Origin: Catonia carolina
Taxonomy: Eukaryota > Arthropoda > Insecta > Hemiptera > Achilidae
DNA length: 64,000 bases
Reading direction: 5' to 3'
Assembly (NCBI GenBank): GCA_035578175.1
Contig: JAQMRL010000042.1
Span: 608,560 to 672,559, forward strand
The notes beneath the pieces were generated by a model, which made no database searches, was not told the DNA's origin, and saw nothing but the letters and a program-made list of their open reading frames with translations. Position 1 is the first letter of the stretch. Every line of letters begins with the position of its first letter. Positions 1 through 64,000 of this stretch are shown here, one piece after another. The position numbers and the translations under genes were made by a program.

Positions 1-894
1 TTTACCCCTCCAACACTTCCCTCCCAATGGCCCGACATCTCGTATATTTTGTATACCTTTCAACTGTTGTTTGAACTATGCGTGATCAAGATCGTTTTCG
101 GTACGAGCTAACAAGTTGCGAGTTATTTGTATTTTGTTTTCTACTGGCGGTCTCCTGGACCTATGATACCAGTTGTGTAACTTTTTGACGACTTTAAAAC
201 CAAGTAGTACATGGATTGTTTAAAGTTTTAATGAATATACAATAATTTTTCATACATCATTTCTTTGTTTAATACTATTATAAAATATGTTCATATGTAA
301 TTTTATAAAATTTTCATTATGGATGATACATTTAAAATTTCTGAAGCGGCTTCAACACAACTAGATCCATCACGTAAACAAGTTGTACGTGTTAATGATG
401 TGAATTTTTATTAACATAAAAATCTTTAAATTTTATTGTAAATAATCAAATAGTAAAAAAAAACGAATAAATTTTAATAAATGTTTGTCAGAGTGTACTG
501 CCCAACAATAGACATAAATAGCAAAACTCGGAACCAAAATGTAAGTTGTACATCATAATTTTGTAAATAAATTTGTCTTTATCATATTAATTACTTATTT
601 ATTTATAATTATTAGACCACAGAATGTTTCTAGGGCCCAAAAATTTTATTGTTCTGTTCAAAATGGAAGTAAAAGTCAAAAAAATGCTTAGTGTTCGTTT
701 TTTACTTTTTTAAATAGTAATTTTGCATTTATGCTAAGTATTTTACATTTACATCTTCGATTATACATGGTTTTACAAGTTTAATATTAAAACAAATTAA
801 TTAAATGAGTATGAAGAACTTAAAAAAAAAAAAAAAATTTGGAGGTCTGTCAGACCGCTGATACCAGTTATGTCACAAAAAATGATGATACCAG
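1..894. other. AT-rich stretch, no gene seen
   Basis: No coding region, RNA gene or recognisable transposon end is visible. The only internal structure I see is a short phrase, GATACCAGTT followed by an A/G-rich tail, occurring near 168, 859 and 889, and poly-A/T runs. The right edge meets the truncated end of the transposase remnant that follows. Could be degraded repeat DNA. Confidence 0.4.
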
Positions 895-927
895 TTGAGT
901 GTTAAAAACCTTACTCTTTAAATTTCC

Positions 928-1710
928 CTAAAGAAAAAAATCCGCAGGAGTAAGATCTGGGGATCTTGGTGGCCACAATCCTTTTGATATCACACGATGG
1001 CCAAAAAATTCTCTTAACATATTCAGCGTTTCAGTAGAAGTATGGCATGTTGCGTTATCCTGCTGAAACCAGCAATCTCGATCGTGTAATTCTAACAACG
1101 CTATAAATTGTTCAATTAAGTTGCGATACACCACACCATCTACAGATGTGTCAAAAAATGAAGGCCCAACAATACGACGCCGGGAGATCGCACACCAAAC
1201 ACCAATTTTATGTGCGTGTAGTGGACGTTTATGAAATGTGTGAGGATTATGAGTGCTCCATATTTGGCAGTTTTGGCTGTTGATGTAACCATTCAAGTGG
1301 AACCATGCTTCGTCACTGAAATAAACACGATCCAATATTTCAACACCGTTGTCATTAACAAGAGAACGTATCCAACGACAATACTGTATACGTTTCCCAT
1401 GGTCAATTTCTTTCAGTTCATGAACGACACCGATGCGGTAAGGATGCAGATTTAATTTCTTTGTAGCCCTTAAAGCGGTAGATAGTGATAATCCAGCCTG
1501 TGAAGATAACTTTCTAAGTGATTTGCTGGGTGAGGTAGTCAAACGTTGTTTCACATCGTCCAAAACTTGTTCTGTTAACACTGATGGTCGACCTGTGCTT
1601 TTCCGATCCTGTAAACTGCCAGTCTCACGAAATTTATTAATTGCACGCGATATTGTGGTGTTATTAGGTACTTCAGAATTGGAAAATTTTAACTGGAACT
1701 CGTCTTTCAC
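928..1710 (-). pseudogene. Tc1/mariner transposase fragment
   Basis: About 260 residues of a DDE transposase. From the N-terminal side it contains a helix-turn-helix (NNTTISRAINKF, then SGRPSVL and a second HTH), the first Asp in VYFSDEAWFHLNG, a WCAIS block, the second Asp in CWFQQDNATCH and the third in DLTPADFF. The N-terminal ~25 residues sit beyond the nested mariner, near 3104. The reading stops where a Trp codon of the family motif FFLWG has become TAG. Related in style to the rosa-like copies elsewhere in the window, but with different spacing. Confidence 0.75.
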
Positions 1711-1726
1711 TCATTCGTAAGATTTA

Positions 1727-3051
1727 CGAGGGGGGTACCCAAAAGAAACCGGAATTATTTTTTAAAACTATTTATTTTTAATTTTTTTACAAAAGAACCT
1801 TATCCCCTTCAAAATACTCTCCATTACAACTAATACATTTGTCCCACCGGTGCTTCCACTGTTAAAAACAGTTTTTGTACTCCTCTTCAGTGATGGCTGC
1901 CAGCTCATCCGTCGTTTTTTTCTTGACATCATCAACGTTGTTAAATCGGAGACCTTTCATGCCCCTTTTCATGCGTGGGAACAAGAAAAAATCACACGGA
2001 GCCAGATCGGGTGAGTACGGTGCGTGTGGTAGCAAAACCATGCCGTTTTTCGCTAAAAACTGGGTAACCGAGATTGCCGTGTGTGCAGGCGCGTTGTCGT
2101 GGTGGAAAAACCAGTCCCCTGTCTGCCACAAATTAGGTCTTTTACGACGAATGCTGTTTCGTAGTCTTCTTAACACTTCAAGATAAAAAGCTTGATTTAC
2201 CGTCTGGCCTGGTGGAACGAACTCTGAATGGACAATTCCCCTCACATCAAAATAACAAATCAGCATTGTTTTGATGTTCGATCTGACTTGACGACTTTTT
2301 TTTTGGTCGGGGTGATAATGAAGTCTTCCATTGACTGGATTGTTGTTTGGTTTCTGGGTCGTACCCATAGCACCAAGACTCGTCACCCGTAATGATCTTT
2401 GACATGAAATCTGGATCAGTTTCAAGCTGTTGTTTCAAATCACTACACGTTTCAATTCGACGTTCCTTTTGAGTGTCTGTCAGAACCCAAGGCACAAACT
2501 TGGCAGCGACTCTTTTCATTGTCAAGTCTTCTGTTAAAATGCGTTGGACTGAGCTCCAAAATAACCCACTAACCTGTGATATTTGGTCAATGGTCTGTCG
2601 TCGGTCTGTTCGTACAATTTCTTTCACTTTCACAACATTTTCGTCTGTTCGGGAAGTCGACAGTCGTCCAGAACGAGGTTTGTTCTCAATCGACATGTCG
2701 CCATTTTTAAAGCGCAAAAACCACTCGTACACTTGGGTTTTTCCAATAGCGTCGTCTTTGTAAGCTGTGTTCAACATTACAACTGTTTCCGCAGCGTTTT
2801 TACCGAGCAAGAAGCAAAATTTCACAGCCGCACGTTATTCATTAAAACTTGCCATCATGAAAAACGACATGAGCACAAAACAGCACTAGCGAGAACAATC
2901 ACTGCACGAGAACAGAACAAGCTAGATCAACGAACAAAATGGCATTGAACTGGCAATGAGTAGCGCTACAAGCAGCCTAGTGGCGGGAATTTGTACTGCA
3001 CAAGCTCCGCCCACAGCAGAGCTATTTCGGATACTTTTGGGTACCCCCTCA
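1727..3051 (-). mobile_element. mariner (DD34D), copy 1, complete but defective
   Basis: Terminal inverted repeats CGAGGGGGGTACCCAAAAG (left) and its complement (right, last base changed) lie between TA dinucleotides at 1725-1726 and 3052-3053. The transposase reads leftward from ATG 2855 to TAA 1787: HTH regions, ITGDESWCYGYDPE, HHDNAPAHT and SPDLAPCDFFLF give Asp-Asp-34-Asp. Defects are a stop at codon ~8 (NE* where copy 2 has NEQ), a one-base T insertion near 2295 and a stop near the C terminus. It is nearly identical to the copy at 58299-59621. It landed in the coding region of an older transposon. Confidence 0.9.
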
Positions 3052-3284
3052 TATATGCGCAATAACTTTCAATAATAAAAACACGTTCATCCTTTGAAAA
3101 AACCATGTTTGAACTTATACAGACACAAATGAATACTGGGATAGCACTAGTACATGTCAGTAATACACAATGGGTCAACAATGAGTACGGTAGTGCCAAC
3201 TGTTATTTGGGGGAAAAAAAATATTCCCTATGCAGAAAATATTAACCCTTAAACTTCAAAGTGCGTCCTTTTTGAAACACCCGT

Positions 3285-3571
3285 TATTTAGTTAAGTTAT
3301 TCTGGTTTTACATTGATTAAAAGTAAGTTATAATAAAGAAAATCAAAATAATAAGCAATAAATAATTACCTCGACTGGATTGGAGTCCCTGCTAGAGCGA
3401 TGGTTGTTCGTAGAAATCAACTTCACAATCAGCACAACACATACAAGTACCTTATGCTGCTGCTGATCAAGACATGGGGACGACACGACGACAACACCGA
3501 TTACAACGTTGTTGGTGACCTTAAGGGAAGAGGATGTTTACATTCCGCCCCCGCTCATTACGTAAAAAAAA
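3285..3571. other. unassigned AT-rich DNA
   Basis: No gene or repeat end identified. A short open frame starting at 3400 has no recognisable similarity. Confidence 0.3.
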
Positions 3572-3680
3572 ACCGGTGTGAAACACTCACGCGACTTTCT
3601 CTTGCCACCGCAAATAATTAACAATATAACCAATAAAACAATAGAAATAAACAAAACAAATAAGCTCAAAAAACATAATT
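3572..3680 (-). mobile_element. Rep-A terminal fragment
   Basis: Only the hairpin end is present: CCGGTGTGAAACACTCACGC followed by ACTTTCTCTTGCC and the AT-rich subterminal part. It breaks off into AT-rich DNA at about 3680. Confidence 0.7.
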
Positions 3681-3972
3681 ATATTATTATAATTTGTATT
3701 TATTATAATTATAATTTATATAATTATATTATAATTATGTTATTATAATAAATATAATATTATTTTATATATATTCAAAATAAAACTTAATATTTGACAA
3801 TTTATATTTTGTTTACACTAGAAATTTCATTAATAAAAAAAATAATTTTAGATAAAGTTTATAAACATAACACTTATGCGTAATATTCTAGAATTTAGCA
3901 TGTACAATATCAATTACATTATGGCATGCTACAGGGTTAGATTTTTCTTGTATTGGAAAACGTAAATAAAAA
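3681..3972. repeat. AT-only, self-complementary stretch
   Basis: From about 3675 to 3775 almost every base is A or T with repeated TTATAAT/ATTATAA units that can fold on themselves. The remainder to the next Rep-A holds nothing I can identify. Confidence 0.5.
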
Positions 3973-4898
3973 TCTGGTGTGAAACACTCACACAACTTTC
4001 TCTTGCCAATGCAAATAATTAATAATAAACCTAACATTATTAATAAAATATTAAAAATAAACAACAACTAACCTCAAAAACATAACCTTATTTTAATCAT
4101 GAGTGGAAGACGCAAAATGAAAATCGAACTCAATTTGGCTTAAAAAAAACGGAAAATCACACTTTCACGCTAAACTAGGCTCTGTAGAGAAAAATTCTCT
4201 AAACAAAAGTTGTAGATCTTTTAATTTTCTATAACTTTTATATATACACTTTTGTCGTAAAATGCATACTAAGACCGAAATGTTAAAAAAATCGATTTTT
4301 CTCACGTTTTCGTGAGAAAAAAAACAGAAAATCGCTAATTACCGCTAAACTAAGCGTTATACAAAAAAATGTTTGAAACAGAAGTTGTAGGTTTTTAAAT
4401 TCTCTACAACTTTTATTATATAAGTTTTTGCGCTAAAATTTATATTAAAGCCGTAATCTTAAAAAAACAACGTTTTTACGTGAAAACAGCCTCACCGAGA
4501 ATTTCAGCAGACATGGCGCCTACCCTATCTTGTAGAGAATAAAAAATTGAGTAAAATAGGCGATTTTAAAAAAAATCGTAGGACCAGTTTTTGAGAAAAT
4601 CGCAAAAAACTGAAAAATTATACGAATAAACTACTACTTCCGGTTGACCGATTTTGATGAAAATGTTCGTGTCGCGTCCGGTAGTGGTATGTAACTTAAG
4701 TTTCAAGTTTCAAGTTCGTACGATGTTCCGTTCTTGAGATATTCTGTTCACACACACACACACAGACCAATCGCTAAAAACATGTTTTTTGGGTTCAGGG
4801 GGTCTGAAAACGTATAGATCCGGTGAAAACTCGATTTCGAAAAATCGACATGAAAACAATACTTTCCTTCCTATATATTCATATAGGCAAGAGAAAGT
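3973..4898 (-). mobile_element. Rep-A, full length
   Basis: Runs from TCTGGTGTGAAACACTCACA to GGCAAGAGAAAGT, flanked by A runs. It contains a short (CA)n tract. It lies in the last visible intron of the minus-strand host gene, about 36 bp from exon 4. Confidence 0.9.
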
Positions 4899-4934
4899 AA
4901 AAATGAAGAAGCAAACACTAAAACAAAGCTGTAC

Positions 4935-5024
4935 CTTTTCTGTTGTAATGGAGTTATTTGCTAGAGGCTCAGATGACCAGTTGTTGTCTTCGATTCCTCT
5001 CAAATCATCCTCTCGTTCGGTTTC
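4935..5024 (-). CDS. host gene (minus strand), exon 4
   Basis: A 30-codon phase-0 exon between a strong acceptor (pyrimidine-rich, TTTATGTTTCAG, directly upstream on the minus strand) and a weaker donor GTACAG. The peptide starts ETEREDDLRGIEDNN and ends SITTEK: acidic, no known domain. It is assigned to the same gene as the exons at 15306, 26154 and 28317 by strand, phase and character; the link is an inference because about 10 kb of repeat-filled intron separates it from exon 3. No coding end is reached, so more exons must lie left of this window or in unrecognised sequence. The predicted peptide resembles the acidic leaders that precede DNA-binding domains in insect regulatory proteins, but no DNA-binding domain is visible here. 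Confidence 0.55.
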
Positions 5025-5504
5025 CTGAAACATAAATAAACATTTCAATCAACAAACAGCTCTCTCTCACCTTCTTTCCATGTTATATTCATTATCTCTA
5101 ACACACAAAAATGATATCAAGAAATTAAAATCGAGAGTATAAAAATCAAGAAGGCTGTTGCATTGAAGAACACTGTATAGTAGATTTGTTTTTGGAAGAA
5201 GCTTGTAAGGGGAGGGCGAGTAGGTAGAGTAGGGATAGTTTCAACGGGGCAAGTGTTGTCTCCTTCTCACTTAATCATCATTCCCTCTCTTTCTAACTGT
5301 ATACTACGCTAGACTAAAAACTAGTTAAAAACTTTTTATTTTTTGTTGTCTTTTGCCTTTCTCCATCTGAATCCAATATCTTTAATAATTTTCCACAGCG
5401 AATATTTACTTTCTTTGAAATTAATTTTCTCCTGCAAAACGGGGAGTAACAAATTCAAAGTTGGCCATTCAGCGTTTGTTTTATGAAAATCATAATTATT
5501 ATTT
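5025..5504. other. intronic DNA of the minus-strand gene
   Basis: No exon signals or repeat ends recognised beyond ordinary AT-rich sequence. Confidence 0.35.
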
Positions 5505-5865
5505 TTTATTTTATTAAACATCCTATGTAGGATTTTTAAACAGCCGTATTATTTAAAATTGAAATATATATTTTCTAACCACCAGAATACGGTAACATAA
5601 AACACTTACCAATGTTTATAGCGCTTTCGTGTATCTTGTACACATCTTCAGTAAATTAAAATTTATTACAAGTCACAATTTAAAACTTCCTGCTCCTACC
5701 ATGGTAGATAAGGAATCAGATTCCTTATCTACCATGGTAGGAGCAGGAAGTTTTAAATTTTGACTTGTAATAAATTTTAATTTACTGAAGATGTGTACAA
5801 GATACACGAAAGCGCTATAAACATTGGTAAGTGTTTTATGTTACCGTATTCTGGTGGTTAGAAAA
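5505..5865. repeat. foldback element FB1 with a 295-bp near-perfect palindrome
   Basis: Bases 5571-5865 are a palindrome centred on 5718: arms of 147 bases, one-base centre (GGAATC-A-GATTCC) and one mismatch seen. Flank 5505-5570 (ACATCCTATGTAGGAT...) recurs at about 26595. Single-arm relatives occur near 12300-12500, 14110-14210/15160-15235 and 26595-26755. Confidence 0.9.
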
Positions 5866-6220
5866 TCATAATATATTGTTCTTCTCACAACACACTTATC
5901 AAAATCGTCCACTTCACTCTTCACTTTCCTTCACATTCTTTTCTTATTTGGTGTTATGATTAGCACATCAGGGTTTTTTCTTTTTTCTTTCAAAATTCTT
6001 AGAACTGTACTACGTGAAATCCCATAGCTTTGGCTACACGGTTTTGCACATCGGTCAGTAAAATTGGTCCGTTTTGTTCAGCTTCTTTATCAAAAAATTG
6101 TATACACTGACTATATACTCCGTAGCCTAACCGCGTATTACCTGCCTTTTCCGTATTACACAAGCACTCGTGCTCGAATTTTCACTAATACAGCTAGATT
6201 TCATTTTAATAACAAAAAAA
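5866..6220. other. intronic DNA, a possible degraded transposase trace
   Basis: About 355 bp without a supported gene. Around 5985-6065 the minus-to-plus reading resembles a degraded helix-turn-helix segment, too short to assign. Confidence 0.25.
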
Positions 6221-7160
6221 TCTGGTGTGAAACACTCACACAACTTTCTCTTGCCAATGCAAATAATTAACAATAAACCTAACATTATTAATAAAATATT
6301 AGAAATAAACAAAAACTAACCTCAATAAACATAACCTTATTTTAATCATGAGTGAAACACTCAAAATGAAAATCAACCTCAGTCTGGCTTAAAAATACGG
6401 AAAATCACTATTTCACGCTAAACTAGGCTCTGTAGAGAAAAATACGTTAAACAAAAGTTGTAGATCTTTAAATTTCCTATAAATTTGGTTATATACACTT
6501 TTGTCGTAAAATGCATACTAAGGCCAAAATCTTTAAAAAATCGATTTTTCACACGTTTTCGTGAGAAAAAATCAGAAAATCGCTAATTACTGCTAAACTA
6601 AGCGTCATACAAAAAAATGTTTGAAACAGAAGTTGTAGGTTTTTAAATTCTCTACAACTTTTATTATATAAGTTTTTGCGCTAAAATTTATATTAAAGCC
6701 GTAATCTTAAAAAAACAACGTTTTTACGTGAAAACAGCCTCACCGAGAATTTCAGCAAACATGGCGCCTACCCTATCTTGTAGAGAATAAAAAATTGAGT
6801 AAAATAGGCGATTTTAAAAAAAAACGTAGGACCAGTTTTTGAGAAAATCGCAAAAAAACTGAAAAATTATAAGAATAAACTACTACTTCCGGTTGACCGA
6901 TTTTGATGAAAATGTTCGTGTCGCGTCCGGTAGTGGTATGTAACTTAAGTTTCAAGTTTCAAGTTCGTACGACGTTCCGTTCTTGAGATATTCCGTTCAC
7001 CACAGACACACACACACACACACACAGACCAATCGCTAAAAACATGTTTTTTGGGTTCAGGGGGTCTGAAAACGTATAGATCCGGTGAAAACTCGATTTC
7101 GAAAAATCGACATGAAAACAATACTTTCCTTCCTATATATTCATATAGGCATGAGAAAGT
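6221..7160 (-). mobile_element. Rep-A, full length
   Basis: Both ends present; the inner terminus carries one change (GGCATGAGAAAGT). (CA)n tract near 7008-7025. Flanked by A runs. Confidence 0.9.
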
Positions 7161-7211
7161 AAAAAATGGATGTTTTTAAGATATCGCTCTTAGAATGCAT
7201 TTTACGACAAA
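7161..7211 (+). mobile_element. Rep-A sliver
   Basis: About 45 bp (ATATCGCTCTTAGAATGCAT...) matches the middle of Rep-A in plus orientation, so the next copy inserted into an older Rep-A remnant. Confidence 0.5.
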
Positions 7212-8111
7212 TCTGGTGTGAAACACTCACACAACTTTCTCTTGCCAATGCAAATAATTAACAACAAACCTAACATTAGTATTAAAACATTAGATCTGAA
7301 CAAAAAACTAACCTCAAAAAACATTAGTGAAATACGCAAAATTAAAATCGACCTCAGTTTAGCTTAAAAATACGGAAAATCGCTCATTCACGCTAAACTA
7401 GGCACTGTACAAAAAAATGCTTAAAATAAAAGTTGTAGATCTCTTAATTTTCTATAAATTTTATTTTATACACTTTTATCGTAAAATGCATTCTAAGGCC
7501 GAAATATTAAAAAAAAAAAGATTTTTCACACGTTTTAGTGAGAAAAAAAACAGAAAATTGCTAATTACCACTAAACTAAGCATTATACAAAAAAATGTTT
7601 GAAATAAAAGTTGTAGAATTTTACATTCTCTACAACTTTTATTATATAACGTTTTGCGCTAAAATGCATATTAAAGCCGCAATCTAAAAAAGAAAATGTT
7701 TTTACGTAAAAACAGCCTCACGCAGAATTTCAGCAAACATGGCGCCTACCCTATCTTGTAGAGCATAAAAAATGTAGTAAACCAGGTGATTTTAGAAAAA
7801 ATCGTAGGACCAGTTTTTGAGAAAATCGCAAAAAAGTGAAAAATTATACGAATAAACTACTACTTCCGGTTGACCGATTTTGATGAAAATGTTCGTGTCG
7901 GGTTCGGTAAGGGTATGTAACTAAGTTTCAAGTTCGTACGATGTTCCGTTCTTGAGATATTTTGTACACACACACAGACCAATCGCTAAAAACATGTTTT
8001 TTTGGGTTCAGGGGGTCTGAAAACGTATAGATCCGGTGAAAACTCGATTTTGAAAAATCGACATGAAAACAATACTTTCCTTCCTATATATTCATATAGG
8101 CAAGAGAAAGT
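7212..8111 (-). mobile_element. Rep-A, full length
   Basis: TCTGGTGTG... to ...GGCAAGAGAAAGT; short (CA)n tract near 7968. More diverged internally than the previous copy. Confidence 0.9.
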
Positions 8112-8517
8112 AAAAACAATATAAGACAAGGATCCAGAACAAGATGGAGTTTTAGTATGTTACAATTCATTAAGATCAGCTTGCCATACTTACAAACTAA
8201 AACTTTAAGAACTTCAAACCAAAGCAGAGCAAACAACGATTGTGAATTTGTTTAAGCCGAAGAGAAATGACATCATTACCACTCATCAAGGTATCAAGGT
8301 ATCACCATCAACATCAAGGACACAATTTGCAGCCCAGAAAGAATAAAATGTACATAAAGAAACAACTTTTAATGTTTTATAAAATTCACAAATAATAATA
8401 ACAAAATATAATAGGGCAATATTTTTCGATTACAAAGAACATTTGAATCAAGTTAGTTAATAATATTTTGTATTTCTTTTTTTAATAAATTAAATTTTTC
8501 TATAACACACGGTTTTT
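8112..8517. other. unassigned stretch
   Basis: About 400 bp. No complete frame, splice pair or repeat terminus recognised; contains AATAAA motifs. Confidence 0.3.
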
Positions 8518-9448
8518 ACTTTCTCTTGCCTATATGAATATATAGGAAGGAAAGTATTGTTTTCATGTCGATTTTTCGAAATCGAGTTTTTACCGGATCT
8601 ATACGTTTTCAGACCCCCTGAACCGAAAAACATGTTTTTAGCGATTGGTCTGTGTGTGTATCTGTGTGTGAACAGAATATCTCAAGAACGGAACATCGTA
8701 CGAACTTGAAACTTGAAACTTAAGTTACATACCACTACCGGACGCAACACGAACATTTTCAACAAAATCGGTCAACCGGAAGTAGTAGTTTATTCGTATA
8801 ATTTTTCAGTTTTTTGCGATTTTCTCAAAAACTGGTCCTACGATTTTTTTTAAAATCGCCTATTTTACTCAATTTTTTATTTTCTACAAGATAGGGTAGG
8901 CGCCATGTTTGCTGAAATTCTCGGTGAGGCTGTTTTCACGTAAAAACGTTGTTTTTTTAAGATTACGGCTTTAATATAAATTTTAGTGCAAAAACTTATA
9001 TAATAAAAGTTGTAGACAATTTTAAATCCTACAACTTCTGTTTCAAACATTTTTTTGCATGACGCTTAGTTTAGCGGTAATTTGCGATTTTCTGTTTTTT
9101 TTCTCACGAAAACGTGAGAAAAATCGATTTTTTTAACATTTCGGTCTTAGTATGCATTTTACGACAAAAGTGTATATAATTAAATTTATAGAAAATTAAA
9201 AGATCTACAACTTTTGTTTAGAGCATTTTTCTCTACAGAGCCTAGTTTAGCGTGAAAGCGTGATTTTCCGTATTTCTAAGCCAAAATGAGGTTGATTTTC
9301 ATTTTGCGTCTTTCACTCATGATTAAAATAAGGTTATGTTTATTGAGGTTAGTGTTTTGTTTATTTCTAATATTTTATTAATAAAGTTAGGTTTATTATT
9401 AATTATTTTCATTGGCAAGAGAAAGTTGTGTGAGTGTTTCACACCAGA
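8518..9448 (+). mobile_element. Rep-A, full length
   Basis: Starts ACTTTCTCTTGCCTATATG after a T run, ends GTTTCACACCAGA before a T run. Short (GT)n near 8650. Confidence 0.9.
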
Positions 9449-10055
9449 TTTTTTTATTTAAAATAAGCCAAAACGTACTGTTTATCTTTAAAATATACGC
9501 ACTAATCACTCACATGGAACGATGTTCATGATTTCGATTTTCAAGATTGTTTTCATGGGCCCAATTAGGAGGCGAAGCAAGTCAGTGGTCGGCTGGCTTG
9601 CATGTGCCGAAGCATCACGTCCAAGAGAGCACACCTGCTCCCTTACTTTCTGTAGCAGTTTTTCGTGCCCGTGCCTCTGGAAACTCCTCGGAATCCTATG
9701 GTTACTTTTCAGCCATGCTTTGGTCCCGCCGAGGTGAGCTGAGATGCTGGGCTTCTGTCTGTCTATCCTGATCCTTGTCCCTGGCATCTAGCACTTTTTC
9801 TATCCGTGCTAGAGGCAACTTCTCCTACTGTAGCTTTTGCCCAACCCAAGTGGTGTCAGTCGTACCGTGCCGAAGGGTGGATGGCACTGGGGCATTTAAT
9901 CAGTGTCTAACGGTGCCTGTAGGATACCTGGCTCCTCCTACAGTATTTTGCCTTACCTCTGTACGCGGGGCTATGCAGGGGCGGACCTATTATTTCCCTA
10001 GCTGCACGTGGGGACCAGAGGGTACCCATTTCATCTGAAATCATGAAAAACAGCT

Positions 10056-10340
10056 ATGGATGCTTTGACTCTGGAAGGAGTGGATTTAAACTACTCCCCT
10101 GAGTTAGAGTATCTGGGGGTTGTCATGGATAGTGGCCTAACCTGGAAAGGCCACATGTCCAGGACTGTGGAGAAGGCTATAAAGGCCTTATGGATATGTG
10201 AGAGTCTGCTGGGGAGGACTCCGGGGCTTGGGCCTCGTATGGTGGAATGGGCTTGTGTGGGCATCATTCTGCCAATGGTCACGTACGAAGATGTTGTATG
10301 GTGGCCAACAACAGATCTAGGACGGCGCAGGATCGGCTGA
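10056..10340 (+). pseudogene. LINE reverse-transcriptase C-terminal fragment
   Basis: Open for 94 codons. The LEYLGVVMDSGLTWKGH motif is the usual post-catalytic RT/thumb signature of insect LINEs; RIG is followed by a stop. Part of the insert at 9568-11085. Confidence 0.65.
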
Positions 10341-10380
10341 GGAGCTATAGAGACTGGCCTGCCTAGGGATATGTGGTGCA

Positions 10381-10872
10381 ATGTGCACTGGTCCAACGGC
10401 CGCTATGGAGGCGATGTTTGATTTGCCTCCTATTCATGTGCAAGTGAAGGGAGAGGCAATAGGAACTGCCTTGAGGCTGGAGGGCGGGATCGGGGTCCCA
10501 TCAGTGGAGATGGGCCACACTGAGATCTTCAAGGTGATTGAAGGGATGGGTGTGGTAGGTGGTCCTTGGGACCGTATGAACAGAGCATACAACTTCTCCG
10601 ACACACTGAGGATGGAAATTTTTGATCGTCAGGAGTGGGCGGAGGGACGGCCGGTGATGCCGGAAGGGGCTACCTTTTGGTATATTGACGGCCCTGTGAT
10701 GAGCGGAAGAGTGGGATTGGGGGCCTGGGGGGCCGGGGGAATGAGTTCCCTGGCCCTTGGGTGTAACATGACTATCTTCCAAGATGAAATATGGGCCATT
10801 AAGGTCTGTGCGGAGAGGTGTATTGTAAGGCGCCTCAGTGGGTCGCACATTTATATTTTTGCAGTTGCATAG
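10381..10872 (+). pseudogene. LINE RNase H fragment
   Basis: The frame runs across an RNase-H-like segment: acidic residue in FWYIDGP, a glycine-rich strand and the Glu of FQDEIWAI. The expected following motif is lost to a frameshift around 10850. Upstream part of the frame is not recognisable. Confidence 0.55.
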
Positions 10873-11098
10873 TGGTTGGCTGCAAAAGTATAGCACTGTT
10901 GGGTGGGGATGTGTTTACACCTGCTCAGGTAAGTGCACTAGATCCTAGGCAGACCCTGCGCTTTATCGAAAGTGCAGGCCTTGCATAAATTAGGAATAGG
11001 GGCAATCACAAAAGATCTTTTTGGTCGCGGTGAGGAGGGGCTGAAGAAGCCTGAACGCCCTTGTTGTAAATGAATGAATGAATGAATGGGCCCAATTA

Positions 11099-12299
11099 AT
11101 CTCGAACATTGAGGGTGCAGTGTACTGCATCTCTAAATATGTAAATAGTGAAAAGTTAATGAACTCACGGGTTGCGTATGACACCAATGTAATTAACACT
11201 TTGAAGCCTAGGCAGTTTTACATATATGCTCGGCCTGGTTGCCTGGGGGTTTTGAGGTATTTTTAAAAACATTGTGCCAGCATAATATTTTAATGAAGGT
11301 AGACAATTTATACATCATTTTAAAGAGAAAATCATGCAGTTTATTTTAATATATGCATGCATATAATAGAGTACTCACCACTATTTTTGTGAAGTGTTGA
11401 AAATGTGGTAGTAAATTAAGAAAATAAAAATTGTAACATTTGTTCAGTTCATTGTACTGCATGCAGTTGCACTAATATTATAAATAATATTATAAACTTA
11501 TGCATTATAAAAAAAACATAAAATCTACAATAATACTGTGCAATAAGTAAGTGAATATGGAAAAATAGTTGTTAGAATAAAATATTTACATAAGAAAAAC
11601 CTTACAACAAAAACATAACCAAGTCACTCACACAATGTAAACAAACAGTTACACAAAACAAACACAAACATTATAAACATGAAACAGTATGCAAAAAAAA
11701 ACACTTACTACATAAATTTGGGAGAAATACTAACAAAAAACATTTCAATAAAACTGCAACTAAATTATTTAAAACTGCGGAAAGAACAAATAAATCATAA
11801 ACACGGACAACGAACCCGACCGCCTATAAGATATACGTTTAACCTCAAATTACATTGCCATCATATTTCTTTTATATTTTCAAAACAAACCGTTAGAATG
11901 CGCTGAATCCATAAAGAATTTTTTTTTCTCTTTAATTCTTTATTTACAACTGTAAAATGTTACAACAAGCAAATGTGATGATTATCGTGATTATGTAAAT
12001 GACATGATAGGCATGAGAGGGGTAGGGCCCCCATTGGTGCCTCCCCAAGAATGAAATGTGTATATCAAATTAGCATGTCTCTATTCCAGCGTCTTTTAAG
12101 GGGTCTAGGAGGATTGTCAGGTAAATGGACGGAGGAAAGTGAACAAAAAGAACTAGTGAGTCGTTCTGGGTAGCCAGAACATTAAAATCAGCTGTATGAA
12201 GTTTTGTATTGAATAACATATGACGGCCCGAAAATGTTCGGGCTTCGTCCACTTGCGTAATTTAGACGGCCCGAGTATTTTCAGGCTTCGGCTTCAAAG
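11099..12299. other. unassigned intronic DNA
   Basis: About 1.2 kb. The part 11120-11195 (CTCTAAATATGTAAATAGTG...) recurs at 14033-14090, so some of it is old repeat. No coding signal is supported; short frames at 11679 and 12070 show no similarity. Confidence 0.35.
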
Positions 12300-12527
12300 T
12301 GATAAGTTGGCAAGACTGTACTCCATACATAAGAATCAACTACTCCTGCCATACTATCTGCCATGATGGGAGTAGGAAGTTTTAAATTTGACTATTAATA
12401 AATTTCAAAATGCATACTACAAAGTAGCGTAGCTACATGAAAGTGCTATTAACATCGATAATTAATTGTTTACTGTTTTACTGCAGTACTGGTGGTTTCA
12501 AAGAATATAGATTTCAATACTAAATAT
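12300..12527. repeat. single-arm FB1 relative
   Basis: Related to one arm of the palindrome at 5571-5865 (GGGAGTAGGAAGTTTTAAAT ... AGTGCTATTAACAT ... ACTGGTGGTTTC), with a leader AAGTTGGCAAGACTGT shared with 14096. Confidence 0.65.
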
Positions 12528-12843
12528 CGTTGTTGTTGTTTAGGTCATCAGCCAAAAAGCTGGTTTGAACGTGTAGAGGTTTTACTAAGTGAAACGAGGA
12601 GTGAGGTGGTTTAACATTGCCACAACTAACTGAATAGAAAAGTACGCTTATCAGCATGCCAGGCCCTCTGAAAAGAACATATTTTCCAGTCTGCAAATGA
12701 CACCTTCACTTCATTCACCACAGGGTCCAACTGTATAATGAAATCCATTACTTTCAGAGGAGATAACTCTGATTAGTGTCTTTTGCACCTCTACCTCTTC
12801 TGTTATTAAATTATTCAGTCATTTAATCGGCTGACCATGTGAT

Positions 12844-12852
<9 letters not shown>

Positions 12853-12886
<34 letters not shown>

Positions 12887-12960
12887 TTAACGTCGCATTA
12901 ACCACAAAGGTCATTAGCGACGACGTTGGGGTGGAACTGTTTACAATGGAGGATGATTTT
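12853..12960 (-). mobile_element. SINE 3' end with long A tail
   Basis: A 34-base T run followed by ATTTAACGTCGCATTAACC; read on the minus strand it ends CGACGTTAAAT plus poly-A, matching the 3' ends of the SINEs at 41765 and 46266. Confidence 0.6.
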
Positions 12961-13016
12961 TTGTAACGATTTATCTATTGAAACGATTTATTGAACTATA
13001 GATTTATTGAACTATA

Positions 13017-13947
13017 GGGTGATTCAAAAAGAGCGCCAGTTTTTAAACGGCTGGTAAATTTTTGTTTATCGGTTGGCAACATTGTTTGATTACATTTCTA
13101 TTTTGGAGAACATTCCGATTGATGGTTCAGTTGTAGTTTCTCTTGTTCGCAGTGTAGTACTCTCGCAGTCTGTGTCTAACCATGGAGAAGTTTACTATTG
13201 CGCAACGAGTGTTAATCGTCAAAACATTTTACCAGAGTGGAGAGAGTTATGCGGCTACTGTCAGGCGACTTCGCGGTACTCTAGGACGTAATGAAGCACC
13301 GAATGAATCAACAGTTCGCAGGCTCATGAAAAAGTTTTTTGAGACGGGTTCAACAGTCGACCTTAAAAGTTCTGGACGTCGTCGTTCTGGCCAAACTGAG
13401 CAGAACGTTGCGTTGGTTCGTGACAGTGTGGCTGTTAACCCAGCAAATTAGGGAGTTTGTGTGGCGTCATTTGGATGGAATGGACATTGACGAGTTGTGG
13501 TTTCAGCAGGATGGTGCCACCTGTCACACTGCACGAGAAACAATTTTGTTGCTTCGTGAACGGTTCCAGGATCGCATCATTTCTTGTAATTCCGACCATC
13601 AATGGCTACCAAGGTCGTGTGACTTGACGCCTTGTGACTTTCCTCTTTGGGGTCATCTGAAGTCATTGGTGTATGCCAATAAACCCCGAAACATCAATGA
13701 CTTGAAGGAGGAAATTCGACGGGTTATCGGACAAATGGAAGTCGAAACTTGTCGTGCAGTAATATCCAATTTCATGGACAGAGTTGATGCATGCCAGCGC
13801 AGTAAAGGAGGACACATGCATGACATCATTTTTCATACATGAAATCGGAAGGAAAGATGAACTTGTTGATGTATTTATTTTCAGTTTTTCAATAAAATAA
13901 ATCTCTTAATTTGATATATCAAAACCGGCGCTCTTTTTGAATCACCC
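13017..13947 (+). mobile_element. rosa-like DD41D element, copy A, internally deleted
   Basis: Terminal repeats GGGTGATTCAAAAAGAGCGC and complement. The N-terminal HTH part starts at ATG 13182 (MEKFTIAQRVLIVKTF) and ends about 90 codons later; the joined remainder resumes at the catalytic domain (REFVWRHLDGMDIDEL, QQDGATCHT, DLTPCDF) in another frame. About 430 bp, including the first catalytic Asp, is missing at ~13447. Confidence 0.9.
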
Positions 13948-14028
13948 TATATTTATTTTAGCCCAGCAACGAACAGATTGAGAGTAAATAATTTGACACT
14001 CCACCTGTCTGTTATGGGCAGACACTGC

Positions 14029-15235
14029 AACTCTAAATATGTAAATAGTGAAAAGTTAATGAACTCATAGATCGGGTAAGACAACAATCTAATTAAGTTG
14101 GCAAGACTGTTCTCCAAACATAAGAATCAACTACTCCTTATCTGCTATGGTAGGAGTACGAAGTTCTAAATTTGACTATTAATAAATTTCAAAATGCGTA
14201 TGAAGTACATACGAGGTGTGATTGGAAAGTTTTAAGAATGGATTTGGTACAGCTTATTTGTTTGGCGGGTGGGTACACGGAGAGTGGGGAGTGAGTCATT
14301 GCCTCGTCCTTGAACGCCCTCTGACAGGAAACTGCATTTCCTTTATTCAGTTCGCTGTGGCAGCTGGTTGAGTGCGGGTCTGTTAGTGCTTGTTGCCGGA
14401 TTCTGTCTGCGTGAAAATGTACGTAAAAACGGAGCAACGAGTTTGTGTGAAATTTTGTTTCAAAACCGGGAAATCAGCTTCTGAGACTTACAAACTATTA
14501 AAAACAGCTTTTGAAGATAATTGTATGAGCCAAAGTGCAGTGTTCTCAAAGGAAGACTCCAAGTTCACCACGACCGTAAAAAGCAAGGCAAAGTCGGTCG
14601 AAGGTGAAGACAATGTTGGTGTTTTTTTTTCGATTCTACCGGTATTGTGCATCATGAATTTATGCCTGGAGGACTGACAATTAACCAGGAATACTACAAA
14701 TGTGTCCTTCAGCGTTTGCGCGAAAAGGTGCGGAAGAAACGGCCTGCATTGTGGAAAGACAGGAGTTGGGTTCTACACCGTGACAATGCTCCAACTCATC
14801 GTGCCTTCTCCATCGTTGAATTTTTGACCAAATTCAACATTCCTGTGCTTCCACAACCGCCATATTCCCCTGATTTGGCTCCTGCGGACTTCTACCTGTT
14901 TCCTAAACTGAAATTTTCACTGAAAGGGAAGCGATTTCATTCGATTGAAGACATCCAGGCAAATACGGAGAGCGTTCTTAACACACTCCAGGAAAAAAAA
15001 ATTCCAGGAATGTTTCCAAAAGTGGAAACACCGTTGGAGTCGGTGTGTTCAGTCGGAAGGGGACTATTTAGAAGGAGGGAGATGCATCACAGTAGCATGT
15101 AAGTACCACCATTATACCATTACAAGCCCATTCTTAAAACTTTCCAATCACACCTAGTAAAAGTGCTATAAACATTGATAATTGTTTACTGTTTTACCAT
15201 AGTACTGGTGGTTTTAAAGAATATAGATTTCAATA
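14029..15235. repeat. FB1-related repeat interrupted by a mariner
   Basis: Sequence similar to 11120-11195 and 12300-12500 resumes after the mariner at 14212-15157 (AGTGCTATAAACATTGATAA ... ACTGGTGGTTTTAAAG). Confidence 0.6.
14212..15157 (+). mobile_element. mariner (DD34D), internally deleted
   Basis: Terminal repeats CGAGGTGTGATTGGAAAGTT and complement, between TA 14210-14211 and 15158-15159. The coding region starts at ATG 14417 (HTH, KFCFKTGKSASETY), has lost the segment with the first catalytic Asp, and resumes with FMPGGLTINQEYY, HRDNAPTHR and SPDLAPADFYLF (34 residues between the second and third Asp). A frameshift in an A run near 14995 garbles the C terminus. A family distinct from the mariners at 1727 and 58299. 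Confidence 0.88.
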
Positions 15236-15305
15236 ATAAATATAAAACACTGCAAAAGATGTTTGATAAAATAATATACAAGAATTGACTTCGCTGCTTT
15301 ATTAC

Positions 15306-15398
15306 CTGTTTCACTTTAACAAACTCAAAATCAAATGTATTTGGATCTGACTGAGAAATTTCACCCGTCTCCAAGTCTTCATGCTCGTCTTGCAATTC
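15306..15398 (-). CDS. host gene (minus strand), exon 3
   Basis: A 31-codon phase-0 exon with acceptor ATCTTCCCAACAG and donor CAG|GTAATA. The peptide starts ELQDEHEDLETGEISQ and ends FVKVKQ. It is related to exon 2 (26154-26246): same length, same phase, about 14 of 31 residues identical including the EHE, IS, FDF and VK positions, so the two exons arose by duplication. A near-identical exon lies on the plus strand at 63925-64000, and flanking intron sequence (TTTCATTTCCAGTTTTACTT) is conserved as well. The role of the protein is unknown; the peptide is acidic with no domain I recognise. Confidence 0.7.
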
Positions 15399-15507
15399 CT
15401 GTTGGGAAGATAAAAAAGACAAATTAAGCGAAAGTCAGAAAGCAAAAAAGTAAAACTGGAAATGAGAGAAACATTCGTCTGAATATGCTAGTGGAATAAT
15501 TAAGTTA

Positions 15508-16288
15508 CGAGGCGTATTTTTAAAGTAAGTACCGTTTGAAAATAAAAAAAAAATAAAAGGAAATTTGCAAAAACTAATTTTATTTTCGGAATCTACATAC
15601 TTTTATCTATTTTTCTACATAGTTTCCAAGTTTTTGTAAACACTTATCATATCGCACAACTAAATTTTGGAAACCTTCTTCATAAAAACTTGCCGCCTGC
15701 TGTAATTTGACCTTTGGCTTTGACCTTTACCGGAGAGTGCGTGTGTCTCCAATCCATGCTTTGTTGTTTCGATTCGGGAGTGAAATGCGAAATCCACGTT
15801 TCGTCTCCAGTTACGATCCGACTCAGCATATCGTCACCGTTTTCGTCATAACGTGTCAGAAAATTCAAGGAACTGTCGAGTCTTTTGAACTCTCTCGAGC
15901 GGCCTCACACTGCCGCTCAGACCCGAGCTGCATTGGACTCTTTTGGCTGGGAAGTTTTGGACCACCCACCCTACAGCCCTGACCTTGCGCCGAGCGACTT
16001 TCATCTCTTCCGTCATCTGAAACATCACTTGGGCGGCAGCCGTTATGACGATGACGACGAATTGAAAACGGCCGTGAATTCTTGGTTATCACAGCAGGCG
16101 GCAAGTTTTTATGAAGAAGGTTTCCAAAATTTAGTTGTGCGATATGATAAGTGTTTACAAAAACTTGGAAACTATGTAGAAAAATAGATAAAAGTATGTA
16201 GATTCCGAAAATAAAATTAGTTTTTGTAAATTTCCTTTTATTTTTTTTTTTTATTTTCAAACGGTACTTACTTTAAAAATACGCCTCG
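15508..16288. mobile_element. mariner rearranged into an inverted duplication
   Basis: Outer repeats CGAGGCGTATTTTTAAAGTA and complement sit between TA 15506-15507 and 16289-16290. Both halves carry the 3' terminal ~150 bp of the same mariner in opposite orientation (about 15570-15705 and 16083-16235). The left half, read leftward, has the first Asp block (IVTGDETWISHFTPE) fused to the C terminus; the right half, read rightward, has SPDLAPSDFHLF through VRYDKCLQKLGNYVE. No functional transposase remains, but the DNA can fold into a long hairpin. Confidence 0.85.
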
Positions 16289-16472
16289 TAGAAATATTGT
16301 GATGGCATTGTAATTATTCTTTCTATGGTTGAACAGTCACACCGTCTGTTGGGCAGTCATCTACAAAGTGTGACCAATACGTTAAACAGAGTGTGACAAC
16401 AGATATTGGTCAACTATACCGTTACTCCATAACCAGTTTCCAGTCGCTTTTTATCTTCTGGTAGACTTAAGG

Positions 16473-16868
16473 TATGCCCATGACGGGCAGATGGAGTGTT
16501 AAATTAATTGCACTTGACCTGTTGGTTCCAGGGCTACAAAAAATAGTTGTGTTTCTTATCACATAGTCAGCAAATTATATGACTGAACTATTTAAGAACA
16601 GAAGAGGTAGAGGTGTAAAAGACACTAGTCAGAGTTATCTCCTCTGATAGTAATGAATTTCATTATACAGCCAGACCCTGTGGTGAATGAAGTGAAGATG
16701 TCATTTGCAGGGTGGAAAGTGGGTGCTTTTCAGAAAGCCTGGCATGCTGATAAGCATACTCTTTCAACTCAGTGAGGAAGGCAAAGGTAAACTACCTCAC
16801 TCCTCGTTTTTACTTAGTAAAACCTTTTAGAGGTTCAAATCAGCTTTTCGGCTGTTGACCTAAACAAC
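16473..16868 (+). mobile_element. S2 retroposon, full length
   Basis: Begins near GACGGGCAGATGGAGTG, ends GACCTAAACAACAG. Contains the family core GGCAAAGGTAAACTACCTC and a hairpin AGTAAAACCTTTTAGAGG. Confidence 0.65.
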
Positions 16869-16908
16869 AGACTTGAGGTAGACATGACACTGTTCAAACT
16901 TTAAAAAA

Positions 16909-17821
16909 TCTGGTGTGAAACACTCACACAACTTACTCTTGCCAATGCAAATAATTAATAATAAACCTAACATTAGTATTAAAACATTAGAAATGAACAA
17001 AAACTAACCTCAAAAACATAACCTTATTTTAATCATGAGTGAATGACGCAAAATGACAATCGAACTCGGTTTGGCTTAAAAATACGGAAAATCACGCTTT
17101 CACGCTAAACTAGGCTCTGTAGAGAAAAATGCTCTAAACAAAAGTTGTAGATCTTTTAATTTTCTATAAATTTAATTATATACACTTTTGTCGTAAAATG
17201 CATACTAAGACCGAAATGTTAAAAAAATCGATTTTTCTCACGTTTTCGTGAGAAAAAAAAAACAGAAAATCGCAAATTACCGCTAAACTAAGCGTTATAC
17301 AAAAAAATGTTTGAAACAGAAGTTTTAGGTTTTTAAATTCTCTACAACTTTTATTATATAAGTTTTTGCGCTAAAATTTATATTAAAGCCGTAATCTTAA
17401 AAAAACAACGTTTTTACGTGAAAACAGCCTCACCGAGAATTTCAGCAAACATGGCGCCTACCCTATCTTGTAGAGAATAAAAAATTGAGTAAAATAGGCG
17501 ATTTTAAAAAAAATCGTAGGACCAGTTTTTGAGAAAATCGCAAAAAACTGAAAAATTATACGAATAAACTACTACTTCCGGTTGACCGATTTTGATGAAA
17601 ATGTTCGTGTCGCGTCCGGTAGTGGTATGTAACTTAAGTTTCAAGTTCGTACGATGTTCCGTTCTTGAGATATTCTGTTCACACACAGACCAATCGCTAA
17701 AAACATGTTTTTTGGGTTCAGGGGGTCTGAAAACGTATAGATCCGGTGAAAACTCGATTTCTTAAAATCGACATGAAAACAATACTTTCCTTCCTATATA
17801 TTCATATAGGCAAGAGAAAGT
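16909..17821 (-). mobile_element. Rep-A, full length
   Basis: Both termini present, A runs on either side, minimal CA tract. Confidence 0.9.
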
Positions 17822-18006
17822 AAAAAGAAATCAGTGTTATTTTTCTCACACTATTCTGCAAGTATTTAAAGTTGAAAATGAAACAAATTGTTTTGTCTCT
17901 ACTTGTACGCTACACGGATTGACTTCTCTTTAGTTAAGCACGCCTCAGGTTCAAATCTAACCGAAAACTATTACTAGATATTTAATCGTAATATAAAACT
18001 GTGCCA

Positions 18007-18466
18007 TGGTTGGCAACCAGCACAGACTTTTACCAAGAGAACAAATTTATAAAGAAATAGAACCAATCACTGATGCTATGCGCAAAAAGAGACTTTCTTT
18101 CTCATATCCTCAGAACTCCAGAAAACCGATTATTAAGAAAAATTCATGTGTGCAAAAACAGAAAGAGCCACAATTCCTTGGCTTGAAGAAATCAAAAAAG
18201 ACAGTACAGAACTAAATCTAACAATTGCTGATGTCAAAGATCGCACATTGGTTTACAAGGAAACAATTAAAGACAAAAACAAAATTTTATCAGTAAGAAC
18301 AATTAAACGAAAAGAACAGGTTTGTTCAAACGAATTGAGAAAAGCAAGATCCAACAGAATGAAAAAGTATTGGAAAGAAAGAAATGAAAAGGAAATAAAC
18401 TGCCAAAGAAAAAGCACTAACCAAAGAGACTAAAGTGATCCTTTGTGGTCATAAAATAAAAAAAAA
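18007..18466 (+). mobile_element. 5'-truncated LINE remnant
   Basis: Flanked by a 12-bp repeat AAAACTGTGCCA (17995-18006, 18467-18478) with an A tail before the right copy. Coding traces in two frames: EIEPITDAMRKKRLSF, then WLEEIKKDSTELNLT, DVKDRTLVYKETI, typical of the C-terminal tail of insect LINE ORF2 proteins. Confidence 0.7.
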
Positions 18467-18621
18467 AAAACTGTGCCAAATCAAAAACAAAGCTTACAAT
18501 TCTACAGAATTTTTAAATTTATGTATAATTCGTAATGATTTTACAAAGAAATAATAGCAATCACAAAGGCAAAGGGATAACACAGACTGTTTACTGTCTC
18601 TTACCTATATGAATACATAAC

Positions 18622-19977
18622 GGGTGATTCAAAAAGAGCGCCGGTTTTTAAACGGCTGGTAAATTTTTGTTTATCGGTTGGCAACATTGTTAGACCTCAT
18701 TTCTATTTCGGAGAACATTCCGATTGACGATTCAGTTGTAGTTTCTCTTGTTCGCAGTGTAGTACTCTCGCAGTCTGTGTCTAACCATGGAGAAGTTTAC
18801 TATTGCACAACGAGTGTTAATCGTCAAAACATTTTACCAGAGTGGAGAGAGTTATGCGGCTACTGTCAGGTGACTTCGCGGTACTCTAGGACGTAATGAA
18901 GCACCGAATGAATCAACAGTTCGCAGGCTCATGAAAAAGTTTTTTGAGACGGGTTCAACAGTCGACCTTAAAAGTTCTGGACGTCGTCGTTCTGGCCGAA
19001 CTAAGCAGAACGTTGCGTTGGTTCGTGACAGTGTGGCTGTTAGCCCAGCAAAATCAATACGTCGCCGTTCTCAACAATTGGGTTTACGATGTTCTTCTGT
19101 ACGGAGAATTCTTCGGTACGATCTCCAATATCACCTGTATAAAATTCAGTTGACGCAACATTTGAAAGTGGCAGACCACCAGAAGAGACGACAGTTTGTT
19201 GACTGGGTATTGAGAAAACGGCAGGATGATGACACCTTCGCAAACAAAGTCATGTTCAGTGATGAGGCGCACTTCCACTTAAACGGTGTTGTTAATAAAC
19301 AGAACTGCCGTATGTGGGGTTTAGAAAACCCTCGCGTGGTTAATGAAAGGGAAATATATGCACAGCGAGTGACAGTTTGGTGCGGCTTTTGGTCGGGCGG
19401 TGTCATCGGCCCTTACTTTTTTGAAAATCAAGAAGGACAAGCCGTGACAGTAAATGGAGACCAATACCGTACGATGATTAGGGAGTTTTTGTGGCGTCAT
19501 TTGGATGGAATGGACATTGACGAGTTGTGGTTTCAGCAGGATGGTGCCACCTGTCACGCTGCACGAGAAACAATGTTGTTGCTCCGTGAACGGTTCCAGG
19601 ATCGCATCATTTCTCGTAATTCCGACCATCAATGGCCACCAAGGTCGTGTGACTTGACGCCTTGTGACTTTCATCTTTGGGGTCATCTGAAGTCATTGGT
19701 GTATGCCAATAAACTCCGAAACATCAATGACTTGAAGGAGGAAATTCGACGGGTTATCGGGCAAATGGAAGTCGAAACTTGCCGTGCAGTAATATTCAAT
19801 TTCATGGACAGAGTTGATGCGTGCCAGCGCAGTAGAGGAGGACACATGCATGACATCATTTTTCATACATGAAATTGGAAGGTAAGATGAACTTGTTGAT
19901 GTATTTATTTTCAGTTTTTCAATAAAATAAATCTCTTAATTTGATATATCAAAACCGACGCTCTTTTTGAATCACCC
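18622..19977 (+). mobile_element. rosa-like DD41D element, copy B, longest copy
   Basis: GGGTGATTCAAAAAGAGCGC terminal repeats. ATG at 18787; an in-frame TGA at 18871-18873 replaces the CGA (Arg) codon seen in copies A and C. After it the frame is open to 19872 with the whole catalytic domain: FSDEAHFHLNG, WFQQDGATCH, DLTPCDFHLWG. I count 41 residues between the second and third Asp, which matches the rosa (DD41D) branch of mariner. Its right end directly abuts a Tc1-type terminal repeat. Confidence 0.9.
18787..19872 (+). pseudogene. rosa-like DD41D transposase with one premature stop
   Basis: About 361 codons from ATG 18787. Order: N-terminal HTH (MEKFTIAQRVLIVKTFYQSG), stop at codon 29, second HTH (ESTVRRLMKKFFETGS, SIRRRSQQLGLRCSSVRRIL), catalytic DDE domain, C-terminal RSRGGHMHDIIFHT. 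The triad appears intact. The stop is a single C-to-T change at a CpG; no other lesion seen. Confidence 0.8.
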
Positions 19978-19979
19978 TT

Positions 19980-21808
19980 TACAGTAGCGTGCAAATTAAT
20001 CCGAACACAGGGAATTTTTTGTTTTTTTTTGTATGTTGTGGCTACACTGCTAACCACACACATTCTTTAAGCTGTCTGTGCAGTGTGAAGTTGTTGTTCT
20101 TTGTCTCTATAGCAATTTCGTGACATAAGTAGTGGTTTATACAAGTGTATTTCAGTTTTTTATGACAAATTCATTCATTTTTTACTTTCTCTTGCCTATA
20201 TGAATATATAGGAAGAAAAGTATTGTTTTCATGTCGATTTTTCGAAATCGAGTTTTCACCGGATCTATACGTTTTCAGACACCCTGAACCCAAAAAACAT
20301 GTTTTTAGCGATTGGTCTGTGTGTGTGTCTGTGTGTGTGTGTGTGAACAGAATATCTCAAGAACGGAACATCGTACGAACTTGAAACTTGAAACTTAAGT
20401 TACATACCACTACCGGACGCGACACGAACATTTTCATCAAAATCGGTCAACCGGAAGTAGTAGTTTATTCGTATAATTTTTCAGTTTTTTGCGATTTTCT
20501 CAAAAACTGGTCCTACGATTTTTTTTAAAATCGCCTATTTTACTCAATTTTTTATTTTCTACAAGATAGGGTAGGCGCCATGTTTGCTGAAATTCTCGGT
20601 GAGGCTGTTTTCACGTAAAAACGTTGTTTTTGTAAGATTACGGCTTTAATATAAATTTTAGCGCAAAAACTTATATAATAAAAGTTGTAGAGAATTTAAA
20701 AACCTACAACTTTTGTTTCAAACATTTTTTTGTGTAACGCTTAGTTTAGCGGTAATTTGCGATTTTCTGTTTTTTTTCTCACGAAAACGTGAGAAAAATC
20801 GATTATTTTAACATTTCGGTCTTAGTATGCATTTTACGACAAAAGTGTATATAATAAAAGTTATAGAAAATTAAAAGATCTACAACTTTTGTTTAGAGCA
20901 TTTTTCTCTACAGAGCCTAGTTTAGCGTGAAAGCGTGATTTTCCGTATTTTTAAGCCAAACTGAGTTCGATTGTCATTTTGCGTCATTCACTCATGATTA
21001 AAATAAGGTTATGTTTTTGAGGTTAGTTTTTGTTTATTTCTAATATTTTATTAATAATGTTAGGTTTATTATTAATCATTTGCATTGGCAAGAGAAAGTT
21101 GTGTGAGTGTTTCACACCAGATTTTTTTGTGTCTGTTTACGTAATATATTATAACAATGGATATAACTCCAAGAAAACGTTCAAAAATTGTTTCTCTCTC
21201 CGAATATACCGGTGTGACATAACGACAAATAGCTTCAGAGTGTGGCGTTGGACTAAGGACAGTAAATGCTATATTAAAACAATTTCAAGAAATTCGTTCC
21301 TTGTCACCTCGAACGAAAGGAAAATGTGGCCGTAAAAGAAAAACCACTGCGACTCAGGATCGGTTTTAAGTTAGAGCAAGTAAAGTGAATCCAAAATTAA
21401 GTGCTGTGGACTTAAATCAACAGTTTGCAGCCAGTGGAACGAATTTACATGTGACAACTGTTAGACACCGACTTCTTGATGCTGGACGGAAAGCTCGTCG
21501 ATCGGGTAAAAAACAACTTTTGACCCAAGCAATATGCAAAAAAATGGTTATTGTGGGCCAAAGCACATGCTAAGTGGATTGTTGCAGACTGGAAAAATGT
21601 AATGTTTTCCGATGAATCCCATTTTTATGTTTAGGGGCAAAAGGTTTCGTACGTTCAGAAATCAGCCGAAGAAAGAACATCACCGGCTCATATCCAGGAA
21701 TCAGTTAAACATCCCCCAAAAAAAAAAAAAAATGTTTTGGGGTTGTTTCACATTTGAAAGTCCTTGTTCATTAGTCCCAGAAAATGGTATGTTAAAAAGC
21801 TATAGATA
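19980..21808 (+). mobile_element. Tc1-like element, broken, interrupted by Rep-A
   Basis: Left end TACAGTAGCGTGCAAATTAA is a Tc1-type terminal repeat. After ~200 bp of leader comes a Rep-A (20184-21121), then the transposase start at ATG 21157: MDITPRKRSKIVSLSEY, an HTH (TQRQIASECGVGLRTVN, after a stop), GKCGRKRKT, LSAVDLNQQFAASG, then SDESHFYV in broken frames. Stops and frameshifts recur; the copy ends near 21800 without the second half of the catalytic domain. Confidence 0.75.
20184..21121 (+). mobile_element. Rep-A, full length
   Basis: Inserted in a T run of the Tc1 leader; the flanks are contiguous Tc1 sequence with no target duplication visible. (GT)n near 20320-20344. Confidence 0.9.
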
Positions 21809-21961
21809 GCACCCCCTTACCCCTTGCCTCCTTACCTCAAGCAGATCACTATTTAAAGAGCTGCAATTGCTCACAGTTCCTTCTTTGTACATTTTTCAAG
21901 TGATAATGTACGTAATGCAAAATACCTTTTTACAGAATTCAGATGTTCACAACCACTACAC

Positions 21962-22355
21962 CTGCCCTTAACAGACAGGTGGAGTGTCAAATTATTTACA
22001 CTCAATCTATTCGTTGCAGGGCTAAAATAAATAGTTCTGTTTCTTGTCACATGGTCAGCCAATTAAATGACTGAATCATTTAAGAACAGAAGAGGTAGAG
22101 GTGTATTGTGACACTAATCAGAGTTATCTCGTCTGAAAGTAATGAATTTCATTATACAGCCAGACCCTGTGGTGAATGAAGTAAAGGTGTCATTAGTAGA
22201 GTGGAAAATCTGTGCTTTTCAGAGGGCCCGGCATGCTGATAAGCGTACTTTTCCACTCAGTGAGGAAGGCAATGGTAAACCACCTCACTCCTCGTTTTAC
22301 TTAGTAAAACCTCTAGAGGTTCAAACCAGCCTTTCGGCTAATGACCTAAACAACA
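21962..22355 (+). mobile_element. S2 retroposon with target-site duplication
   Basis: The cleanest S2 copy: 13-bp repeats ACAACCACTACAC at 21949-21961 and 22356-22368, (AAC)n tail, core GGCAATGGTAAACCACCTCA. Short, no coding capacity, so SINE-like; I do not recognise the mobilising LINE. Confidence 0.8.
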
Positions 22356-22670
22356 ACAACCACTACACAAGAAACAGAATCGATTTTTATGTAAGTAATC
22401 ACAACACTAAATTGTTTGAACAAAAACCAACTTATGCAGGTAGAAAATACATCAATAAATTGCCACAAAGTTTAAAAAGTTGTGACAATTTAAGTCATTT
22501 TAAAAAAAAAGCTAAAACAATATTCGATTGATGAAACATTTTACAGTGTGCACAAATTCCTTTCTAAATAGTTTTGGTTACAAAGGGATTCATGATAAGC
22601 CTACCGAGTTAAGCAGTAGCGGGGAAACATGATTGGTAAGTGATAAATTTATCATTGTGTTTGACTTTTT

Positions 22671-23582
22671 TATTTTCTCTTGCCTATATAGGAAGGAAAG
22701 TATTGTTTTCATGTTGATTTTTCGAAATCGAGTTTTCACCGGATCTATACGTTTTCAGGCCCCCTGAACCCAAAAAACATGTTTTTAGCGATTGGTCTGT
22801 GTGTGTGAACAGAATATCTCAAGAACGGAACATCGTACGAACTTGAAACTTGAAACTTAAGTTACATACCACTACCGGACCCGACACGAACATTTTCATC
22901 AAAATCGGTCAACCGGAAGTAGTAGTTTATTCGTGTAATTTTTCACTTTTTAGCGATTTTCTCAAAAACTAGTCCTACGATTTTTTTTAAAATCGCCTGG
23001 TTTACTACATTTTTTATGCTCTACAATATAGGGTAGGCGCCATGTTTGCTGAAATTCTGCGTGAGGCTGTTTTTACGCAAAAACTTTTTCTTTTTAAGAT
23101 TGCGGCTTTAATATGCATTTTAGCGCAAAACGTTATATAATAAAAGTTGTAGAGAATGTAAAATTCTACAACTTTTATTTCAAACATTTTTTTGTATAAC
23201 GCTTAGTTTAGCGGTAATTTGCGATTTTCTGTTTTTTTCTCACGAAAACGTGAGAAAAATCGATTTTTTTAACATTTCGGTCTTAGTATGCATTTTACGA
23301 CAAAAGTGTATATAATTAAATTTATAGAAAATTAAAAGATCTACAACTTTTGTTTAGAGCATTTTTCTCTACAGAGCCTAGTTTAGCGTGAAAGCGTGAT
23401 TTTCCGTATTTTTAAGCCAAACTGAGTTCGATTGTCATTTTGCGTCATTCACTCATGATTAAAATAAGGTTATGTTTTTGAGGTTAGTTTTTGTTTATTT
23501 CTAATATTTTATTAATAATGTTAGGTTTATTATTAATCATTTGCATTGGCAAGAGAAAGTTGTGTGAGTGTTTCACACCAGA
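22671..23582 (+). mobile_element. Rep-A flanked by ~110-bp direct repeats
   Basis: Full element except a small loss near the left terminus (CTTGCCTATATAGGAAGG). Left flank 22575-22666 (GATAAGCCTACCGAGTTAAG ... TTTGAC) and right flank 23622-23710 (GACAAGCCTACTGAAGTAAG ... GATTGAC) are related copies of one sequence. Confidence 0.85.
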
Positions 23583-23859
23583 TTTTTATTTTTTATTTTG
23601 AGTGATTTTTGATTCAATGGGGTTTATGACAAGCCTACTGAAGTAAGCAGTAGCAAAAACAATTTTTTGGTGGTAAGTGATGAATTTGTCATTGGTGATT
23701 GACTTTCAGTTTATCAGTTTTATCTTGACATGTCCTATACTCCATTTGGAGTCACCTGGATGCAAAAAAAAAACAAAATAGTCCAGTCTTACTCTCGCTG
23801 ACGATTGTCGACTTATATTGCATCACCAGTACATTAACCCACATTTAGAAATCCAGAAA

Positions 23860-24502
23860 TACAGCATCGATTTACATCAAATGATGAGACGCTTGAAATA
23901 GTACACAAAGTTGCCTATCTAGGATGTAATTTAAACAAGGAATGGAACCACTCGCAGGAAATTAGGTGCCGCGTAGAGAAGGCAAGAGCAGTATTCAATC
24001 GTCTCCGGAAAATTTTGTGTAATATGCACCTTAACATTGGTATAAGATCACGATTTCTGAGATGCTATGTGTTTTCGACTCTTCTGTACGGAGTGGAAGC
24101 TTGGACCCTAACCGATGCAACATCTAGACGACTCGAGGCCTTCGAACTGTGGTGCTACCGCCGAATGCTCAGGATATCGTACACCTACCATGTCACAAAC
24201 AACACCGTCTTGCAACGTATGCAAAAAGCCATGGAAATCCTGCCAAACATAAAAGTCAGGAAGATGGCTTATTTAGGGCATGTGTTGAGAAACAGAAAAT
24301 ATCAGCTAATTCAACTTATATTGCAAGGCAAGATTGAAGGTAGTCGATCTCAAGGCCGTCGGCGGACGTCGTGGCTGAAGAACATCAGGCAATGGACAGG
24401 AATGACGAGCGTACAATTATTCAGAGCAGCTGTAAATAAAGTCATGTGGACTAATATGATTGCCAACATCCACAGAGGATAGGCACCAACAGAAGAAGAA
24501 GA
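23860..24502 (+). mobile_element. RTE-type LINE, 5'-truncated
   Basis: Flanked by AGAAATCCAGAAA (23847-23859, 24503-24515); ends in (GAA)n. The frame encodes the C-terminal part of an RTE-clade ORF: AYLGCNLNKEWNHSQEIRCR, TLLYGVEAWTLTDATSRRL, MAYLGHVLRNRKYQLIQLIL and GRRRTSWLKNIRQWTG, ending at 24481. Open for 155 codons without stops, so relatively recent. Confidence 0.88.
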
Positions 24503-24515
24503 AGAAATCCAGAAA

Positions 24516-24789
24516 AAACCTGTAGTTCGGTATCACCCAAGGCCCAACCAAGTGCCAGATTAAGAAGAGGTTACTGTGCAGGGTGTTTGAAAAATGACTG
24601 CGTTTCCATTATGCGGACGCCACTCAGATCTCTGCTAATTTCTTCCACTTACGTTACTTTTACATCTTAATATCACTTGAGCTACAGTTGATAAAAAATT
24701 ATAACCCAACTTGAATTCACCATCAACATTATGGTAGATCTTAGCAACTAACGCATGACCCTGTCCCATCAGGTAAAAATTCATTTTGC
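24516..24789. other. unassigned intronic DNA
   Basis: No gene or repeat termini recognised between the RTE copy and an old Rep-A fragment. Confidence 0.3.
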
Positions 24790-25203
24790 AAGATTTCTCT
24801 ATTTTGAAAAAATTACAAAAACGTAAAACATGGCACGAATAAACTACTACTTCTGGTTAATTGATTAGGATGAAAATGATTTGGTTCATTTCTATTTCAT
24901 ATAATGAATTAATATAATAATTTCACCAACCTTCTTTTTAAACTGCGTCACCTTTATTTTTATTCTTACTTAACATGTGTTTCGGTGGATCCACAATCAT
25001 CAGAGTAAATAAAAAAATTGTTATCTCACTTATTTAAAATTTACAGAAGATGATACATCTTCAGTCATTTGTATAAAACTTTTATACACATAAGTGAGAT
25101 AACAATTTTATTGGTTTCAATTTTTATTTTCTCTTGCCTATATGAATGTATAGGAAGGAAAGTATTGTTTTCATGTAGATTTTTTGATATCGAGTTTTCA
25201 CCG

Positions 25204-25566
25204 CCCCTCCTAGGGAGTAGAGGACCTTGTAGATGGTGGAGGGGCTTGCGTGCTACCAAGACAAGACCCGGAGAGCTATGCCGGCCGGCCGGCGGTAGTG
25301 TAACTACCAGCAGGGCCTCCCAAGCCGGACAGGTCAAAGGGTAGGAGCCAGACAAAGAAGTACTCCAAAAACGACGTCGTTGGGCCAATCACCCACACGT
25401 TGAAAAAGCGGATTCAAAGTCACATAAATAGCCTCGGACAGGACAGGAATTTTCGGAATAAAAGACTGGACAATTGGCGGCGGATAGAGTACAATGGAGG
25501 AAGTTGTCCGAGACTACCCCGACGCTGTAAGGCACATGGGGAGAGAGAAAGAAGAGAAGAAGAAGA
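25204..25566 (+). mobile_element. GC-rich SINE-like retroposon with (GAA)n tail
   Basis: Flanked by AGTTTTCACCG (25193-25203, 25567-25577). The tail GAGAAGAAGAAGAAG resembles RTE tails, suggesting RTE mobilisation. No open frame of note; body is far more GC-rich than its surroundings. Confidence 0.75.
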
Positions 25567-25630
25567 AGTTTTCACCGGATCTACACGTTTTCAGGCCCCC
25601 TGAACCCAAAAAACATGTTTTCAGCGATTG

Positions 25631-25631
<1 letters not shown>

Positions 25632-25672
<41 letters not shown>
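25632..25672. repeat. (GT)n microsatellite
   Basis: Pure GT run inside the truncated Rep-A, followed by GCGCGCGG. Confidence 0.9.
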
Positions 25673-25677
<5 letters not shown>

Positions 25678-26153
25678 GCGAGATGATGTATCATCTTCTG
25701 TAAATTTTAAATAAGTGAGATAAAAATTTTTTTATTTACTCTGATGATGGTGGATCCACCGAAAAACACGTGTAAGTAAGAATAACAATAATGGTGCCGC
25801 AGTTTAAAAAGAAGGTTGGTGAAATTATTACATAAATTCATTATATGAAATAGAAATAATTTCGAACTACAGGATGCATTATAAAGATTTATTTTTGATT
25901 TGGTTCATGTCAGGTTCTATAGTGGTACCTAACTTAAGTTCCAAGTTTCAACTTTGTACAATATTCTGTTCTTGAGATATTTTGTTCACACACACACACG
26001 CACACACACACAGACCAATCGCTAAAAACATTTTGTGTGGTTCAGGGGACCAAAAATATTTTTAATTCAGTGAAAACTCGATTTCGTAAAATCAACATGA
26101 AAAATATAATTTTTGTTCATGAAATACAATAATTAACTTCACTGGTTTCTTAC

Positions 26154-26246
26154 CTGTTCCATTTTGACAGAAACAAAATCGAATGGATTTACATCCGGGT
26201 GAGAAATATTACTGCCGTCCAACTCTTCATGCTCACCTTCCGATTC
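26154..26246 (-). CDS. host gene (minus strand), exon 2
   Basis: A 31-codon phase-0 exon: acceptor GATTTTCCCAACAG, donor CAG|GTAAGA. The peptide starts ESEGEHEELDGSNIS and ends FVSVKMEQ. The plus-strand exon at 49013-49105 is almost identical in protein and in surrounding intron (for example CTGATAATGCAGACAAAGAC about 130 bp upstream), which supports it as a real exon. It is related to exon 3 (15306-15398). Between exons 1 and 2 lie 2.1 kb including one Rep-A; between exons 2 and 3 lie 10.8 kb of nested elements. Function unknown. Confidence 0.75.
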
Positions 26247-26594
26247 CTGTTGGGAAAATCAAAAATCAAATTACAAAAAATCAGAAAATACAACAAATGG
26301 CTGTGAAAAGGAGAGAGTGATTCTTTCAACAATTCTACTGGATTCAGCAGAATGGTCTTTGTCTGCATTATCAGACTCCTCCTACAAACTGGAGTCAAAA
26401 TTTTTAATTTATAATTTTTCAGGGAACTTTATAACAATACTACTTGTACAAGGTATGCTCAAAAAATAACAAGAATTTTGTAATCGCACAGTTTGTATTA
26501 GTCCGAATTCTGTGATATTTTGTTGTGTACAAAACGTTTTGTTGTGTAAACATGTCTAATATTAAATATTAATCATTTCTATATTTATATCTGT

Positions 26595-26755
26595 TATTTT
26601 ATCAAACATCCTATGTAGGATTTTAAACAGCCGTATTATTTAAAATTTAAATATATATGTTTCTAACCACCAGAATACAGTAACATAAAAAAATTACCAA
26701 TGTTTATAGCGCTTTCGTGCATCTTGTACACATCTTCTTCAGTAAATTAAATTTT
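26595..26755. repeat. single-arm FB1 relative
   Basis: CATCCTATGTAGGATTTTAA through GCTTTCGTGCATCTTGTACA matches the left arm and left flank of the palindrome at 5571-5865, without the second arm. Confidence 0.75.
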
Positions 26756-26882
26756 TGAATTGTATGATAATATTGTATGTATTAAAATTTTAAATTAAAT
26801 AAATATACAAATGTATATACAGATATAAATTGAAATATACAAAAAATTTATGTTTAATTAAATCAACACATACGGAAAAAAA

Positions 26883-27845
26883 TCTGGTGTGAAACACTCA
26901 CACAACTTTCTCTTGCCAATGCAAATAATTAATAATAAACCTAACATTATTAATAAAATATTAGAAATAAACAAAACACTAACCTCAATAAACATAACCT
27001 TATTTTAATCATGAGTGAATGACGCAAAATGAAAATCGAACTCAATTTGGCTTAAAAAAAACGGAAAATCACACTTTCACGCTAAACTAGGCTCTGTAGA
27101 GAAAAATGCTTTAAATAAAAGTTGTAGGTCTTTTAATTTCCTATAAATTTTATTATATACACTTGTGTCATAAAATGAATACTAAGGCCGAAATCTTTAA
27201 AAAAACAATTTTTCACACGTTTTTGTGAGAAAAAAACAGAAAATCGCTAATTACCGCTAAACTAAGCGTTATACAAAAAAAATGTTTGAAATAAAAGTTG
27301 TAGAATTTTACATTCTCTACAACTTTTATTATATAACGTTCTGCGCTAAAATGCATATTAAAGCCGCAATCTTAAAAAGAAAATGTTTTTACGTAAAAAC
27401 AGCCTCACGCAGAATTTCAGCAAACATGGCGCCTAGCCTATCTTGTAGAGCATAAAAAATGTAGTAAACCAGGTGATTTTAGAAAAAATCGTACGACCAG
27501 TTTTTGAGAAAATCGCAAAAAAGTGAAAAATTATACGAATAAACTACTACTTCCGTTTGACCGATTTTGATGAAAATGTTCGTGTCGGGTCCGGTAGTGG
27601 TATGAAACTTAAGTTTCAAGTTTCAAGTTCGTACGATGTTCCGTTCTTGAGATATTCTGTTCACACACACACACACACACAGACACACACACACACACGC
27701 ACACAGACACACACCAATCGCTAAAAACATGTTTTTTGGATTCAGGGGGTCTGAAAACGTATAGATCCGGTGAAAACTCGATTTCGAAAAATCGACATGA
27801 AAAAAATACTTTCCTTCCTATATATTCATATAGGCAAGAGAAAGT
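26883..27845 (-). mobile_element. Rep-A, full length
   Basis: Both termini; long interrupted (CA)n tract 27661-27714. In intron 1 of the minus-strand gene. Confidence 0.9.
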
Positions 27846-28310
27846 AATAAGACAGAAAATGCAATATTCTAATTAATTTTTCTTTCTAATCTTTTTAATT
27901 TTTTAATAAAGCCATAAAATGCCAATAGGGTTCAACTGCATAGCTTATTCTTTAAAAAAATCAACCTTATTGCCAGTGGTAAAGTATGCTTACCACAGAC
28001 CTATCAAGAGTTAATAAATGTCTAAACCAGGCACTTCAAGCTTACATGTTTGTAGCTAAAATAGCCACAAGATATCACTGGAATTTATACTGAATTGTTG
28101 TAAAGAACATAGACAACTTTGAAAAGCTCAATAATTCAGTCTCAAGCCTCAAAGTATTAAACAAATAAAAATTAATTTTGACAAAGAAAACACCAGACAG
28201 GGCCTTAGTTCAACTCTTTTATAGCATTCCTTGTTGACGTATAACAAGCGTTCAAACAATTGCTCATCCACTATTATCAAAGAAAGATAAAAACAATGAA
28301 AATCTAATTG
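27846..28310 (-). other. intron 1 sequence of the host gene, conserved in the paralogue
   Basis: Contains the single-copy sequence at about 28085-28165 that is duplicated around Rep-A in the plus-strand paralogue (46823-46886, 47805-47871), plus a block (GGAATGCTATAAAAGAG, minus strand, near 28225) recurring at 45058 and 46757. Confidence 0.6.
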
Positions 28311-28316
28311 ACTTAC

Positions 28317-28373
28317 ATTTTCTGAATCCACCTCTTCAGTTTTTAAATTTGACTCAAACTGTTCAACTTCCAT
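28317..28373 (-). CDS. host gene (minus strand), start exon
   Basis: ATG at 28373 opens a 19-codon exon (MEVEQFESNLKTEEVDSEN) ending at a consensus donor GTAAGT, phase 0. The same exon, same length and donor, occurs twice on the plus strand (44911-44967 and 46607-46663). I chose this ATG because similarity to the paralogues extends on both sides of it, and because the phase fits exon 2 exactly. The short acidic leader MEVEQFE..KTEE is the kind of N terminus found on some insect zinc-finger proteins, but no finger is in the window, so that is only a suggestion. Confidence 0.72.
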
Positions 28374-28935
28374 GACTACTCAAACAAAATTAATTATTCA
28401 GATTTTGACAAAATCTTCAGTTCATCACTTCTGAAAAAATATTACAAACAATATTCGGTACCCAATATTCTAAAATCAACTAAAACTGAATAAACTTGTT
28501 GAACACAATTTAATTACAACAGAAAACCCACTTTGGAAGTCACACAGAAATCTTTACTAACACATAGGTATGCTTTTTCTGAAGTTGAAAATGTTAAAAT
28601 GCTTATTAGTACAGATAGATTTTGGTAATTTGTTGAAAATAATTCGAACTTATGCAGACACTAAAATATAAGTATCATTTTTCAAATTATCAAACTGAAT
28701 TACATCCTTTTTCAAGAAATAATCTTTCCTTCCCACATTATAGCAACTTTAACAAATTACAAAATTAATGAGATATCGGTCACGTGATACAAATCGCACA
28801 CACCGGGTTCACAGAATAACACCGTAACACCAAATAAAACAACCTATGTACACGAGAAACAAGATTAATAACAACGCCTGAAGTGAAATTCACCACTAAA
28901 GTAAATCAACTAACTTCGAATTCATGGCCAAAAAA
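28374..28935 (-). promoter_or_regulatory. putative promoter/5' UTR of the host gene
   Basis: Conserved with two plus-strand blocks (43501-43633 joined to 44766-44910, and about 46010-46606); shared phrases on the coding strand include GTTATTAATCTTGTTTCTCG and TCTCATTAATTTTGTAAT. Conservation above neighbouring intron is suggestive; no TATA box or start site can be placed with confidence. Confidence 0.45.
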
Positions 28936-29859
28936 AGTATACCAAAAGTATCTAACAACCAACTAAATGATTAATTAATAATAACGTAATACATTCAGTA
29001 TTTTAATTTACTACTAACACTATACAGTACAAAACTGAATCGACTTTTATCACAAAGGAAAAATTAATTTTCAGGTTAACAACACAAATACATCAACAAA
29101 CCAACCAACCGATAATACTCAACTTGCTACAAGCACACTGCCTCTACAATTACATCGCGTTTTATGTTTATAAAGTTACCAATTCTCCCACTGGTGCGTC
29201 TAGCGTGACAATCTGACTAGCAATATTCCTGTGTCATGTCAACTCCACTCCCATTTCACAGTTAGTTACTACAAATAATTACACTACAAGTAATTTCAAT
29301 AGAAGCTTGCACTGTACACATTGCCTCTACTTGTGTCCCCCTTCTTATTCCGGTAGTTAACATAGGAACTGGTTGTTAGAAACTTATGCCTTTAAACTGT
29401 TACCAGTGTTTAATACTTTTTTATGAATTTATTTCTTGTAAAATTATTGTGGTTTATTGTATAATCTTATTTTAGTTTACATATACTACGTACCAATAAG
29501 TACATGCATAAATTACCACGTTCATCGTTGACCGGTACTGCAGTACGCTTTAATCTCTTGTGCACTGAACGAAAACCCAAACTGAACTAGTGAATTTTCT
29601 TGTACTATAATATAAACAGCCTTAAATTTTATGTTGACAATTACAAAAGCAACCATTGCAGAGTATAATACAATCTAATTAATCAACTAAAAGCAATTAG
29701 ACTATTCTGGTTTAAAGTATTTATTTTGACATCAAAATAATATATCAGAAAAGTAAAAATAGGTAGTGATTTTATATTATGCATATTACTCATTGATTGT
29801 GTGTCTTAATCAAGAGTACAGGTTTATTAGTACGTTTTCAGCACACTTTACAAACTAAC
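28936..29859. other. intergenic DNA upstream of the minus-strand gene
   Basis: Over 900 bp free of recognised repeats, unusual in this window. No open frame with similarity and no splice-bounded exon found; may hold further upstream regulatory sequence. Confidence 0.35.
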
Positions 29860-30809
29860 GGGTGATTCAAAAAGAGCGCTGGTTTTTAAACGGCTGGTAA
29901 ATTTTTGTTTATCGGTTGGCAACATTGTTAGACCTCATTTCTATTTCGGAGAACATTCCGATTGACGATTCAGTTGTAGTTTCTCTTGTTTGCAGTGTAG
30001 TACTCTCGCAGTCTGTGTCTAACCATGGAGAAGTTTACTATTGCACAACGAGTGTTAATCGTCAAAACATTTTACCAGAGTGGAGAGAGTTATGCGGCTA
30101 CTGTCAGGCGACTTCGCGGTACTCTAGGACGTAATGAAGCACCGAATGAATCAACAGTTCGCAGGCTCATGAAAAAGTTTTTTGAGACGGGTTCAACAGT
30201 CGACCTTAAAAGTTCTAGACGTCGTCGTTCTGGCCGAACTGAGCAGAACGTTGCGTTGGTTCGTGACAGTGTGGCTGTTAGCCCAGCAAAATCAATACGT
30301 CGCCGTTCTCAACAATTGGGTTTACGATGTTCTTCTGTACGGAGAATTCTTCGGTACGATCTCCAATATCACCCGTATAAAATCCAGTTGCTGCACAAGA
30401 AACAATGTTGTTGCTCCGTGAACGGTTCCAGGATCGCATCATTTCTCGTAATTCCGACCATCAATGGCCACCAAGGTCGTGTGACTTGACGCCTTGTGAC
30501 TTTCATCTTTAAGGTCATCTGAAGTCATTGGTGTATGCCAATAAACCCCGAAACATCAATGACTTGAAGGAGGAAATTCGACGGGTTATCGGGCAAATGG
30601 AAGTCGAAACTTGTCGTGCAGTAATATCCAATTTCATGGACAGAGTTGATGCGTGCCAGCGCAGTAGAGGAGGACACATGCATGACATCATTTTTCATAC
30701 ATGAAATCGGAAGGTAAGATGAACTTGTTGATGTATTTATTTTCAGTTTTTCAATAAAATAAATCTCTTAATTTGATATATCAAAACCGGCGCTCTTTTT
30801 GAATCACCC
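29860..30809 (+). mobile_element. rosa-like DD41D element, copy C, internally deleted
   Basis: Both terminal repeats present. ATG 30025 opens 154 codons; the second HTH is intact and the CGA codon that is TGA in copies B and D is intact here. About 400 bp with the first two catalytic Asp residues is deleted near 30390, and the FHLWG Trp codon downstream is TAA. Confidence 0.9.
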
Positions 30810-31737
30810 TATATTTGACCCCACTTTACAAGTGTCGGAGAGCAAAGATGTATTACAGAAGCATCTATTGATATTACATATATGGTATAGTGCAGTTAGT
30901 AAAGTACAATCTGTCAATGTTTTGTAAGCGTAGTTCGCGCAGAAATGAGAAGTGAGTGGGGAGAATACTGCCAGCTGTAGAAGGGATGACATACGTTCGA
31001 TGCATGTGTATGTGCGTGCGTGAAATGTCTCATTCTACTGAAGCTGTCGCAGAGAACAGATCGTAGCTGGAACGGTTGACTATTTTGTCTTATTGTCTGT
31101 GGTCGGTGGACATTTGTGAAAAGCCCCCAAGGAAACGTCAACCCTTCCACCATGTTGGAGGTCGCTCTTTTAGGAAAAAGAGGCTCCCGTAGGCCTAGAC
31201 CATAATATATAAACCTACGGTACGGTACGTTATGCATTCCAGCGAGTCGGCTGTGAATTCCCCCCTCTACTGCTGTACTACTCACACCATTATTTCTCCC
31301 TTCATCGTACCTCAACCAAATCCGTCTACTGCGCATACGCTTACATAACTTTGAAGGCCTGTACTACAGTTAGTTAGTCCGTGACTTTATGGATGTCGTA
31401 TTCCTATTAAGTCAACTATTTTTTAAATTATAACTACTTAAAGTACTAAAAACATCCATCGTGACATGATGTAGGCCTAACAATTTAATTTATAAAAATA
31501 CTTTTAAAAGTATTTTGTATTTAAATACTTTTGAAAGTATTTAGTTGTTACTTTTTAATCAGCGTGTACACATTTGGATATAATGCGCATGCTCAGTGAC
31601 GTCATTATTTGTTTACATTAGGAGCAAACTTAGAACGGCTGAACTGTGCAGTATATTATCTACGGTTACTACACAGTCTGCCATGAATTTTGTAGAGTTA
31701 CTTAATAGTAATCGGACGAACTTAATAATAATCATTC
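30810..31737. other. unassigned intergenic DNA
   Basis: No repeats or genes recognised in about 930 bp; a 140-codon minus-strand frame at 30914-31336 has no similarity I can name and may be chance. Confidence 0.3.
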
Positions 31738-31846
31738 GGCTTAAAAATACGGAAAATCACTCTTTCACGCTAAACTAGGCTCTGTAGAGAAAAATGCTCT
31801 CAATAAAATTTGTAGATCTTTTAATTTCCAATAAATTTTATTATAT
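31738..31846 (-). mobile_element. Rep-A fragment
   Basis: About 110 bp (TAAAAATACGGAAAATCACT ... TTTATTATATACTT) matches the region inside the hairpin end of Rep-A; another Rep-A is inserted at its right edge. Confidence 0.7.
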
Positions 31847-31984
31847 ACTTTTTACTTTCGCTTGCCTATATGAATATATAGAAAGGAAAGTATTGTTTTC
31901 ATGTCGATTTTAACAAATACACTCTTCACCGGATCTACACGTTTTCAGACCCCCTCAACCCAAAAAACATGTTTTTAGCGGTTG

Positions 31985-31986
<2 letters not shown>

Positions 31987-32049
<63 letters not shown>

Positions 32050-32090
32050 TGCGTGCGCGCGCACATGCGTGTGTGTGTGTGTGTGTGTTG
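31987..32090. repeat. (GT)n microsatellite
   Basis: About 55 bp of pure GT, then GC-interrupted GT, at the Rep-A internal tract; one of the two longest such tracts in the window. Confidence 0.95.
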
Positions 32091-32544
32091 TACGAAACAT
32101 CGTACATACCGGACCCGACACGAACATTTTCATCAAAATCGGTCAACCGGAAGTAGTAGTTAATTCGTATAATTTTTCACTTTTTTGCGATTTTCTCAAA
32201 AACTGGTCCTACGATTTTTTTAAAAATCGCCTGGTTTATTCAATTTTTTATTCTCTACAAGATAGGGTAGGCGCCATGTTTGCTGAAATTCTTGGTGAGG
32301 CTGTTTTCACGCAAAGAAATTGTTTTTTTAAGATTACGGCTTTAATATAGATTTTGCGCAAAAATTTATATTTATTTATTTATTTATTTATTTACAATAA
32401 TTTGTTTGCAAGGACTAACCTTATACAAATAGAGTTGCGAAAATACAATATTAAACAATATTACAATTAAACAAAAACAAATACAAAATATATAAATTTG
32501 GTGAAAATGCTGTGTTTAATAGAATAATTGAACAAGTAATTTAG

Positions 32545-35500
32545 TTACGTGTTATCCTCTCCCATTATCATTAATCTTATTTCCATTGCTTTTACTATAA
32601 ATAAATACAGATTACTAATTTTATCCTTGTTTAAATTGGACAATAAAACTAATAATTTTCCCCTTTCTGATAAGATATTTTTTAAATACTTTCTAAAAAG
32701 ACTAATTCTTATATCTCTATACATAGGACACTTAAGTAAAATATGACTAATTGTTTCATTTTCCTTTAGGTTGCAGATAGGGCATACTTTATCACTATTT
32801 ACAAATGTTCCCCTCCCTTTAACATGTAAATAAACAAATCTATCAGTCGCTAAGCGCAATTGAGTGATGCATCTCATATGTTGCATTGGCAACCTATACA
32901 AAAACTGCTCGCCTAACTCAAAGTTTGGGTTTAATTCTTTATACATAGAAAAGGAATTTGTATTTATAGCAGCTTGAATATCCTGCGCAAAAACCGCGCT
33001 AGCGTGGCTTTCTATTATACTCATATAATTCGCCGTTAGTTCTTCTACCCTTACTTCCCCATCAACCAATATGTTATGTACACCAGCCAAATGAAATTGT
33101 TCTTTTAAAAGAAATACCCAATTAAATTTTTGTTTTGTTTCTCCTCTAAGCGCATTATTGCTTGAGTCCACCAACATTTTATAACACAATCTAGGCAGAC
33201 GATCGTCTGGCATCTCAATAATTTTTTTAAACCACTTAATTGTCCGTATGAAAATATTGTGCGATAAATTTAAACGTTTTAATTCAAGGCGTATTGACCA
33301 GCTCGGAATAGTCTTTCCCACGAATAGAACTCGCTTAAAAAAATATAATTGGGCGGTTTCTATAATATTTAAATACCTGAGGCCCCACACTTCGGAAGCG
33401 TACAGTAAAGAGGGTGTTACAATTGAATCGAATAATTTTAACTTCGAGTTCCATGAATCAGATTTTGCTTTCTTTAAGATCTGAATTACTGATTCACTAT
33501 GGCTTTTAGAGCGCTTAACTACCTCTCTGGAGAATAATCCAAATCTGCCGGATGACGCAAATTTAACCCCCAAGTACCCATATGATTGGACTATTTCTAA
33601 CGCATTCCCTCTATAATAAAAAGGTTTCACCTTTTTTGTCCTGCCCTTATGAAAATTAATAATTTTTGTTTTATTAATATTTACAGTTAGGTATAAATTT
33701 TTGCAATATTCGGAGAGACAATTAAGTTTATATCTTAGGTCAGAGGCACTATCCGCCATTATAATAACGTCATCAGCGAAGAGGAGCATTAGCACGTCGT
33801 TATTATTGTCAATGCGAACACCATGACAACCCCTATCCCTAAAAAACCGCTCAATATCCCAAATATATATTGAAAAGAGGAGGGGGCTTGCCGAGTCGCC
33901 TTGCAAAATTCCTCTAGAAGGTTGAATTAGCTTTGATTGTTCCCCGTCTTTTTCTACAAAAATACCTGAATTCCTATACAGATTACTTAAAACCCTTATA
34001 ATTTTACTACTGAACCCTAACAACCCTAAACGATTCCAAAGAGTACAGTGGGGGACGGAGTCAAAAGCTGTTTCGAAATCGACAAAAAGAGCATAAAAAT
34101 TTTTGTTGTTTAGTTCTAGCTGCTTGTAAATGATTGAGTTAAAGACAAATATATTATCAATGCAGCCCCGTGACCTTCGGAACCCGCTCTGGCATTCTGG
34201 TAAAAGTTTACACAATTCTGCCCACTCGGACAGTCTTCTTTCTAATACGCGGCTAAATAATTTAAAAAGTGTATTTATTAAAGCTATACTTCTATAGTTA
34301 ATCGGAGTTAGGCGATCGCCTTTTTTGTGTAGAAAGAATATCTTTATTTTCGCCCAATCACCCACTGCATCTTCAGATACAAAAATTTTATTAAAAAAAT
34401 TCACAATATAATTTACCCAGACACTTGGTAAATTTTTAAGAAATTCATATGCGATGCCGTCGCATCCAGGAGATTTCTTATTTCTCATTTTCCGTAATGA
34501 AACCAATACTTCCGTCAGGGATATATCAGTGTCCAGTACTGGATGCAGCGCATCTTGAAAGTAGTAAGACTCCGCGTTTAGCCTTCCCCCTTGTGAGAAT
34601 TTAATCCTTAAAAAATCAGCCCATTCTCCCAGACCTATTAAGTTAGGAGTGCTACTCACACCGCGAAATTTTTTTACGACATGCCAAAATTCTGTCGTAT
34701 TCTTTGTGTTCGATAATTTTTCTCTTAAATCGTTATAATAATTATTTTTTTTTACGGTAAGAATTTTTTTATATTTAACTTTTTCTTCTAAAAACAAATT
34801 CAGGGATACATCCGAAAAATTTTCAGCTTTTGCCTGCCTATATTTTTTGCGTAACGATCTTTTTAAGAATCGACATTCGTGATCATACCAAGGTTTATTT
34901 TTTGGCATCATTTTGCCAGTAGTCGAGTGTCTTACCATGCCCGAATCCCCAGCGGCAATTTTAATAGTATTTATTAACGTATTATACATAAAATTTGCAT
35001 CATTGAAGTCAGACGAGGGAACCTGTTTTACCTGCATAGAATTTTTAAAATCATGTTTACGCTCTTCAGACCAAACATATTTGGGGCAGATTTTGTTGCT
35101 CGTCTTTAAGCGATTACCAGGAACAAAATCAGCATTTATTTTCACAGAGATCGGTAAGTGGTCAGAAGCTAATATTAAGTCGCAAACAGATAAATCCTCA
35201 AGGATATCTAACGATAAATAGTTCGACCACACTAAATCTACTATACTTTTACCATTTTCGTTAAAAAAGGTAAACTGACCTGGGTTATCGCTAATGCTAC
35301 GACCATTTACGACATAAAAGATATTATCTTCCATTAGACGGACTAACCTTCTCCCACCTGAGTTAACGATTTCGTCATTTGAAATCCTGTTTGACGATAA
35401 CCTCGAGTAATTAAAGTTCAAATTGTCTAGCGACTGATTTAAATTTCCCACCCTACAATTAAAATCACCTCCTATTAATACCGGGTAAGAGAAAAACAGT

Positions 35501-35940
35501 TCCGCCTCCCTTTCAAACAAAGCTGATAGTTCGGTTAGGCCATCGTCAACGCACTGTGGGCTCAAATAAACGCCCCCAACAATAATAATGGCATTCCTAT
35601 AAGTAATTTCAATAAATATAAAAAATTTATTAATAAAGAGTGTTTTAAATTTTATGCCTTTTTTAGCTAGTAGGAGTAGACCTCCGGATGCCCGGCCCCG
35701 TGAGCTGTGTTTTTCAGCCTCTTTTTGGATACAGTCATACTCAGAAAAATTGTTAATATTTAATAACGGATTATGCTCCCATGTTTCACTTAAAAAAATT
35801 ATTTCATTTGTTTTAATTTCCGATAACTCTGTACCATCAAGAGAAAAAAGGGTGGAGATGCCATGACAATTCCAAAATAAAATGTTGGTCGACTTACCTA
35901 AGTTGTTATTTTGAGTTCCTACCATACTAAGTTCAGGCAT
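32545..35940 (-). CDS. LINE ORF2: endonuclease-reverse transcriptase
   Basis: About 1131 residues from ATG 35940. The N-terminal ~270 residues are an apurinic-type endonuclease with its motifs intact: WNCHG, LSETW, GGDFNCRVG and ASDHLPI. The reverse transcriptase spans roughly residues 480-800: SPGCDGIAYEFLK, QSGFRRSRGC, FVDFETAFDSVPH, GILQGDSASPLLF and the catalytic LFADDVIIM near residue 725 (about 33770). A CPIC...H...C zinc-knuckle lies near the C terminus. No stops or frameshifts. It nicks target DNA and primes reverse transcription of its own RNA. The frame is open upstream to the TAG that ends ORF1. Confidence 0.95.
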   Translation of the reverse strand: MPELSMVGTQNNNLGKSTNILFWNCHGISTLFSLDGTELSEIKTNEIIFLSETWEHNPLLNINNFSEYDCIQKEAEKHSSRGRASGGLLLLAKKGIKFKTLFINKFFIFIEITYRNAIIIVGGVYLSPQCVDDGLTELSALFEREAELFFSYPVLIGGDFNCRVGNLNQSLDNLNFNYSRLSSNRISNDEIVNSGGRRLVRLMEDNIFYVVNGRSISDNPGQFTFFNENGKSIVDLVWSNYLSLDILEDLSVCDLILASDHLPISVKINADFVPGNRLKTSNKICPKYVWSEERKHDFKNSMQVKQVPSSDFNDANFMYNTLINTIKIAAGDSGMVRHSTTGKMMPKNKPWYDHECRFLKRSLRKKYRQAKAENFSDVSLNLFLEEKVKYKKILTVKKNNYYNDLREKLSNTKNTTEFWHVVKKFRGVSSTPNLIGLGEWADFLRIKFSQGGRLNAESYYFQDALHPVLDTDISLTEVLVSLRKMRNKKSPGCDGIAYEFLKNLPSVWVNYIVNFFNKIFVSEDAVGDWAKIKIFFLHKKGDRLTPINYRSIALINTLFKLFSRVLERRLSEWAELCKLLPECQSGFRRSRGCIDNIFVFNSIIYKQLELNNKNFYALFVDFETAFDSVPHCTLWNRLGLLGFSSKIIRVLSNLYRNSGIFVEKDGEQSKLIQPSRGILQGDSASPLLFSIYIWDIERFFRDRGCHGVRIDNNNDVLMLLFADDVIIMADSASDLRYKLNCLSEYCKNLYLTVNINKTKIINFHKGRTKKVKPFYYRGNALEIVQSYGYLGVKFASSGRFGLFSREVVKRSKSHSESVIQILKKAKSDSWNSKLKLFDSIVTPSLLYASEVWGLRYLNIIETAQLYFFKRVLFVGKTIPSWSIRLELKRLNLSHNIFIRTIKWFKKIIEMPDDRLPRLCYKMLVDSSNNALRGETKQKFNWVFLLKEQFHLAGVHNILVDGEVRVEELTANYMSIIESHASAVFAQDIQAAINTNSFSMYKELNPNFELGEQFLYRLPMQHMRCITQLRLATDRFVYLHVKGRGTFVNSDKVCPICNLKENETISHILLKCPMYRDIRISLFRKYLKNILSERGKLLVLLSNLNKDKISNLYLFIVKAMEIRLMIMGEDNT

Positions 35941-35994
35941 TAGTTCTGACACACTGCTACCGGCATTCGCCGCACTCCCCGCACTCCACTCCCA

Positions 35995-37206
35995 CTATAC
36001 ACTTCCTACTCTGTCTCTCGATGTAAGGGCGGGCCCTTTAGATTTGCTGCGAGTAACTGTGCCCTCTTTAAGCCACCGACGTACATCACTTGTGCAATTC
36101 CCTTTCCTGGAGACTGCTCCCTTTTTAGACGATCCTGTACTATTTTGAGTTTTTACAGGTGAATTTTCTGTATCTGCGCTAAAATTCCCACTACCTTTGC
36201 TAAGAAAAAATTCCACGTGCGTTCCGTCTGTAGATTTTCTATGCTCAGGAGTTCGCCGCCCCTGCTCTCCATTACCAACTTCCTGCCTTCTCAGGTGGGC
36301 TTCGGCGCTTGAAGGAACCAGATTTTGTGACTCAGTAGAGGTATTCCCGTTAGTGACCGGCAACTGGTGCACCATGCTAGACTCTGTATTTTCGCCCTTT
36401 AAGTCCGATAAACAATAGTATTTTCCATTAACAACCAGTTTGTCATATTTCATTGTAGCATAATGGCCCTGCTTTCTGGCATCGAACATGTAACCTTTTA
36501 ATTCACCGCGTATTTCCCTAATTTTCTTAGTGAAATCCTCTGACACAGCGATACCAGAATCTTTTAGTTTTTTACTTGCAGTCAAAATTGCCATTTTCGT
36601 TTTATAATTACTAAATTTAATAATAATAGGCCTGTTTTTACCACACCTACGCCCAAGTCTATGAGCCCTCTCTATATCATAGTTGGAAATGTTGACACCC
36701 AGTTCATTTTTAATAATATTAGACACTATTTCTTCGGATCTATCCCAATCTTCGTCCTTTCCCTCCTGCACATTATAGAAAATAAGATTATTTCGTCGCG
36801 AAAATTGCTCAAGTCGGTCCATTTTTACGTGAAGCAATCCATTCTCGCGTTCGGCAGTAACAATTTTTTCGCGTAAAACGCTTACTTCCTGCTGCAAACT
36901 CGAGTTAAACGCTATCACTTCTTTAATAGAAATTTTTAATTCCCCGATGTCGTTGCTAATAGTGTCCAGACCACGCATTTTCTCCCATAAATCTTCTAAC
37001 GTGACGGGTCCTGGGTTAGTTTCAACACCACCGATTATTAAAATCACTAACAAAACAAGGCCATAAAAGAAGCAGTTTTCCAGAGACGGGCCAAAAAATT
37101 TAAGAAAACTAGAATAATTAAATATGAATAAACTAGGCCGACAATAGTGAACAGAAGCGGTATGCAGGCCTATACGCGCACGGTACACATTTATTTCGAT
37201 CGGCAT
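35995..37206 (-). CDS. LINE ORF1: RNA-binding protein with 2A-like motif
   Basis: 403 residues from the first ATG (37206); the frame stays open another 22 codons upstream, to a non-ATG GTG at 37272, before an in-frame TGA. Layout: hydrophobic segment (FFYGLVLLVILII) followed at once by GGVETNPGP; coiled-coil-like region (~residues 80-145); L1-ORF1-type RNA-recognition fold (NNLIFYNVQEGKDEDW, IERAHRLGRR, RPIIIKFSNY); C-terminal fold ending VNGKYYCLSD; Ser/Thr-rich basic tail. It should bind LINE RNA as a multimer. It ends in TAG, in frame with ORF2. The 2A-like motif has Gly where active 2A sequences normally have Asp. Confidence 0.9.
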   Translation of the reverse strand: MPIEINVYRARIGLHTASVHYCRPSLFIFNYSSFLKFFGPSLENCFFYGLVLLVILIIGGVETNPGPVTLEDLWEKMRGLDTISNDIGELKISIKEVIAFNSSLQQEVSVLREKIVTAERENGLLHVKMDRLEQFSRRNNLIFYNVQEGKDEDWDRSEEIVSNIIKNELGVNISNYDIERAHRLGRRCGKNRPIIIKFSNYKTKMAILTASKKLKDSGIAVSEDFTKKIREIRGELKGYMFDARKQGHYATMKYDKLVVNGKYYCLSDLKGENTESSMVHQLPVTNGNTSTESQNLVPSSAEAHLRRQEVGNGEQGRRTPEHRKSTDGTHVEFFLSKGSGNFSADTENSPVKTQNSTGSSKKGAVSRKGNCTSDVRRWLKEGTVTRSKSKGPALTSRDRVGSV

Positions 37207-37745
37207 CGTAGCAATGCAAACGAAAGTACACAATACTGATAAGAGAGCGGTAGACAAAACACAACCTTTCACCGTGGCTTCTCAAACGCAACTCCAAAAA
37301 TTTATATAATAAAAGTTGTAGAGAATTTAAAAACCTACAACTTTTATTTCAAACATTTTTTGTATAACGCTTAGTTTAGCTGTAATTAACGATTTTCTGT
37401 TTTTTCTCACGAAAACGTGTGAAAAGTCGATTTTTAAAAAAATTCCGGCCTTAGTATGCATTTTACGACAAATGTGTCTATAATTAATTTTATAGGAAAT
37501 AAAAAGATCTACAACTTTTAATTAAAGCATTTTTCTCTACAGAGCGTAGTTTAGTGTGAAAGAGTGATTTTCAATATTTTTAAGCCGAACTGAGTTCGAT
37601 TTTCATTTTGCGTCTTTCAGTCATGATTAAAATAAGGTTATATTTTTAGAGGTTAGTTTATTGTTTATTTCTAATGTTAGTTTTATATTGTTAATTATTT
37701 GCATTGGCAAGAGAAAGTTGTGAGAGTGTTTCACACCAGATTTTT

Positions 37746-38695
37746 TTCTCGTAAAATGCATACTAAGGCCGATATCTTAAAAAAATAGATTTTTCACAAG
37801 TTTTCGTGGGAAAAAAACAGAAAATTGCTAATTACCGCTAAACTAAGCGTTATACAAAAAAATGGTTGAAATAAAAGTTGTAGGATTTTAAATTCTCTAC
37901 ATTTTTTATTACATAATTTTTTCGCTAAAATGCATATTAAAACCGTAATCTTAAAAAAAACAATTTTTTTTTACGAAAAACAGCCTGACCAAGAATTTCA
38001 GCAAACACGGCACCTACCCTATCTTGTTGAACATAAACTAAACGATTTTAAAAAAAATTGTAGACCAGTTTTTGAGAAAATCGCAAAAAAGTGCAAAATT
38101 ACACGAATAAACTACTACTTCCGGTTGACCGATTTTTATAAAAATGTTTGTGTCGGGTCCGGTCAGTAGGGGTTTCAAGTTCGTACGATGTTCCGTTCTT
38201 GAAATATTCTGTTTACACACACACAGACCAATCGCTAAAAACATGTTTTTTGGGTTCATGGGGTCTGAAAACGTGTAGATCTGGTGAAAACTCGATTTCG
38301 AAAAATCGACGTGAAAACAATACTTTCCTTCCTATATATATATATATTTTTTTTTGCGCCCTGGAGACTCCAGGAGGAGTATAGGAAATGTCGTCAGCTA
38401 TAACACCTGAAATACATATAAGAATCACACAATGTATCACTACTATCAAGAAAGAAATTCTTGTACGCTATAAAAAGTTTCACCGATCAAGTAATTTTTC
38501 AGAATTTTTTTTCTTGTTTTTAAAGGAATTCAAATCCTCACAACACTTTAAAAATTGGGGTAATTTATTCATGAATTTTCTCCCTGCATAAGTAGGTTTT
38601 TGTTGAAAAAATTTTGTGGAGTGATTAGCCACATAATAATCATTCCTGTTTCTTGTGTTATGATAGCCTATATATTCATATAGGCAAGAGAGAGT
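37746..38695 (-). mobile_element. Rep-A, hairpin end missing, split by a LINE L-J tail
   Basis: Begins abruptly at TCGTAAAATGCATACTAAGG next to the hairpin end of the previous copy. Body to ~38344, then a L-J 3' fragment (38346-38664), then the last ~30 bp to GGCAAGAGAGAGT. Confidence 0.85.
38346..38664 (-). mobile_element. LINE L-J 3' fragment
   Basis: On the minus strand encodes HNTRNRNDYYVANHSTKFF ... LPQFLKCCEDLNSFKN, then the 3' UTR CCTATACTCCTCCTGGAGTC and A tail. CTATATAT lies on both sides. A short, recent, 5'-truncated insertion. Confidence 0.85.
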
Positions 38696-38765
38696 AAAAA
38701 TACGCACAGCATGATCAAAAATAAAATTCCATACATCATCAATTATTCGCTCTTGCTTAATAAAA

Positions 38766-39701
38766 TCTGGTGTGAAACACTCACACAACTTTCTCTTGCC
38801 AATGCAAATAATTTACAATATAATTTAACATTAGTAATAAAATATTAGAAATAAACAAAAAACTAACCTCAATAAACATAACCTTATTTTAATCATGAGT
38901 GAATGATGCAAAATGAAAATCAACCTCAGTCTGGCTTAAAAATACGGAAAATCACTATTTCACGCTAAACTAGGCTCTGTAGAGAAAAATACGTTAAATA
39001 AAAGTTGTAGATCTTTAAATTTCCTATAAATTTGGTTATATACACTTTTGTCGTAAAATGCATACTAAGGCCAAAATCTTAAAAAAATCGATTTTTCACA
39101 CGTTTTTGTGAGAAAAAATCAGAAAATCGCTAATTACTGCTAAACTAAGCGTCATACAAAAAAATGTTTGAAACAGAAGTTGTAGGTTTTTAAATTCTCT
39201 ACAACTTTTATTATATAAGTTTTTGCGCTAAATTTATATTAAAGCCGTAATCTTAAAAAAACAACGTTTTTACGTGAAAACAGCCTCACCGAGAATTTCA
39301 GCAAACATGGCGCCTACCCTATCTTGTAGAGAATAAAAAATTGAGTAAAATAGGCGATTTAAAAAAAAAATCGTAGGACCAGTTTTTGAGAAAATCGCAA
39401 AAAACTGAAAAATTATACGAATAAACTACTACTTCCGGTTGACCGATTTTGATGAAAATGTTCGTGTCGCGTCCGGTAGTGGTATGTAACTTAAGTTTCA
39501 AGTTTCAAGTTCGTACGATGTTCCGTTCTTGAGATATTCTGTTCACACACACACACACACACACACAGACCAATCGCTAAAAACATGTTTTTTGGGTTCA
39601 GGGGGTCTGAAAACGTATAGATCCGGTGAAAACTCGATTTCGAAAAATCGACATGAAAACAATACTTTCCTTCCTATATATTCATATAGGCAAGAGAAAG
39701 T
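38766..39701 (-). mobile_element. Rep-A, full length
   Basis: Both termini, (CA)n 39544-39566, A-rich flanks. Close in sequence to the copy at 6221. Confidence 0.9.
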
Positions 39702-40508
39702 AATAATAAAAACACGTTCAATTAATCTGTTAGAAAATGTTTTATAAATTAAACATGAGTTTACCATTAATAACTAAAACTTTTACTATTGTTACTCTTA
39801 CATTGTTATTTTTCGTTACATTATTTACTATTTATTATTTATGATTAGTAGGTTTTTGTTATAGACTCGGTTTTGTTTTATTTTTGGTCACAAGTAATGT
39901 AAAACTAATGCGCTTGAATTATAAGAGGAGAGTAAACAATTCCAGTGATTCGTTGTTTATCATTTCAGATTGTTTATTTCGTATCATTAAAATCAATGTC
40001 TGTGACTAGTTTAATAATAAAACTGTTTGAATTTGCTCGTGTTTAACTCATGTTTAGTTTAATCAATTATCTTTTGGTATTGCATCGGTTCGTTTCGATT
40101 TTCTTTGTAGGCTGAAGTTGAAAAGTTTTGTAATCTGTGTTTTGTTAATAATAGGTTATTAATAATCAGGTTAGGCCCACAATAGCTCATTGGCCATGTT
40201 ACTGATTTCCTTTCTTATTAATTGACGTTATGTGAAAATACTATAACTATTATTATATCAGGCAAACTTAAGCACCAGAGAATGTGTAAAATAATTTTAA
40301 AAAAAAGGTCAATTCATACATTTAATGTTTACTCAATCCGTTAACCTAAAAACATACAAGATTTATTTTGGCCTACACGTATTTACTATCATATCAATAT
40401 TGGTATCAGACGAACTAATGTCCCATAGCTGAGCGAGTGAGAGGGAGATATGTGACATAACGACGCATGCGCTGAAAGGTCTTTACCGTAATAAACCAAA
40501 TATAAAAA
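39702..40508. other. unassigned intergenic DNA
   Basis: About 800 bp, AT-rich, no repeats or coding regions recognised. Confidence 0.35.
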
Positions 40509-41459
40509 TCTGGTGTGAAACACTCACACAACTTTCTCTTGCCAATGCAAATAATTAACAATAAACCTAACATTAGTATTAAAACATTAGAAATGAACAA
40601 AAACTAACCTCAAAAACATAACCTTATTTTAATCATGAGTGAATGACGCAAAATGACAATCGAACTCAGTTAAGCTTAAAAATACGGAAAATCACGCTTT
40701 CACGCTAAACTAGGCTCTGTAGAGACAAATGCTTTAAACAAAAGTTGTAGATCTTTTAATTTTCTATAAATTTAATTATATACACTTTTGTCGTAAAATG
40801 CATACTAAGACCGAAATGTTAAAAAAATCGATTTTTCTCACGTTTTCGTGAGAAAAAAACAGAAAATCGCAAATTACCGCTAAACTAAGCGTTATACAAA
40901 AAAATGTTTGAAATAAAAGTTGTAGATTTTTAAATTCTCTACAACTTTTATTATATAAGTTTTTGCACTAAAATTTATATTAAAGCCGTAATCTTAAAAA
41001 AAACAACGTTTTTACGTGAAAACAGCCTCACTGAGAATTTCAGCAAACATGACGCCTACCCTATCTTGTAGAGAATAAAAAATTGAGTAAAATAGGCGAT
41101 TTTAAAAAAAATCGTAGGACCAGTTTTTGAGAAAATCGCAAAAAAGTGAAAAATTATACGAATAAACTACTACTTCCGGTTGACCGATTTTGATGAAAAT
41201 GTTCGTGTCGCGTCCGGTAGTGGTATGTAACTTAAGTTTCAAGTTTCAAGTTCGTACGATGTTCCGTTCTTGAGATATTCTGTTCACACACAGACACACA
41301 GACACACACACACACACACACACACAGACCAATCGCTAAAACGTGTTTTTTTGGTTCAGGGGGTCTGAAAACGTATAGATCCGGTGAAAACTCGATTTCT
41401 AAAAATCGACATGAAAACAATACTTTCCTTCCTATATATTCATATAGGCAAGAGAAAGT
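40509..41459 (-). mobile_element. Rep-A, full length
   Basis: Both termini; compound (CA)n tract with CAGA interruptions 41284-41326. Confidence 0.9.
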
Positions 41460-41764
41460 AAAAACATATTTCAGTCGTTATCTTGCTTCTTAGTTTACTG
41501 AATGCATAAACGTTTGCTTACACAACAATGAGTAAAATTAAATACAATGTTATTGGAACGGTACGTATGGGTTGTGCGAGTGAGAGCGTTATGCATCTTC
41601 TCACTCCCACGGCTAGGGGACTGCAGTTCATCTGAATAATTATTTTACTTAGGTATTGGTTTTCGCTTTCGGAAAATTGAAGTAATCATGTTCCCTAACC
41701 TCTGTGAGAAAAACGCTGTAAGTAACAAAATTGCATTTCATTAATTATAACTAGTCTCAACCCT
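41460..41764. other. unassigned intergenic DNA
   Basis: No features recognised. Confidence 0.3.
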
Positions 41765-41872
41765 CGAATCTCATTCAGGCTCGGCATATTTTCATACGTT
41801 ACAAAAATCATTTCATCCTTCACTTTTTTCATTAGCAGTTATTGCAGAACAGTCTGACGTTAAACAAAAATA
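41765..41872 (+). mobile_element. SINE fragment
   Basis: CCTCGAATCTCATTCAGG is a degenerate tRNA B box; the rest matches the SINE at 46266, ending GTCTGACGTTAAAC plus A's. The next Rep-A has inserted into its A tail. Confidence 0.65.
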
Positions 41873-42762
41873 TCTGGTGTGAAACACTCACACAACTTTC
41901 TCTTGCCAGTGCAAATAATTAACAATAAACCTAACATTAGAAATAAACAAAAAACTAACCTCAAAAACATAACCTTATTTTAATCACGAGTGAAAGACTC
42001 AAAATGAAAATCGAACTCAGTTTGGCTTAAAAAAACGGAAAATCACACTTTCATGCTAAACTAGACTCTGTAGAGAAAAATTCTTTAAATAAAAGTTGTA
42101 GATCTCTTAATTTTCTATAAAATTTATTATATACACTTTTGTCGTAAAATGCGTACTAAAGCCGAAATATTAAAAAAATCGATTTTTCACATTTTTCGTG
42201 AGAAAAAACAGAAAATTGCTAATTACCGCTAAACTAAGCGTTATACAAAAAAATGTTTCAAATAAAAGTTGTAGGTTATTAAATTCTCTTCAACTTATAG
42301 ACATTTTTGCGCTGAAATGCATATTAAAGCCGTTATCTTAAAAAAACTATGGTTTACGTAAAAACAGCCTCACCCAGAATTTCAACAAACATGACGCCTA
42401 CCCTATCTTGTAGAGAATAAAAAATTTAGTAAATTAGGCGATTTTTAAAAAAATCGTAGGACCAGTTTTTGAGAAAATCGCAAAAAAGTGAAAAATTATA
42501 CGAATAAACTACTACTTCCGGTTGACCGATTTTGATGAAAATGTTCGTGTCAGGTCCGGTAGTGGTATGTAACTTAAGTTTCAAGTTCGTACGATGTTCC
42601 GTTCTTGAGATATTCTGTTCACACACAGACCAATCGCTAAAAACATGTTTTTTTGGGTTCAGGGGGTCTGAAAACGTATAGATCCGGTGAAAACTGGATT
42701 TCGAAAAATCGACATGAAAACAATACTTTCCTTCCTATATATTCATATAGGCAAGAGAAAGT
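41873..42762 (-). mobile_element. Rep-A, full length
   Basis: Both termini, minimal CA tract, inserted in a SINE A tail. Confidence 0.9.
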
Positions 42763-42845
42763 AAAAAAAAAACTATTTCATGACCCACCGTAGTCGGTTA
42801 TAACCAAACTGTCCAAATAACCAAATTAAAAAAAAATAGATACAT

Positions 42846-43175
42846 TTTTTTTTGCAATCCCTAATGTGTGTACGTTGCAATCTGTTCAATTCAGAACAAT
42901 AAGCAACCCCATGACCCAATGAGATGAGGATTATGTGTATGACGTGTGAATGAGGTGTAGTCTTGTACAGACCCAGGTCGACCACTCCTGAGAGAGTATG
43001 GTTAATTGAATCCCAACCATCAAAGTACACCGGTAACCACTGTCTAGCATTCAATCCGTATAAAAGTAACTACCTTTACTAGGATTTGAACCAGGAACCT
43101 TCGTCTCCGAAAATCAGCTGTTAAACAGCTGTTTTTGGCGACGACTTTACCTTAAGACCAACCCGGTGGGCTGTT
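42846..43175 (-). mobile_element. tRNA-derived SINE S1
   Basis: On the minus strand: CACCGGGTTGGTCTTAAGG (A-box-like), hairpin CAGCTGTTTAACAGCTG, GGTTCAAATCC (B box), then body and A-rich 3' end. A second copy lies at 49305-49557. Confidence 0.75.
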
Positions 43176-43500
43176 AGGTAATGAGCCAATTCAAAATCTC
43201 CCTCGTATGCGTTAGTAGCGCATTCTGCAAATGATGCCGAATAATTGCAGAAGACAAACATTTTTTACACTTAAAAATTATGGGAGTTCGCACTATATTC
43301 ATCTAATCTAAGTATTATAACAGCTGTTTTTGATTTCAATTAACCTGTAAATACAGAAAATAAATTTTTCTTTTATAATAGAAGTTTATTTTATTGTACT
43401 GGATAATATTATTGCTAAGTTTAAGTTAAAATAGTGAACGTAATACTTTATGTGCATTGTTAATATTAATAATTTATTTAGTTATAATATTTTCGTAACT
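43176..43500. other. unassigned DNA upstream of the plus-strand gene
   Basis: No feature recognised. Confidence 0.3.
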
Positions 43501-44910
43501 AAAGTTAGTTGATAGTACTTTTGTGGTGAATTTCATTTTATGCTTTGTTATTAACTTTGTTTCTCGCATACATGGGTTGTTTATTTGGTCTTAAAGTGTT
43601 ACTGTAAACCCTGCGTGAGAGTTGCACCTCGCGTAGTGTTGGGACTATCGACTACTTTTAACAACCGACTACTGACTAGTCGACTACTTTCTAATATCGA
43701 ATAGACTAGTCGTAAAAGTAGTCGACTAGTTTTCGTCTTGAGAACCATAGAATTGAATAGACTAGTCGACTACTACTCCCCTTTGCTAACAGTGCATATC
43801 TCCAGTTTGAAGAGGGCGATGGGAGGGTCATAAAACTGCCAAATCTTGGAATAAAACAAATTATTGGTACTTAAAACAGCAACTACAATAAATAATTAAG
43901 AAAATATATTTTCGAAACATATTTATTCACAGCAACAGTGTCTTTAAATTTTCAAAAATGATAACCCTAAGGGCCCTAATGACGATTTAAAAAAATATGT
44001 GTGTGTGTAGGGCTTACATTCGAGTACAGTTGGAGAAGATGAAGAGGTTTGATAAATAATAGACAACCATATTCCAATCACTTCTGCGTAAATAACCCCG
44101 CAATTAAACGGAAAAATGTGACATGAAAGTGTGCCTTTATTTACACCTAATATTGTAAATACAATCGTGAACACACGGGAAAACAGAAAACCTCCCATTT
44201 TTAAGTCGGTTATAAACAGAAAATTTCCGGAAGAAAACTTCCAATAAAAAAAAAACAACCTGTTCAAATTATTTATAAAACGTTATGAAGTAATGTAGTA
44301 ATTATTTTGATGATAAACTATCTTAATTTCTTTATTATTGTTGTTTGTAAACAAAGACGGCACGCCGTAGAGATGGAGTGCGTAGTCGTTTACTCGAGTG
44401 GTTGAATTTTAAAAATATAGTATGGCAGCATCAGTTCGACTAGACTAGTCGTTTACAAAAGTAGTCGGTCGGTTTGTGAAGGGGTGGTCTTCCAGGTAGT
44501 CGACTAGACTAGTCATTTATTCGAAGTGTTTTTTGTATAGTAAGGCAGCACGATCATCAACTAAAGTAGTCGGTTATATAGTGGCAGCACGATTCGACTA
44601 AAGTAGTCGGTTGTATACGTAATCTGTGGCCATAGTATTAAACTCTACGCGCTGTTAAAGTAGTCGTTTCAATACTAGTCGACTAGTCAATACAACCGAC
44701 TAGTCGACTACTCAGGGCACTATTCGAATAAACGACTAGTTTACTAGTCGACTACCCCAACACTAACCTCGCGGATATCTCGTTAATTTTGTAATTGGTT
44801 GAAGTTGACTTAGTGACGGAAGGAAAGATGATGTCTTGAAAAAAGATGTTCAGAAGTGATGAACCGAAGATTTTGTCAAAATCTAAATGATTAATTTTGA
44901 TTGAGTAATG
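43501..44910 (+). promoter_or_regulatory. 5' flank of plus-strand paralogue unit 1, split by a hAT MITE
   Basis: Homologous to 28374-28935 (minus). The blocks 43501-43633 and 44766-44910 become contiguous when the hAT element is removed. Confidence 0.5.
43634..44765. mobile_element. non-autonomous hAT element with reiterated CGACTAGT motifs
   Basis: Terminal repeats TAGTGTTGGG.../...CCCAACACTA and a perfect 8-bp duplication ACCTCGCG (43626-43633, 44766-44773) identify hAT. Both subterminal regions are packed with GACTAGTCGACTA/AAGTAGTCG motifs, presumably transposase binding sites. The middle (43800-44350) has no transposase. Confidence 0.92.
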
Positions 44911-44967
44911 ATGTAACTTGAACAGTTTGAGTCGAAGATTAAAACTGAAGAGGTGCATACAGAAATT
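44911..44967 (+). pseudogene. host gene paralogue, start exon of unit 1, stop at codon 2
   Basis: Aligned to the minus-strand start exon: ATG TAA then LEQFESKIKTEEVHTEI and donor GTAAGT. Codon 2, GAA in the relatives, is TAA, so translation from this ATG is impossible. Length (57 bp) and donor are preserved. Either a dead duplicate or a non-coding first exon. Confidence 0.65.
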
Positions 44968-45069
44968 GTAAGTCAATGAGATATTTATTATTTTCTTTGA
45001 TAATATTTTGCAGTTTGATGAGCAGTTTTTGAATGAATGCTTTGTTTTACGTCAACAAGGAATGCTATG

Positions 45070-45928
45070 AATAACAGAGTCCGTAGTACAGTTCTTGAAT
45101 CAAATGTTATTAACAGTTAATGGGGAAAAAGTGTCAGTACTTGCAGTTTAAAAATAAACATTACGTTAAACAAAGTAGAGAAGTGGATGTATTTATTCAT
45201 AATAATATTTTAGAGCATGTAGAAACAGTGAAGTTCCTAGGTGTATTTCTAGATAGATTTTTGTCTTGGGACTTCTATATCAATCAAGTTTGTAGTAAAA
45301 TATCATCTGGGGTATTTGCATTTAAACAAATTGCCAGATTAAATGATAAAAAATTACTAATGGCATCTTATCATGGCCTCATTCTGTCTCATATCTGTTA
45401 TGGTATCTTAGTATGGGGTAATTCTAGCATGGGTAATATGAATAGGGTTTTTAAAATTCAAAAGAAAGCTATTAGGTGTATGGTGGGAGCTAACCAGCTA
45501 ACCTCATCCACACCACTATTTAAGGAGCTTAAATTGCTTACAGTTCCCTCTCTCTACATTTTTCAGGTGATTATGTATGTTAGCCAAATAATTTTATGCA
45601 GAATTTCAATGTTCACGATCATAACACGAGAAACAGAAATGATTATTATGTGGCTAATCACTGCACAAAATTATTCAAACAAAAACCTACTTTTGCAGGG
45701 AAAAAATTCATTAATAAATTACCCCAATTTTTAAAATGTTGTGAGAATTTGAATTCCTTTAAAGAGAATCTGAAAAATTACTTGATCGGTGAAATTTTTT
45801 ATAGCGTACAAGAATTTCTTTGTTGATAGTAGTGATACATTGTGTGATTCTTATATGTATTTCTGGTGTTTTAACTGACATGTCCTATACTCCTCCTGGA
45901 GTCTCCAGGGCGCAAAAGAAGAAAAAAA
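45070..45928 (+). mobile_element. LINE L-J, 5'-truncated
   Basis: Carries the C-terminal part of ORF2 in slightly broken frame: VKFLGVFLDRFLSWDFY, SHICYGILVWGNSS, IQKKAIRCMVGANQLTSS, then (other frame) HDHNTRNRNDYYVANH ... LPQFLKCCENLNSF to 45826. 3' UTR ends CTCCTGGAGTCTCCAGGGCG and an A-rich tail. It interrupts the intron after exon 1 of unit 1. Confidence 0.88.
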
Positions 45929-46009
45929 TTGAAAGAGGTTGAACAAAGGCCCTGTCTGGTGTTTTATTTGGCAAAATCAATTTTTATTTATTTCTTACTT
46001 TGAGGTTGT

Positions 46010-46374
46010 GATTAATCTTGTTTCTCGCCTATATGGGTTGTTTTATTTCATCTGAGAGTGTTGCTGTGAACCTTTGTGTGAGAATTGTACTACGCGATGT
46101 CTCATTAATTTTGTAATTTTTTAAAGTTTACTGAGCAAGGGTGAGAAAGATAATTTGTTTAAAAAGGTTGTAATTCAGTTCAACAATTTGGAAAGTGACT
46201 TATTTTAATGCGTGTGTTAAGTTGGAGTTACTTTAAACAAAGTACCAAAACCTCGATCAGTTATCCTGGGTTCGAATCCCACTCAGGCATGGCATATTTT
46301 CATACGTTACAAAAAATCATTTCACCCTTCACCGTCTGCATTAGCAGTAATTGCAGAACAGTCGGACGTTAAAC

Positions 46375-46409
<35 letters not shown>

Positions 46410-46606
46410 ATCAGTTATCAAGTAAGCATTTTAACATTTTCAACACCTGAAAAGGCATTTTTTTAAGAACTTTTTCTGTGACATCCAAAATGAGTTTCCT
46501 GTTGTAATTAAATCATGTTCAGCAAGTTTTTAATTTTATTTTTTATTTTCAGGAGGGATGAACTGAAGATTTTGTCATCTGAATGATTAATTTTGTATGA
46601 ATAGTC
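46010..46606 (+). promoter_or_regulatory. 5' flank of plus-strand paralogue unit 2, with a SINE
   Basis: Second plus-strand copy of the conserved 5' region; interrupted only by the SINE at 46266-46409. Confidence 0.45.
46266..46409 (+). mobile_element. 5'-truncated tRNA-derived SINE
   Basis: Begins at a perfect B box CTGGGTTCGAATCCC, ends CGGACGTTAAACC plus ~29 A's; flanked by ATCAGTTATC (46256-46265, 46410-46419). Confidence 0.85.
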
Positions 46607-46663
46607 ATGGAAGTTAAACAGTTTGAAACAAAGATGAAAACTGAAGTGGTGCATCCAGAAATT
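46607..46663 (+). CDS. host gene paralogue (plus strand), start exon of unit 2
   Basis: 19 codons, MEVKQFETKMKTEVVHPEI, phase 0, donor GTAAGT. Same length, donor and 5' context (AGTC|ATGGAAGTT) as 28317-28373. The next recognised exon is 49013-49105. Between them are a Rep-A with duplicated flanks and an S2 element. Confidence 0.65.
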
Positions 46664-46886
46664 GTAAGTTAATGAGATTTTAATTGTTTTTATCTTTGAT
46701 AATGTTTTGCGTAGTTTGATGAGCAATTGTTTGAACGCTTGTTATACGTCAACTAGGAATGCTGTATAAGAGGTTGAACTACAGCCATGTCTGGTGTTTT
46801 CTTTGTCAAAATTAATTTTCATTTTTTTAATACTTCAAGGCCTGAGACTGACTTGACCTCTTTAAAGTTGTCTTGTGTTCCTTTTT

Positions 46887-47804
46887 ACTTTCTCTTGCCT
46901 ATATGAATATATAGGAAGGAAAGTATTGTTTTCATGTCAATTTTTCGAAATCTACTTTTCACCGGATCTATATGTTTTCAGACCCCCTGAACCCAAAAAA
47001 CATGTTTTTAGCGATTGGTCTTTGTGTCTGTGTGTTTGTATACAGAATATCTCAAGAACGGAACATCGTACGAACTTGAAACTTGAAACTTAAGTTACAT
47101 ACCACTACCGGACCCGACACGAACATTTTCATCAAAATCGGTCAACCGGAAGTAGTAGTTTATTCGTGTGATTTTTCACTTTTTTGTGATTTTCTTAAAA
47201 AGTTGTCCTACGTTTTTTTTAAAAATCGCCTCATTTACTAAACTTTTTATTCTCTACAAGTTAAGGTAGGCGCCATGTTTGCTGAAATTCTGGGTGAGGC
47301 TGTTTTCACGTAAAAACATTTTCTTTTTAAAATTACGGCTTTAATTGCATTTTAGCGCAAAAATTTATATAACAAAAGTTGTAGAGAATTTAAAATTCTA
47401 CAACTTTTATTACAAACATTTTTTTGTATATCGCTTAGTTTAGCGGTAATTAAAAATTTTCTGTTTTTTCTCATGAAAACGTGTGAAAAATCGATTTTTT
47501 TAAGATTTCGGCCTTAGTATGCATTTTATCACAAAAGTGTACCTAATCAAATTTATAGAAAATTAAAAGATACACAACTTTTATTTATAGCATTTTTTTC
47601 TACAGAGCTTAAATTAGCGAGAAAGAGTGATTTTTCCGTATTTTGAAGCCAAACAGGTCGATTTTCATTTTGCGTCTTTCACTCATGATTAAAATAAGGT
47701 TATGTTTTTTGAGGTTAGTTTTGTTGTTTATTTCTAATGTTAGGTTATATTGTTTAAATTACTTGCGTTGGCAAGAGAAAGTTGTGTGAGTGTTTCACAC
47801 CAGA
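46887..47804 (+). mobile_element. Rep-A flanked by ~65-bp direct repeats; unoccupied paralogous site known
   Basis: Complete element. Flanks 46823-46886 and 47805-47871 are two copies of one intron sequence (TAATACTT..., AGTTGTCTTGTGTTCCTTTT). In the minus-strand gene this sequence occurs once (28085-28165). Confidence 0.9.
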
Positions 47805-47871
47805 TTTTTTTAATACTTTAAGTACCTGAGACCGTCTTGAGCTCTTTAAAGTTGTCTTGTGTTCCTTTTTA

Positions 47872-48171
47872 TAAAACAATTCAGTATTAATAACAAGTAA
47901 TAACTGGTGGGTATTTTAGATACTAAAATGTGAACATGAAATGCCTTGTTAATATTGAATTGTAAGGTTATGAACGTCATGTATGAGCACCATTTGGTCA
48001 GGTTAGTCGTTTTTTTTTTGTTCAGATTTTATGTAAGCCATTTTATTATTTATTATGTGTTTAACAAAATGAGAAATTCACAAGATGAAAGAACCGTAAA
48101 ACTGATTCATGACATCCAGTTCAAGTCTGATTCTAATCTACCCATTTCTTATGAATCTAAACAGCATACAA
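47872..48171. other. intronic DNA of the plus-strand gene
   Basis: No features recognised; a 121-codon frame from 47946 runs into the S2 element and is not supported. Confidence 0.3.
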
Positions 48172-48575
48172 GTTGTTGTTTAGGTCATCAGCCTGTTGGC
48201 TGGTTAGAACGTGTAGAGGTTTTACTAAGTAAAACGAGGAGTGAGGTGGTTTACCATTGCCACAACTCACTGAATGGCAAAGTATGCTTATCAGCATGGC
48301 GGGCCCTCTGAAAAGCACATATTTTACACTCTGTAAATGACACCTTCACTTTATTCACCACAGGGTCCAACTGTATAATGAAATTCATTACTTTCAGAGG
48401 AGATAACTCTGATTAGTGTCACAGTACACCTCTACCTCTTACTGTTCTTAAATGATTCAGTCATTTAATTGGGTGACCATGTGATAAGAAACACAACTAT
48501 TTATTTTAGCCCTGCAACTAACAGAGTGAGTGTAAATAATTTGACACTCCACCTGTCGTCTGTTGTGGGCAGAAG
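48172..48575 (-). mobile_element. S2 retroposon
   Basis: TTGTTGTTTAGGTCATCAGC to CTGTTGTGGGCAG; complete in length, (AAC)n tail on the minus strand. Confidence 0.7.
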
Positions 48576-48611
48576 CATACAGGTAGAATTGTTATAAAGT
48601 TGTCTGAGAAA

Positions 48612-48850
48612 CTATATGTTGAACATTTTTTGTTCAACATATAAACAAAATGTTTATATGTTGAACAAAACATATAAACATTTGTTTATACGTTTGTTTA
48701 TATGTTTTGTTATATGTTTTGTTTGTTATATGTTTTGTTTGTTTATATGTTTTGTTCATATAAAACAAAACATATGTTTTGTTTTATATGAACAAAACAT
48801 ATGTTCAATGTTTATATGTAAACATTGAACATTGAACAATGTTTAATGTT
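48612..48850. repeat. cluster of self-complementary ACAAAACATATAAAC units
   Basis: Direct and inverted copies of TTTATATGTTTTGTT/AACAAAACATATAAA in mixed order, e.g. TATGTTGAACATTTTTTGTT. Low complexity but not a simple tandem repeat. Confidence 0.8.
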
Positions 48851-49012
48851 TAATGTTGTTAAATGGAGTTGTTTTAAATGGAGCCTGATAATGCAGACAA
48901 AGACCATTCTACTGAATCCATTAGAATTGTTGGAAGAATCACTCCTTCCTTTTCACAGCCACTTGTTTTATATTCTGATTTCTCGTAATTTGATTTTTCG
49001 TCTTCCCAACAG

Positions 49013-49105
49013 GAATCGGAAGGTGAGCATGAAGAGTTGGACGGTAGTAATATTTCTCACTTGGATGTAAATCCATTCGATTTTGTTTCTGTGAAAATGG
49101 AACAG
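49013..49105 (+). CDS. host gene paralogue (plus strand), exon 2
   Basis: 31 codons, phase 0, acceptor TCTTCCCAACAG and donor CAG|GTAAGA. Peptide starts ESEGEHEELDGSNIS and differs from the minus-strand exon 2 at one residue that I see (Leu for Pro at position 17). Such conservation amid heavily diverged introns points to selection or recent duplication. Function unknown. Confidence 0.72.
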
Positions 49106-49138
49106 GTAAGAAACCAGTTATGTTAATTATTGTATTTC

Positions 49139-49680
49139 ATGAAATAAAAGTATTGTTTTCATGTTGATTTTTCAAAATTTAGTTTTCACCGTATATACAT
49201 GTTTTCAGGCCCCCTGAACCCAAAAAACTTGAAAAAAAAATGGTTTTAGTGATTTGGTCTGTGTGTGAACAAAATATCTCAATAATGGAATATTGTACAA
49301 ATTTATTATTATTGTAATCCCTAATTTGTGTCAGTTGCAATCTGTTCAATTCAGACTCAGGTCGACCATTCCTGAGAGAGTATGGTTAATTGACACCCAA
49401 CCATCAAAGTACACCTCTAACCACTGTCTAGCATTCAAATCCGTATCAAAGTAACTACGTTTACTAGGATTCGAACCAGGAACCTTCGTCTCCGGAAAAT
49501 CAGCTGTTAAACAGCTGATTTTGGCGACGACTTTACCTCTAGACCAACCCGGTGGGTTACAAATTTGGAAACTTGAAAATTAAGTTAAGTACCACTAGAG
49601 AACCTGAAATGAAGATTTTCGTGAAAATCGATCAACTGAAAGTTTATTCATGAAATTTTTTATATATTAGCGACTTTTCA
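49139..49680 (+). mobile_element. old Rep-A in intron 2 of the paralogue
   Basis: Diverged left half of Rep-A (AAGTATTGTTTTCATGTTGA, then AAAATATCTCAATAATGGAA ...), orthologous in position to 24790-26105. Split by the S1 SINE. Confidence 0.75.
49305..49557 (-). mobile_element. tRNA-derived SINE S1
   Basis: Flanked by TACAAATTT (49296-49304, 49558-49566); B box GGTTCGAATCC on the minus strand, hairpin CAGCTGTTTAACAGCTG, (CAATAATAATAA) tail. Confidence 0.82.
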
Positions 49681-49788
49681 TGTGAGAGACAGGGTTCAGC
49701 ATTAGTTCGTTAGATTGATTATAACCTTGCTGGTGAGTTCAAGTTAATATGATTTTCATGGTCGATGAGCAATGCTGTTCCACATAAC

Positions 49789-50731
49789 GGGTGATTCAAA
49801 AAGAGCGCCGGTTTTTAAACGGCTGGTAAATTTTTGTTTATCGGTTGGCAACATTGTTAGACCTCATTTCTATTTCGGAGAACATTCCGATTGACGATTC
49901 AGTTGTAGTTTCTCTTGTTCGCAGTGTAATACTCTCGCAGTCTCTGTCTAACCATGGAGAAGTTTACTATTGCGCAACGAGTGGTTAATCGTCAAAACAT
50001 TTTACCAGAGTGGAGAGAGTTATGCGGCTACTGTCAGGTGACTTCGCGGTACTCTAGGACGTAATGAAGCACCGAATGAATCAACAGTTCGCAGGCTCAT
50101 GAAAAAGTTTTTTGAGACGGGTTTAACAGTCGACCTTAAAAATTCTGGACGTCGTCGTTCTGGCCGACCTGAGCAGAACGTTGCGTTGGTTCGTGACAGT
50201 GTGGCTGTTAGCCCAGCAAAATCAATACCTCGCCGTTCTCAACAAATGGGTTTAAGATGTTCTTCTGTACGGAGAATTCTTCGGTACGATCTCCAATATC
50301 ACCCGTATAAAATTCAGTTGACGCAACATTTGAAACTGGCAGACCACCAGAAGAGACGACAGTTTGTTGACTCGGTATTGAGAAAACGGCAGGATGATGA
50401 CACCTTCGCAAACAAAATCATTTTCAGTGATGAGGCGCACTTCCACTTAAACGGTTTTGTTAATAAACAGAACTGCCGTATGTGGGGTTTAGAAAACCCC
50501 ACATACGGAAACTTGTCCCACATAGTCGAAACTTGTCGTGCAGTAATATCCAATTTCATGGACAGAGTTGATGCATGCCAGCGCAGTAGAGGAGGACACA
50601 TGCATGACATCGTTTTTCATACATAAAATCGGAAGGTAAGATGAACTTGTTGATGTATTTATTTTCAGTTTTTCAATAAAATAAATCTCTTAATTTGATA
50701 TATCAAAACCGGCACTCTTTTTGAATCACCC
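49789..50731 (+). mobile_element. rosa-like DD41D element, copy D, deleted with a palindromic junction
   Basis: Both terminal repeats. Carries the same CGA-to-TGA change as copy B, an extra G early in the frame, and a deletion from within ENP (first Asp block) to near the C terminus. A perfect 15-bp inverted repeat lies at the deletion point (50476-50508). Confidence 0.9.
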
Positions 50732-50926
50732 TATATTTAGACCAATCAGAACGTTTTCCGCCGTCGCCAGATTGTACCTGACAAACATTACGCATGCATG
50801 CGTATAAGAGCCGCAATAGTTCACTCTCGTCTTGCATCTCATACAGAACACATCGATTGTAGAGTGCGTTAACATGCAATACTTTATAATATTGTGACAC
50901 TTATACTGCCCTGCTAAGAAAAAAAA

Positions 50927-51869
50927 TCTGGTGTGAAACACTCACACAACTTTCTCTTGCCAACGCAAATAATTAACAATATACCTAACATTAGTATTAA
51001 AACATTAGAAATGAACAAAAACTAACCTCAAAAACATAACCTTATTTTAATCATGAGTGAATGACGCAAAATGACAATCGAACTCAGTTTGGCTTAAAAA
51101 TACGGAAAATCACGCTTTCACGCTAAACTAGGCTCTGTAGAGAAAATGCTCTAAACAAAAGTTGTAGATCTTTTAATTTTCTATAAATTTAATTATATAC
51201 ACTTTTGTCGTAAAATGCATACTAAGACCGAAATGTTAAAAAAATCGATTTTTCTCACGTTTTCGTGAGAAAAAAAACAGAAAATCGCAAATTACCGCTA
51301 AACTAAACGTTATACAAAAAAATGTTTGAAACAGAAGTTGTAGGTTTTTAAATTCTCTACAACTTTTATTATATAAGTTTTTGCGCTAAAATTTATATTA
51401 AAGCCGTAATCTTAAAAAAACAACGTTTTTACGTGAAAACAGCCTCACCGAGAATTTCAGCAAACATGGCGCCTACCCTATCTTGTAGAGAATAAAAAAT
51501 TGAGTAAAATAGGCGATTTTAAAAAAAATCGTAGGACCAGTTTTTGAGAAAATCGCAAAAAACTGAAAAATTATACGAATTATACTACTTCCGGTTGACC
51601 GATTTTGATGAAAATGTTCATGTCGCGTCCGGTAGTGGTATGTAACTTAAGTTTCAAGTTTCAAGTTTGTACGATGTTCCGTTCTTGAGATATTCTGTTC
51701 ACACACAGACACACACACACACATACACACACACAGACCAATCGCTAAAAACATGTTTTTTGGGTTCAGGGGGTCTGAAAACATATAGATCCGGTGAAAA
51801 CTCGATTTCGAAAAATCGACATGAAAACAATACTTTCCTTCCTATATATTCATATAGGCAAGAGAAAGT
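50927..51869 (-). mobile_element. Rep-A, full length
   Basis: Both termini; interrupted (CA)n 51702-51736. Confidence 0.9.
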
Positions 51870-52015
51870 AAAAACAGTAACTGCAAATTTCTCGATTTTG
51901 AGTTTTATATGTATTCTTATGTTTTGGAGCACAAGGTATCTAGTGAACTTGTTAAAAAAAGCCCTACCTACAGCGGTTACTTAGATATCAAGGTATTCAA
52001 AAGCATTATCTACAT

Positions 52016-52470
52016 TCAAAAATAAATCTTTATCGAATGCATCCTGCAGTTTGAAATTATTTCTATTTCATATAATGAATTAATATAATAATTTCACTAA
52101 CCTTCTTTTTAAACTGCGTCACTTTTATTTTAATTTCTACTTACACATGTTTCGGTGGATCCACCATCATCAGAGTAAATGAAAATTGAAACTAAAAAAT
52201 TTTTTCACATTTATTTAAAATTTACAGAAGATGGTACATCTTCAGTCACTTGTATAAAACTGGTATAAAACTTTTATACAAGTGACTGAAGATGTACCAT
52301 CTTCTGTAAATTTTAAATAAATGTGAAAAAATTTTTTAGTTTCAATTTTTCATTTACTCTGATGATGGTGGATCCACCGAAACACGTGTAAGTAGAAATT
52401 AAAATAAAAGTGACGCAGTTTAAAAAGAAGGTTAGTGAAATTATTATATTAATTCATTATATGAAATAGA
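52016..52470. mobile_element. FB2 foldback element, intact palindrome
   Basis: Arms 52063-52259 and 52272-52469 are near-perfect complements around a 12-base spacer; a unique ~45-bp end (AATAAATCTTTATCG...) lies to the left. Flanked by CATTATCTA(C/A)AT (52004-52015, 52471-52482). Confidence 0.9.
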
Positions 52471-52584
52471 CATTATCTAAATGTTTTTGGCAGGCTTACA
52501 AAGGAAAAGAAGAGTACGCCTATATTCAGATACTAAGAGAAAAGGCAGTATCTGCACTATAGTTATTGCCTTATTTCTTAGTAA

Positions 52585-53358
52585 CGTTAAAGAAAGTAGA
52601 GAAGTGGATGTATTTATTCATAATAATAGTTTAGAGCATGTAGAAACAGTGAAGTTCCTGGGCGTATCTCTAGATAGATCTTTGTCTTGGGACTTCTATA
52701 CCAATCAAGTTTGTAGTAAAATATCATCTGGGGTATTTGCACTAAAACAAGTTGCCAGATTAAATGATAAAAAATTACTAATGGCAGCTTATCATGGCCT
52801 CATTCTGTCTCATATCCGTTATGGTATTTTAGTATGGGGTAATTCTAGCATGGGTAATATGAATAGGGTTTTTAACAATTCAAAAGAAAGCTATTAGGTG
52901 TATGGTGGGAGCTAACCAACTAACCTCATGCAGGCCACTATTTAAGGAGCTTAAATTGCTTACAGTTCCCTGTCTCTACATTTTTGAGGTGATTATGTAT
53001 GTTAGGCAAAATAATTTTATGCAGAATTTCAATGTTCACAATCATAACACGAGAAACAGGAATGATTATTATGTGGCTAATCACTCCACAAAATTGTTTG
53101 AACAAAAACCTACTTATGCAGGGAGAAAATTCATAAATAAATTACCCCAATCTTTAAAGTGTTGTGAGGATTTGAATTCCTTTAAAAAAAATTTAAAAAA
53201 TTACTTGATCGGTGAAACTTTTTATAGCATACAAGAATTTCTTTCTTGATAGTAGTGATACATAGTGTGTTTCTTATACGTATTTCAGGTGTTACATCTG
53301 ACGACATGTCCTATACTCCTCCTGGAGTCTCCAGGGCGCAAAAAGAAAAAAAAAAAAA
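52585..53358 (+). mobile_element. LINE L-J, 5'-truncated
   Basis: ORF2 C terminus: VKFLGVSLDRSLSWDFYTN, SHIRYGILVWGNSS, frameshift near 52880, then ANQLTSCRPLFKELKLL, HNHNTRNRNDYYVANHS, LPQSLKCCEDLNSF to 53249; 3' UTR CTCCTGGAGTCTCCAGGGCG and A tail. Less damaged than the 45070 copy. Confidence 0.88.
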
Positions 53359-53377
53359 AAGTATGCTACAGATACTG

Positions 53378-54868
53378 ATACTGATTTTTTACGCAGTAGA
53401 ATTTGATACTGAATTCATTTACTGCTTTGTATATCATTGTTGATTATTAATAAAAGTTTAAGGTTGCACCACCTTAAATATTATTGACCTGTGGACAAAT
53501 TATTGAATATGGATTTAAAAAAATTATAATAAAATATTGGGCACCAGCCTTAGCAGCCTGTAGAGCTTGAAAAAATTAAATAAATTAAACTATGTTTCCC
53601 TCTCCTACCAACCAACCAGGTATTTTTACCAGGCAAAAAAGCAGTAGACCTATCTGCTTATTACTTTCTCTTGCCTATATGAATATATAGGAAGGAAAGT
53701 ATTGTTTTCATGTCGATTTTTAGAAATCGAGTTTTCACCGGATCTATACGTTTTCAGACCCCCTGAACCCAAAAAACATGTTTTTAGCGATTGGTCTGTG
53801 TGTGTGTATACAAAATATCTCAAGAACGGAACGTCGTACGAACTTGAAACTTGAAACTTAAGTTACATACCACTACCGGACCCGACACGAACATTTTCAT
53901 CAAAATCGGTCAACCGGAATTAGTAGTTTATTCGTGTAATTTGTCACTTTTTTGCGATTTTCTCAAAAACTGGTCCTACGATTTTTTTTAAATCGCCTGG
54001 TTTACTACATTTTTTATCCTCTACAAGATATGGTAGGCGCCATGTTTGCTGAAATTCTGCGTGAGGCTGTTTTTACGTAAAAACATTTTATTTTTAAGAT
54101 TGCGGCTTTAATATGCATTTTAGCGCAAAACGTTATATAATAAAAGTTGTAGAGAATGTAAAATTCTACAACTTTTATTTCAAACTTTTTTTTTGTATAA
54201 CGCTTAGTTTAGCGGTAATTAGCGATTTTCTGTTTTTTTCCTCACAAAAACGTGTGAAAAATTGTTTATTTAATGATTTCGGCCTTAGTATTCATTTTAT
54301 GACACAAGTGTATATAATAAAATTTATAGGAAATTAAAAGACCTACAACTTTTATTTAAAGCATTTTTTCTCTACAGAGCCTAGTTTAGCGTGAAAGTGT
54401 GATTTTCCGTTTTTTTTAAGCCAAATTGAGTTCGATTTTCATTTTGCGTCATTCACTCATGATTAAAATAAGGTTATGTTTATTGAGGTTAGTTTTTGTT
54501 TATTTCTAATATTTTATTAATAATGTTAGGTTTATTATTAATTATTTGCATTGGCAAGAGAAAGTTGTGTGAGTGTTTCACACCAGATTTTTTTAAGTAG
54601 TAGAATTTGATACTGAATTCATTTACTGCTTTGTATATCATTGTTGATTATTAATAAAAGTTTAAGGTTGCACCACCTTAAATATTATTGATCTGTGGAC
54701 AAATTCTTGAATATGGATTTTAAAAAATTATAATAAAATATTGGGCACAAGCCTTAGCAGCCTGTAGAGCTTGAAAAAATTAAATAAATTAAACTATGTT
54801 TCCCTCTCCTACCAACCAACCAGGTATTTTTACCAGGCAAAAAAGCAGTAGACCTATCTGCTTTTTTA
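53378..54868. repeat. ~270-bp direct repeat flanking a Rep-A
   Basis: 53378-53661 and 54588-54868 are ~97% alike (GTAGAATTTGATACTGAATT ... GCAGTAGACCTATCTGCTT) and sit exactly at the two ends of the Rep-A at 53663-54587. Confidence 0.9.
53663..54587 (+). mobile_element. Rep-A between long direct repeats
   Basis: Both termini, short (GT)n. Junctions coincide with the ends of the 270-bp duplication. Confidence 0.92.
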
Positions 54869-54985
54869 ATTTGTTGTAACTAACTTTTTCAATTTTCAAC
54901 TTAAAAAAAGTTAAAAGACTTCCCTTTTTACCATAAAATCACAAAATCATGTTACATTAATATTGTGTTACAGCTGTCGAAAATA

Positions 54986-56329
54986 CCGGGTGAGCATAAA
55001 GTCTTGCCCTGATTATAAAAATTTATTGCAGAATAACTGTTTGACATAATAATTTAAATTTTATGCTGTTACATAGGTTAGTGTTAATAGTTTTTTTTAA
55101 GATTACTTACATTAGTAAACTTCAACGTGTGCCCCCTTGGTAGCTCGGAGAATGTCGAAGCGATATTCCAGTTCCCGCCAGGTGTTTTGTAACATGTGTT
55201 CTGTCACAGTACCCACAGCAGCTTGTATCCTAGCCTTCAGTTCGTCAACGTCAGCAACTGGTGTGGCGAAGACTCTATCCTTGATATAGCCCCAGAAAAA
55301 AAGTCAAGGGGAGTAATGTCTGGAGAGCGGGGTGGCCAGGGTGTTGGACCATCCCTTCCAATCCACCGATCCGGAAATGTTTCATCCAGGAAATTACGCA
55401 CTATCAAAGCCCAGTGGGGCGGTGCCCCATCTTGCTGGAAAATTATCCATGGTTGATATTCTTCTAACTGTGGTGCAATGAACTGTTGCAAAACATCTAA
55501 GTAAATGTTAGCGTTAATGGTGTTTTCCGTGAAGAAAAACGGCCCGAAAACCTTATTATGCATGAGGCCGCACCAAACATTCACATTTTTGCTGTCTCGT
55601 TGTAACTGTACAGTAGCATGTGGATTCTCTGATCCCCATATACGGACATTATGCCTATTTACCATTCCACTGACATGAAAGGTGGATTCATCGGTAAAGC
55701 ATATGCGATTTAAGTAATCGTTAGCGCCGTCAATCCTGTTGAGAATCTCAGTTGCGAATTCTGCACGTCTCAGCAAATTATTCGGTTGCAAGGCCTGCAC
55801 GATTTGCACTTTACAAGCATGCAACCTAAGCCTTTTATGAAGAATTTTCACCACACTTGCTTGCGGTATTTGAAGTTCACGTGATGCTTGACGAGTTGAT
55901 TTAGACGGACTACGTTGAAACGATTCCCGAACAAGATCAACAGTTGCTTCACTCACACTAGGCCTGCCACTTCTAGGAAGATCTTCAACGCTGCCTGTTT
56001 CTTTAAACCTTTCATACCATCGCTTTATTGATTTAACATCAGGAGGGCTGCGTCCATAAAAAGCCCGAAAATTACGCTGAACACTGATGGGCGATTTCGT
56101 TTCGTGAAACCAAAGCACACATTGTGCTTTCTCCTGCTTCAACGCCATTTCGCCAGCAACTAACGTGAACTAACAGACCATGTCATTGTTGAGGAGCACT
56201 AGCGCCATCTATTGGTCACAAAATCTACTAACAATAACCTATGTAACAGCGCCAGATTTAAATTATTACATCAAACGATTATTCTGTAATAAAATTTTAT
56301 AATCAGGGTAAGACTTTATGCTCACCCGG
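54986..56329 (-). mobile_element. second DD41D mariner-type element, nearly intact
   Basis: Terminal repeats CCGGGTGAGCATAAAGTCTT and complement, between TA 54984-54985 and 56330-56331. The transposase reads leftward from ATG 56148. Confidence 0.92.
55112..56148 (-). pseudogene. DD41D transposase, one frameshift near the C terminus
   Basis: From ATG 56148: HTH (ETKSPISVQRNFRAFYG, SGRPSVSEATVDLV), second HTH (STRQASRELQIPQASV), ICFTDESTFHVSG, IIFQQDGAPPHW and SPDITPLDFF; 41 residues between the second and third Asp by my count. The frame is lost in a T run at 55296-55302, right after the third Asp; the C-terminal ~60 residues (ELKARIQAAVG... KGAHVEVY) continue in another frame to TAA 55112. 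Only one lesion seen. Confidence 0.85.
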
Positions 56330-56331
56330 TA

Positions 56332-56609
56332 CTATAAAGCCATTTTCCCACACTTCAGCTTTTTGCACTTACTGCCTTCTTTCTTAGTAGGGCAGTATAG
56401 CTAAGGTCCGTTTCGGGATCTAGGTTATTAAATAATTAATACACTAAAGTTTACAATTACAAATATTTTTATTACACTAAACGATTTACAAAATAAACAA
56501 CAAACTAATTATAATGAAGTAATAAAATAAATAACTTAATAATTTACTTAAAATAAATAATAAACAATAAATAATTTAATTATTTACTTAGCACTACTTA
56601 CAATCAATT
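56332..56609. other. AT-rich unassigned DNA
   Basis: No features recognised. Confidence 0.3.
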
Positions 56610-56950
56610 TTTTAGAATTTATTGAACTTCGTACAACTTGTTAAAAGTGTAATTGAAATAGTCTCCGTGGGTCTTGATACATTGCTGCCAACGCGATTCC
56701 CATGCTGACCTTTCAGGTTTTTTTTGAGCTTTGAGTACAGGAACAAATCGCTCATGGTGGGTGTGGCAGGGTGGCAACCCCTATCCTAACCAGGTAGGCG
56801 GTGTGGGTCTCAACACTTTTGGTACAAACTTTCCTTATGTTCAAATTTTCGGAAATAATTTTGTGTACCATTGTCTTGCACATTTTGAGGTTTTCGGCGA
56901 TTTATCTTGCGCTCAAACGGCGGTTGGAGTTCAGAAGAATTTTATTTACT
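56610..56950 (-). pseudogene. fossil mariner transposase
   Basis: Minus-strand traces of a mariner: an HTH-like ARQIAENLKMCKTMVHKI followed by ENLNIRKVCTK, then, after a large loss, LFLYSKLKKNLKGQH and WESRWQQCIKTHGDYF, the usual mariner C terminus. Frames are broken throughout and no catalytic Asp survives. Confidence 0.6.
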
Positions 56951-56954
56951 TTCT

Positions 56955-57381
56955 TTTTCATATAATGAATTAATATAATAATTTCACTAACCTTATTTTA
57001 AACTGTGTCACCTTTATTTTAATTCTTACTTACACGTGTTTCGGTGGATCCACCATCATCAGAGTAAATGAAAATTGAAACTAAAAAATTTTTTTATCTC
57101 ACTTATTTAAAATTTACAGAAGATAATACATCTTCAGTCACTTGTATAAAACTGATTTAAAATTAATTTATTTTAATTTATCCCTTCTCATATTTACTGT
57201 AGATAGCAGCAGCAGTCAATATCACTTCATCATTCCTAAATTTGACCCCTTTTTTAATTTTCAATTTTCATTTACTCTGATGATGGTGGATCCACCGAAA
57301 CACGTGTAAGTAAGAATAAAAATAAAGGTGACGCAGTTAAAAAGAAGGTTGGTGAAATTATTATATTAATTCATTTTATGA
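56955..57381. mobile_element. FB2 foldback element, diverged centre
   Basis: Arms match those at 52063-52469 (ATATAATGAATTAATATAAT ... GGTGGATCCACCGAAACACG); the centre (57150-57245) is replaced by unrelated DNA. A Rep-A abuts its right end. Confidence 0.8.
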
Positions 57382-58298
57382 ATAAAAATCTGGTGTGAAA
57401 CACTCACACAACTTTCTCTTGCCAATGCAAATAATTAATAATAAACCTAACATTATTAATAAAATATTAGAAATAAACAAAAACTAACCTCAAAAACATA
57501 ACCTTATTTCAATCATGAGTGAATGACGCAAAATGACAATCGAACTCAGTTTGGCTTAAAAATACGGAAAATCACGCTTTCACGCTAAACTAGGCTCTGT
57601 AGAGACAAATGCTCTAAACAAAAGTTGTAGATCTTTTAATTTTCTATAAATTTAATTATATACACTTTTGTCGTAAAATGCATACTAAGACCGAAATGTT
57701 AAAAAAATCGATTTTTCTCACGTTTTCGTGAGAAAAAAAACAGAAAATCGCAAATTACCGCTAAACTAAGCGTTATACAAAAAAATGTTTGAAATAAAAG
57801 TTGTAGAATTTTATATTCTCTACAACTTTTATTATATAACGTTTTGCGCTAAAATGCATATTAAAGCCGCAATCTTAAAAAGAAAATGTTTTACGTAAAA
57901 ACAGCCTCAAGCAGAATTTCAGCAAACATGGCGCCTACCCTATATTGTAGAGCATAAAAAATTTACTAAACCAGTTGATTTTAAAAAAAATCGTAGGACT
58001 AGTTTTTGAGAAATCGCAAAAAAGTGAAAAATTATACGAATAAACTACTACTTCCGGTTGACCGATTTTGATGAAAATGTTTGTGTCGGGTCCGGTAGTG
58101 ATATGTAACTTAAGTTTCAAGTTTCAAGTTCGTACGATGTTCCGTTCATGAGATATTCTGTTCACATACACACACACACACACACAGACCAATCGCTAAA
58201 AACAAGTTTTTTGGGTTCAGGGGGTCTGAAAACGTATAGATCCGGTGAAAACTCGATTTCTTTAAAATCGACATGAAAACAATACTTTCCTTCCTATA

Positions 58299-59621
58299 CG
58301 AGGGGGTACCCAAAAGAAACCGGAATTATTTTTGAAAACTATTTATTTTTAATTTTGTTACAAAAGAACCTTATCCCCTTCAAAATACTCTCCATTACAA
58401 CTAATACATTTGTCCCACCGGTGCTTCCACTGTTCAAAACATTTTTTGTACTCCTCTTCAGTGATGGCTGCCAGCTCATCCGTCGTTTTTTTCTTGACAT
58501 CATCAACGTTGTTAAATCGAAGACCTTTCATGCCCCTTTTCATGCGTGGGAACAAGAAAAAATCACACGGAGCCTGATCGGGTGAGTACGGTGCGTGTGG
58601 TAGCAAAACCATGCCGTTTTTCGCCAAAAACTGGGTAACCGAGATTGCCGTGTGTGCAGGCGCGTTGTCGTGGTGGAAAAACCAGTCCCCTGTCTGCTAC
58701 AAATTAGGTCTTTTACGACGAATGCTGTTTCGTAGACTTCTTAACACTTCAAGATAAAAAGCTTGATTTACCGTCTGGCCTGGTGGAACGAACTCTGAAT
58801 GGACAATTCCCCTCACATCAAAAAAACAAATCAGCATTGTTTTGATGTTCGATCTGACTTGACGACTTTTTTTTGGTCGGGGTGATAATGAAGTCTTCCA
58901 TTGACTGGATTGTTGTTTGGTTTCTGGGTCGTACCCATAGCACCAAGACTCGTCACCCGTAATGATCTTTGACATGAAATCTGGATCAGTTTCAAGCTGT
59001 TGTTTCAAATCACTACACGTTTCAATTCGACGTTCCTTTTGAGTGTCTGTCAGAACCCGAGGCACAAACTTGGCAGCGACTCTTTTCATTGTCAAGTCTT
59101 CTGTTAAAATGCGTTGGACTGAGCTCCAAGATAACCCACTAACCTGTGATATTTGGTCAATGGTCTGTCGTCGGTCTGTTCGTACAATTTCTTTCACTTT
59201 CACAACATTTTCGTCTGTTCGGGAAGTCGACGGTCGTCCAGAACGAGGTTTGTTCTCAATCGACATGTCGCCATTTTTAAAGCGCAAAAACCATTCGTAC
59301 ACTTGGGTTTTTCCAATAGCGTCGTCTTTGTAAGCTGTGTTCAACATTACAACTGTTTCCGCGGCGTTTTTACCGAGCAAGAAGCAAAATTTCACAGCCG
59401 CACGTTGTTCATTAAAACTTGCCATCACGAAAAACGACACGAGCACAAAACAGCACTAGCGAGAACAATCACTGCACGAGAACAGAACAAGCTAGATCAA
59501 CGAACAAAATGGCATTGAACTGGCAATGAGTAGCGCTACAAGCAGCCTAGTGGCGCCAATTTGTACTGCACAAGCTCCGCCCACAGCAGAGCTATTCCGG
59601 ATACTTTTGGGTACCCCCTCG
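58299..59621 (-). mobile_element. mariner (DD34D), copy 2, one premature stop seen
   Basis: Terminal repeats CGAGGGGGTACCCAAAAG and complement; TA duplicated at 58297-58298 and 59622-59623. Confidence 0.95.
58358..59425 (-). pseudogene. mariner transposase interrupted by a single TAG
   Basis: 355 codons, ATG 59425 to TAA 58358. MASFNEQRAAVKFCFLLG, two HTH regions, ITGDESWCYGYDPE, HHDNAPAHTAISV, SPDQAPCDFFLF (Asp-34-Asp). The only lesion that breaks the frame is TAG where copy 1 has the Trp codon of NLWQ (near 58697); SPDQ for SPDL is a further change in a conserved position. It cannot make active transposase unless suppressed. Confidence 0.88.
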
Positions 59622-59756
59622 TATATTCATAAAGGCAAGAGAAAGTAAAAAACAGGGGGACAGACGTTTGTATTTCCGTGTGTTAATTTAATAATTTTCT
59701 GGTACCATTTTTTCAGTTAACTACTACAGATAGAGATTTCAAACAATAACCTTTTT

Positions 59757-60692
59757 ACTTTCTCTTGCCTATATGAATATATAGGAAGGAAAGTATTGTT
59801 TTCATGTCCATTTTAAGAAACCGAGTTTTCACCGGATTTATACCTTATCAGACCCCCTGAACCCACACAAACATGTTTTAGCGATTGGTCTGTGTGCGTG
59901 TGTGTGTGTATACAAAATATCTCAAGAACGGAACATCGTACGAACTTGAAACTTAAAACTTAAGTTACATACGACTACCGGACCCGACACGAACATTTTC
60001 ATCAAAATCGGTCAACCGGAAGTAGTAGTTTATTCGTGTAATTTTTCACTTTTTTGTGATTTTCTCAAAAACTGGTCCTACGATTTTTTTAAAAATCGCC
60101 TGGTTTATTCAATTTTTTATTCTCTACAAGATAGGGTAGGTGTCATGTTTGCTGAAATTCTTGGTGAGGCTGTTTTCACGTAAAAACGTTGTTTTTTAAG
60201 ATTACGGCTCTAATATGCATTTTAGCGCAAAATGTTATATAACAAAAGTTGTAAAGAAATAAAAATTCTACAACTTTTATTTCGAACATTTTTTTGTATA
60301 ACGCTTAGTTTAGCAGTAATTAGCGATTTTCTGATTTTTTTTCTCACGAAAACGTGTGAAAAATTTATTTTTTTAAGATTTCGGCTTTCGTACGCATTTC
60401 ACGACAAAAGTGTATATAATAAAATTTATAGAAAATTAAAAGATCTACAACTTTTATTTTAAGCATTTTTTTCTACAGAGCGTAATTTAGCGTGAAAGAG
60501 TGATTTTCCGTATTTTTAAGCCAAACCGAGTTCGATTTTCATTTTGCGTCTTTCACTCATGATTAAAATAAGGTTATGTTTATTGAGGTTAGTTTTTTGT
60601 TTATTTCTAATGTTTTATTAGCTACTAATATTAGGTTTATTGTTACTTATTTATATTGGCAAGAGAAAGTTGCGTGAGTGTTTCACACCAGA
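59757..60692 (+). mobile_element. Rep-A, full length
   Basis: Both termini (hairpin GCGTGAGTGTTTCACACC has one change), short GT tract. Confidence 0.9.
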
Positions 60693-60841
60693 TTTTTATT
60701 TATTGAATTGTGCTGTATAGTGTATACCAGTAATACTTTGCTTTTTCAAATTCTGAATTTTTTAAACAATATTTTTTAGACTTTATCGTAAATTGGCCAA
60801 ATTTTGAAATATTTTCTCATCTAGCTCATAAAATTAAGAGT

Positions 60842-61151
60842 GTCGTTGTTTAGGTCATCAGCCAAAAGGCTGGTTTGAACCTGTAGAGGTTTTACTAAGT
60901 AAAACGAGGAGTGAGGTGGTTTACCATTGCCTTCCTCACTGAGTGGAAAAGTATGCTTATCAGCATGCCGGGCCCTCTGAAAAGCACATATTTTCCGCTC
61001 TGTAAATGACACCTTCATTTCATTCATCACAGGGTCTGGCTGTATAATGAAATTCATTACTTTCAGAGGAGGTAACTCTGATTAGTGTCACAGTACACCT
61101 CTACCTCTTCTGTTCTTAAATGATTCAGTCATTTAATTGGCTGAACATGTG
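60842..61151 (-). mobile_element. S2 retroposon, 5'-truncated
   Basis: Flanked by AAATTAAGAGT (60831-60841, 61152-61162); a local tandem repeat of AACATGTGAAATTAAGAGT follows on the right. Confidence 0.7.
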
Positions 61152-61162
61152 AAATTAAGAGT

Positions 61163-61692
61163 AACATGTGAAATTAAGAGTATATTAGCAAATTATTTGT
61201 TATACCAAGTAAATAACGTTATGAAGATACTCTAGCAAAAAACTGAAGAAGATATCTTAGTTAGTCTCTGAGTAAATGGTACCAAAGTGGAAAAAACGCG
61301 ATATCCCAAAAACCACCGTTTTTCAAAAGAATACTTAGCAACACTTTTAAGTACCAAGCAGTACTAAAACCTAAACAGTAAACGCAAAGAGTAAAGCACA
61401 AATTTCTAGGTTACTTTCCCATAAAAAAAATCATTCAAAACATGACAGCTAATTCTTGCACACGATTCAATATGTAAGAGAAAGAACTGTAATACTAACA
61501 TAATTCAAACGAAACAAAAAGTAAGCAACAAACAAGTCAGAAGTCTAAAAAGTTGGTGGGCATGATCATTTCCTTTATTAATTTCCAAGGGTTGCTATTA
61601 CACTACAGCTACAATTTATATACCAAATTAATCAGAAAACTATAGAGAATAATTAAATAAAATAAAAAGAATATCTATTTGTTTTCATTTTT
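61163..61692. other. unassigned intronic DNA
   Basis: AT-rich, no features recognised. Confidence 0.35.
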
Positions 61693-61824
61693 ACTTTCTC
61701 TTGCCTATATGAATATATAGGAAGGAAAGTATTGTTTTCATGTCGATTTTAACAAATACACTATTCACCGGATCTATACGTTTTCAGACCCCCTGAACCC
61801 ACACAAACATGTTTTTAGCGATTG

Positions 61825-61863
<39 letters not shown>

Positions 61864-62628
61864 TGTGTGTGAACATCGTACGAACTTGAAACTTGAAACT
61901 TAAGTTACATACCACTACCGGACGCGACACGAACATTTTCATCAAAATCGGTCAACCGGAAGTAGTAGTTTATTCGTATAATTTTTCAGTTTTTTGCGAT
62001 TTTCTCAAAAACTGGTCCTACGATTTTTTTTAAAATCGCCTATTTTACTCAATTTTTTATTCTCTACAAGATAGGGTAGGCGCCATGTTTGCTGAAATTC
62101 TCGGTGAGGCTGTTTTCACGTAAAAACGTTGTTTTTTTAAGATTACGGCTTTAATATAAATTTTAGCGCAAAAACTTATATAATAAAAGTTGTAGAGAAT
62201 TTAAAAACCTACAACTTCTGTTTCAAACATTTTTTTGTATAACGTTTAGTTTAGCGGTAATTTGCGATTTTCTGTTTTTTTTCTCACGAAAACGTGAGAA
62301 AAATCGATTTTTTTAACATTTCGGTCTTAGTATGCATTTTACGACAAAAGTGTATATAATTAAATTTATAGAAAATTAAAAGATCTACAACTTTTGTTTA
62401 GAGCATTTTTCTCTACAGAGCCTAGTTTAGCGTGAAAGCGTGATTTTCCGTATTTTTAAGCCAAACTGAGTTCGATTGTCATTTTGCGTCATTCACTCAT
62501 GATTAAAATAAGGTTATGTTTATTGAGGTTAGTTTTTTGTTTATTTCTAATGTTTTATTACTAATGTTAGGTTTATTGTTAATTATTTGCATTGGCAAGA
62601 GAAAGTTGTGTGAGTGTTTCACACCAGA
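61693..62628 (+). mobile_element. Rep-A, full length, reference copy
   Basis: Family description. Left end ACTTTCTCTTGCC, then a hairpin CCTATATGAATATATAGG; hairpins CGATTTT...AAAATCG; (GT)n at ~130-180; ACTTGAAACTTGAAACTTAA; AAAGTTGTAG...CTACAACTT; TTCTCACGAAAACGTGAGAA; right end GGCAAGAGAAAGT, hairpin GTGTGAGTGTTTCACAC, CAGA. T runs on both sides, no short target duplication. No coding capacity: open frames recur only because the repeat recurs. Confidence 0.92.
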
Positions 62629-62639
62629 TTTTTAAACGT

Positions 62640-63480
62640 CTGTACCCCCTTAAAAGAAGGTTGGTGAAATTATTATATTAATTCATTACATGAATAAAAA
62701 ATCTGGTGTGAAACACTCACACAACTTTCTCTTGCCAATATAAATAATTAACAATAAACCTAATATTAGTAATAAAACATTAGAAATAAACAAAAAACTA
62801 ACCTCAAAAAATATTACCTTATTTTAATCATGACTGAAAGACGCAAAATGAAAATCGAACTCGGTTTGGCTTAAAAATACGGAAAATCACTCTTTCACGC
62901 TAAACTAGGCTCTGTAGAGAAAATTGTTCTAAATAAAAGTTGCAGATCTTTTAATTTTCTATAAATTTGATTATATACACTTTTATTATAAAATGCATAC
63001 TAAGGCCGAAATCTTAAAAAAATCGATTTTTCTCACGTTTTCATGAGAAAAAAACAGAAAATCGCTAATTACTGCTAAACTAAGCGTTATACAAAAAATG
63101 TTTGAAATAAAAGTTGTAGAATTTTACATTCTCTACAACTTTTACTAAGTTATATAACGTTTTGCGCTAAAATGCATATTAAAGCCGCAATCTTAAAAAG
63201 AAAATGTTTTTACGTAAAAACAGCCTCACGCAGAATTTCAGCAAACATGGCGCCTACGCTATTTTGTAGAGAATAAAAAACGTAGTAAACCAGGCGATTT
63301 TAAAAAAAATCGTAGGACCAGTTTTTGCGATTTTCTCAAAAAAGTGAAAAATTATACGAATAAACTACTACTTCCTGTTGACCGATTTTGATAAAAATGT
63401 TTGTGTCGGGTCCGATAGTGGTATGTAACTTAAGTTTCAAGTTTCAAGTTCGTACGATGTTCCGTTCTTGAGATATTCTG

Positions 63481-63541
<61 letters not shown>

Positions 63542-63750
63542 ACACACACACACACAGACCAATCGCTAAAAACATGTTTGTGTGGGTTCAGGGGGTCTGA
63601 AAACGTATAGATTCGGTGAAAACTCGATTTTGAAAAATCGACATGAAAACAATACTTTCCTTCCTATATATTCATACAGGCAAGAGAAAGTAAAAAACAA
63701 TTTCAAACTGCAGGATGTATTATAAAGATTTATTTATTTACTTTGCCTAA
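62640..63750. mobile_element. FB2 right end split by Rep-A
   Basis: AAGAAGGTTGGTGAAATTAT (62655-) and, beyond the Rep-A, TTTCAAACTGCAGGATG (63700-) are consecutive parts of the FB2 terminus seen at 25830-25899. Confidence 0.65.
62702..63691 (-). mobile_element. Rep-A, full length
   Basis: Both termini; about 75 bp of (CA)n at 63484-63559, one of the longest in the window. Confidence 0.92.
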
Positions 63751-63924
63751 ATGTTTGTCCAAACCACTCGCTGAAAGGCGTCGAGATCGCTGAAAGTCTT
63801 TAACGATTTCTCATATGTTCTTGAATTCACTGAATTATTGAATTCAGGCGAATGTTTCTTTCATTTCCAGTTTTACTTTTGTTTTCTGACTTTTGCGTAA
63901 TTTGTCATTTTATTTTCCCCACAG

Positions 63925-64000
63925 GAATTGCAAGCTGAGCATGTAGACTTGGAGACTGGTGAAATTTCTGAGTCAGATCCAAATACATTTGATTTTGAGT
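63925..64000 (+). CDS. host gene paralogue (plus strand), exon 3 (cut by window end)
   Basis: Acceptor TATTTTCCCCACAG then ELQAEHVDLETGEISESD through NTFDFE, phase 0, homologous to 15306-15398. The upstream intron (TTTCATTTCCAGTTTTACTT) is conserved too. The donor lies outside the window. Confidence 0.7.

What the first reader, a model, noticed from the sequence alone, without database searches (positions are those of the whole stretch)
46823..47871. Rep-A insertion with a ~65-bp duplication of target, proven by an unoccupied paralogous site
The Rep-A at 46887-47804 is bounded by two copies of one intron sequence (TAATACTT...TTGTTCCTTTTT). The minus-strand paralogue has that intron sequence once, uninterrupted, at 28085-28165 (read on the minus strand: AATACTTTGAGG ... 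CTTTACAACAATTCAG). So duplication and insertion occurred together, or the duplication after the paralogues split. Known Helitrons/Helentrons leave no target duplication, so a long one is not the textbook outcome. Possible routes: replication through the element end, strand-displacement repair, or unequal exchange.
Basis: seen in the sequence. Interest (0 to 1): 0.8.

Follow-up and report, generated by a model that had tools for sequence, protein, structure and literature searches.

The report
Helentron-like insertion inside duplicated target
A common jumping element that normally slips into runs of T without leaving a mark is, at this spot and at one other nearby, sandwiched between two copies of the very stretch it landed in, which hints that its two ends can occasionally attach to two different T-runs.

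Summary
Rep-A is a non-autonomous Helentron-type element (HINE/DINE-1-like); its true span here is 46882-47804, because five Ts before ACTTTC belong to it. It lies between two copies (60 and 61 bp) of one target stretch. The paralogue at 28105-28165 (minus) has that stretch once, and the two copies are closer to each other than to the paralogue, so the duplication is younger than the paralogue split. Scanning all 18 near-complete window copies found a second case: copy 53658-54587 sits between two copies of a 273-bp segment of a dispersed repeat; 20 of 20 other fetched copies of that repeat have the segment once, and two of these 20 carry a Rep-A at the same T-run without duplication. In both cases the 5' end joins the left edge of one T-run and the 3' end the left edge of another upstream. 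It is rare: 2 of 54 scored copies. Duplication coupled to insertion is my best explanation (0.6). A tandem duplication that came first is the main rival; an exact-pattern search of limited sensitivity found no such intermediate. The HINE papers I opened report no target duplication, though one cites earlier reports of target modification.

The parts
46822..46881 (+). left copy (L) of the duplicated target, starts with T7 (site u)
46882..47804 (+). Rep-A element: TTTTT + ACTTTC ... CACACCAGA, no ORF of 90 aa or more
46886..46925 (+). 5' inverted repeat, itself palindromic (strong hairpin)
   Evidence: z = -7.2 for 46882-46930
47770..47782 (+). 3' subterminal inverted repeat GGCAAGAGAAAGT, complement of 46887-46899
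   Evidence: pair I8
47784..47800 (+). 3' terminal hairpin (6-bp stem), 4 nt from the end
   Evidence: z = -1.9 for 47770-47804
47805..47865 (+). right copy (R) of the duplicated target, starts with T7
47866..47870 (+). T5 run (site d) whose left edge is where the element's 5' end joined
28105..28165 (-). paralogue P: same stretch once, no element
45933..46005 (+). truncated third copy T1 of the upstream part of the stretch
53385..53657 (+). second case: left copy of a 273-bp target segment (inside dispersed repeat C)
53658..54587 (+). second case: Rep-A copy (TTATT + ACTTTC ... CCAGA)
54588..54861 (+). second case: right copy of the target segment (274 bp)
54862..54867 (+). second case: T6 run (site d), followed by the rest of repeat C

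Best explanation
Rep-A is a Helentron-associated non-autonomous element that normally inserts cleanly at the left (5') edge of a T-run. In a minority of insertions its two ends join the same strand at the left edges of two different T-runs: the 5' end at the downstream run d, the 3' end at the upstream run u. The stretch from u to d then ends up on both sides. Proposed mechanism (inferred, not shown): the transposase nicks the target at u, repair synthesis from that 3' end displaces the old strand, a second nick at a T-run d further on receives the element's 5' end, and the displaced strand starting at u receives its 3' end. Shown: structure, T-run edges at both junctions, clean insertion at two other sites with known empty counterparts, derived and local origin of both duplications. 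Inferred: that insertion and duplication were one event, and how.
For: Two of 18 window copies have exactly abutting long repeats (scores 100 and 521); no control pair of 1500 per setting reached 87, and 94 overlapping intervals from other dispersed repeats gave at most 27. With the 18 copies cut out, these two are the only adjacent duplications of 60 bp or more with no gap in 47 kb; one older one (77%, small gap) and shorter or low-complexity ones exist. All four junctions lie at left edges of T-runs. For the second case, 20 of 20 fetched copies of repeat C (of 38 non-window hits scored) have the segment once; two of them carry a Rep-A at the same run d without duplication. The window's two copies group together (support 95) and share a combination of rare states found in no other of the 20. 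Segment tandem without Rep-A: 0 places by exact pattern, and no close pair among 40 scored hits except the window's. Rep-A 3' end at u: only the window locus, against 26 places with u uninterrupted, one of them the window's left copy. Copy-to-copy differences (11 seen, 17 expected if as old as the elements' terminal branches, P = 0.08) do not make the duplications older than the insertions.
Against: Only two cases; 0 of 37 other genomic copies show it. Leaving out the copy that drew attention, the excess over free T-runs of the window is not significant (1 of 53 versus 1 of 456, P = 0.20; with it 2 of 54, P = 0.03). The exact patterns see only part of repeat C: 8 of 20 fetched copies match the u pattern. 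By raw distance winR is as near to L053 and L054 (6 of 264) as to winL (6 of 273). The HINE and DINE-1 papers opened report no long target duplication. The divergence test cannot separate one event from two close ones. Since element and target both carry Ts, the exact point within a T-run is ambiguous by a few bases.
Confidence: 0.6

Rival explanations
1. Tandem duplication first: slippage or unequal exchange between two T-runs made a tandem pair whose junction is a T-run, and Rep-A later inserted cleanly at that junction.
For: T-runs at both ends of the unit would promote such duplications; an older tandem duplication (77%) in a LINE 3' region does exist in the window, with a T5 at its junction, and a Rep-A landed 23 bp from that junction. 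Nothing in the junctions themselves excludes it.
Against: No unoccupied segment tandem of repeat C: 0 places by exact pattern (limited sensitivity), no second close pair in 40 scored hits. In the window 14 of 470 runs of five or more Ts are occupied, so hitting exactly the junction twice is unlikely a priori.
Confidence: 0.27
2. Two separate Rep-A insertions, one at u and one at d on different chromosomes of one locus, recombined within Rep-A, leaving the u-d stretch on both sides.
For: Would use only clean insertions and homologous exchange; d is a recurrent target (3 places with the Rep-A 3' end at d). Divergence along the element is uneven, but it is uneven in other copies too.
Against: For repeat C the two copies share a unique combination of rare states, so an origin from two different C loci is unlikely. 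No other Rep-A 3' end at u by exact pattern. Two insertions polymorphic at one time within 60 or 273 bp, in the same orientation, twice, is improbable.
Confidence: 0.08
3. Retroposition-like or other break-repair insertion, giving a long target duplication unrelated to the Helentron pathway.
For: Target duplications of variable length are typical of target-primed retroposition (general knowledge), and Helentrons encode a CR1-like endonuclease (PMC4067079, section 16 read).
Against: The oligo-T at the 5' end is exactly the 5-nt TTTTT or TTATT in the window copies and in 34 of 38 other rows rather than a variable tail; both ends are intact and canonical; two ordinary copies show no duplication against known empty sites.
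Confidence: 0.03

Closest known systems
HINEs / DINE-1 (Helentron-associated interspersed elements; PMC4067079, PMC2374699)
   Same: About 0.93 kb here, no long ORF, 13-bp subterminal inverted repeats, 3' hairpin, TG microsatellite and internal repeats in several copies, insertion at T-runs, Ts on both sides
   Different: Those studies found no target modification (or at most TT, depending on where the end is placed), though PMC4067079 mentions earlier reports of target modification (not read); here 2 of 54 scored copies carry 60- and 273-bp target duplications
Cg_HINE elements of the Pacific oyster (PMC7492417, passages seen)
   Same: HINE structure, T-rich insertion sites, empty sites found
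   Different: No indication of target duplication reported
Helraiser and other canonical Helitrons (PMC4778049, PMC5876387, PMC13286980, passages seen)
   Same: Rolling-circle type of element, 3' hairpin, no target duplication in the normal product
   Different: AT target, TC...CTRR ends; this element has other ends and T-run targets

Membership tests
HINE (non-autonomous Helentron) | no coding capacity | tested here: met
   no ORF of 90 aa or more overlaps 46882-47804
HINE (non-autonomous Helentron) | 12-15 bp subterminal inverted repeats, the 5' one near the terminus | tested here: met
   13 bp, 100% complementary; 5 nt from the 5' end, where the mite HINEs have about 2-4 nt (PMC4067079); the 3' one ends 22 nt from the 3' end, in the mite about 38-60
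HINE (non-autonomous Helentron) | palindrome near the 3' end | tested here: met
   6-bp stem 4 nt from the end (weak by free energy, z = -1.9); about 8-35 nt in the mite; the stem sequence is almost the same in the 18 copies with a 3' end
HINE (non-autonomous Helentron) | insertion in T-rich sites, Ts at both ends | tested here: met
HINE (non-autonomous Helentron) | no target-site duplication | tested here: inconclusive
   no long duplication in 52 of 54 scored copies (short ones were not scored) and none at two filled sites with known empty sites; not met in the copies at 46882 and 53658
HINE (non-autonomous Helentron) | sequence relation to an autonomous Helentron encoding Rep/helicase/endonuclease | not tested
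   no autonomous partner was searched for in the genome
canonical Helitron | 5' TC ... 3' CTRR ends in an AT target | tested here: not met
   ends are TTTTTACTTTC ... CACACCAGA at T-runs

The most novel reading that the evidence does not exclude
Helentron-type insertion has a minority pathway in which the two element ends are joined at two T-run nicks on one strand, with strand-displacement synthesis between them, giving target duplications of tens to hundreds of base pairs; this would make Helentrons a source of small local duplications.
Probability: 0.5. Interest if true: 0.65.

Novelty: new variant of a known kind. Interest (0 to 1): 0.5.

Why it matters
Absence of target duplication is one of the marks by which Helitrons and Helentrons are recognised and an argument for a single-strand mechanism (PMC5876387, passages seen). 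If a few per cent of Helentron insertions do duplicate 60-270 bp, bounded by T-runs at both ends, that is a direct handle on how these elements choose and join target nicks, an open question; it would also be a route by which such elements duplicate host sequence. Repeat C, with some 400 candidate copies in this genome and a recurrent insertion point, makes this testable in one genome.

Tried and rejected
Third candidate, copy 22672-23583 (flank score 80): rejected. When Rep-A is cut out, the homology runs on through the insertion point; Rep-A lies 23 bp inside an older tandem duplication (77%) in a LINE 3' region.

L039 (score 45): rejected after reading its flanks; an AT-rich match that ends 44 bp from the element on the left side.

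Idea that left and right T-runs are a T-run target duplication: rejected, because empty copies of repeat C mostly have T6-T7 at d and the filled copies have T5 (element) plus such a run in total.

Retroposon reading (oligo-T as a tail): rejected, the tract is the same 5 nt in most copies.

Age test between coupled and duplication-first readings: not decisive. Mosaic test for the recombination reading: not decisive.

Rep-A ends by exact pattern: 0 matches in viral contigs and genome contigs.

Literature: eight answered searches listed no paper that I recognised from title and abstract start as reporting long target duplications at Helentrons or Helitrons. Opened: PMC4067079 (abstract, first part of Results, section 16, passages), and passages only of PMC2374699, PMC7492417, PMC5148889, PMC4778049, PMC13286980 and PMC5876387. 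The library lacks most subscription journals.

Rows dropped before counts: one search lists 19 copies, of which a broken one (37744-38359) was not scored; the copy 57388-58297 lacks its 5' end and is left out of the 17 (it is in the 18, score at most 26). In one search L069 had too short a flank; of the 39 rows scored one (L002, start 0) had a wrongly cut left flank and one is this copy, leaving 37, with left flanks of 70 to 395 bases; partial copies were not scored. L070 did not enter the table; L069 and L070 were read by eye. The 37 are mostly best hits to this copy (40 of 14132 candidates scored), not a random sample; 200 kb of random DNA held one full copy. The 20 copies of repeat C were 20 of the 38 non-window hits, fetched with about 120 bases on each side.

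Genome searches did not complete: Rep-A 5' end at d, Rep-A 5' end at u, and paralogues of 46700-46881. So the genome-wide counts for u and d rest on the 3' end only.

Full report
What is there. The window is rich in transposons (a LINE with reverse transcriptase and endonuclease, mariner-like transposases); I take it for insect DNA, but no call named the organism. Rep-A, the element of the finding, has 18 near-complete copies in 64 kb, whereas 200 kb of randomly placed stretches of the same genome held one. The copies share their ends, apart from one that lost its 5' end and small changes: a 5' inverted repeat ACTTTCTCTTGCC that opens a strong hairpin, its complement GGCAAGAGAAAGT near the 3' end, a 6-bp-stem hairpin, CACACCAGA, and then, in 17 of 18, a run of three or more Ts. 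This is the structure described for HINE/DINE-1 elements, the non-autonomous partners of Helentrons (PMC4067079: abstract, first part of Results, section 16 and passages seen; PMC2374699: passages seen).

True ends. In 14 of 17 window copies with an intact 5' end the five bases before ACTTTC are TTTTT and in the other 3 TTATT, while the base before them is T5 C5 G4 A3. In one search, 34 of 38 other rows show the same two forms, with A the commonest base before them (22 of 38). Empty copies of repeat C mostly read TCTGC-T6/7-AATTG; filled copies read TCTGC-TTTTT-ACTTTC...CCAGA-T7-AATTG (L069) and TCTGC-T6-ACTTTC...CCAGA-T5-AATTG (L070). So the five Ts belong to the element and insertion is clean, at or one base inside the left edge of a T-run. 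The element of the finding is therefore 46882-47804.

The duplication at the finding. Left copy 46822-46881 and right copy 47805-47865 differ by 5 substitutions and one indel. Both begin with T7, and the right copy is followed by T5, the run at whose left edge the element's 5' end joined. The paralogue on the minus strand (28105-28165) has the stretch once. Over 59 columns the two copies agree against the paralogue at 8, and the paralogue agrees with one of them against the other at 3 and 2. The duplication is thus younger than the paralogue split. A flank comparison gives score 100; 1500 control pairs per setting, clear of the 18 copies, gave at most 40 or 58 according to flank length.

A second case. 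Scanning all 18 copies turned up copy 53658-54587, bounded by 53385-53657 and 54588-54861, which differ at 6 of 273 sites. The segment is the inside of a dispersed repeat (called C here; 419 first-look candidates, 40 scored). Twenty of the 38 non-window hits were fetched with about 120 bases on each side: all 20 have the segment once, 18 uninterrupted and 2 with a Rep-A at the same downstream T-run; read to the other side, both of these are insertions without duplication. A third place, C70, has a Rep-A 3' end at that run, but its other side was not resolved. Among 22 sequences of the segment the window's two copies group together with support 95 and share a combination of rare states: one base with L068, a 3-base insertion and one base with L050, a 6-base insertion in part with L060 and L061, all together in no other copy. 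By raw distance, however, the right copy is as near to L053 and L054 (6 of 264) as to the left copy (6 of 273). I read the duplication as local.

A shared rule. In both cases the 5' end sits at the left edge of a downstream T-run (GTTCC|T5, CTGC|T6) and the 3' end at the left edge of an upstream one (CA|T7, CTGA|T6). In the first case no other run of four or more Ts lies between; in the second a T4 and a T5 do (counted on the right copy).

Is it caused by insertion? For: with the 18 copies cut out of the window, these two are the only adjacent units of 60 bp or more with no gap; one older tandem in a LINE 3' region also exists, with a Rep-A 23 bp from its junction, and there are shorter ones (44 and 38 bp) and simple repeats. 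Around 94 overlapping intervals of other repeats no flank score exceeds 27. No place in the genome matches the exact pattern of a C tandem without Rep-A; no two of the 40 scored C units lie within 5 kb except the window's pair; the 3' end of Rep-A stands at u only in the window, against 26 places where u is uninterrupted, the window's left copy among them. These patterns allow no mismatch, and the u pattern matches only 8 of the 20 fetched copies, so they see perhaps two fifths of the family. Against: 0 of 37 other genomic copies show it, so it is 2 of 54 overall (95% interval 0.5-12.7%), and without the copy that drew attention the excess over free T-runs of the window is not significant (P = 0.20; with it 0.03). 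Inside the window alone the same comparison gave P = 0.002 with and 0.055 without it, and 2 of 7 against 0 of 68 for runs of seven or more Ts (P = 0.008). Divergence between copies (11 substitutions, against 17 expected if they were as old as the elements' terminal branches) shows no duplication older than its insertion, but terminal branches are only upper bounds of insertion age.

Mechanism. The same edge rule at both junctions on the same strand suits a model in which the transposase nicks at u, repair synthesis displaces the strand, and a second nick at d completes the joining. A stagger between opposite strands, as in retrotransposon integration, is an alternative for a protein family that carries a CR1-like endonuclease (PMC4067079, section 16). 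Neither was tested here.

What is known. PMC4067079 reports no target modification at HINEs and variable T numbers, and says that earlier studies sometimes reported target modification (those I did not read); PMC2374699 discusses TT at most; PMC7492417 found none in oyster HINEs; PMC5876387, PMC4778049, PMC13286980 and PMC5148889 describe Helitrons as leaving none (passages only seen in these six). My eight answered literature searches listed no report of long duplications that I recognised from titles and abstract starts.

Noticed in passing
window 22572-22671 + 23584-23606 versus 23607-23728: Older tandem duplication (about 77%) in a LINE 3' region with a T5 at the junction; a Rep-A inserted inside its first unit.
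   Followed up: yes
whole window versus 200 kb of random genome stretches: The window is a Rep-A hot spot: 18 near-complete copies in 64 kb against 1 in 200 kb.
   Followed up: partly
window 38346-38695: A LINE fragment (38349-38664) sits inside a Rep-A copy with what looks like a 16-bp target duplication of Rep-A positions 14-29 (inferred from hits).
   Followed up: no
window 12303-12416 and 14094-14200: Direct repeats 87% alike, 1.7 kb apart, on either side of a stretch with another dispersed repeat and a transposase-like fragment.
   Followed up: partly
window 43356-46005 and 46006-47950: Two diverged tandem copies of one gene-like segment, both matching the minus strand at 28025-29072; the copy boundary is near 46005/46006, at a point inside the stretch that was later duplicated.
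   Followed up: no
window 37295-38346: Two Rep-A pieces in opposite orientation next to each other, a fold-back.
   Followed up: no
genome repeat C, loci L053/L069, L061/L070, L071: One T-run inside repeat C was used by Rep-A at three places besides the window (3' end pattern; two read on both sides): a recurrent insertion point.
   Followed up: partly
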